From: Singulisphaera sp. GP187
GTDB lineage: Bacteria > Planctomycetota > Phycisphaerae > Phycisphaerales > SM1A02
Direction: 5' to 3'
DNA: 49,545 bases
Assembly: GCA_945871445.1 (NCBI GenBank)
Contig: CAMBWI010000011.1
Span: forward strand, 1-49,545
The position numbers and the translations under genes are program-made. The notes below the pieces were generated by a model that did no database searches, was not told where the DNA came from, and was given only the letters and a program-made list of their open reading frames with translations. Every line of letters begins with the position of its first letter. The stretch's first letter is position 1. Shown piece after piece: positions 1 to 49,545 of this stretch.

Positions 1-970
1 CATCAGCAGGTTCTGTCGAAGTTGCTTCATCGCTTGCACGAAGATCTGCCATACGCCGAACGAATCGATATGCACTTGGTCCACCATGTTCTCGAGCGAT
101 CGCTTCGAGAGCGCCAAGAGGCTCCGCCTCCATCAGATGAATGCATGCAATTTGCGCCTTTCGCCGCCCAGTTTGCGCATCTTTTGGATTGAGCGCGTCA
201 AGATCCGCCAAGAGCGAGTCGCGATCAGTCGGTTGATCTGCAGCGCCCATCAAGCCAGCGCTGACAATCACAATTGTATCGGGATGCAACGCTATTGCGA
301 CGCGCAGTGCTTTGCGCACATCACTATTTCTGCCAGGAGTGATTTCATCAAGCAACCAACTCTTGAGCGTTTCGATTCCTTGCTGGCCAATGGTTGGGCC
401 CGCTCTTCTCATCTGTAGATCTTGTGCAAGAAACGCTTCGCCTCCTTGAAAAGCGACGACCGCAAATTGTTGCTCTTCGCTCAAACGTGTAATCGAGTTG
501 ATCACTTCTTGTACGGCGGTTGGATATGCACCAATCATCGATCCCGATGCGTCGAGCAGATAGACGATGCGGTTGGCAGAAGTTTGGCGAAGGCCTGAGA
601 CAGTGACGATGCTGCGCGGGCTTGCCATTGGCCGCAAGGTCCGCTCGAGTGCGCCGATCAGAGAGTCGCGATTTTGTTCGGTAAATGCGAGTATTTCACG
701 AGAGGCATCATGCGCCGCAGTCATCGCAATCGCCATGTTGGCGACATTTTCGCGGACTGGAATCGCCGCCGTGATTGGAGCAGATTGCACCGTCGGTGGT
801 GAATGACTTGGTGCGGCTTCAAACGAAAATGTCGCACCATCTCCGAGTGCAGGATCCGATTGTTCACGCCAATCACGCATCACGAAGACGCCAACTGTCA
901 TGAGGAGTAAGACAAGACATCCGTGGACGACGGCAGAAAGAATCCACGGAATCAACCGCCGTGCGCGCAT
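1..970 (-). CDS. von Willebrand factor A domain protein, C-terminal end outside window
   Basis: The reverse strand is open from an ATG at 970 to the window edge, giving at least 323 residues without a stop. The first ~30 residues hold one membrane segment (LSAVVHGCLVLLLMTVGVFV), so the rest probably lies outside the cytoplasm or in the periplasm. A vWA domain starts near residue 134 with the metal-ion (MIDAS) motif DASGS at 140-144, in the context IVYLLDASGSMIGAYP. vWA domains bind a divalent metal and partner proteins; the partner here is unknown. The start lies 3 bp after the DoxX stop on the same strand, so the two genes are probably co-transcribed. The C-terminus is not visible. Confidence 0.85.
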   Translation of the reverse strand, partial: MRARRLIPWILSAVVHGCLVLLLMTVGVFVMRDWREQSDPALGDGATFSFEAAPSHSPPTVQSAPITAAIPVRENVANMAIAMTAAHDASREILAFTEQNRDSLIGALERTLRPMASPRSIVTVSGLRQTSANRIVYLLDASGSMIGAYPTAVQEVINSITRLSEEQQFAVVAFQGGEAFLAQDLQMRRAGPTIGQQGIETLKSWLLDEITPGRNSDVRKALRVAIALHPDTIVIVSAGLMGAADQPTDRDSLLADLDALNPKDAQTGRRKAQIACIHLMEAEPLGALEAIAREHGGPSAYRFVRRMADLRASDEATSTEPAD

Positions 971-973
971 AAC

Positions 974-1639
974 TTAATTCGGCTCTTTTCGTGGATTTTT
1001 ATCGCCGCCCGCAGCTCCACCCTTAGACTTCTTCGGTGCTGCTCCCATCATTCCGTCGACGCTAAAAAAACCAGGGCCGACCAGCACGATGTTGAGTGCA
1101 AGGAGAAAGAGCGAGACTTGCGCGATGGCTTGCAAGCGGCTTGTTTCGGGAATTGTCCACCATCCGCTTTCCGCAACTGCTCCCCAACTTGTCATCCAAA
1201 ATGCGCCTGACATAACTGTTGCAATGCCGAATGCGGAGATTCGAGTGAATGCTCCTGTCAAAATCAGAATTGATCCACCGAGTTCTGCCAACCCAACCAA
1301 CCAGCTGGCGATTGCGGGATATGGAAAGCCTGCATGATCGGCAGTCAATGCAACTTTATAAAGACTTCGTGCAGATCGCGGCGGTGTCTTCGCCGTTGTT
1401 TGCGAATCTGTCGATTGCGCTGCGCCCGAAGATTTTGATCCAAATCCTGTCGATTGAATTCGCTGCCAATCCAATCCTTCTGCTGAAACTCCTATAGATA
1501 GAAGTTGATTCGCTTCGACGACCGAGAATTCGGTTGTGTTCATAATTTTATGCCATCCCGCGGGTAGGAAGATGGCGCAGAGCACCAATCTGATAACGAA
1601 TGGAAGGAACTTGACTGCGCATGTGTTGCTGAATGCCAT
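974..1639 (-). CDS. DoxX family membrane protein
   Basis: This 221-residue protein has a first membrane helix at about 10-30 (FVIRLVLCAIFLPAGWHKI), then about 70 polar residues, then three more helices between roughly 105 and 195, including WLVGLAELGGSILILTGAF. The helix with GLAELGGSILIL and the four-helix layout fit the DoxX/SURF4-like family, whose members act in thiol and respiratory redox chemistry or are uncharacterised. The polar stretch between helix 1 and helix 2, rich in Ser, Gln and Thr, is longer than usual. It is upstream of the vWA gene on the same strand with a 3-bp gap. The exact role cannot be told from sequence. Confidence 0.75.
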   Translation of the reverse strand: MAFSNTCAVKFLPFVIRLVLCAIFLPAGWHKIMNTTEFSVVEANQLLSIGVSAEGLDWQRIQSTGFGSKSSGAAQSTDSQTTAKTPPRSARSLYKVALTADHAGFPYPAIASWLVGLAELGGSILILTGAFTRISAFGIATVMSGAFWMTSWGAVAESGWWTIPETSRLQAIAQVSLFLLALNIVLVGPGFFSVDGMMGAAPKKSKGGAAGGDKNPRKEPN

Positions 1640-1666
1640 TGGGTATCATCGTACGAAGTCGTGCAA

Positions 1667-1748
<82 letters not shown>

Positions 1749-1772
1749 TTGTTCGCCGATACTCTTGACCAT

Positions 1773-3125
1773 ATGAGTAAATGGTCGTCCAATTCTTGGC
1801 GTTCTCGAACCGCAAGCCAACAGGCTGCGTGGCCAGATCAACAAATGGCGCAGCGAGTGATTGCAGAGATTAGCGATTTGCCGCCACTGGTCACAAGTGG
1901 AGAAGTTGCCGCGCTGAAGAGTCAATTGGCCGAGGCAGCACGAGGCGAGCGATTCGTTTTGCACGGCGGTGATTGTGCGGAGAGTTTCGCCGATTGTCGA
2001 TCGTCGGCGATCACGAATCAATTAAAGATTCTTTTGCAAATGAGTTTGGTGTTGACGCACGCTTCACGAAAGAGAGTTGTTCGAATTGGTCGCTTTGCTG
2101 GTCAGTATGCAAAGCCACGGTCCGCTGATCTCGAAGTGCGTGACGGTGTTTCGTTGCCGTCATTTCGCGGAGATAATGTCAATTGTCCAGAATTTACTCT
2201 TGCTGCGCGCACGCCAAATCCGCAGTTGTTATTGCGCGGATATGAACGATCTGCGTTGACGCTCAATTTTATTCGCGCACTTGTCGATGGTGGATTCGCA
2301 GACCTGCATCATCCAGAACAGTGGAACTTGGACTGGGTTGTTCATTCGCCTCTGGCGGGGGAATACAAACGAATGGTCGATGCAATTGGCGAAGGACTTC
2401 GCTTTATGGAAACACTCGCTGGAGTTCGTGTCCATCAAATGCAACGCGTCGATTTCTTCACAAGTCACGAGTGTCTCTTGCTGGATCTGGAAGAAGCACA
2501 AACGAGAAATGTTCCTCGCCGCGAGGGATGGTGGAATCTTTCGACGCATTTTCCTTGGCTCGGTGCGCGCACAGGGCAAATTGATGGGGCGCATGTTGAA
2601 TATCTCAGAGGTATCGAAAATCCAATCGGCATCAAAGTCAGTGGTGATCACACGCCTCGCGACTTGGTCAAACTTTGTGAGGCTCTGAATCCTCGCCGCG
2701 AAGAGGGGCGAATTACGCTTATTCATCGACTCGGTGCGCGCACTATTGCAGAGTCGCTGCCCAAGTTTATTGATGCAATTGCCTCAGCAAAGATTCCAGT
2801 GCTTTGGGTGTGCGATCCAATGCATGGAAATACTGACACCGTGATGGTGCAACCGAAATCCGGGCCTCCAGTATCTGTGAAGACTCGAAAGTTTGCGCAC
2901 ATTCTTGCGGAATTGGAACAAGCTTTCGAAGTTCATGCGTTGAAGGGTTCGATTCTTGGCGGCGTTCACTTCGAATTGACTGGTGAAAATGTGACGGAAT
3001 GCACTGGTGGCGCAAGAGGGTTGGTCGATTCTGATTTGTCACGCGCATATCAATCGACGCTTGATCCTCGACTGAATTATGAGCAAGCGCTTGAAATGGC
3101 TCTCTTAGTTGCGCGGCGTATGTGA
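1773..3125 (+). CDS. class II (plant-type) 3-deoxy-7-phosphoheptulonate synthase
   Basis: The protein condenses phosphoenolpyruvate with erythrose 4-phosphate, the first step of the shikimate pathway. Family motifs run along its 450 residues: HGGDCAESFADC, RIGRFAGQYAKPRS, KVSGDHTPRDLVKL, WVCDPMHGNT and GGVHFELTGENVTEC. The length is normal for class II enzymes. I take ATG 1773 as the start because a longer frame would run back into tRNA-Leu. The stop overlaps a possible GTG start (3122) of the next gene. Class II enzymes serve both primary aromatic synthesis and secondary pathways; the following ketoacyl synthase pair leaves the second option open, but primary metabolism is the simpler reading. 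Confidence 0.93.
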   Translation: MSKWSSNSWRSRTASQQAAWPDQQMAQRVIAEISDLPPLVTSGEVAALKSQLAEAARGERFVLHGGDCAESFADCRSSAITNQLKILLQMSLVLTHASRKRVVRIGRFAGQYAKPRSADLEVRDGVSLPSFRGDNVNCPEFTLAARTPNPQLLLRGYERSALTLNFIRALVDGGFADLHHPEQWNLDWVVHSPLAGEYKRMVDAIGEGLRFMETLAGVRVHQMQRVDFFTSHECLLLDLEEAQTRNVPRREGWWNLSTHFPWLGARTGQIDGAHVEYLRGIENPIGIKVSGDHTPRDLVKLCEALNPRREEGRITLIHRLGARTIAESLPKFIDAIASAKIPVLWVCDPMHGNTDTVMVQPKSGPPVSVKTRKFAHILAELEQAFEVHALKGSILGGVHFELTGENVTECTGGARGLVDSDLSRAYQSTLDPRLNYEQALEMALLVARRM

Positions 3126-3169
3126 CCAACAGTCATCCGAGCGAGTTTTCGATATTCTCATCCATCCCA

Positions 3170-4510
3170 ATGTCCAAATCACCGCGACGCATCGTCATTA
3201 CTGGAGTCGGCCCAATGTCGGGATTCGGCATTGGTATGGATCCGCTTTGGACGGGACTTTGTAGCGGTGCATCTTCCATTCGCCCGATTACCGCTTTTGA
3301 TCCATCAGGATTTGTGACAACTGTTGCTGCGACGATTCTTCCAGAGCAACTTGATATCCGAAATATTGTTCCGAAAAATTATCGCAAGGCGACAAAGGTG
3401 ATGGCTCGTGATATCGAAATCGCCGTCGCTGCTGCTGCTGCTGCAGTGACATCCGCTGGCTTGACGACACGCGGAACTGCCGAGGGTGTTGCACCGACGA
3501 TCGCACCAGAGCGAGTTGGTTGCCATATTGGAGCGGGATTGATTCCAGCAGATTCTGATGAACTCGCAAGCGCGATGTTGAATTGCAGAGATGCCGATGG
3601 CGGATTCGATCCAGGCGAGTGGGGGCGCAGCGGAATGAATAATCTGACGCCGCTTTGGCTGCTGAAATATCTGCCAAACATGTTGGCGTGTCATGTGACG
3701 ATCATCCACGATTGCCAAGGTCCTTCCAACACGCTGACATGTGCGGAAGCTTCTGGCTCACTTTCTATTGGCGAATCAATGCGTGTCATTCGACGCGGTG
3801 ATTCTGATGCGTGCCTCTCTGGAGGTTGCGAGAGCAAGGTCAATTATATGGGACTCCTGCGCCAGACATTTGCAAATCGCTTGGCTGCAGTTCCTGTAGG
3901 CGCTGATGGCATCGCGGCAGTTCGTCCATTTGATCCAAGTGCAACTGGAACTGTTCTTGGCGAAGGTGGCGCAATCTTGATCACGGAAGGATTTGATAGT
4001 GCGCAAAGTCGTGGCGCAAAAGCCTTCGCAGAACTGGCAGGATTTGCTGCGAGCCAATGCGCTTGCGTTGATACGGTTGGAGTTGATCTTTCTGATGCTG
4101 CTCCAGACATTGCTGCGGCAATTGAAAATGCGCTGGACAATGCGAAAATGAACGCAAGCGAAATCGACGCAATCATTCCATTCGGCAGTGGAATTCCCAA
4201 TGTTGATGCAGCCGAAGCGAAGGCGCTTCGATTGGTTTTTGGCGATCGTTTGCCGAAGATTCCTTTGATTACGCTTGCGCCGCAGATTGGGATTTGTGGC
4301 GCAGGATCGAGTGCGTTGGCGGCTTGCGTTGCAGCGCAGTGCATTCACGAACAAAAACTTCCTGCACGACTGACAACTTCTGGATCTGCTGCGCTCGGTG
4401 TCGATGCTGATGCGCGACCTTCGTGCAGTGCAACGATCCGAAGCGTGCTTGTCACAACAACTGGCATGGGTGGTCAGAGTGCAGCGATCATCCTTCGGAG
4501 ACCAGTATGA
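3170..4510 (+). CDS. beta-ketoacyl synthase-like protein lacking both catalytic histidines
   Basis: This 446-residue protein has the thiolase-fold ketoacyl synthase layout, opening with RRIVITGVGPMSGFG. The cysteine of the nucleophile motif is kept (TCAEASGSLSIGE, Cys191). The usual AHGTGT motif is replaced by PFGSGIPNVDAAEA, and the usual GHxxxAAG motif by APQIGICGAGSSALA, so neither catalytic histidine is present. This resembles chain-length-factor partners of type II polyketide synthases, although those normally lose the cysteine. The stop overlaps the next gene by ATGA, suggesting translational coupling and a heterodimer. A GTG at 3122 would add 16 residues; I prefer ATG 3170, which sits just before the conserved region. 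Confidence 0.82.
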   Translation: MSKSPRRIVITGVGPMSGFGIGMDPLWTGLCSGASSIRPITAFDPSGFVTTVAATILPEQLDIRNIVPKNYRKATKVMARDIEIAVAAAAAAVTSAGLTTRGTAEGVAPTIAPERVGCHIGAGLIPADSDELASAMLNCRDADGGFDPGEWGRSGMNNLTPLWLLKYLPNMLACHVTIIHDCQGPSNTLTCAEASGSLSIGESMRVIRRGDSDACLSGGCESKVNYMGLLRQTFANRLAAVPVGADGIAAVRPFDPSATGTVLGEGGAILITEGFDSAQSRGAKAFAELAGFAASQCACVDTVGVDLSDAAPDIAAAIENALDNAKMNASEIDAIIPFGSGIPNVDAAEAKALRLVFGDRLPKIPLITLAPQIGICGAGSSALAACVAAQCIHEQKLPARLTTSGSAALGVDADARPSCSATIRSVLVTTTGMGGQSAAIILRRPV

Positions 4511-5847
4511 CAGCGCGAAACGATCGATCTCCAAGCGAACGAGTTGTCGTGAGTGGAATGGGTTGGGTCACGCCTCTTGGCCACGATCTTGAAACAGTTT
4601 GGTCTGCGCTGATGCGTAGCGCATCTGGTATGGCGCCGATCACTCGCTTTGACGCGCGAACATTTCCAACTTCATTCGCGGCGGAAGTGAAAAACTTCGA
4701 TGTGAATCTGCTCTTGAAAGATCCCGCAGTTCATGCAAATGCTGGAATCAATTCACAGTTTGCACTTGGTGCTGCTTCGCAAGCGTGGCGTCAAGCGGCT
4801 CTTGATATTAAGCCTGCTCGCACGATGCGTCGCGTTGGGATGTATCTCGGCGCAGGCGAGGGCGTGATTGATACTCCCAATTATCTTGCCGCAAATCTGA
4901 AAGCATGGGATGCGCTGCAGGGAAAAACTGATGGAGCGAAGTGGGCGCAAATTGGCCTAAAAATTATGAATAACGCTCGAGAAATCGAGCAAGAGCCCAA
5001 CATGCCCCTTGCGCACATTGCGCGAGAATTTGGCGCGCGCGGTCCTGCATACAACTGTTTGACTGCATGCGCTGCAAGCACGCAGGCAATTGGCGAAGCC
5101 GCAAGCATTCTTCGACATGGCGAAGCTGATGTGATGATCGCTGGCGGCGCTCACACCATGATTCATGTTCTTGGCGTGACAGGATTCAATCGTTTGACTG
5201 CTATGAGCACAAGCAAGGAAGATCCATCCAAAGCGAGTCGTCCGTTTGATCTCACGCGCGGTGGCTTTGTGATGGGCGAAGGTGCGGGCATGGTCATTCT
5301 TGAAACACTCGAGCATGCGTTGGCGCGTGGAGTGAAGCCTCTTGCAGAATTGATTGGATTTGGTTCGAGCGCAGATTCGTATCGCATCACAGACATCGAA
5401 CCCACAGGTCGCGGCGCGGCAGCAGCAATGTTGCAAGCGCTTTCGCAAGCGGGAATCGATCCACGCGCGCGCGGCGCAGATGGACGTCCGTTGGTCGATT
5501 ACATCTCTGCCCATGGAACTGGAACGAAGGAAAATGATTCGATCGAAACTCTTGCGGTGAAGCGTGTGTTCGGCGAACTTGCTCGTGAGATCCCGATGAG
5601 TTCGGTCAAGAGCATGTTGGGTCATTTGATTGCCGCGGCAGGTGCAGTCGAATTTATTACTTGTGTGATGGCGATTCACCGTGGAATGTTGCCGCCAACG
5701 ATTAACTATTCCACTCCAGATCCTGAGTGCGATTTGGATTATGTCGCCAACACTCCTCGCGCAGCGCGCGTTCGCACGTGTCTCTCTAATTCGTTCGGCT
5801 TCGGTGGTCAGAACGACACGGTGTGTGTGACGGCATTCGATGAGTGA
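4507..5847 (+). CDS. fabF: beta-ketoacyl-ACP synthase, FabF type
   Basis: This 446-residue protein catalyses decarboxylative condensation of malonyl-ACP with an acyl chain. The full Cys-His-His triad is visible: Cys188 in LTACAASTQAIGEA, His336 in SAHGTGTKENDSIE and His373 in KSMLGHLIAAAGAVE. The N-terminal VVVSGMGWVTPLG is typical. The start is ATG 4507, inside the ATGA overlap with the preceding inactive-looking paralogue, and the two together may form an active/inactive heterodimer. No acyl carrier protein, ketoreductase or dehydratase gene lies nearby, so whether it serves fatty acid synthesis or a specialised acyl chain cannot be decided here. Confidence 0.9.
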   Translation: MTARNDRSPSERVVVSGMGWVTPLGHDLETVWSALMRSASGMAPITRFDARTFPTSFAAEVKNFDVNLLLKDPAVHANAGINSQFALGAASQAWRQAALDIKPARTMRRVGMYLGAGEGVIDTPNYLAANLKAWDALQGKTDGAKWAQIGLKIMNNAREIEQEPNMPLAHIAREFGARGPAYNCLTACAASTQAIGEAASILRHGEADVMIAGGAHTMIHVLGVTGFNRLTAMSTSKEDPSKASRPFDLTRGGFVMGEGAGMVILETLEHALARGVKPLAELIGFGSSADSYRITDIEPTGRGAAAAMLQALSQAGIDPRARGADGRPLVDYISAHGTGTKENDSIETLAVKRVFGELAREIPMSSVKSMLGHLIAAAGAVEFITCVMAIHRGMLPPTINYSTPDPECDLDYVANTPRAARVRTCLSNSFGFGGQNDTVCVTAFDE

Positions 5848-6508
5848 GCAGATGATTGAGCAGGGGAGCAAGCAGGGGAAGTCATCGCTACTTCGCCGCG
5901 CAATTCGCGTCGCTTTGTGGATCGTCGTATCGATCGCAATACTTTGTGGTGTTGGATTCTTTTTATCCACACGCACTCCAAGTGCTTGGACCGATCCGCA
6001 ATCGCTCGCAACCGATCCTGAAAGTGATCGACGCGGACGGGAATTAGAGCAGAACCTCGCTTCTGCAATCGCAAGAATTCGACCTGCTGGAGAACCGTGG
6101 GCAATTCGCATTCACGACATCGACATCAATTCGTGGATCGCTCGCAGACTTCCAGAGTGGACAGAGCATGATCCAACGTTGGCGTGGCCTATCGACGGTG
6201 CAGCAGCTCAAGTGCACACTGAAGATCAGATGGTGACGATCAGCATCGCAATGAAGAATCGAATTTGGAGTGGTTCATTTGCCGCAGCGGTCGAGAGAGG
6301 GGGAATCCGACTTGTTCCTGGGTGGGGGGCAATTGGTTTGCTTCCAGTTCCTGATGGAGCGCATTTGGTGACCCAATTGCTCGAGGGTGATGGGGCGATA
6401 ATGCTGTTTCTTCCGAAGGTTTTTAAGTTGGGAGATGGGCGACAGATCGAAGTGCTACAGATCGATTTTGTGCCTGGGGCGGTCGAAATCGAATTCGTCA
6501 CACGCTGA
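5840..6508 (+). CDS. hypothetical protein with one N-terminal membrane segment
   Basis: I do not recognise this 222-residue protein. Residues about 21-46 form a membrane helix (ALWIVVSIAILCGVGFFL) after a basic stretch, so it is probably a signal-anchored protein with a periplasmic domain of about 175 residues. That domain includes IDINSWIARRLPEW and ends in a beta-rich stretch. The ATG at 5840 overlaps the end of fabF by 8 bp, so it belongs to the ketoacyl synthase operon and may act on or near its product. That link is inferred from position only. Confidence 0.72.
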   Translation: MSEQMIEQGSKQGKSSLLRRAIRVALWIVVSIAILCGVGFFLSTRTPSAWTDPQSLATDPESDRRGRELEQNLASAIARIRPAGEPWAIRIHDIDINSWIARRLPEWTEHDPTLAWPIDGAAAQVHTEDQMVTISIAMKNRIWSGSFAAAVERGGIRLVPGWGAIGLLPVPDGAHLVTQLLEGDGAIMLFLPKVFKLGDGRQIEVLQIDFVPGAVEIEFVTR

Positions 6509-6563
6509 TTCACTCGTCGTTCTCTCGCTAGGATGTTGCCCCACGCATAGTGCGTTTTTACCA

Positions 6564-8246
6564 ATGCCAAAACTGACTATTAACGGCGTCCTACTTGATT
6601 TTGAAAAGGGTCAATCGATCATCGATGTTGCGTTGAAGAACGAGATCGAGATTCCGCATTATTGCTATCACCCAGGATTGTCGGTGCCGGCGAACTGCCG
6701 AATCTGCCTTGCGGAAATTTGGCAGCCCAATGCAAAGACCGGACAACTTGAGGCGATTCCAAAGTTGATGCCAACATGTCACACGCCAGCTGGCGAAGGC
6801 ATGATCGTTTATACCGATAGTCCCAAGGCGATCACAAATCAGAAGGCTGTGATGGAGTATCTGCTCATCAATCATCCAGTCGATTGCGCGGTCTGCGATC
6901 AGGCAGGCGAATGCCATCTGCAGGATTACTCATATCAATATGGTCGGAGTCAATCACGATTTGAAGAAGACAAGATCAAGAATCCCAAGAAGGATATTGG
7001 CGAACATGTCCTTCTGTATAGCGACCGATGCATCATGTGCACACGCTGTGTGCGATTCACCAAGGAAGTCACTCAGACTCACGAATTGATGATCGAGGGA
7101 CGAGGCGGCACCGAAATGATCGATGTTTTCCCTGGAATACCGCTTAAGAATGAGCTTTCAGGAAATGTCGTCGATCTCTGCCCCGTTGGTGCGCTCTTGG
7201 ACAAAGATTTTCTCTTTCAACAGCGCGTGTGGTTTCTGAAGAAGACACCTTCGATTGATGGCATCACCGCAAGTGGCGACAATATTTCCATCGAGCACAA
7301 CGAAGGCGTTGTCTATCGATTGAAGCCTCGAGAGAATTTAGAGGTGAATCAATGGTGGATCACGGATGAAGTTCGATATGGATGGAAATTTGTTCATAGC
7401 GAAAATCGTATGACGATGCCAGCTGTACGCGGAGTCGCTGAATTTGATCGCGCTGATCCTCAGAGTGCATGGGACACGGCGATGGATCGTGCAGTGGATG
7501 TCTTGCAGACTGGCTCTCGAAATGGTCGCATCGCTTTGTTGGTCAGCCCGATGCTTTCCTGCGAAGATGCATTCTTGCTTGGACGAACCGTGCTCGCAAT
7601 CGATCCGTCCGCAGTGCTGGGCGTTGGTCCAGTTCCAAAGTCTGGAGAGGATCGCACGCTTGTTGGCGGTTATACGATTCACTCCGAAAAAGCGCCAAAT
7701 GCACGAGGTGTTCGACGCGTTCTTGCCGCACTTGCTGCTGCCGAACCCGCGCGACGCATCGCAGCTGGAATTCCTGCGGTTTGCGATGCAAGCGAATTTC
7801 TTGCTGCGCTGACAACCGCTGGTGCTGGTGTCGCATTGATCTCCGGAAACTATCCAAGCGACTGGGCTACGGAGCCAATGGTTCGCGCACTTTCAACTCG
7901 AAGATTCATTCTGCTCGACACGCTTGCGAATCGTCTCGCATCGTCTGCGGAAGTTTTCTTGCCTGTGGCGACTTGGATTGAAAAAGCAGGTTGCTTCGAA
8001 AATGCAAAGGGTCGACTTCAATCTTTCGAGCGCGCCATTCAGCCTGTTGATTACGCCAAGTGTGAAGGTCAGATTGCCCTCGATCTTGCCATGCGCCTCT
8101 CGGGTGGAAAGACGAAGATCTATGACGCCGATCAAGTGCGACGCGAAATGTCTTTGCTGACAGGATTGGCGATGTTCGCTAATCAGGTTCATCATCCGCC
8201 CGCCGCATTTGTGCGTCAGAGCGACATGGTGACGATTGACCTTTGA
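6564..8246 (+). CDS. nuoG: NADH-quinone oxidoreductase subunit G, short form
   Basis: This 560-residue protein carries the iron-sulfur ligands of the complex I electron-input subunit. A 2Fe-2S set uses Cys34, 45, 48 and 72. A His-Cys3 4Fe-4S set uses His104, Cys108, 111 and 117 (HPVDCAVCDQAGEC). A second 4Fe-4S set uses Cys156, 159, 162 and 206 (CIMCTRC, DLCPVGA). The remaining ~340 residues are a shortened molybdopterin-oxidoreductase-like domain; E. coli NuoG is about 900 residues. ATG 6564 is chosen because the 2Fe-2S domain begins right there. No other nuo gene is adjacent, so this subunit is separated from its operon, or it supplies electrons to another hydrogenase- or dehydrogenase-type complex. 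Confidence 0.88.
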   Translation: MPKLTINGVLLDFEKGQSIIDVALKNEIEIPHYCYHPGLSVPANCRICLAEIWQPNAKTGQLEAIPKLMPTCHTPAGEGMIVYTDSPKAITNQKAVMEYLLINHPVDCAVCDQAGECHLQDYSYQYGRSQSRFEEDKIKNPKKDIGEHVLLYSDRCIMCTRCVRFTKEVTQTHELMIEGRGGTEMIDVFPGIPLKNELSGNVVDLCPVGALLDKDFLFQQRVWFLKKTPSIDGITASGDNISIEHNEGVVYRLKPRENLEVNQWWITDEVRYGWKFVHSENRMTMPAVRGVAEFDRADPQSAWDTAMDRAVDVLQTGSRNGRIALLVSPMLSCEDAFLLGRTVLAIDPSAVLGVGPVPKSGEDRTLVGGYTIHSEKAPNARGVRRVLAALAAAEPARRIAAGIPAVCDASEFLAALTTAGAGVALISGNYPSDWATEPMVRALSTRRFILLDTLANRLASSAEVFLPVATWIEKAGCFENAKGRLQSFERAIQPVDYAKCEGQIALDLAMRLSGGKTKIYDADQVRREMSLLTGLAMFANQVHHPPAAFVRQSDMVTIDL

Positions 8247-8276
8247 TTGATCGTCATCTGTCGAAACAAAGAACTC

Positions 8277-9716
8277 ATGCCAATTCATAAAGTCAAGAGT
8301 GCAGTTCACTCTGCGGGTGAAGTGTGGTCGCTTTCATGGCCGACGGTCATCACGATGACCAGTTACACACTGATGCAATTCATTGACAGCATTATGGTTG
8401 CTCAATTGGGATCGCTTGAACTTGCAGCGCAAGGCAACGGTGGCGTTTGGTCGTGGACGATCATCGCATTTCTTGTTGGCGCAATCAGCCTCGTGAATAC
8501 ATTCGTCTCGCAGAGTGTTGGCGCTGGAGAACCGACCAAAGCTGCGAGATATGCATGGTCGGGCATCTGGCTTGCGATGTTGTCATGGATTGTCATTCTT
8601 CTTCCAGCTGGTTTTCTACTGATGCCAATTTGTTTTTCGTGGATGCATCACGAACCACGTCTTGAATTGCTTGAGACTCAATATGCGCAATTGATGATGG
8701 CGGGTGGTTGTTTCACTCTCGTTGGCAAGGCGATGAGCAACTATTTCTTTGGTATCTCTCGGCCAAAGATCGTGACCCTCGCAGCGATTATTGGAAATGT
8801 ATTCAATATCGTGATGAATTATGCGTTGATTTATGGCGATGTTGGGTTGCCAGAATTTGGATTGCCGGGCATTCCATTGTTCGCACCAATGGGCGTGGTC
8901 GGTGCGGGCATCGCAACTGTGATGGGTGTCGCGGTGGAATGTCTTCTGCCTCTGGCGATTTTTCTCGGACCGAAAATGGCGGGCGAATTTCATACGCGCA
9001 CCTCATGGAGACCTGACTTTGGGGCGATTTCCGATTTGATTCGCGTCGGATGGCCCGCGAGTATTCAATTTGGAAACGAAATGTTTTGTTGGTCCGTCTT
9101 CATGACAATCTTGGTTGGCAAATTTGGAACGGATCATTTGGCGGCGGGATGGATCGTCTTGAGATATATGCATCTTTCATTTATGCCCGCAGTGGGATTC
9201 AGCATCGCAACCACAACGCTCGTTGGTCGATCGATCGGCGCAAATCAACCCGAACTCGCGGAGCGATATGCACGCACTGCACTTTGGATGAGCGTTCTCT
9301 ATATGGCAACGTGGGGAATTTTGATGATGATCTTCCGCGAGCCGATGGTGCGACTCTTTACAATTGCTTCAGTCAATGATGGCGAATCCGCACAGCGTGT
9401 TGTGGAACTTGGAAGTCAGATCATGATTTGCGCTGCGATCTTTCAGGCATTCGATGCAGTTGGAATTGTCTATACGGGAGCGCTTCGTGGAGCTGGCGAC
9501 ACATTCTGGCCGGGGGTGATCACAATCTCTCTGAGTTGGTCATTGATCGTTGGTGGGGGAGTATGGATTGCGTACGCATATCCGCAACTTGGATCGGTTG
9601 GACCGTGGATCGGATCGACGGTGTACATCATTGTTCTTGGCGTAGCGATGGTATGGCGCTTCGAGAGGGGCCCTTGGCGGACTCATCGACTCGTTTTGCA
9701 CGCTTCAAAGGGGTGA
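8277..9716 (+). CDS. MATE family multidrug/solute antiporter
   Basis: The 479-residue protein has twelve hydrophobic segments in two related halves, as in MATE (NorM/DinF) transporters that export organic cations or other solutes in exchange for Na+ or H+. Typical stretches are SLSWPTVITMTSYTLMQFID with D-S-I-M-V near the N-terminus, VNTFVSQSVGAG in the first half and TTTLVGRSIGANQ in the second. ATG 8277 is used; a TTG at 8247 directly after the nuoG stop would add ten residues. It follows nuoG on the same strand with 30 bp between them. The substrate cannot be read from sequence. Confidence 0.88.
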   Translation: MPIHKVKSAVHSAGEVWSLSWPTVITMTSYTLMQFIDSIMVAQLGSLELAAQGNGGVWSWTIIAFLVGAISLVNTFVSQSVGAGEPTKAARYAWSGIWLAMLSWIVILLPAGFLLMPICFSWMHHEPRLELLETQYAQLMMAGGCFTLVGKAMSNYFFGISRPKIVTLAAIIGNVFNIVMNYALIYGDVGLPEFGLPGIPLFAPMGVVGAGIATVMGVAVECLLPLAIFLGPKMAGEFHTRTSWRPDFGAISDLIRVGWPASIQFGNEMFCWSVFMTILVGKFGTDHLAAGWIVLRYMHLSFMPAVGFSIATTTLVGRSIGANQPELAERYARTALWMSVLYMATWGILMMIFREPMVRLFTIASVNDGESAQRVVELGSQIMICAAIFQAFDAVGIVYTGALRGAGDTFWPGVITISLSWSLIVGGGVWIAYAYPQLGSVGPWIGSTVYIIVLGVAMVWRFERGPWRTHRLVLHASKG

Positions 9717-9808
9717 TTCGATCGATTTGAGAAAGAAGGGCTGTTGGATGTATGCTTCCCCATCCACCAGAAAATGCTCGGCGCAGATTTTGGTTTTTCG
9801 CACGTGTT

Positions 9809-9837
9809 TTGAAGTGTAAAGTTTTCACAACTTTTAT
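9809..9837 (+). promoter_or_regulatory. possible promoter of the TPR/alpha-CTD gene
   Basis: TTGAAG at 9809-9814 and TTTTAT at 9832-9837 are 17 bp apart, each matching the sigma-70 consensus at four of six positions. They stand 18 bp before ATG 9856, with AGAGG at 9841-9845 as a possible ribosome site. The call is by eye and tentative. Confidence 0.3.
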
Positions 9838-9855
9838 CCCAGAGGTTTTTTACGA

Positions 9856-10773
9856 ATGAACAACGCAACGATCAACCATGATAATCCAGCAAATCCAGCG
9901 GCAGCCAAGCCATATGTCGACCTTGCAGTCCACCACGCAGTAGAAGGTCGCCGCGAGGAAGCGGTGCATTCTTATCGCAAGGCGCTCGAGTCGGATCGTT
10001 CGGTCGCAACACTCTTTGCTTTGGCAAAGTTGCTTGACCGTATTGGAGATGATCAAGAAGCAATCGATTTGTACGAGGAGATTTGCTATCTCCCAATGCC
10101 GCCAGTGAATGCGTTGATCAATCTCGCCGTGCTCTATGAGGACATGGGAGAACTCCAACGCGCAGAGCGTTGCTTGCGCAGTGTGCTGTCTTTGTATCCA
10201 AACCACGCTCACGCACGAATGTATTTGAAGGATGTTTGCGCTGTGAAGACGATGACATATGACGCGAATGCTGAACAGCAAGCAGCGCGGCGCAATGCAA
10301 TTCTCGACACGCCGATCACCGACTTCGAACTTTCAGCCCGCGCGCGCAACTGCTTGAAGAAGGTGGAAATTCGCACGCTTGGAGATCTCTTGCGTGTCAC
10401 CGAAGCAGAGTTGATGGCATTTAAGAACTTCGGCGAAACCAGCATCAACGAGATCAAGTCGATGCTCAATTCTCGTGGTCTGCGCTTGGGTCAAGGCCTT
10501 GAAGGTGGATTCGAAGAGTCATACCGCCGTGAATTTTTGGATCAGTTGCGATTGCAGGTCGCTCCAGAATTGTTGGATCAACCAATTAGCTCGCTCGAAT
10601 TGACGATCCGCGCAAAGAAGGCTGTTCAATTGCTCGAAGTGCGAACGCTTGGCGAACTTGCATGTCGCACCGAAGCGGAATTGATGGGCATGAAGAACTT
10701 CGGTTTGACAAGCCTCGACGAAATCAAGGCTCAACTTGCAACACACGGACTTTCGCTTCGCGTGCTGGAATGA
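9856..10773 (+). CDS. TPR protein with two RNA polymerase alpha C-terminal domains
   Basis: The 305-residue protein has TPR-like helices at about 20-125, then two tandem copies of the RNA polymerase alpha C-terminal fold at about 149-212 and 239-302. The first copy (ITDFELSARARNCLKKVEIR, then FKNFGETSINEIKSML) keeps the counterparts of E. coli RpoA Arg265, Asn268, Cys269, Gly296, Ser299 and Glu302 as Arg162, Asn165, Cys166, Gly193, Ser196 and Glu199. The second keeps Arg252, Gly283, Ser286 and Glu289 but has lysine and alanine for Asn268 and Cys269. No alpha N-terminal domain is present, so it is not RpoA. In RpoA these residues contact UP-element DNA and activators. A role in transcription is inferred. 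The gene stands alone with its own terminator. Confidence 0.9.
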   Translation: MNNATINHDNPANPAAAKPYVDLAVHHAVEGRREEAVHSYRKALESDRSVATLFALAKLLDRIGDDQEAIDLYEEICYLPMPPVNALINLAVLYEDMGELQRAERCLRSVLSLYPNHAHARMYLKDVCAVKTMTYDANAEQQAARRNAILDTPITDFELSARARNCLKKVEIRTLGDLLRVTEAELMAFKNFGETSINEIKSMLNSRGLRLGQGLEGGFEESYRREFLDQLRLQVAPELLDQPISSLELTIRAKKAVQLLEVRTLGELACRTEAELMGMKNFGLTSLDEIKAQLATHGLSLRVLE

Positions 10774-10808
10774 GTGCGATTCGATTTTTTTAAGATTAAA
10801 GGATTTAG

Positions 10809-10831
10809 CCCCTGCAAGTGCGGGGGTTTTT
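10809..10831 (+). terminator. rho-independent terminator after the TPR/alpha-CTD gene
   Basis: The stem CCCCTGC pairs with GCGGGGG around the loop AAGT, seven pairs with one G-U, followed by five T. It lies 36 bp after the stop at 10773 and separates this gene from the convergent molybdenum genes. Confidence 0.88.
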
Positions 10832-10936
10832 CTTTGGGATTGTTCTCTGGGATGCACGCGCCAATGTATGCAAGATGCTTGTTGCAAAACCTGCGGAGTT
10901 TGTTTCGAAGCTGCTCACTTCGCTTTTTAGATTCGA

Positions 10937-11509
10937 TCAATCTTTGTGATGGATGACTCGGCCAGTGGATGAGATCGAGTCAGAGTGCGAAGTTGCACCC
11001 AACTCTGGACGACCATCATCTCTGACATCGCCGCGAAGAGTCTCGATTGCATGTGGAAGAATGTCTGCAATCGCTTCGAACATCTCGCTACAACCTCTTG
11101 GAGAACCTGGAAGAGTGATGATCAGAGTTTGGTGAATTGTTGCAGCAATTCCACGTGAGAGAAAAGTCCGCGGCGTCTTCTGCAAGCATCGCAACCGCGA
11201 AAGATCCATCAAACCAGCATGCTCGCGGTGCATCACAGTGCGCAGTGCTTCGGGAGTGATATCTCGTGGTGCCAGTCCAGTGCCACCTGTACTCAGTATG
11301 AGGTCAACTGAATGTGCAGGCTGTGACCAATTGACAAAAAACTTTGAGAGCGCCGCCACATCGTCAGCCAAACATTCCTTGTGAACAATTTCAGCTCGCA
11401 GGTGTTTGATTGCAAGTAATGCCAGCGTTGGTCCTGATGTGTCGACCGCATCGCCACGCGAACAGCGATCACTGACAGTCAAGATGACGGCACGGATTGC
11501 GCCAGTCAT
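10937..11509 (-). CDS. mog: molybdopterin adenylyltransferase (MoaB/Mog family)
   Basis: The 190-residue protein has the MoaB/Mog signature: VILTVSDRCSRG at the N-terminus, the STGGTGLAPRDITPEA loop and LPGSPRGCSEMF. Mog adenylates molybdopterin with ATP, making the substrate for MoeA-driven molybdate insertion. Its start overlaps the stop of moaC by four bases (ATGA at 11506-11509 on the reverse strand), placing it last in a moeA-moaC-mog operon. Mog and MoaB are close paralogues and are hard to tell apart by eye; the presence of moeA and a molybdoenzyme favours the Mog role. Confidence 0.9.
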   Translation of the reverse strand: MTGAIRAVILTVSDRCSRGDAVDTSGPTLALLAIKHLRAEIVHKECLADDVAALSKFFVNWSQPAHSVDLILSTGGTGLAPRDITPEALRTVMHREHAGLMDLSRLRCLQKTPRTFLSRGIAATIHQTLIITLPGSPRGCSEMFEAIADILPHAIETLRGDVRDDGRPELGATSHSDSISSTGRVIHHKD

Positions 11510-12063
11510 ACGCGTACTCGCTTTCGTGTGGCTTTGAAAGCGGCATCTGCGCGAAAATATCCGCTGCGTCCGCCTTCTTTTTCAAGCATGCGCATTCCTT
11601 CGATGGTCATCGAACGATCAATTGATTTGCCCATATCAATGACTGTCAACGCTGCGACGGCAACAGCGAGTAACGCTTCCATTTCGACGCCAGTCTTTGC
11701 TGTCACTTTCGCTTCTGCCCAGACATAGACATGATTGCGACGAAGTTCGACGCGTACATTGATCGAATCAAGTGGTAACGAATGGCAGAGTGGGATGAGT
11801 TCGTCTGTGCGCTTCGCAGCTTGAATGCCAGCAAGTCGTGCTACATCAAGCACATTGCCTTTTGCGAGCGAATTCTGCGCGATGCGCTTGGCAAGTTCTG
11901 CGGAAATATTCACACGCGCTTCTGCAACTGCGCGACGCGCTGTGACTTCCTTCGCACCAATATCAACCATTGCGGATCGACCCTTCGTGTCGACATGCGT
12001 CAAGCGCGCTGTGACCTTGCTAGTCTTGGTATTTTTTTTCGAGGTGGGTTTCTTCTTTGCCAT
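11506..12063 (-). CDS. moaC: cyclic pyranopterin monophosphate synthase
   Basis: MoaC with MoaA converts GTP into cyclic pyranopterin monophosphate, the first molybdenum-cofactor intermediate. The 185-residue protein shows the family core: LTHVDTKGRSAMVDIG, KRTDELIPLCHSLPLDS with the conserved histidine, and KTGVEMEALLAVAVAALTVIDM with D-R-S-M near the end. About 20 lysine- and threonine-rich residues precede the core and are longer than in most homologues; they may be an extension or reflect a later true start. It lies between moeA (36 bp upstream) and mog (4-bp overlap). Confidence 0.95.
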   Translation of the reverse strand: MAKKKPTSKKNTKTSKVTARLTHVDTKGRSAMVDIGAKEVTARRAVAEARVNISAELAKRIAQNSLAKGNVLDVARLAGIQAAKRTDELIPLCHSLPLDSINVRVELRRNHVYVWAEAKVTAKTGVEMEALLAVAVAALTVIDMGKSIDRSMTIEGMRMLEKEGGRSGYFRADAAFKATRKRVRV

Positions 12064-12099
12064 TGCGTGTCCAATCTATGTCAGTCTTTCGAGAACCTT

Positions 12100-13383
12100 T
12101 CAATCGGCCCAAGCATAAAAGTCTTGAAGACCATTGATCTTTCCTTTGGGGGCAATTTCAACAAAACCCACGCTACTCGCGGCAGTCGCAACATCGCCAG
12201 AACCTTTTCCAGAAACCAAATGCAACTCGCTGCAACCATCTGCACCAAGATGTTCGTCGACAAGTCGAAACCACCACATTTCCAGCGTAGTTGGATCGTC
12301 ACTGAATAGAACTCGTTTGGCAGGTGCAAGTGCCTGTTTTGATAATCCTGCAATTGTGCCCAGCATTGGAATAGCCAATCTCCGCGCGGTTGTCATCACG
12401 GAAATTGGATTTCCTGGGAGACCAAGTATGAGGCAATGTGCGTTTGTTGCGGAAGCAGGTCGTATCGCCGCCATCATCGGTCGACCAGGTCGCTGAGGAA
12501 GTTTGTGGAAAATAGTTTGTGCGCCAAGCTGCGACAGAACTTGAGGAACAAAGTCGCGGTGTCCCATAGACACGCCACCAGTCAATATCACGGCATCTGC
12601 AGAGTTCATCGCTTGCAGCATCGTATTTGCAAGGGAATCTGCATCATCAATCGCATGAGCACAAGAAATTATTTCAATCCAAGTACGAGTGCCGAAGAGT
12701 GCCTTCAGCACAGGTCCATTGCTGTCACGAACTTGCCAAGGTTGCGGATTGCCATCGATGGCGACAAGTTCGTCGCCGGTGATCACGATTGCAATGCGCA
12801 CTCGCCGATACACCTGGACTTGCGAAACTCCAAATGAAGCAAGAGCGCCGATTGTTGCTGCAGAAATCAAATGCCCAGCAGGGGCAATTTCTGCGCCAGC
12901 CTTTGCGTTTTCACCTTGTCGGCGAATGTTTGCGCCATGCTTGATCGAAGCGGGATCAATCTTCAAGCGCACACGATCACCACTGCGAGAGACATCTTCA
13001 GAACGAACAACAGCATCCGATCCAAGTGGAATCGGCGCACCAGTCACAATACGAGCGGCATGGGCGATCGGCATTGCGATAGGAGCGTGACCGATTCGCG
13101 CTTCATACTGCTGATGTGTGGATGTTGTTGCGACAGCTAATCCAATTTCGCTCGCCATTTCAGTTGCGTCAGAAACTTGTATTGCAAATCCATCCATCGA
13201 ACTCAAATCGAGCGCAGGACTATCGCGGTCAGCAAGAAGTGTTTTCGCAAGCACGCGTCCGCACGAGTTTGCAAGTGCGACTGTTTCCGTTGGTACAGAA
13301 ATGACGCGTGCGCAGACGGCATCAATTGCTGTTTGTGGCGATGAAATCTCTGAAAGAAATGAATTGTGAGTCTGCGTTGTCAT
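12100..13383 (-). CDS. moeA: molybdopterin molybdenumtransferase
   Basis: MoeA inserts molybdate into adenylated molybdopterin. Family motifs include SPALDLSSMDGFAI, RIVTGAPIPLGSDAVVRSED, the substrate loop TGGVSMGHRDFVPQVL, PGRPMMAAIR and LGLPGNPISVM. From ATG 13383 the protein has 427 residues, close to the usual ~410. The frame stays open upstream to 13557, with another ATG at 13449, but a longer form would overlap the divergent moaD gene. It is the first gene of the leftward moeA-moaC-mog operon. The region 13384-13484 must hold promoters in both directions; I could not pick one out, nor a molybdenum-cofactor riboswitch. Confidence 0.94.
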   Translation of the reverse strand: MTTQTHNSFLSEISSPQTAIDAVCARVISVPTETVALANSCGRVLAKTLLADRDSPALDLSSMDGFAIQVSDATEMASEIGLAVATTSTHQQYEARIGHAPIAMPIAHAARIVTGAPIPLGSDAVVRSEDVSRSGDRVRLKIDPASIKHGANIRRQGENAKAGAEIAPAGHLISAATIGALASFGVSQVQVYRRVRIAIVITGDELVAIDGNPQPWQVRDSNGPVLKALFGTRTWIEIISCAHAIDDADSLANTMLQAMNSADAVILTGGVSMGHRDFVPQVLSQLGAQTIFHKLPQRPGRPMMAAIRPASATNAHCLILGLPGNPISVMTTARRLAIPMLGTIAGLSKQALAPAKRVLFSDDPTTLEMWWFRLVDEHLGADGCSELHLVSGKGSGDVATAASSVGFVEIAPKGKINGLQDFYAWAD

Positions 13384-13484
13384 TGAGAGTGAGAGTGTTT
13401 CATTTGGAGGAAAAGATTGAGCGCAAATGCGCGGATTGATGATACGCATCGCATCAAACAGTTTTTTGTAGAAAGCCTTATGAG

Positions 13485-13754
13485 ATGCCACGCTGTTACA
13501 CTTTAAAAGTGATTGTTCGTGTACATATTTTCGGAGAACTTGCGCGAGAATTATCATGCAAGGCGATCACTGTTGATGTGATGTCTCCTGCGAAAGTTCG
13601 AGATGTCAATCTTGCGTTGGCGGTAAAGCATCCTATGAAAGCACAGTTCTTCCAAACTGCAAGGCTTGCGGTCAATCACGCATTTTCTTCGCCAGATACG
13701 CCAGTCCAGTCAAGCGACGAAGTTGCACTCATCGAACTTGTGGGTGGTGGATGA
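13485..13754 (+). CDS. moaD: molybdopterin synthase small subunit
   Basis: MoaD is the ubiquitin-like sulfur carrier of molybdopterin synthase. The protein ends in VALIELVGGG, the Gly-Gly tail that becomes a thiocarboxylate, and begins with the typical VIVRVHIFGELARELS. The frame gives 89 residues from ATG 13485; a GTG at 13509 would give 81 residues and fits the family's usual N-terminus better, but neither has a clear ribosome site. Its stop overlaps moaE by four bases. The adenylating enzyme MoeB is not in this window. Confidence 0.9.
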   Translation: MPRCYTLKVIVRVHIFGELARELSCKAITVDVMSPAKVRDVNLALAVKHPMKAQFFQTARLAVNHAFSSPDTPVQSSDEVALIELVGGG

Positions 13755-14155
13755 CAATCACGATTCGAATTGTCGATGGTCCGCTGCAAGACGCAATCAG
13801 TTGTTGTGGACCGAATGCTCTCATCGAAGCCACGACAGCAATTGGCGCAACAATCACTTTTGAAGGAATCGTTCGTGCGTTTGAAGGCGAACGACAAATT
13901 CGTGCTCTCGATTATGAAGCGTACGAGCCAATGGCATCACAAACACTTGCTGGATTGGCGCAAGACATTCTTGATAAGCATGGATTGAATTCGATCTTGA
14001 TTGAACATAGCCGAGGTCAAGTGCCTGTTGGCGGTCGATCATTTCGATTCGTTGTCCAGTCGGCTCATCGCAAGGAAGCGCTTGCTGCGACTGAAGATTT
14101 CATTAATCGAATGAAATGTGATGTCCCGATTTGGAAATCGCCCATCTATGCATGA
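13751..14155 (+). CDS. moaE: molybdopterin synthase catalytic subunit
   Basis: MoaE transfers sulfur from MoaD thiocarboxylate onto cyclic pyranopterin monophosphate. The 134 residues contain the family stretch HSRGQVPVGGRSFRFVVQSA, then HRKEALAATEDFINRMKCDV and PIWKSP near the C-terminus, including the conserved arginine, histidine and lysine residues. The ATG is in the ATGA overlap with moaD, which fits the fixed stoichiometry of the two subunits. The length is slightly below the usual ~150. Confidence 0.95.
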   Translation: MTITIRIVDGPLQDAISCCGPNALIEATTAIGATITFEGIVRAFEGERQIRALDYEAYEPMASQTLAGLAQDILDKHGLNSILIEHSRGQVPVGGRSFRFVVQSAHRKEALAATEDFINRMKCDVPIWKSPIYA

Positions 14156-14178
14156 TTGTCTCGGTTAGGATTATCACG

Positions 14179-15123
14179 ATGCAAACGACGCATTCGAAAT
14201 TGCCACTGCTTCCTTCGAAGGCAACCGCGTCTACGCAGGCGAAAAGTGTCGAGATGCAAGTCACTCGATTCTCCGCTGCAGGACAACAGCAAATGGCAGA
14301 TCGTTTGGCAATCGAGGAACCGCTTGAAATCCGAGTGGAATTTTTCGACGGGGATGCAGAAAAAACCAAAAGTGTTTCGATCACGATGCGCACGCCTGGT
14401 CACGATGAAGAATTGGCGGCAGGTTTTTTATTCACAGAAGGAATCTTGCGATCCCCAGCCGATGTCATTCAAATCGTTGGATGCGGACCAAATTCGGGTG
14501 CTGGACATTCGCAGAACACAGTAAAAATTCGATTGGCCCCGCACGCCACGGTGCACTGGCCAAAGTTAGAACGGCATTTCTATTCCACATCAAGCTGCGG
14601 CGTATGCGGTAAAGCATCTCTCGATGCGCTTGAAGTTCCAGGACTGCGACCAATTGCCCGCGATGGATTTCAAATTGACCCAAGTGAAATTTCTTTCCTG
14701 CAGGCGAAGGTCCGTGCACATCAATCGGTTTTCGATCAAACGGGCGGACTTCATGGTGCCGCACTCTTCACTGCTCGCGGCGAGCTGCTTGAAGTCCGTG
14801 AAGATGTTGGCAGGCATAACGCTGTCGACAAACTTCTTGGAGCTCAATTCCTTGCTGGAAAAACCCCGCTCTCCAATCATCTTCTTTTCTTGAGTGGCCG
14901 AGCGAGTTTCGAACTTGTCCAAAAAGCGCTCGTTGCAGGAGTCCCGATGATTGTTGCAGTAGGCGCGCCATCAAGTCTCGCAGTGGAACTTGCAAAGCGA
15001 TTCAACATCACGCTTATTGGATTTGTCCGCGATGGGCGATTCAATGTGTATCACGGGGATTGGCGATTGATATCGACATCGAATGTTGCGCCACAAATGA
15101 CGCAGAATGATTTTTCGCAATGA
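14179..15123 (+). CDS. fdhD: formate dehydrogenase sulfurtransferase FdhD
   Basis: FdhD carries sulfur from the cysteine desulfurase IscS to the bis-MGD cofactor of formate-dehydrogenase-type enzymes. The CxxC pair in SSCGVCGKAS lies at Cys140 and Cys143. Other family stretches are EEPLEIRV, RTPGHDEELAAGFLFTEGI, GGLHGAALF, REDVGRHNAVDKLLG and SGRASFELVQKA. Of several in-frame starts I choose ATG 14179, which has AGGA about ten bases upstream; 14131 would overlap moaE. The stop overlaps the molybdoenzyme start by four bases, tying FdhD to its likely client. Confidence 0.93.
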   Translation: MQTTHSKLPLLPSKATASTQAKSVEMQVTRFSAAGQQQMADRLAIEEPLEIRVEFFDGDAEKTKSVSITMRTPGHDEELAAGFLFTEGILRSPADVIQIVGCGPNSGAGHSQNTVKIRLAPHATVHWPKLERHFYSTSSCGVCGKASLDALEVPGLRPIARDGFQIDPSEISFLQAKVRAHQSVFDQTGGLHGAALFTARGELLEVREDVGRHNAVDKLLGAQFLAGKTPLSNHLLFLSGRASFELVQKALVAGVPMIVAVGAPSSLAVELAKRFNITLIGFVRDGRFNVYHGDWRLISTSNVAPQMTQNDFSQ

Positions 15124-17420
15124 CCGACGAGCGTAATCCAGAATATGTAAGTCCCGAAGTGCTCGATGCAAATCTTCGCATTGGTAAACCTTCAGAATCC
15201 GCCGGTGGAGCTACCGCCGTCAAAGTCGGATTGACGACCTCGGTCAAGCAAATGGGAGTTGCTCGTGCGGTTTCTGCGCTTCTTGATGTCAATCAACAGA
15301 CAGGATTTGATTGCCCAGGATGCGCGTGGCCCGACCCTGAAAATCACAGGTCGATCGCTGAGTTCTGTGAGAACGGTGCGAAGGCAATCGCAGAAGAAGG
15401 CACGTTAAAACGAGTGACGGCAGAATTTTTTGCAACACGCTCCATCAACGAACTCTCGAGGGAGTCTGATCATTGGCTCAGTCAGCAAGGTCGATTGACC
15501 CAGCCGATGTATTTACCCAAGAGTGCAACGCACTATCAGCCAATTTCTTGGGGTGAAGCGTTTGAAAAAATAGGTCATAAGTTGAAAGCCCTTGCAAGCC
15601 CCAACGAAGCAGTTTTCTATACCTCTGGGCGAACAAGTAACGAAGCTGCATTCTTGTACCAACTTTTCGTTCGTCTCTTTGGTACGAATAATCTTCCTGA
15701 CTGCTCGAATATGTGTCACGAGTCAAGCGGACTTGCAATGACTCACACCATCGGAACTGGAAAGGGGACTGTTTCGCTGAAGGACTTTGACTTTGCAGAT
15801 TGCATTGTGGTGATTGGTCAAAATCCAGGTACGAATCATCCGCGAATGTTGCGCACATTGCAGACCGCTGCTCGTCGAGGTTGCAAGATCATTAGTATCA
15901 ATCCTCTTTCGGAGACAGGCTTGAAGCGTTTTGGGCATCCGCAAGAAATCAGCGGTCTCTTTGGTCGTGGCACGCAACTGGCAACACATCATCTGCCAGT
16001 GAAAATTAATGGAGATGTCGCACTGTTGCAAGGAATTCAGAAGGCGATACTGGAAGATCCTGCGCCACGTATTGATACAGATTTCATTGCGCAATTCACC
16101 GATGGCTTTGATGCGTTTCGCGCCAATCTGCGGGATGTGCAGTGGGATAAAATCGTCAATGGCTCTGGAATCTCCGAGCAAGACATTCGCGAAGTCGCGC
16201 ACGTTATCGCAGGAAGCAAGGCTTTGATTTGTTGTTGGGCAATGGGGTTGACCCAGCATCAAAATGCTGTCTCCAACATTCAAGAGGTCGTCAATCTGCT
16301 TCTGCTCGGTGGGCATTTCGGTCGACCTGGTGCTGGCGCATGTCCAGTGCGGGGGCATAGCAATGTGCAAGGTGATCGCACGATGGGAATTTGGGAACGA
16401 CCTTCGAATGAATTTTTGCGGCGTCTTGGCGAGGAGTTCCATTTCACTCCGCCTCACGCGCACGGTTACAGCACTGTCGAAGCAATCGAAGCGATGCACG
16501 CAGGCAAAGTTAAAATCTTTTTCGCACTGGGCGGGAACTTTCTTTCTGCTGCACCAGACACTGCATTTACCGCTCATGGCTTGAATCGGTGCGAGATGAC
16601 TGTGCAGGTTTCCACCAAGTTGAATCGTTCGCACTTGATCACGGGCGATGAAGCGTTCATCTTGCCGTGTCTTGGTCGAACGGAACTTGATTTACAAGCA
16701 AATGTGGCGCAATTTGTCTCCGTTGAAGATTCAATGGGAATGGTTCATTCATCGCAAGGACGATTGGATCCAGCTTCTACAGATTTAATGAGCGAGCCCG
16801 CCATCGTGGTTGCGCTGGCTCAAGCAACGATGGGCGCAACTTTGGGCGTTGAATGGAGTGAATTTGTTCTCAACTATGACTCGATTCGCGATCGAATCGC
16901 CGCAGTCATTCCCGGATTTGAAAATCTGAATTCGCGCATCAGGCAGTCAAACGGATTTGAGTTGCCCAATGCCGTGCGCGACCTGAGAGAATTTCGCACT
17001 GCGAGTAGGAAGGCTCTCTTTACCGTGCATCCAATCCCTCAGTTGAATGTTGAAGCAGGACAGTTTGTCATGACCACCATTCGTTCCCACGATCAATACA
17101 ACACAACAATCTATGGTCTAGAGGATCGATATCGCGGCATTCACAATGGCCGGCGTGTCGTCTTGATGAATACCGAAGATATGGCAGCGCAAGAGCTATC
17201 AGCAGGGGATGCTGTGGATATTGTCAGTCATCATCTCGGGAAAGATCGTCGTGCGAAAAACTTTCGTGTGGTTGCATACGAAATTCCACGCGGATGCCTC
17301 GCAACATATTTCCCAGAAGCTAATGTCCTCGTTCCGATCGATAGCGTTGCCAAGATAAGCCACACTCCAACTTCGAAATCGATCATTGTTTCCTTAGAGA
17401 AAGTCACTCGTGCTCTCTGA
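15120..17420 (+). CDS. FdhF/YdeP-type molybdopterin oxidoreductase (bis-MGD enzyme)
   Basis: This 766-residue protein belongs to the molybdopterin oxidoreductase family of the YdeP/formate-dehydrogenase-alpha-like kind. The N-terminal FDCPGCAWPDPENHR (Cys65 and Cys68) is characteristic. The presumed active-site loop is CSNMCHESSGLAMTH with Cys199 as candidate molybdenum ligand. Cofactor-binding stretches include VVIGQNPGTNHPRML, GGHFGRPGAGACPVRGHSNVQGD, and a C-terminal molydopterin-dinucleotide-binding domain with TIRSHDQYNTTIYG. No twin-arginine signal is seen, so it is probably cytoplasmic. No iron-sulfur or membrane partner subunit is encoded nearby. The substrate is not determined; formate is possible, but YdeP homologues are poorly characterised. 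Confidence 0.9.
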   Translation: MTDERNPEYVSPEVLDANLRIGKPSESAGGATAVKVGLTTSVKQMGVARAVSALLDVNQQTGFDCPGCAWPDPENHRSIAEFCENGAKAIAEEGTLKRVTAEFFATRSINELSRESDHWLSQQGRLTQPMYLPKSATHYQPISWGEAFEKIGHKLKALASPNEAVFYTSGRTSNEAAFLYQLFVRLFGTNNLPDCSNMCHESSGLAMTHTIGTGKGTVSLKDFDFADCIVVIGQNPGTNHPRMLRTLQTAARRGCKIISINPLSETGLKRFGHPQEISGLFGRGTQLATHHLPVKINGDVALLQGIQKAILEDPAPRIDTDFIAQFTDGFDAFRANLRDVQWDKIVNGSGISEQDIREVAHVIAGSKALICCWAMGLTQHQNAVSNIQEVVNLLLLGGHFGRPGAGACPVRGHSNVQGDRTMGIWERPSNEFLRRLGEEFHFTPPHAHGYSTVEAIEAMHAGKVKIFFALGGNFLSAAPDTAFTAHGLNRCEMTVQVSTKLNRSHLITGDEAFILPCLGRTELDLQANVAQFVSVEDSMGMVHSSQGRLDPASTDLMSEPAIVVALAQATMGATLGVEWSEFVLNYDSIRDRIAAVIPGFENLNSRIRQSNGFELPNAVRDLREFRTASRKALFTVHPIPQLNVEAGQFVMTTIRSHDQYNTTIYGLEDRYRGIHNGRRVVLMNTEDMAAQELSAGDAVDIVSHHLGKDRRAKNFRVVAYEIPRGCLATYFPEANVLVPIDSVAKISHTPTSKSIIVSLEKVTRAL

Positions 17421-17958
17421 ATTGAATGGTTTGATTCTGACGGGTGGGAAGAGTTTGCGCATGGGGCAAGATAAAGCGCAAATTTCATATTCGTCGAAAC
17501 CACAGTGGCAAGAAATTGCAAATCTTCTACGGCCACTTTGCAGCAAAGTCTATTGGTCATGCACGCCAGAACAGAAATCGCAGTGGCAACTTGGCCAGTT
17601 CGGTTTGGTCGATGTTGTCTTGGGGCACGGGCCTGCAAGTGGATTGCACGCAGCATTCACTTTGCCAGAAAGATGTGCGTGGCTCGTTGTCGGTTGCGAT
17701 TATCCACTCCTTCGGTCTGCAGATTTGCAATCTTTAGTGGCAGCACGCGAATTAGGAATTGATGCCATTACATTTTTCAATAATCAAGAGAATGAAATTG
17801 AACCAATGATCGCACTCTGGGAACCGTCTTCACAGCGCAATTTTCTGGAAGCATTTGCCAGCGGTGATGACAGTCCAAGGCGCATTTTGCGAGCGAGCAA
17901 ACTGAAAGTGATAATGCCCCGCGAAAACGAGATCCTTATAAGCCGAAACGCAATGTGA
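17410..17958 (+). CDS. mobA: molybdenum cofactor guanylyltransferase
   Basis: MobA attaches GMP from GTP to the molybdenum cofactor, making the MGD form used by the enzyme encoded just upstream. The N-terminal LNGLILTGGKSLRMGQDKA is the nucleotidyltransferase signature, and WLVVGCDYPLL is the metal-binding region. The 182-residue length is normal. The start is GTG 17410, overlapping the previous stop by 11 bp, so it is the last gene of the moaD-to-mobA operon and is convergent with moaA. Confidence 0.9.
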   Translation: MLSELNGLILTGGKSLRMGQDKAQISYSSKPQWQEIANLLRPLCSKVYWSCTPEQKSQWQLGQFGLVDVVLGHGPASGLHAAFTLPERCAWLVVGCDYPLLRSADLQSLVAARELGIDAITFFNNQENEIEPMIALWEPSSQRNFLEAFASGDDSPRRILRASKLKVIMPRENEILISRNAM

Positions 17959-17993
17959 AAACACGCAGCGATTGCGCTGGGGCACTTCTTGTG

Positions 17994-19127
17994 TCACCCT
18001 CCAACAGCAGACATCGGGCGTTGTGGTTGCACAAATGTGGGGGCGGAAATGTTGTGCCCAGCAAGTTTCGTCCAAGTCACATCGATCAGAAAATCCGCAA
18101 TCTCATTATCGCTTGCACCACCACGCAAAAGATGCATCACGCTCCACTCCTTCGTACTAAAAAGGCATGGGCGCACATTTCCATCAGCAGTCAATCGCAA
18201 TCTGCTGCATTGACCGCAAAATGGCTCGCTGACTGGCGCAATAAAACCAATGTGTCCAGGGCTTCCATCTGTAAAGCGATAGGTTCGAGCAGTGCTATGT
18301 GGATCATCTGTGTTGGTGGGCGTAAGCGGAAAGATCGCTTCGATTGCTTCTCGCGTTTCTCTCGCCGAAACAACTTTCGTAGCGTCCCACGCGTGGGCAG
18401 AATCAAGCGGCATATATTCGATGAAGCGCATCTCCAGTCCGAATCGGCGCGCAAGTCCAGTAAGCTGAACAGCCTCATCATCGTTGACGTCACGAACCAA
18501 TACGGCATTCAACTTCAGAGGCGTCAATCCTTCTGCGATACACATTTCAATGCCACTCAACACATCGTCGGGTGTGGTTGTTGAACGAGTCACTTTCGAA
18601 AAACGATCACTGCGCACAGAATCAATACTGATGGTGATGCGATCCAGACCTGCGCGTTTCCAGCGCGCGAGTTTTTCGCGAGTGAGCAATGAACCATTGG
18701 TGATCATCGCAATCTCAATGTCAGGCGTTTGACGGATGCCAGCAATAATTTCTTCAAGCTTTGGATGCAGCGTGGGCTCGCCACCAGTTATGCGAATCTT
18801 TCGAACTCCAAGCGATCCTGCCACTTTGGCAAGTCGCGCGATTTCCTCTGGGGAAAGCAATGCTTCTGGCGGCTGAAATTGCACATCAGGTTCCATGCAA
18901 TACACACAGCGAAAATTGCAACGGTCTGTGATGCTGATGCGCAAATCCAAGATGGTTCTTCCATGCGAGTCCATCATTCGCCTCGCTGCTCGGATTGCTT
19001 CTGGAGCGCACGGTAGCGGCTCAATTGCAGAATTCGTTCGCACACGCAATGTGTTTTGAGTGTCAATCGCACTCGCCTTGAACAGCTTGAGTGGGAGAGG
19101 AGTGCGTGGTGATGAAATGCGGAGCAT
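17994..19127 (-). CDS. moaA: GTP 3',8-cyclase
   Basis: MoaA is the radical-SAM enzyme that starts molybdenum-cofactor synthesis from GTP. The SAM cluster motif CNFRCVYC lies at 70-77 after LRISITDR, and the second cluster motif CGQCSRLRLTADGNVRPCLF is near the C-terminus. The chain ends in two glycines (SAVGG), a feature needed for activity in MoaA. The 377 residues include about 45 N-terminal residues more than usual; a start at one of the two methionines at 51-52 would give a normal length and would remove most of the overlap with the upstream frame of the divergent permease gene. Confidence 0.95.
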   Translation of the reverse strand: MLRISSPRTPLPLKLFKASAIDTQNTLRVRTNSAIEPLPCAPEAIRAARRMMDSHGRTILDLRISITDRCNFRCVYCMEPDVQFQPPEALLSPEEIARLAKVAGSLGVRKIRITGGEPTLHPKLEEIIAGIRQTPDIEIAMITNGSLLTREKLARWKRAGLDRITISIDSVRSDRFSKVTRSTTTPDDVLSGIEMCIAEGLTPLKLNAVLVRDVNDDEAVQLTGLARRFGLEMRFIEYMPLDSAHAWDATKVVSARETREAIEAIFPLTPTNTDDPHSTARTYRFTDGSPGHIGFIAPVSEPFCGQCSRLRLTADGNVRPCLFSTKEWSVMHLLRGGASDNEIADFLIDVTWTKLAGHNISAPTFVQPQRPMSAVGG

Positions 19128-19203
19128 TACTGAAAGAATCCTATCACGCGTGAGCCCTTTTCATAGATACAAGATCCTTTGCATCACCGTACATTTGTTG
19201 TTC

Positions 19204-19938
19204 ATGACAGGATTTGAAATGTTCTTTCTTGTTTCGTTGATTTGCTTGATGGCTGCGCTTTATGCCAGCGTTGGTCATGGTGGCGCATCGGGATATCTCG
19301 CAATAATGGCTCTGTTTGGAATGAGCGCAGCGTTGATGCGACCTTCTGCTTTGACCTTGAATGTTCTTGTTGCCTCGATTGCCACAATCATGTTCGTCCG
19401 AGCAGGTTTTTTTCGTTGGCAATTGTTATGGCCATTTCTGATCACTTCAATTCCATGCGCATTTCTCGCTGGCGCATATTCGATCTCCGAGCCGACATTC
19501 AAACGACTGATAGCTGCGACATTGATTATCGCCGCTGCTCGAATGTTTCTTTCGCAACGCGAAGCCGTCATTCGACCGCTCCCAATATCGCTCGCAGCAG
19601 TCATAGGCGGATTGATCGGCATCCTCTCTGGATTGGTTGGAATCGGCGGAGGGATTTTGCTTACACCACTGATGATTCTGTGCAGATGGGCGACGCCACG
19701 CGAGGCAGCTGCGGTTTCTGCGCCATTTATTTTGCTCAATTCGCTTGCGGGACTTGGAGGCCTTCTCTCTATAGGTCTTGTGGTGGAGACTTGGCTCTGG
19801 TGGGCATCCGCTGGCGCCGTCATCGGCGGATTGATTGGTTCTCGCTGGAGTATCCGCAGTGGATCACAGTTGTGGCTTCGCAGAGCGCTTGGAGTCGTGC
19901 TGCTCGTTGCCGCATTCAAGTTTGTTGTCACGTCATAA
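19204..19938 (+). CDS. TauE/SafE family permease
   Basis: The 244-residue membrane protein has about eight hydrophobic segments in two repeats, each with a glycine-rich turn: ASVGHGGASGYLAIMALFG and SGLVGIGGGILLTPLMILC. This is the layout of TauE/SafE (DUF81) permeases, linked in other bacteria to export or uptake of sulfite, sulfoacetate and other small organic or sulfur anions. ATG 19204 is used; ATG 19219 is also possible, and the frame upstream of 19204 overlaps moaA. Its position between moaA and a MOSC gene hints at a substrate related to molybdate or sulfur, which is inference only. Confidence 0.88.
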   Translation: MTGFEMFFLVSLICLMAALYASVGHGGASGYLAIMALFGMSAALMRPSALTLNVLVASIATIMFVRAGFFRWQLLWPFLITSIPCAFLAGAYSISEPTFKRLIAATLIIAAARMFLSQREAVIRPLPISLAAVIGGLIGILSGLVGIGGGILLTPLMILCRWATPREAAAVSAPFILLNSLAGLGGLLSIGLVVETWLWWASAGAVIGGLIGSRWSIRSGSQLWLRRALGVVLLVAAFKFVVTS

Positions 19939-19977
19939 ATTTGCGTCGCACCAACTGTTCACACGCAATTCTGCAAT

Positions 19978-20490
19978 TCATCGTTGATCGACGCGCAGAA
20001 TCCCTGTGGTCAAGATGCGTGCGCGAAGTCCGCCACAACCATTGAGAAAATCCTCTGCACCAGGACCAAAGGCTTCGTTCATCCATAGGCAGGGGCTGCA
20101 CTCTGCGACACCTTCAAAGCGAATTCCTTGCACTTCAAATTGCGCGCCAACAAGTCGGTTTAAATCAATTCCGTTGGTGATGACATTGCGCCGAAGCACC
20201 CCAGCAGACTTGCCAACAACTTTGAAATGTTTGCAAAGATCTTGGAAGACCTCGTTTGCAAAGAATGTGACTTGTCCTTGATAATTTTTCTTGTATCCAA
20301 AGAAGCGATCTCCGCGCAGTCCTTCGCCTGCAACGCATTCCACCTCATCTACCGAGTTTGTCGGATGAGTCCCCGCCAATTTCCCATGATGCCCAAAAAA
20401 ATTATGCCCTGGCGAAACATAGATTTCGCGCACTTGAATGGTGGTTGAGCATTCACCTTGGTTCTGTGTGGCAGCTTTCATAATGGGCAT
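19978..20490 (-). CDS. MOSC domain protein
   Basis: The 170-residue protein matches the MOSC domain, a sulfur-carrier fold found at the C-terminus of molybdenum-cofactor sulfurase and in stand-alone proteins. Visible motifs are GEGLRGDRFFGYK, VTFFANEVFQDL, VLRRNVITNGIDLN and the conserved cysteine region ECSPCLWMNEAFGPGA. It is convergent with the TauE/SafE gene. In this setting it may deliver or transfer sulfur to the cofactor. A second ATG three codons downstream is an equal start candidate. Confidence 0.88.
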   Translation of the reverse strand: MPIMKAATQNQGECSTTIQVREIYVSPGHNFFGHHGKLAGTHPTNSVDEVECVAGEGLRGDRFFGYKKNYQGQVTFFANEVFQDLCKHFKVVGKSAGVLRRNVITNGIDLNRLVGAQFEVQGIRFEGVAECSPCLWMNEAFGPGAEDFLNGCGGLRARILTTGILRVDQR

Positions 20491-20688
20491 AGAAGAACAT
20501 CGCTTCGTCTTCCGAGGTTGATTTCGTACAAGTCAGCGTATCAGCGGATGGATCATTAGCGATGTGCCCTGCGGGTCTCAATCCTTGAATTGCCAAACAC
20601 CCACAATTTGCACGAAAAACAGGCAAAGTGTCGATCATAAGAAGCCGTCAATTCGCGCATAGTTCTGGTTTTTTGTTTGGTCAATTTT

Positions 20689-22137
20689 ATGAAGCTCTTT
20701 ACGAACAATTATCGCGCACTTCGTTCAAGCACACTACTTGCAACTGCAACGACATTGCTTTTTGTCGCCTCATGCGCAAACGAACCAACTGCAGTTCCAT
20801 CAAGTCGACCTTCTCAGATTCCAGCATCAACTACGCAACTCGCTCCAGAAAGTCCTGTGACTGAAAATCCAATTCCAAATTCCACGACGACCATCGTTAC
20901 AGATCTGCCCATGAAGGCGAAACCGATTCCACCAAAACCGCTTCCCTCACCGCCGAAAACAGAACCCGAAGTTGCAATTCGAATTGAAACACTTCCGCTC
21001 AATCAAGTGGTCATCATCAATCACGCTGCGGGTCGATTGCAAATATCTTCCGAGCACTCATCGGCGGATGATCAAGAGTGGACAGCAAGCACGCCAATCG
21101 AGATTCGTATTCAAGGCGAAGGTTGGCGTGTGACTTCGGCAAAAAAAACTGGAACACCTTCTCAGACGCACGAATATTCCGCTGGCGAATTAAATATTCA
21201 GTCTCTCAATGGCGACAAGCGTCCGATTCAGTGGAATAAAAAGGAATGGCCAGGAAAACTGCGTGTTGTGCGGACTTTAAGCAATATTGACTTGGTGATG
21301 GATGTCAAGATGGACTCTTACCTTCCCGGAGTTATCGCGAAAGAACTCTATCCCTCTTGGTGCGAAGATGCCTATCGCGCACAAGCGATCGCCGCCCGCA
21401 GTTACGCCGTTGTCGAAGAATCGCGCTGGGAAGGTCGCCGTCACTATGACATGGTCGCGGGTCAGCAAAGTCAGGCATGGATCGGCGCGACAAAAAATAC
21501 AAAAGCTCTTGACGCAGTTCGTGATACGCGTGGTCAAGTGCTTGTGCACGATGGTGTGGTGGTTCCTGCGTATTACTCAAGTGCATGCGGTGGTCGACCT
21601 GCCAATGCACTCGGCGTGCTGACCGACAATCCATTTCACAACATCGTTTGTGTCTCAACTGGCAATAATTCTAAAAAGCGCACTTCATGTTGCGAAACAA
21701 CATCAGTTGCGACATGGAAAGCATTCATTGCACTGACGAAGATTCAGTCTCGTCTGCAAGCGTGGGGAAGTGCAAATAGCCGCGCTGATTTCGCAGCGCT
21801 TCAACTTCCAACTGCCATCGAAGTCGCAGATAAAAATTCAGCAGGCCGTCCAACGCAATTTCGCATTCAAACTCGCAAGGGTGGCTCGATCATGATCGAT
21901 TCAGAAGATTTCCGTCGAGCAATCAATGCAGCTGGCGATCCCAAGTCCAGCATGCGCTCCAGCGATTGTTCAATTCGTATTGCCGGTGCAAATGCAGAGT
22001 TTTCGGGGCGCGGATTTGGTCATGGCGTTGGACTTTGCCAACATGGCGCGCAGGAAATGGGTCGCAAGGGCGAAAGTTTTAAACAGATTCTTGCTCGTTA
22101 CTATCCTCAAACAATGATCGTGCAGGCTTGGAAATAA
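20689..22137 (+). CDS. SpoIID/LytB domain lipoprotein
   Basis: The 482-residue protein starts with a lipoprotein signal ending LLFVASC, Cys29 being the likely lipidation site, followed by a Pro- and Thr-rich linker. The SpoIID domain shows YLPGVIAKELYPSWCEDAYR with the conserved glutamate, AQAIAARSYAV, YYSSACGG and GRGFGHGVGLCQHGAQEMG. SpoIID cleaves peptidoglycan glycan strands stripped of stem peptides, and LytB-type relatives enhance amidases. ATG 20689 is used. The riboflavin synthase gene begins 3 bp after its stop. The preceding 198 bp hold no gene I can support. Confidence 0.9.
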   Translation: MKLFTNNYRALRSSTLLATATTLLFVASCANEPTAVPSSRPSQIPASTTQLAPESPVTENPIPNSTTTIVTDLPMKAKPIPPKPLPSPPKTEPEVAIRIETLPLNQVVIINHAAGRLQISSEHSSADDQEWTASTPIEIRIQGEGWRVTSAKKTGTPSQTHEYSAGELNIQSLNGDKRPIQWNKKEWPGKLRVVRTLSNIDLVMDVKMDSYLPGVIAKELYPSWCEDAYRAQAIAARSYAVVEESRWEGRRHYDMVAGQQSQAWIGATKNTKALDAVRDTRGQVLVHDGVVVPAYYSSACGGRPANALGVLTDNPFHNIVCVSTGNNSKKRTSCCETTSVATWKAFIALTKIQSRLQAWGSANSRADFAALQLPTAIEVADKNSAGRPTQFRIQTRKGGSIMIDSEDFRRAINAAGDPKSSMRSSDCSIRIAGANAEFSGRGFGHGVGLCQHGAQEMGRKGESFKQILARYYPQTMIVQAWK

Positions 22138-22140
22138 TCT

Positions 22141-22752
22141 GTGTTTACGGGACTCGTTCAATCCGTCGGAACAATCGCTCATCACACCACAACAGCAAGT
22201 GGTATGCATATGGTCATTCAATGCGGCGAGATGGCGTCGCTTTTGCGCCGAGGTGATTCCGTCAGCGTTCACGGCGTTTGCTTGACTGTAGTTGGAATTC
22301 GCTCTGGACAATTCGATGTCGATGTCATTCCTCAAACGCTTTCGATGACGACGCTTGGCGGATTGTCGGACGGCGATTCAGTCAATCTTGAACCCGCACT
22401 GCGTATGGGTGATCCGATGGGGGGTCACATCGTGCAGGGGCATGTCGATTCGATCGGTGAAGTTTCTCTTGTAGATCGCACGGATGGGCAGTGGCACATT
22501 CGAGTGAAGTCACAGCGTAATGATTGTGATTCGCTGGCACTCATCACTGCGCAAGGATCGATCACATTGAATGGTGTTTCGCTGACGATTGCACATTGCA
22601 CTGCAGAATGGTTCGAAGTCGCGCTGATTCCAGAGACTCTCGCTCGTACAACTCTTGGTCAAGCAGTGATCGGCGATCGCATGAATATCGAAATCGATTC
22701 TGTTGCGCGAATGATTGATCAAGCTGTTCGTCGACACCTTGACGCACGATAG
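22141..22752 (+). CDS. ribE: riboflavin synthase alpha chain
   Basis: Riboflavin synthase dismutates two lumazine molecules into riboflavin. The 203-residue protein has two lumazine-binding repeats, the first opening with FTGLVQSVGTI and the second with GHIVQGHVDSIGEV, and contains the usual SVHGVCLTV and TLNGVSLTI stretches. The start is GTG 22141, directly at the conserved N-terminus. It follows the SpoIID gene with a 3-bp gap, so it is probably read from the same transcript. No other rib gene is nearby. Confidence 0.96.
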   Translation: MFTGLVQSVGTIAHHTTTASGMHMVIQCGEMASLLRRGDSVSVHGVCLTVVGIRSGQFDVDVIPQTLSMTTLGGLSDGDSVNLEPALRMGDPMGGHIVQGHVDSIGEVSLVDRTDGQWHIRVKSQRNDCDSLALITAQGSITLNGVSLTIAHCTAEWFEVALIPETLARTTLGQAVIGDRMNIEIDSVARMIDQAVRRHLDAR

Positions 22753-22773
22753 TCCGCTCGGCGGCAGCGCCAG

Positions 22774-24009
22774 TCAAACCCCCGTCCAACTTGCGCAAAG
22801 CAATGTCAAATCGTCGATTTGTGGAAAGTCCTCAGATTCTTCATCGAGTCTTCGATTGATACTGTCGATGAAATCAGAGGAGCTCTCAACTGATGCGAAT
22901 TCGTTGAAGAAGTCTAGATACCTGCGGTTGGGCAATCGTGGAGCAGAGGGATCTTGCCCTAATTCTGGGAATGCCTGTTCGAATCCATCCGTATAGAAGA
23001 GCAACTTATCTCCATGCGATAGCGTGATCACCTTTTCCACGAAAGTTTCGTCCTCAAAAACTCCTAGAAGTCCGCCAATAGTCTGAATCGCTTCACATTT
23101 CCCGCCGCGAGAAATTCGCAGAAGCGGCAGATGTCCAGCACTCGCTACGGTCAGTTGATGATTGCGTGTATCGATCACCGCATAAATCGCAGTTGCAAAG
23201 CGGGTGGTTCGTCCTGCTCGAGTCATCATGTCCGCATTTACTTGCGCAAGTGCTTCGGATGGAGAAAGAATGCGATATGAATTTCCAACGATCTCTTTCG
23301 TAGGAAGACTTCGTGAAATAACCAATGTCAGCAGCGCAGCGGGCACGCCATGACCAACCGCATCGGTCACAAAGAGACCAAGATGGTGTTCATCCAAACG
23401 CATCACGTTATAGATATCCCCAGAGACATAGGCAGCTGGTCGCCACAGAGCCGCTGAAGCGATTCCGCCAAGTGATGGCAGAATGCGCGGCAGAAATTCT
23501 CTTTGAACGCTTGCGGCTAATTGCAATTCTTCTTGGATGTTGTCGATTTGATGGCGCAACCCTCCAGAAAATTGCATCACTGACGCGTTGTCAAGTTGCA
23601 ATCGCCGAATCTCTCTTTGTCGTGAGATAAGAGCAGACAATGCAGTTGCCAAATGCTCTGGCCCAAGTTGTGGATCAAGCAAAAAGGAAATGCCAGGAAG
23701 TGAATCGTGTCTATCGTCTACCCCAGCGCACAATGCAATGATTGGAATCATCGAAGAGATCGCTTCCTCGATTGCCGGCGATCGCATGTTGTCGGCTGTT
23801 GGTTCTCCTACGAGCACCAACACTTCTGCTTCGCGGACTCTCATCGTAATCGCAACGGGGTCGAGTTCTTGTATCACCTGAGCATCAAATTCGAATCGTG
23901 TAAAGAGAACTCGCGCAACTGTTTCGTGCGTGTTGCCTGGCTGCAACGACATAATCGCAATACGAGATCGCATTGATCGCAAAGATTGTACTTCGAATGG
24001 AAGAGCCAC
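22774..24009 (-). CDS. RsbU/SpoIIE-type PP2C phosphatase with degenerate receiver-like domain
   Basis: The 411-residue protein has a C-terminal PP2C domain with metal-binding aspartates in YVSGDIYNV, VTDAVGHGVPAALLTL, LFYTDGFEQAF and QIDDLTLL. Such phosphatases act on anti-anti-sigma factors in partner-switching control. Residues about 13-135 look like a response-regulator fold (RIAIMSLQPGN, EAEVLVLVGEP, IPIIALCAG), but acidic-pocket and lysine residues are not evident, so phosphorylation is doubtful. A short helix before PP2C (QEELQLAASVQREFLP) is the usual RsbU linker. No anti-sigma or STAS gene lies nearby. ATG 23973 is an alternative start. Confidence 0.87.
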   Translation of the reverse strand: MALPFEVQSLRSMRSRIAIMSLQPGNTHETVARVLFTRFEFDAQVIQELDPVAITMRVREAEVLVLVGEPTADNMRSPAIEEAISSMIPIIALCAGVDDRHDSLPGISFLLDPQLGPEHLATALSALISRQREIRRLQLDNASVMQFSGGLRHQIDNIQEELQLAASVQREFLPRILPSLGGIASAALWRPAAYVSGDIYNVMRLDEHHLGLFVTDAVGHGVPAALLTLVISRSLPTKEIVGNSYRILSPSEALAQVNADMMTRAGRTTRFATAIYAVIDTRNHQLTVASAGHLPLLRISRGGKCEAIQTIGGLLGVFEDETFVEKVITLSHGDKLLFYTDGFEQAFPELGQDPSAPRLPNRRYLDFFNEFASVESSSDFIDSINRRLDEESEDFPQIDDLTLLCASWTGV

Positions 24010-24048
24010 GAGAATAGGATGGTAATGATTCGCTAGTATTTTGGGTGT

Positions 24049-24336
24049 ATGGCAAACAAACTCTCATCAAATGAAATCGCCGCAAAAATGTCTTCTGTTC
24101 TAGGCTGGTCCCGCAACGGTGACTTGATCGAACGAACCTTTGTATTTCCAGATTTCATCGCGTCGATGCGATTTGTGAATCAGATGGCGGCCGAAGCAGA
24201 ACGCACCCAGCATCACCCCGACATTCTTATCAAATACAACAAAGTGACATTGGGATATTCCACACACGATGCAGGTGGATTGACATTAAAAGATTTTGAT
24301 GGCGCGATTTCTGCCAATGCCGCCAGCGGATGTTGA
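24049..24336 (+). CDS. phhB: 4a-hydroxytetrahydrobiopterin dehydratase (PCD/DCoH)
   Basis: The 95-residue protein matches pterin-4a-carbinolamine dehydratase, which regenerates tetrahydropterin after aromatic hydroxylation. Core motifs are WSRNGDLIERTFVFPDF, TQHHPDILIKYNKVTLGYST with the catalytic His-His pair, and HDAGGLTLKDF. It is divergent from the PP2C gene with a 39-bp spacer and convergent with mcsB. No aromatic amino acid hydroxylase is encoded nearby. Some homologues serve molybdopterin or folate-related functions, so the exact client is open. Confidence 0.93.
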   Translation: MANKLSSNEIAAKMSSVLGWSRNGDLIERTFVFPDFIASMRFVNQMAAEAERTQHHPDILIKYNKVTLGYSTHDAGGLTLKDFDGAISANAASGC

Positions 24337-24345
24337 CCACAAGAA

Positions 24346-25413
24346 TTATTTTGTATCCGTTGGTCCGCGGGTCAAAGATTGCCGAACATAGGTCGCGCGC
24401 ACCTCACGATCAGCTTCTTCACTTTCGAGTGAGCGAGGGTCTATCAGCGAAAGATGCGCGGGTTGCACTTGCAAGAGCAATCGTTGAATGGTTGCAAGCT
24501 CGACTGGCAGAAGTCCCATCACCACGCCGAAGCGCATACGACTGAGATCCTTCGTCGCAGCATCGGAAGTCAGCAATCGCGCTGCGCTTAAATTTGCATG
24601 GGAACGAAAGACGATGTCCTCGATGCGACTTCGATAGCGGGTCAATGCCGCGGTGCGTGCCTCGCGTTCGTACCCGATCAAGCGAGGCAGCACGATGCCA
24701 TTAAATTCTTCGAGCAGCGCATCTTCAGTCGCCCCGAGAGTTGTTTGATTTGAAAACTGAAAGAAGTCGCCAATCGATTCTGATCCTTCACCGTAATAAC
24801 CACGCACCGCAAGATGCAGTTCCTTCGCTGCGCGCTTGATTCGATCCGTTTCTTTCATGATCTGTGCGCCCGGAAGATGCAGCATCGCGCTCATGCGAAT
24901 GCCACACCCAACATTTGTCGGGCAGGCAGTCAGATATCCCCATCGAGGATGAAATGAAAAATTGGTGCAATTCGCCAGCGCATTTTCTAATGTGAACGCA
25001 GCCTTGAACGCATCGGATAGACGAGAACCTGCGCAGAGAAATTGGATTCGCAGGTGGTCTTCCTCATTCACCATAATGCTCGAATGCTCGTCTTTGGAAA
25101 GAGCCAAGGCGCGAGGTCCATCGCTGTTGGCGAAGTGGCGGGAGACAAGGTGCCTTTCAGAAAGCAGAATGCGGTCACGCGAGGGAGCAGATTGCAATTC
25201 GATCCACCGCATTTCGGGGGAAGAGTTTTTTTCATTACACGACTGATCGACAGCGCGGCGAACAACGCGCATTATTTCTTGTCGCACAGGATTACTTGCT
25301 CGACTAATAAATGGAAACCCAGAGATGTTTCGTGCCAAGCGAACACGACTTGTCACGACAACATCGGAGTCTGGTCCAACTTGAGACATGGCGGCCGAGA
25401 AGGGCTGGCTCAT
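24346..25413 (-). CDS. mcsB: protein arginine kinase
   Basis: McsB is related to creatine and arginine kinases and phosphorylates arginine side chains of proteins, marking them for ClpC-ClpP in Bacillus. The 355-residue protein keeps the nucleotide-binding arginines in VVTSRVRLARNISGFPF, the acidic NEEDHLRIQ loop and the LTACPTNVGCGIR signature with the conserved cysteine, which is a catalytic-region cysteine in this kinase fold. It overlaps mcsA by four bases. ctsR and clpC, which accompany it in Firmicutes, are absent here. Confidence 0.94.
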   Translation of the reverse strand: MSQPFSAAMSQVGPDSDVVVTSRVRLARNISGFPFISRASNPVRQEIMRVVRRAVDQSCNEKNSSPEMRWIELQSAPSRDRILLSERHLVSRHFANSDGPRALALSKDEHSSIMVNEEDHLRIQFLCAGSRLSDAFKAAFTLENALANCTNFSFHPRWGYLTACPTNVGCGIRMSAMLHLPGAQIMKETDRIKRAAKELHLAVRGYYGEGSESIGDFFQFSNQTTLGATEDALLEEFNGIVLPRLIGYEREARTAALTRYRSRIEDIVFRSHANLSAARLLTSDAATKDLSRMRFGVVMGLLPVELATIQRLLLQVQPAHLSLIDPRSLESEEADREVRATYVRQSLTRGPTDTK

Positions 25414-25907
25414 GATGTCTGGGAATCCAATGCCTTGAGTTCATCTCGCAGTTTTGCGGCACGCTCATAATGCTCGGCAGCAACAGCAACCTCCAGATCA
25501 TGCATCAACTTGACACGAAGATTCTGTACGCGTTCGATCTCAACTCCGCCGACTGGACTTCTTCCCAAATGATGTGTCGCACCATCCTGTGCGCTCTCGA
25601 TTACTTTTTCAATCATTGGCATGAATGCGTCATAACACGCAGGACAACCAAGCGTTGCGGATTTACGGAAAACTGTGAAAGTTAATCCGCATGCAGCACA
25701 TTTTGCAGAGCGTTCTTTGCTCTTTGCGGCTTCAACTTTCGCAACAGATCCAAGCTTTGGAAAAATATCTGCGATGGGTTGTTCGATCGGAAGTGGATAG
25801 CCAGCAGCAATGGCATGTTCAGAGCACAAATGAACTTCATTTGAAACGCCACCTTTGATGACAATTTCATGGACAACTGCGGGTTTATCGCAGTGATCGC
25901 AATTCAT
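25410..25907 (-). CDS. mcsA: McsA, zinc-finger activator of the arginine kinase
   Basis: The 165-residue protein has two CxxC zinc modules, MNCDHCDKPAVVHE and AKCAACGLTFTVF with TLGCPACYDAFMPMI, and a C-terminal UVR motif (LEVAVAAEHYERAAKLRDEL). This is the layout of McsA, which activates McsB and in Bacillus belongs to the CtsR stress system. It overlaps mcsB by four bases downstream and kdsA by four bases upstream, so the three genes form one translationally coupled operon. Confidence 0.93.
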   Translation of the reverse strand: MNCDHCDKPAVVHEIVIKGGVSNEVHLCSEHAIAAGYPLPIEQPIADIFPKLGSVAKVEAAKSKERSAKCAACGLTFTVFRKSATLGCPACYDAFMPMIEKVIESAQDGATHHLGRSPVGGVEIERVQNLRVKLMHDLEVAVAAEHYERAAKLRDELKALDSQTS

Positions 25908-26743
25908 TTCACAGCCACCACTCGACGAATCTCTGCAAGTTGCCCTAAGAGTGCGGGCATGCGATCAAGAGATTGAATCGTCGCTCGATCACTCTGCGAA
26001 CTGGCAGGATCTGGATGGCACTCCAGAAAGATTGCATCAACACCTGCAGCAACAGCCGCGCGCGCAAGCAGCGGGGCATGATGTGGATTTCCGCCACTCG
26101 TTTCGCCTTCTCCTGGTCGTTGTGTGGAATGCGTCGCGTCGAAGCAGACAGGCACCCCAAGTTGCATCATCTCTCCAACGCCTGCAAAGTCGTTCACAAG
26201 TCTGTGATATCCAAAGAATGTGCCACGTTCAGTCAACATGATTTGCTTCGCTCCACTTTCGCGCAATTTGCCAATTGCCCCCGCCATTTCAGCTGGAGCC
26301 ATAAATTGCCCCTTCTTCACATTGACTGCTCGACCAGTCGCCGCAGCTGCTTCAAGCAAGTCGGTTTGCCTTGCGAGGAACGCAGGAATTTGCAAGATGT
26401 CGACAGCCTGTGCGGCGCGAGCTGCTTGTTGTGGCTCGTGAATGTCGGTCGTGACTGGAACTCCCAGAGCAGATTTTAGTTTCGCCAGCATCTCGCATCC
26501 GCGTTCCAATCCAGGCCCTCGCGCACTCTTGACGCTCGAGCGATTCGCTTTATCAAAGCTCGCCTTGAAGACAAATGAGAGCCCATGTTTCGCGCATGCA
26601 TCTCGCATCGTTTCGCCGATACGCATATTGATCGCATCGCTTTCCAAGATGCACGGACCAGCAATAATCAGCAGGGGTCCACGGGCGCCTGGGCCCACGA
26701 CCGACGCTGTATGCGAAAAAAACAGGGTGTTGTCAAGCGCCAT
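25904..26743 (-). CDS. kdsA: 3-deoxy-8-phosphooctulonate synthase
   Basis: KdsA condenses arabinose 5-phosphate with phosphoenolpyruvate on the way to the LPS sugar Kdo. The 279 residues from ATG 26743 match the usual ~280; the frame is open upstream to 26830, which would overlap the divergent gene. Motifs are LLIIAGPCILES, FKASFDKANRSS, GVPVTTDIHEP, DILQIPAFLARQTDLL, NVKKGQFMAP, MLTERGTFFGY and CFDATHSTQRPG. Cys31 in AGPC is the metal ligand of metal-dependent KdsA (asparagine in the E. coli type), so this one is predicted to need a divalent metal. It heads the kdsA-mcsA-mcsB operon. Confidence 0.95.
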   Translation of the reverse strand: MALDNTLFFSHTASVVGPGARGPLLIIAGPCILESDAINMRIGETMRDACAKHGLSFVFKASFDKANRSSVKSARGPGLERGCEMLAKLKSALGVPVTTDIHEPQQAARAAQAVDILQIPAFLARQTDLLEAAAATGRAVNVKKGQFMAPAEMAGAIGKLRESGAKQIMLTERGTFFGYHRLVNDFAGVGEMMQLGVPVCFDATHSTQRPGEGETSGGNPHHAPLLARAAVAAGVDAIFLECHPDPASSQSDRATIQSLDRMPALLGQLAEIRRVVAVK

Positions 26744-26843
26744 TTTTAGATTTTTCCATTCAAAATAATCGTCATATTCATTGGCATCCTCTGGCATTTT
26801 ATCCGATAGTTCAATTGAAGGTGCGCACATTCCGTGCGTCTTC

Positions 26844-26850
26844 AGGAGGT
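26844..26850 (+). promoter_or_regulatory. strong Shine-Dalgarno site fixing the DUF1444-like start
   Basis: AGGAGGT is a near-perfect anti-16S complement six bases before ATG 26857. It decides this start over the upstream in-frame ATG at 26815 and stands out because most genes in the window have weak or no such site. Confidence 0.85.
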
Positions 26851-26856
26851 CCAGGA

Positions 26857-27681
26857 ATGGGTGATTCGAACCAAGACAAATTTCCGTCAGACAAATTCCC
26901 CGACGATTGGAAGGGTTTTACCGAAATGGTAGGGCGATTGCTGAAAGGTTGGTATCAGCAAAGGCCTATCGAAATCATTTCGCCACTCAACTTGACCATT
27001 GATGGCAAGGCGTTGGGATTGGAGAATCTCTTTCGCATGGTTCAGCAGGACCCACAGCGAGGTCAAGCGTTTGTGCGAACTTACTTCGAGAGAATCTTTG
27101 AAGGAGATTCGGTCGGCGCAAGTTTGATTCCTTTTTCTGTTGCGCGTCATCGCATCATGCCTCGCATTCAGCCGGAGTCGATCTTCGAAGGAGTCGATCG
27201 ACAGTCGATCGCGCATATTCCGTGGGTCAATGGAACTGTGATTGTCTTTGTGCTGGATATGCCGGAGATGACTGTTAGTGTTTCCACAGAACAAATGATT
27301 CGGTGGGGGATCGGTCCTGAAGATCTCGAGGAAATCGCTCGTCAGAATCTCGGTTCATACGCGCCTGATCTGCAAGTGCAAGTGATCGCAAGTCATGATG
27401 GTGGTCGCGCTGCGCTCTTGTCTTTGAAAGACGGATATGACGCTGCTCGATTGCTCTTGTCCAAATTGCACGAACGACTTGCGAAGGAACTTCGCGGCGA
27501 TTTCTATGTCGCCACGCCTGCACGCGATGTCTTTATCGCACTTTCGTATGGTCCCGATCCGTTCCTAGATCGCGTTCGTACCCGCATCGCACGCGATTAC
27601 TCGCGCTTGCCCTATCCGATCACCAGCGATTTCTTCATCGTGACCCGTGATGGGGTTGCGGGAACTTCTCAGGCTGCGTAG
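26857..27681 (+). CDS. DUF1444 (YtpQ/UPF0354)-like protein
   Basis: The 274-residue soluble protein resembles the DUF1444 family of unknown function. Typical parts are the early LNLTIDGKALGLENLFRMV segment, the central RHRIMPRIQPES with IPWVNGTVIVFVLD, and the late ATPARDVFIALSYGPDPFLD region followed by a DFFIVTRDGV end. No membrane segment, signal or catalytic motif is seen. The start is set by the AGGAGGT site at 26844. It is divergent from kdsA and is followed 14 bp later by a 59-codon gene that may share its transcript. The family match is by eye and should be confirmed by profile search. Confidence 0.7.
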   Translation: MGDSNQDKFPSDKFPDDWKGFTEMVGRLLKGWYQQRPIEIISPLNLTIDGKALGLENLFRMVQQDPQRGQAFVRTYFERIFEGDSVGASLIPFSVARHRIMPRIQPESIFEGVDRQSIAHIPWVNGTVIVFVLDMPEMTVSVSTEQMIRWGIGPEDLEEIARQNLGSYAPDLQVQVIASHDGGRAALLSLKDGYDAARLLLSKLHERLAKELRGDFYVATPARDVFIALSYGPDPFLDRVRTRIARDYSRLPYPITSDFFIVTRDGVAGTSQAA

Positions 27682-27695
27682 TAACCTACGCTGAT

Positions 27696-27875
27696 ATGAA
27701 GGTCGAACCAATCCTCGCCGAACTCAATCGCCAGCGCAATGATCTTTCCAAGGATCCCACTGACATCGAGTGGTTTGCCCTGCATCACGCATTCTGTTTT
27801 GTTTCATATCACATGGCTGACTTTCAGAAATATCTCGATGAAGTCGTGAAGCCTGGCGATCCAAAGCCTGAATAG
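27696..27875 (+). CDS. small protein of 59 residues, unknown function
   Basis: ATG 27696 opens a 59-codon frame ending at TAG 27875, 14 bp after the DUF1444-like gene on the same strand. The product starts MKVEPILAELNRQRNDLSKD and continues with an aromatic and histidine-rich helix (IEWFALHHAFCFVSYHMADF) before an acidic, lysine-containing end. It has no signal peptide. Regular amphipathic composition, the tight spacing and absence of any other gene in the interval support a real gene. I know no family for it. Confidence 0.65.
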   Translation: MKVEPILAELNRQRNDLSKDPTDIEWFALHHAFCFVSYHMADFQKYLDEVVKPGDPKPE

Positions 27876-27979
27876 GCTTCCCAATTTGCGATCAGGGGAG
27901 ATATTTTTCACAACTGGGGAGACAATGTTCACTCTGTCGCATCAATGATGCGAATAGCATTTTTCCGTACGATCAGTTG

Positions 27980-29077
27980 ATGCGCATACATCTCATTGCA
28001 AGCATCATTTCACTCTTTGGAATTTTTGGTTGTGTTCAACCCTTGCGGGAAACAGATTCGGCGTCTGTTACTGAGCAGCGCACATATATGGAACAGCAAG
28101 TCAAGTTTGATCAGTTGCGCAACGAGATGGAGCCGATCGTTCGGCAGATTTCTGTGGCCTTGCCACTTGATTGCAATACAGCGCTGATGAGTATTTCTGA
28201 CTTACAAACGCGTGAGACCTTGATGGATATCGCTGCGATCGCTGGGATTTATGCCGCCATGCAAGTTTCCGCTCCCGATCCGCGGGTTGGATTGACCAAC
28301 CTGCTGATTTCTGGCGAGTCGATTCGTAATGCACTCAAAATTGCAGCCGAGAATGGACCCTATCCCTCGCTTCTACCGATGGTTGCCACGCTGGATTTGA
28401 TCGAAGAAGATTTATTCAAACTTGGTGATAAATGGCTGACTCCAGAGGTACTCGAGCAGGTGCGTTTGATTACAACTCGAACGAATTCCAAAGATAAAAC
28501 CCCTTTGGAAGGACTACTGAAGGTGAATGAAATGCTTGTGACAAAATTCAAAATGCCCAAGAGTATTCAGATTGATTCATCATTCGTTCAGTTTGACGAT
28601 AATGGTGTGCTCGAGCGTGCGCTTGGCGAAATTCATGCGTTGCGACTTGCGGGTCAAGAAGGCGGGGCAATTTTCGCACAGTTGCCTCTAGCGATGGAGT
28701 TTCGTTTGCGGCGAGCATTGGTTGCGACGATCAACGATCCATCATTTCAGAAAATTCAAGCAGAATTCGCGCAGATGTCTATGCAGATGAAGGAACTCCA
28801 GCAACTACAAGCTCTGCAACAACTCCAATCACTCGATGCATTGAAGTATCTCGAATTGCTGAAAAACCTTGAATCTCTGAAGGCTCTGGATGTACTGAAG
28901 AATCTTGAATTGTTGAAAAATTTGGAAATGGGGGAGCAACTCACGAATCTCCAATCGCTTCAAGCGCTTGATGATCTTTCAGCATTCAGGTGGTTTGCGT
29001 TTGGAGCAATTGCGGTCGGACTCGTCGGGCAAGGGTTCATCTTCGTTTGGTTTGCCCGACGATGCGCATCGAAGTGA
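27980..29077 (+). CDS. lipoprotein with leucine-rich coiled segment and C-terminal membrane helix
   Basis: The 365-residue protein begins with a lipoprotein signal (LIASIISLFGIFGC). A helical middle of about 230 residues shows no family I recognise. From about 255 to 325 it has short repeating Leu-containing units such as LQALQQLQSLDAL, LKYLELLKNLESL and LKNLELLKNLEMG, probably one long amphipathic helix or coiled coil. A hydrophobic segment near the end (FAFGAIAVGLVGQGFIFVWF) is followed by basic residues. Having both a lipid anchor and a terminal membrane helix is unusual. ATG 27980 is preceded by an in-frame TTG. The gene lies 95 bp before ileS. Confidence 0.78.
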   Translation: MRIHLIASIISLFGIFGCVQPLRETDSASVTEQRTYMEQQVKFDQLRNEMEPIVRQISVALPLDCNTALMSISDLQTRETLMDIAAIAGIYAAMQVSAPDPRVGLTNLLISGESIRNALKIAAENGPYPSLLPMVATLDLIEEDLFKLGDKWLTPEVLEQVRLITTRTNSKDKTPLEGLLKVNEMLVTKFKMPKSIQIDSSFVQFDDNGVLERALGEIHALRLAGQEGGAIFAQLPLAMEFRLRRALVATINDPSFQKIQAEFAQMSMQMKELQQLQALQQLQSLDALKYLELLKNLESLKALDVLKNLELLKNLEMGEQLTNLQSLQALDDLSAFRWFAFGAIAVGLVGQGFIFVWFARRCASK

Positions 29078-29172
29078 CAGAATCTCATTGTTCGTTTTTC
29101 TATCGCAGGCAGCATAGGACTTTATTATCAAGTTCGACTTTGCTGCGAACTCCATTACACTCCATAGACCCA

Positions 29173-32019
29173 ATGAGCGACACTCGCGATTACAAGATTA
29201 CGCTGAATCTTCCTAAGACTGCATTCCCGATGAAGGCGAATCTCGCTCAAGCCGAGCCCGCCACCATCACGCGCTGGCAGAAACAGGGAGTCTCTGCTGC
29301 GATTACTGCTTCACGCGTTGACTCACCAAAGTTTATTTTTCACGATGGTCCGCCATATGCAAATGGTTCGATCCATGTTGGTCATCTCTTGAACAAAGTC
29401 TTGAAGGACCTTGTCGTGCGCAGCGCGATTATGGAAGGCCGCGGATGTCATTATGTTCCTGGGTGGGATTGTCACGGACTCCCAATCGAACATCGCGTGA
29501 TGACTGGTTTGGTCGAGAGCGGCAAGGCCGCCAAACTTGAAACCCTTTCCGACGAACATCGTCGTATGGCTATTCGCCGCGAATGCGCCACATATGCGGC
29601 GAAGTTCATCAAGACGCAAGCAGCGCAGATGCAGCGTCTCCTGACGCTTGCGGATTATGAGAATCCATACTTCACGATGCAGCCAGAATATGAAGCGGGC
29701 ACGCTGGAAGTTTTCGCAGGTCTTTTAGAAAAGGGATATGTCTTTCGTCAATTGAAGCCTGTTCATTGGTCGATTGCCAATCGCACCGCGCTTGCAGAGG
29801 CAGAGTTGGAATATGAAGATCGCGTCGACCCTTCGATCTATGTCGACTTCGAATCCGCAGACACAGCAAAAGTCGACGCGGTCTTTGGCTTCGAGTGCGA
29901 ATGCAAGCCATCGTTCATGATTTGGACGACAACTCCGTGGACATTGCCTGCAAATCTTGCAATTGCCGTGCATCCAAGGAATACATACGCGCTTGTAGAA
30001 ATGGATGGTGCGCTAACAATTGTCGCAGCTGAGATGCTCGACAAAGTTGTCGCAGTTGTTGGTGCGACTGCGGTGAGTAAGAAAGCTGAAGCCCTCGGAT
30101 CTGCGCTTGTTGGTCTTGAATATCGCCATCCATTCTGCGACCGAACCAGTCGCGTTGTAGCTGCTGAATATGTCACGATGGAAGATGGAACAGGATTGGT
30201 GCACACTGCGCCAGGTCACGGCGACGATGATTACCGCACAGGTCTGCGAGAAGGTCTGGAAATTTATTGCCCAGTGCGTGATGATGGAACATTTGATGAG
30301 AGTGCGCCCGAGTGGTTGCAAGGAAAAGTTGTTTGGGATGCGAACGCTTTGGTCATCGAACATTTACGCACGAGCGGACATCTGGTGCATGCTTTGCAAT
30401 TCACCCATTCGTATCCGCACGATTGGCGCAGTCGAACGCCAGTGATTTTCCGTGCAACCGAACAGTGGTTCATCGGAGTTGATCGCCCTGCGGGAAATGG
30501 CGCAAATCCAGCAACTTCTCTTCGTGCTATGGCGCTCGAAGCTGTCAATAAAACGGTCAAGTTTTTCCCAGAGTGGGGTCGCAATCGACTGCGTGGAATG
30601 CTTGAAAGTAGGCCAGATTGGTGCATCAGTCGCCAGAGATCGTGGGGACTTCCTATTCCCGCATTCCGCCAGGCAGATGGAAGTGTCTTTATGACTGCTG
30701 CAAGCGTTCGTGCTGTGGCACAGTGCGTGAAGAGCAAAGGAAGCGACGCGTGGTTCACTCTTTCGCCAACAGAATTGCTCGCGGCGTATGACCCATCGAA
30801 AGATTCTGATTTGTCAAAGGATTCTGTCACGGCCTTCGATATCGCATCCCTAAATAAAATGCACGACATTTTCGATGTTTGGTTCGAAGCTGGATCTTCG
30901 TGGCATTCGGTCATGCAACAGCGTGGCGTTGGATTTCCAAGCGCGCTCTATTTGGAAGGTTCCGATCAACACCGAGGATGGTTCCAGTTGTCGTTGTTGC
31001 CTTCGCTTGGCGTGACGGGTAAGCCGCCATTTGATGCCCTTGTCACTCACGGATTCTTGGTCGACAAAGATGGTCGCAAGATGAGCAAGAGTTTGGGCAA
31101 CGCATTGGAAGTCGACACATTGCTGAAGGACTATGGCGCGGAAGTTGCGCGTTGGTGGGTCTCTGGCGTGGCGTACGACGGAGACATTCGCATCGACTTG
31201 GATTACTTCAAGGTTGCTGGAGAGTCCTATCGAAAAGTGCGTAATACCCTGCGGTTTTTGCTGTCGAATCTCTTCGACGCTCCGGCGTGGAGCGACGATG
31301 AAGTCCGTGCGCTCGCGCTTGGCGCGCCGCCAGAATCTCTGGGAGGTTGGTTGATGGGAGAACTCTCCCTGCTCGAAGCTGAAGTTCGAGCTGGATATGC
31401 CGCATTTGATTTTCGCAAAGTGCATCTTGCGCTTTTCAATTTCTGCAACGAGACTCTCTCTGCGATTTTTTGTGCCGCTGCCAAAGACCGTTTGTACTGC
31501 GATGCTGCGGACAGTCCTCGTCGGCGTGCGACACAAGCTGCGGCGCATATCACTATGGAAGTTCTCTGCAGATTGCTTGCGCCGATTCTTCCTCACACAG
31601 CAGAAGAAGCGTGGATTGCACTGCGTGGCGAGAATGCACCAGTTCTCTTTACCCACAGTCATTATGGTTTGAAGGCCAATCGAGATATGCGCTGGGCAGA
31701 TGTGATGACTGCGTGTGCTGGTGTGTCGAAGGCTCTGGAAGTCGCAAAGGTAAGTGGTATCGACAATCCACTTGATGCTGCTGTGGTGATTCCAGATCCA
31801 CACTCATTGCTCGCACCATTCTTGCCAGAACTTGCAGACTTGTGTGGCGTTTCTCAAGTGACGCTTGATCGCTCTGCGACCAGTGTTGTTGTTCGCGATC
31901 TTCGCCAAGATTCTGGCGCAAGTCGTTGTGATCGTTCGTGGCGACGCGACGGAACAGTGCGTGTTCGATCTGACGGCGGGGCACTGAGCGACCGAGATGC
32001 GCTTGCAGTTGGGGTCTAA
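29173..32019 (+). CDS. ileS: isoleucine--tRNA ligase
   Basis: This 948-residue class I synthetase charges tRNA-Ile. The HIGH-type motif is HVGH at 68-71 in PPYANGSIHVGHLLNKVLKD, and the KMSKS loop is at 636-640. The editing domain has the WTTTPWTLPANLAIAV and GTGLVHTAPGHGDDDY stretches. The bacterial-type C-terminal zinc finger is degenerate: the alignable end SRCDRSWRRDGTV retains Cys919 but has Ser922 for the second cysteine, and no later CxxC is found. ATG 29173 is chosen since the family's N-terminus begins there; the frame upstream overlaps the lipoprotein gene. Confidence 0.95.
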   Translation: MSDTRDYKITLNLPKTAFPMKANLAQAEPATITRWQKQGVSAAITASRVDSPKFIFHDGPPYANGSIHVGHLLNKVLKDLVVRSAIMEGRGCHYVPGWDCHGLPIEHRVMTGLVESGKAAKLETLSDEHRRMAIRRECATYAAKFIKTQAAQMQRLLTLADYENPYFTMQPEYEAGTLEVFAGLLEKGYVFRQLKPVHWSIANRTALAEAELEYEDRVDPSIYVDFESADTAKVDAVFGFECECKPSFMIWTTTPWTLPANLAIAVHPRNTYALVEMDGALTIVAAEMLDKVVAVVGATAVSKKAEALGSALVGLEYRHPFCDRTSRVVAAEYVTMEDGTGLVHTAPGHGDDDYRTGLREGLEIYCPVRDDGTFDESAPEWLQGKVVWDANALVIEHLRTSGHLVHALQFTHSYPHDWRSRTPVIFRATEQWFIGVDRPAGNGANPATSLRAMALEAVNKTVKFFPEWGRNRLRGMLESRPDWCISRQRSWGLPIPAFRQADGSVFMTAASVRAVAQCVKSKGSDAWFTLSPTELLAAYDPSKDSDLSKDSVTAFDIASLNKMHDIFDVWFEAGSSWHSVMQQRGVGFPSALYLEGSDQHRGWFQLSLLPSLGVTGKPPFDALVTHGFLVDKDGRKMSKSLGNALEVDTLLKDYGAEVARWWVSGVAYDGDIRIDLDYFKVAGESYRKVRNTLRFLLSNLFDAPAWSDDEVRALALGAPPESLGGWLMGELSLLEAEVRAGYAAFDFRKVHLALFNFCNETLSAIFCAAAKDRLYCDAADSPRRRATQAAAHITMEVLCRLLAPILPHTAEEAWIALRGENAPVLFTHSHYGLKANRDMRWADVMTACAGVSKALEVAKVSGIDNPLDAAVVIPDPHSLLAPFLPELADLCGVSQVTLDRSATSVVVRDLRQDSGASRCDRSWRRDGTVRVRSDGGALSDRDALAVGV

Positions 32020-32122
32020 ACGCCAAGTTTCTTGATTGATGAAGTCAGCAATCGACTTGCGACCTTTGTCCGCAGTGATGAAAGAAAAGAATCGCAGTGT
32101 CGTCTTGAGACTCGATCTTCAA

Positions 32123-32566
32123 TCAGCTGACTTTCGAGCCAGCTTTGACCGGCTTGTCGACTGTGAGCAAGATCACATCTCGTTCATCTGGGCCAGGTTT
32201 CGCTGCGGGTGCTGTAGCGACAGGTGGTTGGCCATCTGCAGCAACTGCAACCGCCGCAGGCGCGACCACAACTGCAAGTTCTTTCAAGTCACTCGCGGCA
32301 AGAATCATTCCCGCACTGACTTCTCCGCGCAATTGGCGTGGTTCCAAGTTTGCAACAATAATCACTTGCTTGCCAACGAGAGTCGACGGGTCATACCACG
32401 CTTTGATCCCTGCGCAGACTTGACGACCACCTGGAGTTCCATCATCAAGACGAATCTTCAGCAATTTGTCAGCATTGGGATGGGCTTCGGCGCTGAGTAC
32501 CGTCGCCACGCGAAAATCTATCTTTGCAAAGAGGTCGTAGGAAATCGGCGCAAGCGATTCGCTCAT
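32123..32566 (-). CDS. tRNA-binding (EMAP-II/MetG C-terminal-like) OB-fold protein
   Basis: The 147-residue protein matches the stand-alone tRNA-binding domain related to the C-terminus of methionyl-tRNA synthetase and to CsaA/Trbp111. The core is FAKIDFRVATVLSAEAHPNA, DKLLKIRLDDG, RQVCAGIKAWYDPSTLVGKQ, VIIVANLEPRQLRGEVSAGM and ILAAS. An insert of about 30 residues rich in Ala, Pro and Val sits before the final strand. Dimers of such domains bind tRNA elbows or, for CsaA, unfolded proteins. Its start overlaps the stop of the PpiD-like gene by four bases. Convergent ileS ends 103 bp away; nothing else is seen in that gap. Confidence 0.88.
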   Translation of the reverse strand: MSESLAPISYDLFAKIDFRVATVLSAEAHPNADKLLKIRLDDGTPGGRQVCAGIKAWYDPSTLVGKQVIIVANLEPRQLRGEVSAGMILAASDLKELAVVVAPAAVAVAADGQPPVATAPAAKPGPDERDVILLTVDKPVKAGSKVS

Positions 32567-34524
32567 TGTGCAACCTTCACAGATGTCGCTGGCGCGTCCT
32601 TCGCAGTCTCTTCGACCTCTTTGTCATCACTCGCGTCATCATCGTCATTTTCCGTCACTGGATTTGCAAGCGTAAAACCATTGCGAGCGATGAGTGCTTC
32701 GAGTGTGAAAAGTTCCTGCGGATTTCCAGAAGCGGGATCCGATGCAACCACAGATCGGAATCGTTGATTCGTGACAAGTTGCGGAATTTCGCCGCGATTC
32801 ATTTGCGTGATGCTGTCGATGCGAACGACAACAAGCGCAAGTTTTTCTGGCGCTAGAATGACAAGAGTTCGTTCTGCAACAGGCATATTTGTGATTTGAG
32901 TGCCAGTTGGCAGGCTCATCGCTCGTTCCACAACACTCTTTACAACCGCTGCGTCCTGACCCAAAATCGGCAATTGACCAGGGAATTTCAGCCCATATTG
33001 CAGGAATTGCTTTTCGCCTTGGCGAAGATCCCTGTATGCCTCAACCGATGTTCCATATGTGGTTGCAACAGCGCCAAGACCTTGATCAATTGCTTCGCGT
33101 TGAATCTCTGATGTCATTCCGGCCAACTTCTCATATCGGCGCAAGCGATTGACATCAGCGATCAACGCATCTCGCACGATGTCGATTGATGCTGGTGCGT
33201 GAGAATTTTCTGCGGCGGTCACGCGAAATACAAAGAGATCGCCAGCTTCATTTTGAAGCACTGGGCTGGCAACGCCTGCTTGCGAAAGGAGGGTTGTCTT
33301 TGTTGAGAATTCGCGCAGAGCTTCGACAAGTTGGATCGCATTGACTGGTTGTGCGCCGAAGCGAGTTGTTGTCGCAGTTCCCAAACCTGGAATTGCGGCG
33401 ACCTCATTGGGCGAAGTCCAACCTTCACCACTCGTCTGAACTGTTGGTGCTGCGATCGAGAACTTCTCTGCAATTTCTGTTGCAAGTTGAGTAAAGGGAA
33501 ACTGTTTCGCATTCCAATCTTCTGGCAAGGTGTAATAGCCATTGACTTGCGGCAGACCGCGCATCACGAGTTGCATGCGGTCAGATATGAACTTCGAAAT
33601 TTCCTTGCGTTTCTCTGCGATTGATGCAGTCAATACCTTCGCCTTGACTGCATCGCGAGATCCTTCGAAGGACGCCATTTCAGCCGTGGGGGAGAGCGAC
33701 GCGGCTGGAAATTCTGTCGGATGCTCTAACCAATACTTTCGCAATTCGATGTTGGAAAGAGCAGGGCTTTGTTCGACGAGTGTCGTGATCGATGAGGTTG
33801 GGATCATGATCCAATCCATTTTGACTCGGTCTGCAATGCGATAGCCAAATCCAAATTTCCCTTCGCCTGCCAAGAACCCACCGTAGGTTGTCAGTTGCTC
33901 TTGAAGAGCAACTTCTGTCGGGGCTTCGACTTCGACCTTGGTCTTGACGCCATCGAGAACAACTAATTCGCCAGAGACAGCGGCCAACAACGCCGCAGCA
34001 GATTGTTCGAGTCGTGGAGCAGACAATCGACCTGGACCGCTGGTCACAAGGTTCACATATCGCAGTACGCCATTCAGTTTCGCAATTGTTTCGAAAACTT
34101 CGGTTGGCGTTTGTCCACCTTCGCGGCAGAGTCCAGCAATCAAATTGCGCTCTGGGACATTGTTCGCAGTTGCCATCGCCGCCAATCGTGCTTGTCCATC
34201 TGCAGCACCGCCGACAAGTCCAGCGCGTTCAGCTTCGAGCGTCAGCAAATACCAGTGGATTGGATCTTTGTCCAACCCAAGCGCACGAACGGTGGGATCT
34301 CCGAGCATTCCGATGACGCGGGTTTCCTGTTGCAATCTTGCACGATCTCCTTCGGTCACAGTCACGCCATCGATCGTGGTCGCCCAGGTCGCCCGACCAG
34401 TTAAGAGATCGGTCATAAACGTACTGCTCTGGTCAAAGACCAGCCAGGAAACCATCAAAAATGTCATGCCAACGATCAAGATCCAACGCGAAGCCTTTTC
34501 GTTCTTCCGAAAAAATTTCAACAT
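32563..34524 (-). CDS. PpiD/SurA-N-like membrane-anchored periplasmic protein without visible parvulin domain
   Basis: The 653-residue protein opens like PpiD: a basic start (MLKFFRKNEKASR), one membrane helix (WILIVGMTFLMVSWLVF) and then an extracytoplasmic SurA-N-like helical region beginning WATTIDGVTVTEGDRARLQQ. PpiD-type proteins act as chaperones at the Sec translocon. I see no parvulin signature (no GGDLGW-like stretch), so peptidyl-prolyl isomerase activity is doubtful. The C-terminal tail is strongly acidic (NDDDDASDDKEVEE). It is followed by the tRNA-binding protein with a 4-bp overlap. The family link rests on layout more than on motifs. Confidence 0.72.
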   Translation of the reverse strand: MLKFFRKNEKASRWILIVGMTFLMVSWLVFDQSSTFMTDLLTGRATWATTIDGVTVTEGDRARLQQETRVIGMLGDPTVRALGLDKDPIHWYLLTLEAERAGLVGGAADGQARLAAMATANNVPERNLIAGLCREGGQTPTEVFETIAKLNGVLRYVNLVTSGPGRLSAPRLEQSAAALLAAVSGELVVLDGVKTKVEVEAPTEVALQEQLTTYGGFLAGEGKFGFGYRIADRVKMDWIMIPTSSITTLVEQSPALSNIELRKYWLEHPTEFPAASLSPTAEMASFEGSRDAVKAKVLTASIAEKRKEISKFISDRMQLVMRGLPQVNGYYTLPEDWNAKQFPFTQLATEIAEKFSIAAPTVQTSGEGWTSPNEVAAIPGLGTATTTRFGAQPVNAIQLVEALREFSTKTTLLSQAGVASPVLQNEAGDLFVFRVTAAENSHAPASIDIVRDALIADVNRLRRYEKLAGMTSEIQREAIDQGLGAVATTYGTSVEAYRDLRQGEKQFLQYGLKFPGQLPILGQDAAVVKSVVERAMSLPTGTQITNMPVAERTLVILAPEKLALVVVRIDSITQMNRGEIPQLVTNQRFRSVVASDPASGNPQELFTLEALIARNGFTLANPVTENDDDDASDDKEVEETAKDAPATSVKVAQ

Positions 34525-34597
34525 GATGAAGTACCTCTATTCCTTTGAATGCGATTCAATTTGCTCTGTCTGGTGATTTTATCTGTGTTGTAAAAAA

Positions 34598-34624
34598 ACG
34601 CACGGACGTTGTTTGTCCGTGCGT
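34598..34624 (-). terminator. rho-independent terminator of rpsD
   Basis: ACGCACGGAC and GTCCGTGCGT form a perfect 10-bp stem around a 7-base loop. Read on the reverse strand the stem is followed by seven T, 24 bp after the rpsD stop, so it ends the rpsD transcript. Confidence 0.93.
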
Positions 34625-34647
34625 TCTAGAAATCAAGTTTCACACGA

Positions 34648-35247
34648 TCAGCGATAGAATTCGACGATGAGATTGGTGTTCACGTCGAATGGGATTTGTT
34701 CGGACGAAGGGGTCGCCAAGACTTTGACGGCCAACTCTGCTGGATTGACTTCAATCCAACCTGGAACGACGTGTCCTGCGAGACTTTCCATATTCTCGCG
34801 GACGAGCTTATGAAGGCCATCACGCATGGTGATGACCATTCCTGGTTCGCATGCATATGACGGTCGATCGACCTTGCGACCATTGACCAACACATGTCCG
34901 TGAACCACGATTTGACGAGCCGCCCAAATTGTTCGAGCGAATCCAGCGCGTCGGACCAAGTTGTCCAATCGTCGTTCAAGAGTCTGAAGCAAGACTTCGC
35001 CAGTGTTGCCCTTGCTGCGACCTGCTTCGGCGAGGTAGCGGCGGAATTGTCTCTCGAGCACGCTGTAGTGATAACGCAACTTCTGCTTTTCATCCTTGCG
35101 AATGCCATATGGCTTTGCGCGCTTTCCGCGGAAGCCGTGCATGCCAGGAGGTGTCAATTGTCGCTTTGCGGTGTGCTTCGGGATATCCGCAATCGGAACA
35201 CCAACGCGACGGGAGAGTTTGACTTTAGGACCTGTATAGCGTGCCAT
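34648..35247 (-). CDS. rpsD: 30S ribosomal protein S4
   Basis: S4 binds 16S rRNA first in assembly of the small-subunit body. The 199 residues include the start ARYTGPKVKLSRRVGVPI, GMHGFRGKRAKPYGIR, ERQFRRYLAEAGRSKGNTGE and the S4 RNA-binding domain LQTLERRLDNLVRRAGFA with IVVHGHVLVNGRKVDRPSY. It lacks the N-terminal zinc-binding cysteines (C-minus type). ATG 35247 fits the family start; an in-frame ATG 24 bp upstream is less likely. The gene is monocistronic here, outside the alpha operon, with its own terminator. The 124-bp leader to purF may hold regulatory RNA structure but I could not define one. Confidence 0.97.
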   Translation of the reverse strand: MARYTGPKVKLSRRVGVPIADIPKHTAKRQLTPPGMHGFRGKRAKPYGIRKDEKQKLRYHYSVLERQFRRYLAEAGRSKGNTGEVLLQTLERRLDNLVRRAGFARTIWAARQIVVHGHVLVNGRKVDRPSYACEPGMVITMRDGLHKLVRENMESLAGHVVPGWIEVNPAELAVKVLATPSSEQIPFDVNTNLIVEFYR

Positions 35248-35371
35248 AGGTAGTCCACCATTGAACACCAAGGAAGCGTAAATGTCAAGACAAAGGGAAG
35301 CGAGAAGTCCGGTCGCCGCAGAGGGGGTTTTTGAGTCAGCAGAAGTTGGTTGTAACTACAAGTCGTCCTTT

Positions 35372-37288
35372 TTAGTACGACCGCGAGTCGCTTCGCTTGC
35401 ACCAATTGAGAAATGCGCGATTCAGGACTCGATAACCCCCCGGAGTTGGATAATCCCCTGTGAAATACCAGTCTCCAGTGTGATTTGGCATCGCTCGTCG
35501 CAATCCTTCAATGGTTTGGTAGATGACCTCGACCTCGCCTTGCCACTCGCCGATCTTTGGGCGAATCAACTGCGCGATCTCTGCGGAGATTTCATCTTGG
35601 GTAAATCTGTCATAAATCAGCCTCACATGATTTTTCATTCGGTCCGTTGGAAGGGAATCCTGCGCTTTGCAAAGGGACTCGACTTCATCAAGCACCGCAT
35701 CGTCACCACGCGCTCGAAGCAAATTGATCGCGGCTTCGAAAGCGATGAATCGACCGAGTTGGCTCATATCGATTCCGTAACAATCGGGATAAAGAATCGG
35801 CGGTGCGCTGCTTGCAACAAGAATGCGCGCTGGATTCAATCGCGAAAGAATGGTGATGATTGAATCGCGAAGTGTTGTCCCTCGAACGATCGAGTCGTCG
35901 ACTGCGATCAGCGTATCGCCAGGGCGAACTGTTCCGCGAGTAATGTCATAGACGTGACTGACCAGATCGCGCCGCGCAGCATCGTGCGTGATGAAAGTTC
36001 GCAGTCGTTGATCTTTGTGCGCAACTTTTTCCGCGCGTACGCGCACATCCATCAGCGCACGAATTCGATCGGGAGTCGCTTTGCCTTCGGTGACGAGTTG
36101 GCAGACTTCTTCAGCGGCGCGTTCTCGCATAATGCGCTCGGTTTCCTGCAGTAGTCCCAAGTATGCACTTTCTGAAGTATTGGGAATGAACGAGAAAACA
36201 GCATGATCGACAGATTCTCCAAGTCGTTCCAGAATGCGCGGCGCTAAATTTTCGCCCAAGCGCTTGCGCTCCTCATAGATTTCGTGATCGTTGCCTCGAC
36301 TGAAATAGATGCGCTCGAATGAACACTGGCGAATCGGTCGCGGCTGCGCAAAGCGTTGAATCGCAACCGTTCCATCTCGCTTGACACTGAGCACGTGCCC
36401 AGGTTCGAGTGGTTGAATGGCGTCGACGGGAACATCAAAGACTGCGGCAAGAGCAGGGCGTTCGCTTGCGACAGCGACCACATCATCCGTGATCAACATA
36501 AATGCGGGACGAATGCCTGCAGGATCTCGGCAGGCGAAGCAATCGCCATTGCCAACGAGTGCGCCAAGGGTGTAACCGCCATCAAATTTTTCAGTCGCGC
36601 GCTCCAAGATGCGTCCATAATCCAACTGAGTTGAAACTTCCTTTGCAAGCACGCGCCCTTCGAGTCCTGAGAAAGATCCTGGACCAATCGTGGAAATCAA
36701 ATGATCGTGTTCGCAGTCAATTGCATAACCGATTTTTTCCAGAACGACACCGGTATCGCTTCCACCAACGGGAGAGAGGCCATATTCCACAAGCAAATCG
36801 AACAATTCTGGAGAATTGGTCAGATTGAAATTTCCTGCGAGCGCAAGATTTCTGCTGGCGATAATTGATCTGCGAAGAAATGGATGACACGCATCAGCGG
36901 ATCGTCCGCCGAATGTTCCGTATCGCAAATGTCCAAGCAGAACTTCGCCAAGAAGCGGCAGTTTTTTCTTCAGGTCGGGAATCGAAATCTCACGCAACGC
37001 TTCTTCGCTCATGCTGCGCACAGGTGTCAGCGCATCATCGAAGAGTCGCTCGACTGGATTGCGTTTGCCGCTGCGAGCGCGTTCAAGAAAAGGCTCGCCC
37101 GCGGGCACATCAAAGCGCACGCTTGCGATGCCTGCGCCATCTTGTCCACGATTGTGCTGCTTCTCCATCAAGAGATAGAGCTTGCGAAGTCCCCATGTTG
37201 GATCGCCGTACTGCTGCTGAAACCAAGTGATTGGCTTTCGCAGGCGGACAAGCGCAAGTCCGCATTCGTGTGTGAGTCGATCACTCAT
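35372..37288 (-). CDS. purF: amidophosphoribosyltransferase
   Basis: PurF makes phosphoribosylamine from PRPP and glutamine, the first committed step of purine synthesis. The 638-residue protein has the N-terminal glutamine amidotransferase domain with the nucleophile Cys9 (HECGLALVRL), so eight residues must be removed. Other motifs are QHNRGQDGAGIAS, GHLRYGTFGG and, in the phosphoribosyltransferase domain, LIAVDDSIVRGTTLRDSI. It is longer than the ~500-residue E. coli enzyme and resembles the long form. It carries CYGIDM near the end but no complete set of cluster cysteines is obvious. A 39-bp tandem repeat lies in its upstream region. Confidence 0.94.
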   Translation of the reverse strand: MSDRLTHECGLALVRLRKPITWFQQQYGDPTWGLRKLYLLMEKQHNRGQDGAGIASVRFDVPAGEPFLERARSGKRNPVERLFDDALTPVRSMSEEALREISIPDLKKKLPLLGEVLLGHLRYGTFGGRSADACHPFLRRSIIASRNLALAGNFNLTNSPELFDLLVEYGLSPVGGSDTGVVLEKIGYAIDCEHDHLISTIGPGSFSGLEGRVLAKEVSTQLDYGRILERATEKFDGGYTLGALVGNGDCFACRDPAGIRPAFMLITDDVVAVASERPALAAVFDVPVDAIQPLEPGHVLSVKRDGTVAIQRFAQPRPIRQCSFERIYFSRGNDHEIYEERKRLGENLAPRILERLGESVDHAVFSFIPNTSESAYLGLLQETERIMRERAAEEVCQLVTEGKATPDRIRALMDVRVRAEKVAHKDQRLRTFITHDAARRDLVSHVYDITRGTVRPGDTLIAVDDSIVRGTTLRDSIITILSRLNPARILVASSAPPILYPDCYGIDMSQLGRFIAFEAAINLLRARGDDAVLDEVESLCKAQDSLPTDRMKNHVRLIYDRFTQDEISAEIAQLIRPKIGEWQGEVEVIYQTIEGLRRAMPNHTGDWYFTGDYPTPGGYRVLNRAFLNWCKRSDSRSY

Positions 37289-37336
37289 GGAGAGTGCAGA
37301 AGGTTAGCGGATGCAAATGGAGGTGTGGCGATCGAC

Positions 37337-37414
37337 GAACACCGAGAATTCAAGCGATCGCAGGTTCGGATCGGCGAACACCTCGAATTTAAGCGATCGC
37401 AGGCTCGGATCGGC
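37337..37414. repeat. 39-bp tandem repeat, two copies plus degenerate flanks
   Basis: Copy one (37337-37375) and copy two (37376-37414) differ at four of 39 positions. Each contains the palindrome GCGATCGC (37354-37361 and 37393-37400) and the stretch TCGGATCGGCGAAC, and a third partial copy begins GAACGCACAGAATGG at 37415. The block covers the purF upstream region and the last codons of the metallo-hydrolase gene. Confidence 0.9.
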
Positions 37415-38198
37415 GAACGCACAGAATGGGAGTGGGCTCGTATGGCCGGCTGATCGTCAGCGATGCAGCCATCGCAGGCAGTTGTGCGTGAAAAAAATCG
37501 CGCACCAAATTCGGGCAGTTGCAATCCTGTGAGAGATGGAGCAGAACCAAATGTCGCACGGATCCGCTTGCGGTCAAGAGTCGTGCGGCATCGAGTGCTT
37601 GAACATTGGACAAGTGGCCGAAGCCACCCATGATGCGCTTCTTCAGAAATGCTGGCCGTGGAGAGTTGCGCTGCATCTGCTCGTCATAGTTGCTTTCGAT
37701 CGAGAGCATGTCAAGATCTGCAAACGCTTCAAGCAGTTGTTCGTTGACACAACCGAGGTCTGTCGCGTGTCCAATGCGCGCGTTTTCCGAATCGAAACGA
37801 AATGCCGTCGAACCGATCTCGTCATGGGGAACCTTGATCAGTCGAACTTCTGCTGTTTTGCCAAGTGCAAACGCATCATCCATCGGTCGCAGACATTCTG
37901 CAGGAACGCCAGAGGAAAGAGCCAATTCTGCATGCTCGCGGCGCACGATCACTGGCACTGGAGCGCGCTGCAATTGCCGCGTCCACGAAGGAGACCAATG
38001 ATCGCGATCGAGATGTGTCAGGAAGATTGCGCGCAGCGTGTGAAAGCGTGCGGTCGCACTGGCGGCGACGAGTGCTGTGCGAACGCCGCGAGGAGTCAAT
38101 CCCGCATCGACCAGAATAAATTTGCCTGAATCATCGAATGAAATCGCAGTCGCATTGCCGCGCGAACTGCTACTCAAAACGCAAAGAGATGCGCTCAT
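37389..38198 (-). CDS. MBL-fold metallo-hydrolase (YycJ/WalJ-like)
   Basis: The 269-residue protein has the metallo-beta-lactamase fold. The N-terminal SLCVLSSSSRGNATAISF is typical of the YycJ group, and the zinc site shows FLTHLDRDHWSP, followed by the distal aspartate in IGHATDLG and SIESNYDEQM. The second-half histidines occur in GHLSNVQAL and LLHLSQDCN. The family includes exonucleases and cell-wall-linked hydrolases, so the substrate is open. ATG 38198 is used since 18 further residues upstream lack family features. Its last codons run into the 39-bp repeat. It lies between lpxA and purF, all leftward. Confidence 0.88.
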   Translation of the reverse strand: MSASLCVLSSSSRGNATAISFDDSGKFILVDAGLTPRGVRTALVAASATARFHTLRAIFLTHLDRDHWSPSWTRQLQRAPVPVIVRREHAELALSSGVPAECLRPMDDAFALGKTAEVRLIKVPHDEIGSTAFRFDSENARIGHATDLGCVNEQLLEAFADLDMLSIESNYDEQMQRNSPRPAFLKKRIMGGFGHLSNVQALDAARLLTASGSVRHLVLLHLSQDCNCPNLVRDFFHAQLPAMAASLTISRPYEPTPILCVRRSEPAIA

Positions 38199-38290
38199 CG
38201 TATGTGTCCTGCGAGCAGAAAGTGTGTTTCGTTCATCATGCGATCCTTGCACTGCGTGAAAACTTCAAAGAGTGCGTTCCGTGCACTCAC

Positions 38291-39097
38291 TCATTCGTGA
38301 TTGGTCTGTCGACCGTGTGTGCTCACGATACCGCGTTTGGACGATTCGACGAACAAAATATATTCGTCAATCATCGGCTCTCCTGCTCGCGTTCGCAAAA
38401 CTTCCAGTGAATTCTTTAGCAGCATTCGACTTCGGCAAAGCGTGGCGTAAGCCCATCGAGCAGCATCAATCGAAGCGGATGGGATTCCAGATCTGCGCAT
38501 ACCAACAATGTTTAGACCACGCGCATAATTTGTGCTGGTTACTAAAAAGAATGGACAGACGTCATAGCTTGCCCCAGCAAGTCCGCTGATGAAGCAGCCG
38601 CGACCAAGTCGCACAAATTGATGCACTCCAGCAGAGCCGCCGGTGATGACGCGATCAGCAACATCAACATGACCTGCGAGCAGAGTTCCATTGGCAAGCA
38701 CGCAATTGTTTCCCATCGTGCAGTCGTGTCCTGCGTGGGAATTAGCCATCCAATAATTATTGTCTCCGATGCGACCAGGCAGTTCCATCTTCGGCCGCGA
38801 AATGGTCACGCCTTCACGAAAGACATTGTTTGAACCAATAATGATTCCCTTCCCTGGAAAGTCTGGCGGTGTTCCAAGATCTTGCGGCGAGCAACCGATG
38901 CAAGTGTTCGCATAGATCTGGTTGTTCTGACCAATTGTCAGCGGGCCTTCCAATTGCACGCGCGCGCGCAGAATCGTTCCTGCGCCGATTGTGATCGGAC
39001 CAAGCGTTCCCATCAGATGACACCACGGACCAACGACAACATCGTCGGCAAGGGTGACATTTCCTTCAATGATCGCAGTGGGGTGAATCGTTGGCAC
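38291..39097 (-). CDS. lpxA: acyl-ACP--UDP-N-acetylglucosamine O-acyltransferase
   Basis: LpxA adds the first acyl chain of lipid A. The 268 residues form the left-handed beta-helix hexapeptide repeat fold from the start (IHPTAIIEGNVTLADDVVVG) and carry the catalytic region ANSHAGHDCTMGNNCVLANG with its conserved histidine, then LAGHVDVADRVITGG. The C-terminal helical part ends the chain. I choose GTG 39097, which gives the typical MPTIHPTAII start and avoids overlap with divergent lipB; GTG 39118 and ATG 39229 are upstream alternatives. With kdsA this shows an LPS-type outer membrane. Confidence 0.92.
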   Translation of the reverse strand: MPTIHPTAIIEGNVTLADDVVVGPWCHLMGTLGPITIGAGTILRARVQLEGPLTIGQNNQIYANTCIGCSPQDLGTPPDFPGKGIIIGSNNVFREGVTISRPKMELPGRIGDNNYWMANSHAGHDCTMGNNCVLANGTLLAGHVDVADRVITGGSAGVHQFVRLGRGCFISGLAGASYDVCPFFLVTSTNYARGLNIVGMRRSGIPSASIDAARWAYATLCRSRMLLKNSLEVLRTRAGEPMIDEYILFVESSKRGIVSTHGRQTNHE

Positions 39098-39131
39098 GGC
39101 GAAAGAATAGCCCCGCACCCTAGGATCGTCG

Positions 39132-39908
39132 ATGATGGACCATTCCCCGAAGATTCGCCCAACATTGCCAGCAGAGAAAGAGCGCGCTGATTGTGCAGAT
39201 TTGGTGGACTTTATAGACCTCGGCGCCATCTCGTATGCGCGCGCATATGTGATCCAGAAAGAAACCCACGAGCGTGTGGTTGCTGCGCGAGCACCAATAG
39301 GCGCTCCATTTTCTGCGAAGCTTCGTGCAGGTACTGTTTATTTTCTGGAACATGATCCGGCAGTTGTGACAGTGTCGCGAAGAATCGACGCACGAAAAAA
39401 TGTTCTCATTTCGCAGGAGCAGTTGGCGCAGCTGGGTGTGCAATGCGTCGAGACTGATCGCGGTGGCGATGTGACGTGGCATGGTCCAGGGCAAATTGTG
39501 GTCTATTTGATTTTGGATCTGAATCGACTTGGACTGCGTGTGAATGGATATTTGCGGATGCTTGAAGGCGTGGTCATCGAGATGCTGGCGGATTTTGGCG
39601 TTGTTGGCGAGCGTGATCCAAGTGCAACTGGTGTCTGGGTAAATGGACGCAAGATTTGTGCGATGGGAGTTCGTCTCTCGCGTTGGGTTTCGATGCACGG
39701 AATTGCACTGAATGTCAATCCCGATCTTCGGCAGTTCGATTTGATCGTGCCATGCGGGTTGGTTGGTCGAGGTGTGACGAGCCTCGAGAGCGAACTTTCT
39801 GCGAAAGTACCCTCGCTGGAAGAAGTAAAGAAATCTCTCGAATTTCGGCTGAATTGCGCACTTTCTGCGGCGGGACAAGCGGCGGCCGCGGCGGGGGAAT
39901 TCTCTTGA
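39132..39908 (+). CDS. lipB: octanoyltransferase LipB
   Basis: LipB moves octanoyl from ACP to the lipoyl domains of 2-oxoacid dehydrogenases and the glycine cleavage system. The 258-residue protein shows ETDRGGDVTWHGPGQIVVYL, NGRKICAMGVRLSRWVSMHG with the catalytic lysine and preceding cysteine region, and ALNVNPDLRQFDLIVPCG. The N-terminal 30 residues are not conserved; ATG 39135 is an equal start. lipA is not in the window. It is divergent from lpxA with about 35 bp between the chosen starts. Confidence 0.94.
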   Translation: MMDHSPKIRPTLPAEKERADCADLVDFIDLGAISYARAYVIQKETHERVVAARAPIGAPFSAKLRAGTVYFLEHDPAVVTVSRRIDARKNVLISQEQLAQLGVQCVETDRGGDVTWHGPGQIVVYLILDLNRLGLRVNGYLRMLEGVVIEMLADFGVVGERDPSATGVWVNGRKICAMGVRLSRWVSMHGIALNVNPDLRQFDLIVPCGLVGRGVTSLESELSAKVPSLEEVKKSLEFRLNCALSAAGQAAAAAGEFS

Positions 39909-39969
39909 TGCGGTGACAGTGCGGGACTGCACTACACTTCAGGGCTCTCATCAGGTCTATTGACTTCCA

Positions 39970-41784
<1,815 letters not shown>

Positions 41785-41861
41785 GTTGTCTGCAAATGTG
41801 ATCCGCGAATCGAACGATTTTTCGTCCGACTGTAAGTGGAACATCAGGCTATTCTTTGCAA

Positions 41862-42587
41862 ATGCGAATGACAGCCTCTATCGTTGCCACATCCGTGCTT
41901 TCGAGCGCTTTGACGGCATTTTTTGTGAATGGTTTCGACCACTCTGCTTCGGCGCGCGCTGTGCCTCTGCGGCAGGACCTCGGTCCAGCCGACGCGCTCG
42001 TGCTCTCTGGCAAAAGTGATTTGCGTATCACGAATGCGGACGGCCGAATCAGTTGGTCGGATCAACCAAGCAGTCGAACGTTTTCAATCGCAACGGTGCA
42101 TGTCGGGCGAATTCTCGGTGCACTTCTGCAGAGCGATAAATATACATCAGAGAAATCCGAACTCTCTTCGCAGATGGAGAAAAAAGCCGAAGAGTTTGAA
42201 GCTCGATATACGGCAATGTTGGAGAAAGCCAAAGGAATCGACAAGGACTCTCCAGAGTTTCCCACAGCGCGAGAGGAGTTTGAGTCTTTTCAGCAGGAAT
42301 ATGCGGCTTGGAATTCTGAAGTCGAAAAGTTAATGTCTGAAATGTCGACGCGTCACTATCAAACGGCATACGCAGATTTGCGCGAGGCTGTCGAAGTCGT
42401 CTCCGATCGCCGCAAGATTGATTTGGTTATGCGTTTCATTCCAGCGAGCGACAAGATCGCTTCGGGGGATGAACTCAATATCGCTCAACAACTGATGGCG
42501 CGAACTTTCTTGCGCTCTCCAGATTCCATCGACATCACAGAAGACATCTTGACGGAAATGAATTTGCAAGCACCGAAGAAGGACTGA
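41862..42587 (+). CDS. OmpH/Skp-like periplasmic protein, copy 1
   Basis: The 241-residue protein has a short hydrophobic N-terminus (TASIVATSVLSSALTAFFV) that probably serves as signal or anchor. A short conserved block (LGPADALVLSGKSDLRITNADGRISWSD) precedes the stretch SIATVHVGRILGALLQSDKY and a charged helical region of about 100 residues (EKKAEEFEARYTAMLEKAKG), like the tentacles of Skp/OmpH chaperones, which guide outer-membrane proteins. It ends with a conserved TFLRSPDSIDITEDILTEMN. The next gene is a paralogue starting 7 bp later. The family call rests on the helical layout and is moderate. Confidence 0.72.
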   Translation: MRMTASIVATSVLSSALTAFFVNGFDHSASARAVPLRQDLGPADALVLSGKSDLRITNADGRISWSDQPSSRTFSIATVHVGRILGALLQSDKYTSEKSELSSQMEKKAEEFEARYTAMLEKAKGIDKDSPEFPTAREEFESFQQEYAAWNSEVEKLMSEMSTRHYQTAYADLREAVEVVSDRRKIDLVMRFIPASDKIASGDELNIAQQLMARTFLRSPDSIDITEDILTEMNLQAPKKD

Positions 42588-42594
42588 ACGACCA

Positions 42595-43413
42595 ATGAAC
42601 ACATCCACGCAACCATCCACGCAGCCATCCACGCAACCATCCACGCAGCCATCCACGCAGCCATCCACGCAACCATCCACAAAATCTTTCTTCAACCAAG
42701 GAATGGTTTTCGTCTTTGGGTCATTGCTCGCGGGAATGTTTGGCGCTTTTCTTGCGCTTTCACTTTCGGGAACTCCAGCTGGCGCAACGCGAATGCTCCC
42801 GGCAGATCTTGGTCCCGCCGACGCGTTGATTCTTTCTGGCAAGGATGGCAATGTCACCTTGACCAATGAAGATGGTCGCTTGGCATGGTCTGATTCGCCA
42901 TCGTCACGCGCATACAGCATCGCTTGTGTTTACATCGATCCAATTCTCAAAGGGATATTGTCAGGCGAACGATTCGCAACCGAGCGGTCGAAGTTCGATG
43001 AAGAGGCCAAGGTGCAAGGACAGGAATTTGAACGAAAGAGCAAAAATCTTCAAGAGAAGTATCCAGACTTGAAGCAAGGGGATCCGAGTTTCGAAAGTGC
43101 ACGTGGCGAATTCAAGGCGCTCCAAGGTGAATATGAAAAATGGTTGACTGCATTGCAACGAGTTCAATCCAAGCATATGGCCGAACAAGTTGAGAAGGCT
43201 TACGCAGAATTGATCGCAGCGGTTGATATTGTCGCCGAGCGCAAAAAGATCGACTATGTCTATCGATTTGTACCGCCAGCGCAAGCATTCGAATCTTCGG
43301 AACTCGCATCTGCGATGATGCAAGTGCAGGCTCGAACATTCTTGCGTTCGCCAAGTTCGACGGATATTTCCGAAGATGTGATCAAGGAACTGGGACTGCC
43401 GGCGGCGCCGTAG
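42595..43413 (+). CDS. OmpH/Skp-like protein, copy 2, with STQP repeats
   Basis: The 272-residue paralogue of the preceding gene shares LGPADALILSGKDGNVTLTN, EDGRLAWSDSPSSRAYSIA, the helical middle (EEAKVQGQEFERKSKNLQEK) and TFLRSPSSTDISEDVIKELG. It differs by an N-terminal tail of six STQP units (residues about 4-27) followed by a membrane helix (GMVFVFGSLLAGMFGAFLALSLSG), so the tail is predicted cytoplasmic and the helical domain periplasmic. The two copies probably work together or form mixed oligomers. The gene overlaps the convergent gene by 32 bp at its 3' end. The N-terminal tail is encoded by a 12-bp tandem repeat. Confidence 0.75.
   Translation: MNTSTQPSTQPSTQPSTQPSTQPSTQPSTKSFFNQGMVFVFGSLLAGMFGAFLALSLSGTPAGATRMLPADLGPADALILSGKDGNVTLTNEDGRLAWSDSPSSRAYSIACVYIDPILKGILSGERFATERSKFDEEAKVQGQEFERKSKNLQEKYPDLKQGDPSFESARGEFKALQGEYEKWLTALQRVQSKHMAEQVEKAYAELIAAVDIVAERKKIDYVYRFVPPAQAFESSELASAMMQVQARTFLRSPSSTDISEDVIKELGLPAAP
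42602..42685 (+). repeat. 12-bp tandem repeat encoding STQP units
   Basis: The unit CATCCACGCA(A/G)C occurs six times in a row at 42602-42673, units alternating only at one A/G position, and a seventh copy (CATCCACAAAAT) is degenerate. The unit length is four codons, so copy-number change keeps the frame. It encodes the N-terminal STQP repeats of the second Skp-like protein. Confidence 0.95.
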
Positions 43414-44251
43414 TCGGCGCTACTACTGGAGCCGCAGCGGCATCGGGATTCTTGGTTTGTGGTGTCACGGGCGTGACACGCCGAAGTTCGCCAAGTGGAG
43501 TGGAGAGTGCTTCGTTCATTGGGTTGGCAGATTTTTTTGATCCCGAAATTGAGCCAGACTCTGATCCATCACGTTCACTTTCCGTGCGATCTGGTCGATC
43601 AACAACTGCGCAAATCACAGGATTCTGCGCAGTTCCATCAGAAAGCAATCGGATGTATTGACCATCGAAAGTCCAAGTTCCACTGTGGCTTGATCTGGAA
43701 ACAAGTCCAGAATCGTTCGTTGGCATTGCACTCGCCTCAAGTTCGTATCTTCCATTTGAGCTCAGCAACAAGTTTCCGCCAGGACCGCTCCACTTTCCAA
43801 CATATAAATCTTCAGGCGCGACGGGCGCAACATCATAATGAAGCATGTTGAGTGCTGATCCAGCATCAACAAAAATCTTGCCGTCAGTTCTTCTCATCGG
43901 AGCGCGAATGCGTGGCGGCATCACTCCAGGATTTTTTCGATCGACATATGGTTCGAGCCAAAATGTGCGGTAATTCTGCCGATCCCAGCGTCCAATTTTC
44001 GAAGGCGGGAGAAAACGGTTGGGTTGTCCCCACCAATTGAACGCGCCATCTTCTTTGATGAGCATGATCTCTTTCCCATTCGTCCACCAACCAATAATGC
44101 TGATCGTCTCTGTTGGATCAATGTCAAGTTTGGAAGATGCGGGGATGATCGCAGGAGCCGAAGGCGCTCGATCTTGTGCGACTGCTGCGGTGTGCATGCA
44201 CAAGGTCGTCAAGCAGGCAGCAAGTGCGCAAGTTTGTTTCGCTCGTTCCAC
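43382..44251 (-). CDS. secreted protein of unknown function
   Basis: The 289-residue protein has a signal peptide (ALAACLTTLCMHTAAVAQ) and is thus exported. The mature part has short beta-like stretches with many Trp and Gly (SIIGWWTNGKEIMLIKEDGA, FNWWGQPNRF, VGKWSGPGGNLLLSSNGRYE, SGTWTFDGQYIRLL). The last ~60 residues are Ser-, Thr-, Pro- and Ala-rich, low-complexity sequence. I do not recognise the family, but the repeating G-x-W segments suggest a lipocalin-like or beta-sandwich fold. The start is GTG 44251, 8 bp after the rimO stop, in the nadD fusion-rimO operon. Confidence 0.72.
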   Translation of the reverse strand: MERAKQTCALAACLTTLCMHTAAVAQDRAPSAPAIIPASSKLDIDPTETISIIGWWTNGKEIMLIKEDGAFNWWGQPNRFLPPSKIGRWDRQNYRTFWLEPYVDRKNPGVMPPRIRAPMRRTDGKIFVDAGSALNMLHYDVAPVAPEDLYVGKWSGPGGNLLLSSNGRYELEASAMPTNDSGLVSRSSHSGTWTFDGQYIRLLSDGTAQNPVICAVVDRPDRTESERDGSESGSISGSKKSANPMNEALSTPLGELRRVTPVTPQTKNPDAAAAPVVAPTTAPPAVPVP

Positions 44252-44259
44252 TCTGACTC

Positions 44260-45804
44260 CTATTTGATTACTTTCAAGCGAATCGTTGGATCGAGATCTG
44301 CGCTGGGTTGCGAAACGAGGTCATATCCGTCCGAATCCACCATAGTGCATCTGACAAGTTCGCCTGCGGCAAGTGGTTCACGACTGATGACATGAGTGAG
44401 TCCGTCGATTGATGGAGCTTGGTGATATGCGCGACCGGTGTACATCATGGTTGCCTTGTTGACCCCAGTTGTCGATCGCCCCTTCGTCGCGCCGCGCGAA
44501 GGTCCATCAATCAATACATCAAATTCCGACCGTTGCTCGGCGACAAAGAGGGCGTTTTCGAATGCAATTGATTGCTGCAATTCCATCAATTCACCTTCGC
44601 GTCGTTTGCTGTCTTCATCGGACACACGCAGAGAAAGATCGGCGTGCATCGTTCCAGATGGCGTCCCGTCCTCGCAGGAATATCGAAAGACACCCATCGC
44701 ATCAAACTGCGACCTGTCAATAAATGCAAGCAATTGCTGGTGATCTTCTTCGGTCTCTCCAGGATGCCCAGTGATAAAAGTTGTTCGAATCGACATTCCT
44801 GGAATGCGCTCGCGCAATTCTTGCACGATGCTTTCTTGATGTTCCGCAGTGACATTTCGACGCATGAGATTCAACATTCGATTTGTGGCATGTTGCAGAG
44901 GCATATCGATGTATTTCACAACACTGGAAAGTCGCGCGATTGCGTCCATCATTGCTGGGGTGAAGTTGGATGGATATGCGTACATCAATCGCACCCATCC
45001 GCCGCCGACTTCTTGAACCACTGAATCGAGTTTTTCCAACATTCCAACCAAGCCGCCTTCATCGCCGATGTCCATCCCCCAACTGGTCGTGTCTTGTCCG
45101 ATCAAATTCAATTCAAAGACTCCGTCATTCAAAAGCATGCGCGCTTCATTGGCAATCGAATCGGAAGTTTTTGAACGCATCTTTCCGCGAATCGATGGGA
45201 TTGTGCAGAACGAACAGCGTTGATTGCATCCTTCTGAAACTCGTAAGTATGCCCAATGTCGTGGCGTCAATCGAATGCGATTTTCGTCTCCTTCGAAATA
45301 GCCAATTCCTCGACCATCCTTGCCTTGCACGGTCAATCCAACTGTTGGAATACCGCGTGCAGATGCAGCAAGAAGTGCGTTGGATGAAATCCAATATCCA
45401 GGACGAGCCCCATCTTCGCCAAGTGTTTCGCGAACAACGGTCGACCCTCGCACAGCATCGATGACATGATCGCGATCAAAGACTCCTATGAGCGCGTCAA
45501 TTCCAGGAGCCCATTCCAAGATTTTCGCGCGGTGTCTTTGCACCAAGCATCCCGCTACGACGACACGCTTCAGTTCGCCACGCTTCTTGCGTTCGAGAGC
45601 ACCACGAATGACTTCGAGTGATTCGTCTTTGCTTGCTTCCAGAAATCCACATGTGTTCACGACAATTGCGTCGGGATTTTGATTTTCGTTGACTAGCTTC
45701 AATCCGTCGTTCGCCAAGAGCCCCAGCATTTTTTCGCTATCGACCAAGTTCTTGGGGCATCCCAAACTGACGAAAGCCACTCGTTGAATTCCATCACTGC
45801 TCAT
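44260..45804 (-). CDS. rimO: ribosomal protein S12 methylthiotransferase
   Basis: RimO adds a methylthio group to an aspartate of ribosomal protein S12. The 514 residues have the UPF0004 domain (FVSLGCPKNLVDSEKMLGLL, VNTCGFLEASKDES, VVVAGCLVQRH) with three cysteines, the radical-SAM motif in SEGCNQRCSFCTIPSIRGK, and a C-terminal TRAM-like segment. The frame opens far upstream at 45918; three methionines at 45831, 45822 and 45804 are candidates. I take 45804 because it clears the nadD fusion stop at 45815; the others would overlap it by a few bases. Residues around the radical-SAM core fit RimO better than MiaB. Confidence 0.92.
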   Translation of the reverse strand: MSSDGIQRVAFVSLGCPKNLVDSEKMLGLLANDGLKLVNENQNPDAIVVNTCGFLEASKDESLEVIRGALERKKRGELKRVVVAGCLVQRHRAKILEWAPGIDALIGVFDRDHVIDAVRGSTVVRETLGEDGARPGYWISSNALLAASARGIPTVGLTVQGKDGRGIGYFEGDENRIRLTPRHWAYLRVSEGCNQRCSFCTIPSIRGKMRSKTSDSIANEARMLLNDGVFELNLIGQDTTSWGMDIGDEGGLVGMLEKLDSVVQEVGGGWVRLMYAYPSNFTPAMMDAIARLSSVVKYIDMPLQHATNRMLNLMRRNVTAEHQESIVQELRERIPGMSIRTTFITGHPGETEEDHQQLLAFIDRSQFDAMGVFRYSCEDGTPSGTMHADLSLRVSDEDSKRREGELMELQQSIAFENALFVAEQRSEFDVLIDGPSRGATKGRSTTGVNKATMMYTGRAYHQAPSIDGLTHVISREPLAAGELVRCTMVDSDGYDLVSQPSADLDPTIRLKVIK

Positions 45805-45814
45805 TCTTGGAATA

Positions 45815-47167
45815 CTAGGCATAGAGTCCATGTTCACGAATCCATTCCTCGACTGCGGGCGAGACGAGGTCGCCGATGTTCTGGCCTGACCGCAGGCGTG
45901 ATCTGATCTCAGTCGCACTCAAATCGACTGATTCAAAGGGTAAAACGGACTTTTCCCATCGCTCACCATCTTCGCCAAGCCGCGAAAATTTCTCTTCAAG
46001 TTGGGCTGCAAGTTGACGTGCTGCAAGGGGAGGCCGAGGCACAATCGCAATTGTCGCCAATACGTGGTCAATTTCACGCCACTCTTTCCACAGATCGAAT
46101 TGCAATGCTTGATCCGCGCCGATCAACAAAATGAGATTCTCTCTGCTGGCACCGCACTCGCGTGCGATTTCTCGCAGTGTGTCTACGGTGAATGATTCTC
46201 CACTTCGATTCACTTCGCGCGGATCGATCACGACATCTGGTATTTCTGAAAATGCGAGAGTTGCCATCGCAAGCCTGTGTTCGATCGTTGCCGCTGCAAC
46301 TCCGTCGCGAAGTGGACTCTGTCGCGCAGGGATGATCACAACACGGTCGCATTCAAGAAATTTCGCCGCCTCCAAGACCATCTGCGCATGTCGACGATGA
46401 GGTGGGTCGAATGTTCCGCCGAAGATCAGCGTGCGCTCTGGCCGATCGAGCTTGGATAAAATTGCCGACAATTCGAGGCTTAAGTTGCGTAGTGCGTCCC
46501 GAGCCGATGCACCGATCGCCGCAAGCTTTGCAATTCGATTTGGGCGCGAAATAAGAGCAGTTGCAAGCGATGCGATATCGAGCGAACCATTGATACGAAC
46601 AAGCCCAGCGATCCACGGTGGAATATCTGTGGTGTGATCGTCGCTCACTGCGCGCAGAACTCCCCAATTCCAACCGCGCTGTGTCGCAAGTGATGCGAAC
46701 GCAGCAGATTCCATGTCAACCATTCCAGCACCTGTTTGATCACGCAGTCTTCGCTTTGAAGATTGATCCGCACAGGGTTTGTCGACCGATGCGATCACAG
46801 TCGTGAGATTTGATCGCAGCGGTGGACAAAACGAAGGACTTGGACGGCAATATTCTGCACCGGCACCAATGATCATCTCCGCGCTTCGCACACTTGCGAC
46901 GGTCAATGTCGGGTCGAGCGATCCCGCAAGTCCGGCAAGAATTACGATTCGACCCGCTGGAGAATCAGAAGCGCTCTTCGTTTTTTTCGATTGTGCCCAG
47001 CGCCAAACTGCGCCCGGTCCCACCCCGATGCATTCAAATAATGCAGGGATTCCAGACTTTCTAAAGCCAGATTCGATGATGCGCATTTCGAAACGGGTTG
47101 GCACAAGAATCAGCGGGGGGAGCTGAGATTCGCGATTCTGTTCAAGTTTGGGAATTTGTAAATTCAT
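45815..47167 (-). CDS. nadD: fusion of MTA/SAH-type nucleosidase domain and nicotinate-nucleotide adenylyltransferase
   Basis: One uninterrupted frame of 450 residues joins two enzymes. Residues about 15-235 resemble purine/MTA/SAH nucleosidases: LVPTRFEMRII, VILAGLAGSLDP, GAGMVDMESAAFA (151-156 DMESAA) and RAVSDDHTTDIPP. Residues about 245-450 are NadD: TLIFGGTFDPPHRRHAQMVL with HRRH for the usual HxGH, IIPARQSPLRDG, VNRSGESFTVDTLRE, LLIGADQALQFDLWKEW and DLSATEIRSRLRSGQ. NadD makes NaAD from nicotinate mononucleotide and ATP. The nucleosidase half could also be a futalosine hydrolase or hopanoid-linked phosphorylase type. It heads the operon with rimO. Confidence 0.88.
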   Translation of the reverse strand: MNLQIPKLEQNRESQLPPLILVPTRFEMRIIESGFRKSGIPALFECIGVGPGAVWRWAQSKKTKSASDSPAGRIVILAGLAGSLDPTLTVASVRSAEMIIGAGAEYCRPSPSFCPPLRSNLTTVIASVDKPCADQSSKRRLRDQTGAGMVDMESAAFASLATQRGWNWGVLRAVSDDHTTDIPPWIAGLVRINGSLDIASLATALISRPNRIAKLAAIGASARDALRNLSLELSAILSKLDRPERTLIFGGTFDPPHRRHAQMVLEAAKFLECDRVVIIPARQSPLRDGVAAATIEHRLAMATLAFSEIPDVVIDPREVNRSGESFTVDTLREIARECGASRENLILLIGADQALQFDLWKEWREIDHVLATIAIVPRPPLAARQLAAQLEEKFSRLGEDGERWEKSVLPFESVDLSATEIRSRLRSGQNIGDLVSPAVEEWIREHGLYA

Positions 47168-47181
47168 AGAAAGAAAGATGA

Positions 47182-47209
47182 TTGCTGCTTCAGGGTTGAA
47201 CGCTATACT
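47182..47209 (+). promoter_or_regulatory. probable tRNA-Glu promoter
   Basis: TTGCTG at 47182-47187 and TATACT at 47204-47209 are 16 bp apart; the -10 box matches sigma-70 at five of six positions. It ends 11 bp before the first base of tRNA-Glu(CUC), a distance expected for transcription starting near the tRNA. Confidence 0.55.
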
Positions 47210-47220
47210 CTTCGCCCCTC

Positions 47221-47295
47221 GGCCTCATCGTCTAGCCCGGTCTAGGACACGTCCCTCTCACGGATGGAACAGGGGTTCAAATCCCCTTGGGGTCA
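47221..47295 (+). tRNA. tRNA-Glu (anticodon CUC)
   Basis: The acceptor stem GGCCTCA pairs with TGGGGTC, counting G-U pairs, before discriminator A at 47295. The anticodon arm is CGTCC-CTCTCAC-GGATG with anticodon CTC for GAG codons. The T-arm is AGGGG-TTCAAAT-CCCCT. CCA is not encoded. Confidence 0.93.
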
Positions 47296-47309
47296 TTGGT
47301 ATATTGGGA

Positions 47310-47334
47310 GTTCCCACGGTGTGAGAGTGGGAAC
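47310..47334 (+). other. inverted repeat between the two tRNA-Glu genes
   Basis: GTTCCCAC (47310-47317) and GTGGGAAC (47327-47334) form a perfect 8-bp stem with a 9-base loop. No T-run follows, so it is not a typical terminator; it may guide processing of a common tRNA precursor. Confidence 0.6.
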
Positions 47335-47385
47335 GAATGGTTTGGTTTCGCTTGTTTTGTGCTTGATTTGTGTCAGTTTGGTATT

Positions 47386-47460
47386 GGGCCCATCGTCTAG
47401 CCTGGTCCAGGACACCTCCCTTTCAAGGAGGACACATGGGTTCGAATCCCATTGGGCTCA
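47386..47460 (+). tRNA. tRNA-Glu (anticodon UUC)
   Basis: The acceptor stem GGGCCCA pairs with TGGGCTC before discriminator A at 47460. The anticodon arm is CCTCC-CTTTCAA-GGAGG with anticodon TTC for GAA codons. The T-arm is ATGGG-TTCGAAT-CCCAT. CCA is not encoded, and five T follow directly. Confidence 0.95.
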
Positions 47461-47611
47461 TTTTTCGGTTTCTGCTTCGGTTTCTGCTTCGGCTAATCTT
47501 GCGTGTTTTTGGGTATTTTTGCCCTTGGGTGCGTTATTCGCCGCAGCAATTATTTCGTTTCGTAGCAAAAGAATTGCTTTTCAGTAAAACTGGGGTAAGT
47601 TTCAACATTCT

Positions 47612-49087
47612 ATGTATTTCCCACGCAACCATTTATCGTTCGTAATCGCTGTCTTGTGCTCTGCACACTCCGCATCCGCTGCTGTTCGTTATGTCGACGC
47701 ATCGCTCGTCACGGGATTGAACAATGGCACATCATGGACTGATGCGTATCAAGGATCAACTGCAGTTGTGACTGCATTGAGTGCGAGCGTTTCTGGCGAT
47801 CAGATTTGGGTGAAGGCAGGAACATATAAACCAACGACCACCTCGACGCGAACCATTTGGCACACGATGAAGACTGGTGTTGCGCTGTATGGCGGATTCG
47901 CCGGCAACGAGACAATGGTGAGCGAGAGAAACATCGCAGCGAATGTCACCACGCTTACCGGAGATTTGCTTGGCAACGATAATGGGACTGTCACCAACAT
48001 GGCGGACAACGCGTATCACGTTGTCGTCGCAAGTAGTGTTGCAAACACTGCGATTCTCGATGGATTCTCAATCGTCGGTGGATATGCCAACGGCGCAACG
48101 GCATCCAATTATGACAAGGGCGGCGGCATTTTGATTCTCACCAGCGGAAGTCCAACCGTTCGAAATTGCAAATTCATCGGCAATCGCTGCACATTTGGTG
48201 GTGGCGCGGGATACATCTTCGGAGCCAATGGAACATTCCAAAGTTGTGAATTCACTGACAATGTTGGCGGGACATACGGCGGAGCATTTGATACCAACCA
48301 AACCACCGTCACATGGGAAAGTTGCATCTTCACAAATAATTCGGCGTCACGCGCTGGCGCAATCGAGTCGTATGGAAGTTCGCAAACGAAAATCACCAAT
48401 TGTGTGTTTCGTTTGAACAAAGCGACGAGCACGAATTCTGGTGGCGCAATTTGGGCGGGCACAACTTCGACTGTCACAGTTCGCGATACGACATTTGTTG
48501 GCAACACGACGACTGCAACAACTGGTGCAGGTTTTTACAACACAAGCGGATCAAGCACGCTGGCCAACTGCATATTCTGGGGCAACACAGGCTCTGGCGG
48601 TGCGACTGCAAATAATCAAATCACCGCTGCGGGAGGGACTAATACGGTCAGTTATTCCCTCGTTCAAGGCGGAGCAACAGGAACTGGCAACGTGAACGTC
48701 GATCCACTTTTCGTCAATCTTGCAACTGGCGATCTTCACTTGCAGGCAACATCTCCCGCGATCGATGCGGGCAGCAATTCCTTGATTCCTGCGGGAATTA
48801 CTGTCGATCGCGATGGGCTCACTCGTCGCTTCGACATCACAACAGTGGTCGATACAGGAGTTGGTCCAGCGCCAGTTGTTGATATGGGCGCATACGAAGT
48901 CCAAGGACCGCCACCTCCTCCACCATGCCCTGGGGATTTGAATCACGATCAAGTTGTGAGTGGCCCTGATCTTGCAACTCTGCTTTCAGCTTGGGGGACC
49001 GCAGGAGGCGATGTGAACGGCGATGGCTATACCGATGGTGGCGACCTGACCGAAGTGCTTTCAGGTTGGGGTCAGTGTCCTCTATAA
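47612..49087 (+). CDS. secreted parallel beta-helix protein with dockerin-like C-terminus
   Basis: The 491-residue protein has a signal peptide with likely cleavage after SAHSASA. The body opens with VRYVDASLVTGLNNGTSWTD, the usual beginning of this right-handed beta-helix (pectate-lyase-like, choice-of-anchor) family, and repeats rungs such as SPTVRNCKFIGNRCTFGGGA, TKITNCVFRLNKAT and STLANCIFWGNT. After a Pro-rich linker (QGPPPPPPCPG) come two calcium-loop-like repeats, DLNHDQVVSGPDL and DVNGDGYTDGGDL, close to type I dockerins and common in Phycisphaerales surface proteins. It may bind or cut polysaccharides, or be structural; no catalytic residues can be assigned. Confidence 0.88.
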   Translation: MYFPRNHLSFVIAVLCSAHSASAAVRYVDASLVTGLNNGTSWTDAYQGSTAVVTALSASVSGDQIWVKAGTYKPTTTSTRTIWHTMKTGVALYGGFAGNETMVSERNIAANVTTLTGDLLGNDNGTVTNMADNAYHVVVASSVANTAILDGFSIVGGYANGATASNYDKGGGILILTSGSPTVRNCKFIGNRCTFGGGAGYIFGANGTFQSCEFTDNVGGTYGGAFDTNQTTVTWESCIFTNNSASRAGAIESYGSSQTKITNCVFRLNKATSTNSGGAIWAGTTSTVTVRDTTFVGNTTTATTGAGFYNTSGSSTLANCIFWGNTGSGGATANNQITAAGGTNTVSYSLVQGGATGTGNVNVDPLFVNLATGDLHLQATSPAIDAGSNSLIPAGITVDRDGLTRRFDITTVVDTGVGPAPVVDMGAYEVQGPPPPPPCPGDLNHDQVVSGPDLATLLSAWGTAGGDVNGDGYTDGGDLTEVLSGWGQCPL

Positions 49088-49180
49088 GATTTTTGCTCGA
49101 AGAGTGATCGAATTCTGTTTCTTCAGAGTGTGAGAAGGCGCAATCGAAGCCTTCGCTAACATCACCCATAAGGTGATGGC

Positions 49181-49545
49181 GTGAATCTTTTTCAAGACGC
49201 AGTGACGCAAAGCACTCGAGATTGGCCGAGCGAGCGATTCGAATTGCTCTGGCAACAAGTCGTTGTTGCTGCGCCAACTGGGCCATTCACAATTGAACAA
49301 GTCGCAGCAATGCCAGTGATCACACATCCTGATTGGGGGAATGTTCCCGCAAGTGCGTGGGTGCAGATCACTGGAAAATTGGAACAGCGAACACCGATGG
49401 GATCTGTGCATCCCGACGGAGAAGAATGGTTCGTGCGAACGAGCGAAGGAAATCCAATCGCCGTCTATGTGATGACGCAGTCGCAGTATCCAGTGGGATC
49501 GCTCGTTTCAATCATTGGGCGAGATGCTGGAACAATTCGTTTGGC
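49181..49545 (+). CDS. unknown protein, cut by the right edge
   Basis: From GTG 49181 the frame stays open to the window end, giving 121 codons. AAGGTGA at 49170-49176 could act as ribosome site, and a stop in the same frame at 49169 rules out a longer start. The visible part has no signal peptide and runs through NLFQDAVTQSTRDWPSERFE to a beta-rich region (WVQITGKLEQRTPMGSVHPD, YVMTQSQYPVGSLVSIIGR) that looks like an OB-fold barrel. I do not recognise a family. The 93-bp gap before it holds a weak 6-bp inverted repeat (49134-49154) and nothing else. Confidence 0.65.
   Translation, partial: MNLFQDAVTQSTRDWPSERFELLWQQVVVAAPTGPFTIEQVAAMPVITHPDWGNVPASAWVQITGKLEQRTPMGSVHPDGEEWFVRTSEGNPIAVYVMTQSQYPVGSLVSIIGRDAGTIRL

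Follow-up and report, generated by a model that had tools for sequence, protein, structure and literature searches.

A TPR protein with two polymerase-type alpha C-terminal domains is encoded almost throughout the Planctomycetota

The window (the whole stretch of DNA that was analysed, 49,545 nucleotides) encodes a protein in which TPR helices are joined to two RNA polymerase alpha C-terminal domains (aCTDs), here called copy 1 and copy 2 (Table 1). Judged from sequence matches and predicted structures, both domains are genuine aCTDs. The gene occurs almost throughout the sampled Planctomycetota, and constraint is strong on most residues of copy 1 that correspond to DNA or sigma contacts. The protein is quite possibly, and here tentatively, read as a core, phylum-wide DNA-binding adaptor that would act in trans at promoters.

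Table 1. The TPR-aCTD gene, the parts of its protein and one gene of the surrounding region, with positions in the window
Feature	Positions	Strand	Details
TPR-(aCTD)2 protein gene	9856..10773	+	305 aa; open reading frame without internal stops; AGAGG 10 nt before ATG
Three TPR helix pairs and capping helix	9895..10248	+	residues 14-131; AF2 helices, Pfam TPR
Hinge	10249..10299	+	residues 132-148; conservation over 63 families
aCTD copy 1	10300..10494	+	residues 149-213; DNA- and sigma-contact residues kept
Linker joining both aCTDs	10495..10575	+	residues 214-240; poorly conserved
aCTD copy 2	10576..10764	+	residues 241-303; Lys at 268, Ala at 269
SpoIID/LytB protein gene	20677..22137	+	context only; ~10 kb after the TPR-aCTD gene

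In the Pfam search of the window protein, RNA_pol_A_CTD (PF03118) matches over two stretches with 129.7 bits (cut-off 23.8). TPR_2 matches with 55.2 bits (cut-off 27), as do several further TPR models, and the alpha N-terminal domain family is absent from the 24 Pfam families listed for the protein. The sequence-only reading had described this same arrangement, with two tandem aCTDs, joined TPR helices and a missing alpha N-terminal domain, and it stands; the AF2 models also contain TPR helix pairs and aCTD-like units. HHH_5 reaches 18.9 bits, which is below its cut-off of 27. The NCBIfam RpoA models align by the C-terminal part only, the best reaching 125 bits where 302 would be needed. Among PDB sequences, all 43 matches of copy 1 at E<=1e-6 and all 42 matches of copy 2 at E<=0.001 are RNA polymerase alpha chains.

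The AF2 model of the whole protein has a mean pLDDT of 74.4 from an alignment of 12 sequences, 11 of them close, and consists of three TPR pairs, a cap, a weak hinge and two helical units. These units are aCTD-like in the AF2 model of residues 140-305 (mean pLDDT 80.7). The placement of the domains relative to each other is unreliable in the two models (pTM 0.45 and 0.53). The fold matches listed for the whole protein are TPR-type structures, with an RNA polymerase chain at rank 49 as the sole exception, and the aCTD part was therefore fold-searched apart. Foldseek with the model of residues 140-305 gives 225 matches at E<=10, of which 49 are at E<=0.001; titles were judged for 50 of the 225. 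By title, each of the best 50 of the 225 matches is either an aCTD of RNA polymerase or a transcription complex that includes the polymerase, and no DNA-repair title is among them. The isolated aCTDs among these 50 have TM-scores by target length of 0.76-0.93, and four entries are complexes with DNA (3n4m, 9zum, 1lb2 and 3n97). The predicted structure thus agrees with the likeness to the RpoA C-terminal domain that was first read from the sequence. A generic HhH or DNA-repair fold is ruled out by the sequence matches and the best 50 fold matches together, both of which lead to RNA polymerase alpha or its aCTD.

The putative start methionine is common to the window protein and its relatives at loci L034-L043 in an alignment at 78-91% identity. 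No signal-peptide-like N-terminus was seen by eye in the protein. In the AF2 model, the helices of the TPR part span residues 14-29, 33-46, 50-63, 66-77, 84-96, 100-113 and 118-131. The window's form is short; the open frames run to at least 427 aa in 53 of the 63 family representatives, which leaves room for more TPRs. Across the 63 families, mean modal frequency is 0.77 in copy 1 versus 0.23 in the linker. The hinge carries the consensus S..M.yDE ahead of copy 1, and this consensus is kept across the 63 families. The window protein keeps M133, Y135 and D136 of it and deviates at V130 and A137. Residues 132-146 have low confidence in the AF2 model, and the stretch (residues 130-148, window 10243-10299) is thus conserved in consensus despite its predicted poor order. 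The consensus could serve as a binding motif.

The window's genome (2.26 Mb, 96 contigs, 82% complete) contains three aCTDs, two in the TPR-aCTD protein and one in a complete RpoA. The rpoA gene sits on a different contig (C15), where it adjoins ribosomal-protein genes (by eye). A displaced or split rpoA is ruled out by the presence of this complete gene in the same genome.

Across the phylum, a protein search finds a match in 391 of 392 Planctomycetota genomes, although the weak matches may be to RpoA only. At E<1e-30, a match is present in 368 of the 392 genomes and in 213 of the 216 of good quality (manual count). The good-quality exceptions are G031, G143 and G301, and G143 nonetheless has three aCTDs. 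Of the 392 genomes, 303 have three aCTDs, 39 have fewer (0 to 2) and 50 have more (4 to 6), again by manual count. In all eight inspected genomes with extra aCTDs, the tandem pair is accompanied by further aCTD-bearing open frames. At loci L245, L246 and L247 (genomes G121, G357 and G385), there are extra short open frames of 97-137 aa with one aCTD as well as open frames of ~1,420 aa with one aCTD. The longer frames may, by guess, be PglW-like.

With a profile built from RpoA, exactly two aCTDs are recognised in 84 of 84 loci from 63 families; these loci were chosen from the search matches to spread over families, so that the gene is present in them by choice, and for L035, L038 and L044 the window's family is the authors' own assignment. 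At L107 of genome G088, which lies outside this set, a single aCTD is recognised. In an alignment of the window protein and one protein from each of the 63 families, PF03118 and TPR_2 are both matched at E<=0.001 by 64 of 64 proteins. The architecture as a chance or recent oddity is ruled out by the phylum survey, the PF03118 score of the window protein and these 64 paired matches.

None of the 46 matching plasmid records and none of the six matching phage records covers 80% of the protein, and no relative of the window protein was found in viral contigs. A phage or plasmid gene is ruled out by this lack of a full-length relative in plasmids, phages and viral contigs. A search of viral contigs with the 64-row alignment finds a single small aCTD ORF at each of two loci. 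These ORFs encode small proteins with one aCTD (192 aa at L187:4875-5453 and 132 aa at L188:4935-5333), and the L188 ORF lies between an amidotransferase-like and a thymidylate-synthase-like ORF (names by eye). Such small proteins could act on host transcription.

Arg265, Asn268, Cys269, Gly296, Ser299 and Glu302 of E. coli RpoA, which are the UP-element DNA contacts, correspond in a gapless alignment to R162, N165, C166, G193, S196 and E199 of copy 1. In copy 2, Arg265, Gly296, Ser299 and Glu302 are kept as R252, G283, S286 and E289, and K255 and A256 replace Asn268 and Cys269. The sequence-only reading had named the same six counterparts in copy 1 and the same four kept and two changed residues in copy 2, and the alignment bears it out for both. 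The counterpart of Lys298 in copy 1 is Thr, as it is in 41 of 43 planctomycete RpoA sequences. Asp259 and Glu261 of E. coli RpoA contact sigma region 4; both are kept in copy 1 (D156 and E158), and the pair is half kept in copy 2 (S246 and E248).

Residue counts across the phylum were made after de-duplication, which reduces the TPR-aCTD proteins from 96 to 82 and the RpoA sequences from 46 to 43 (RpoA locus L121 left out). The counts cover 81 of the 82 proteins, with the single-aCTD protein of L107 left out, and the 81 domains of each copy are non-independent, many being from the window's own order. Arg265 is kept in 81/81 copy-1 and 80/81 copy-2 domains, Glu302 in 81/81 of both, and Gly296 in 81/81 and 76/81. 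Asn268 and Cys269 are each present in 73/81 copy-1 domains versus 41/43 RpoA domains. Copy 2 has mostly lost these two residues and has Lys or Arg at 268 in 72/81 domains. Position 267 is Arg or Lys in 81/81 copy-1 domains (Arg in 76) and in 75/81 copy-2 domains (Arg in 69), and RpoA differs here. Compared with random six-column sets, conservation is higher at the six contact columns in copy 1 (P 0.0013), in copy 2 (P 0.006) and in RpoA (P 0.00025).

On the sigma side, Asp259 is present in 75/81 and Glu261 in 72/81 copy-1 domains. The presumed partner residues of the aCTD in RpoD-type sigma are Lys593 and Arg603. When the best RpoD-type match is taken from each of 23 genomes, counterparts of both are present in 18, one of these being the window's genome. 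The match of one further genome has Arg in place of Lys593, and the other four fall outside the search pattern, which itself requires Arg603.

In 28 matched genomes (of 30), mean pairwise identity is 73% for copy 1, 54% for RpoA's own aCTD and 54% for copy 2. The E. coli aCTD shares 52% identity with copy 1 and 47% with the planctomycete RpoA aCTD, and is thus nearer to the former. Mean net charge in the same 28 genomes is -0.3 for copy 1, 0.0 for copy 2 and -3.9 for RpoA's aCTD, and the aCTDs of the TPR-aCTD protein are thus not basic in absolute terms. Between the window and seven near relatives (of 12 near-relative loci), copy 1 has dN of 0-0.056 and dS of 0.47-1.54.

An unrooted tree was built from 200 distinct aCTDs; in it, the 77 copy-1 domains fall into a single unmixed group (support 0.986). 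In the same tree, 43 planctomycete RpoA domains cluster with that of E. coli (support 0.981). Copy 2 does not form a clean group, and its best group holds 52 of 79 domains. Because the copy-1 domains form one pure group, the simplest reading of the sequences, with which the tree is consistent, is that the TPR-aCTD protein originated before the radiation of the phylum.

Two observations make action in trans at promoters the preferred reading: copy 1 has largely retained the surfaces for DNA and for sigma, and in most of the genomes compared the partner residues are present in the primary sigma factor. As in RpoA's aCTD, the Arg265 counterpart of copy 1 would enter the minor groove of AT-rich DNA beside promoters, and copy 1 could also make contact with the primary sigma factor at its region 4. 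Copy 2, with its extra basic residues, would add DNA affinity, and the TPRs would hold a partner. The protein would in this way add or withhold aCTD contacts in trans at many promoters. The sequence-only reading had proposed a free competitor for UP elements or activators with partners recruited by the TPRs, and it is supported as to the domains, the kept residues and the scaffold; competition and recruitment would be possible modes of the adaptor. A bolder form of this adaptor, which we consider unlikely, is a constitutive partner of the holoenzyme. In that form, the detached and duplicated aCTD unit would supply extra UP-element and sigma contacts at many promoters, joined to a partner on the TPRs, and the phylum's promoter recognition would be unlike that of model bacteria.

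The gene neighbourhood brings in a different role. With neighbours named by NCBIfam and Pfam on representatives, 38 of 84 loci, from 34 of 63 families, have ruvA on the same strand and at most 1.5 kb downstream of the TPR-aCTD gene, and a repair role is therefore a rival. Outside the window's class, ruvA is found in this position in 34 of 55 families; it is the commonest neighbour there and is not a transcription gene. The gap between match edges is 7-163 bp in 34 of the 38 loci, and ruvA is the very next gene by ORF order in 32. Three loci have a further ruvA match slightly farther off, one has it upstream and one has it on the opposite strand. In loci L174, L155 and L184, the order is TPR-aCTD gene, ruvA, ruvB, queH, spoIID, tgt, yajC and secD, and L162 has the same order without queH. 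The protein as a partner of RuvAB would be a DNA-binding factor for Holliday junctions, forks or repair intermediates, with the aCTDs as mere minor-groove grips. The close spacing and the shared order with ruvA and ruvB favour such a partnership. However, the cluster is functionally mixed, and the adjacency is therefore weak functional evidence. In the window's class (17 loci), the gene is retained although ruvA is adjacent in 0/17; spoIID lies at most 1.5 kb after the TPR-aCTD gene in 10/17, and tgt is adjacent in 2/17. RuvC is present in 28 of 30 genomes checked and lies away from the TPR-aCTD gene in all 28. The partnership also leaves the kept sigma-contact residues unexplained, and we regard it as unlikely. 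Replacement of ruvC by the TPR-aCTD gene ahead of ruvA is ruled out by the presence of RuvC in those 28 genomes.

The neighbourhood of queH, spoIID, tgt, yajC and secD resembles a common bacterial one, and in much of the phylum the TPR-aCTD gene occupies an old housekeeping site. The bacteria that carry SpoIID/LytB here (L174, L184, L155 and L162) are not known to sporulate. In the window, a MATE transporter gene precedes the TPR-aCTD gene, and molybdenum-cofactor-like genes come next on the opposite strand (by eye). Farther on (20677-22752), the SpoIID/LytB gene precedes a riboflavin-synthase-like gene, in which two stretches match a lumazine-binding domain.

The two minor-groove modules, with their added basic residues at 267 and, in copy 2, at 268, would also suit a nucleoid-type architectural protein in which the tandem aCTDs bridge AT-rich DNA without a specific polymerase contact. 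The TPR part of the window protein is acidic (net charge -5) and the Asp259/Glu261 face is kept in copy 1, both of which argue against this role and make it distinctly improbable. A decoy or holder for activators and sigma factors whose usual contact is RpoA's aCTD, with DNA binding incidental, would account for the kept 259 and 261 residues and for the counterparts of Glu286 (77/81) and Glu288 (72/81), presumably the activator-contact region of RpoA's aCTD, in copy 1, but Arg265, Gly296 and Glu302 are invariant there and thus exceed 259 and 261 in conservation, and this role is very unlikely.

The aCTD is a central regulatory surface of bacterial transcription and is regarded as part of the polymerase. 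A polymerase-free aCTD pair almost throughout a phylum, with one member more conserved than the aCTD of RpoA itself, would change models of promoter strength and activation there. The TPR-aCTD gene makes transcription open to testing in a phylum with poorly understood regulation, and it is a clear experimental candidate in the few genetically tractable species. Essentiality data exist for a planctomycete, Planctopirus limnophila (PMC10632474).

The TPR-aCTD protein combines a known domain with a phylum-wide architecture for which no description was found in the literature (open PMC papers), and three known systems are closest to it. It resembles the RpoA C-terminal domain (PF03118; the E. coli aCTD) in predicted fold and in the residues of copy 1 that correspond to UP-element and sigma region 4 contacts. 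Unlike RpoA, it has a tandem pair of aCTDs on a TPR scaffold without an alpha N-terminal domain, and it is encoded by a separate gene beside an intact rpoA and outside the ribosomal-protein operon. An aCTD-like domain outside RpoA is also known from the BREX kinase PglW (PMC12839542), and the NCBIfam PglW model matches the aCTD region of the window protein with 37.5 bits. This is far under the cut-off of 990 bits and, unlike PglW, the TPR-aCTD protein has no kinase family in Pfam. The stand-alone aCTD proteins (NCBIfam NF005841 and the L187 and L188 ORFs) likewise have an aCTD outside the polymerase. NF005841 scores 38.3 on the window protein against a cut-off of 115, and the stand-alone proteins differ from the TPR-aCTD protein in being short, with a single aCTD and no TPR (by eye).
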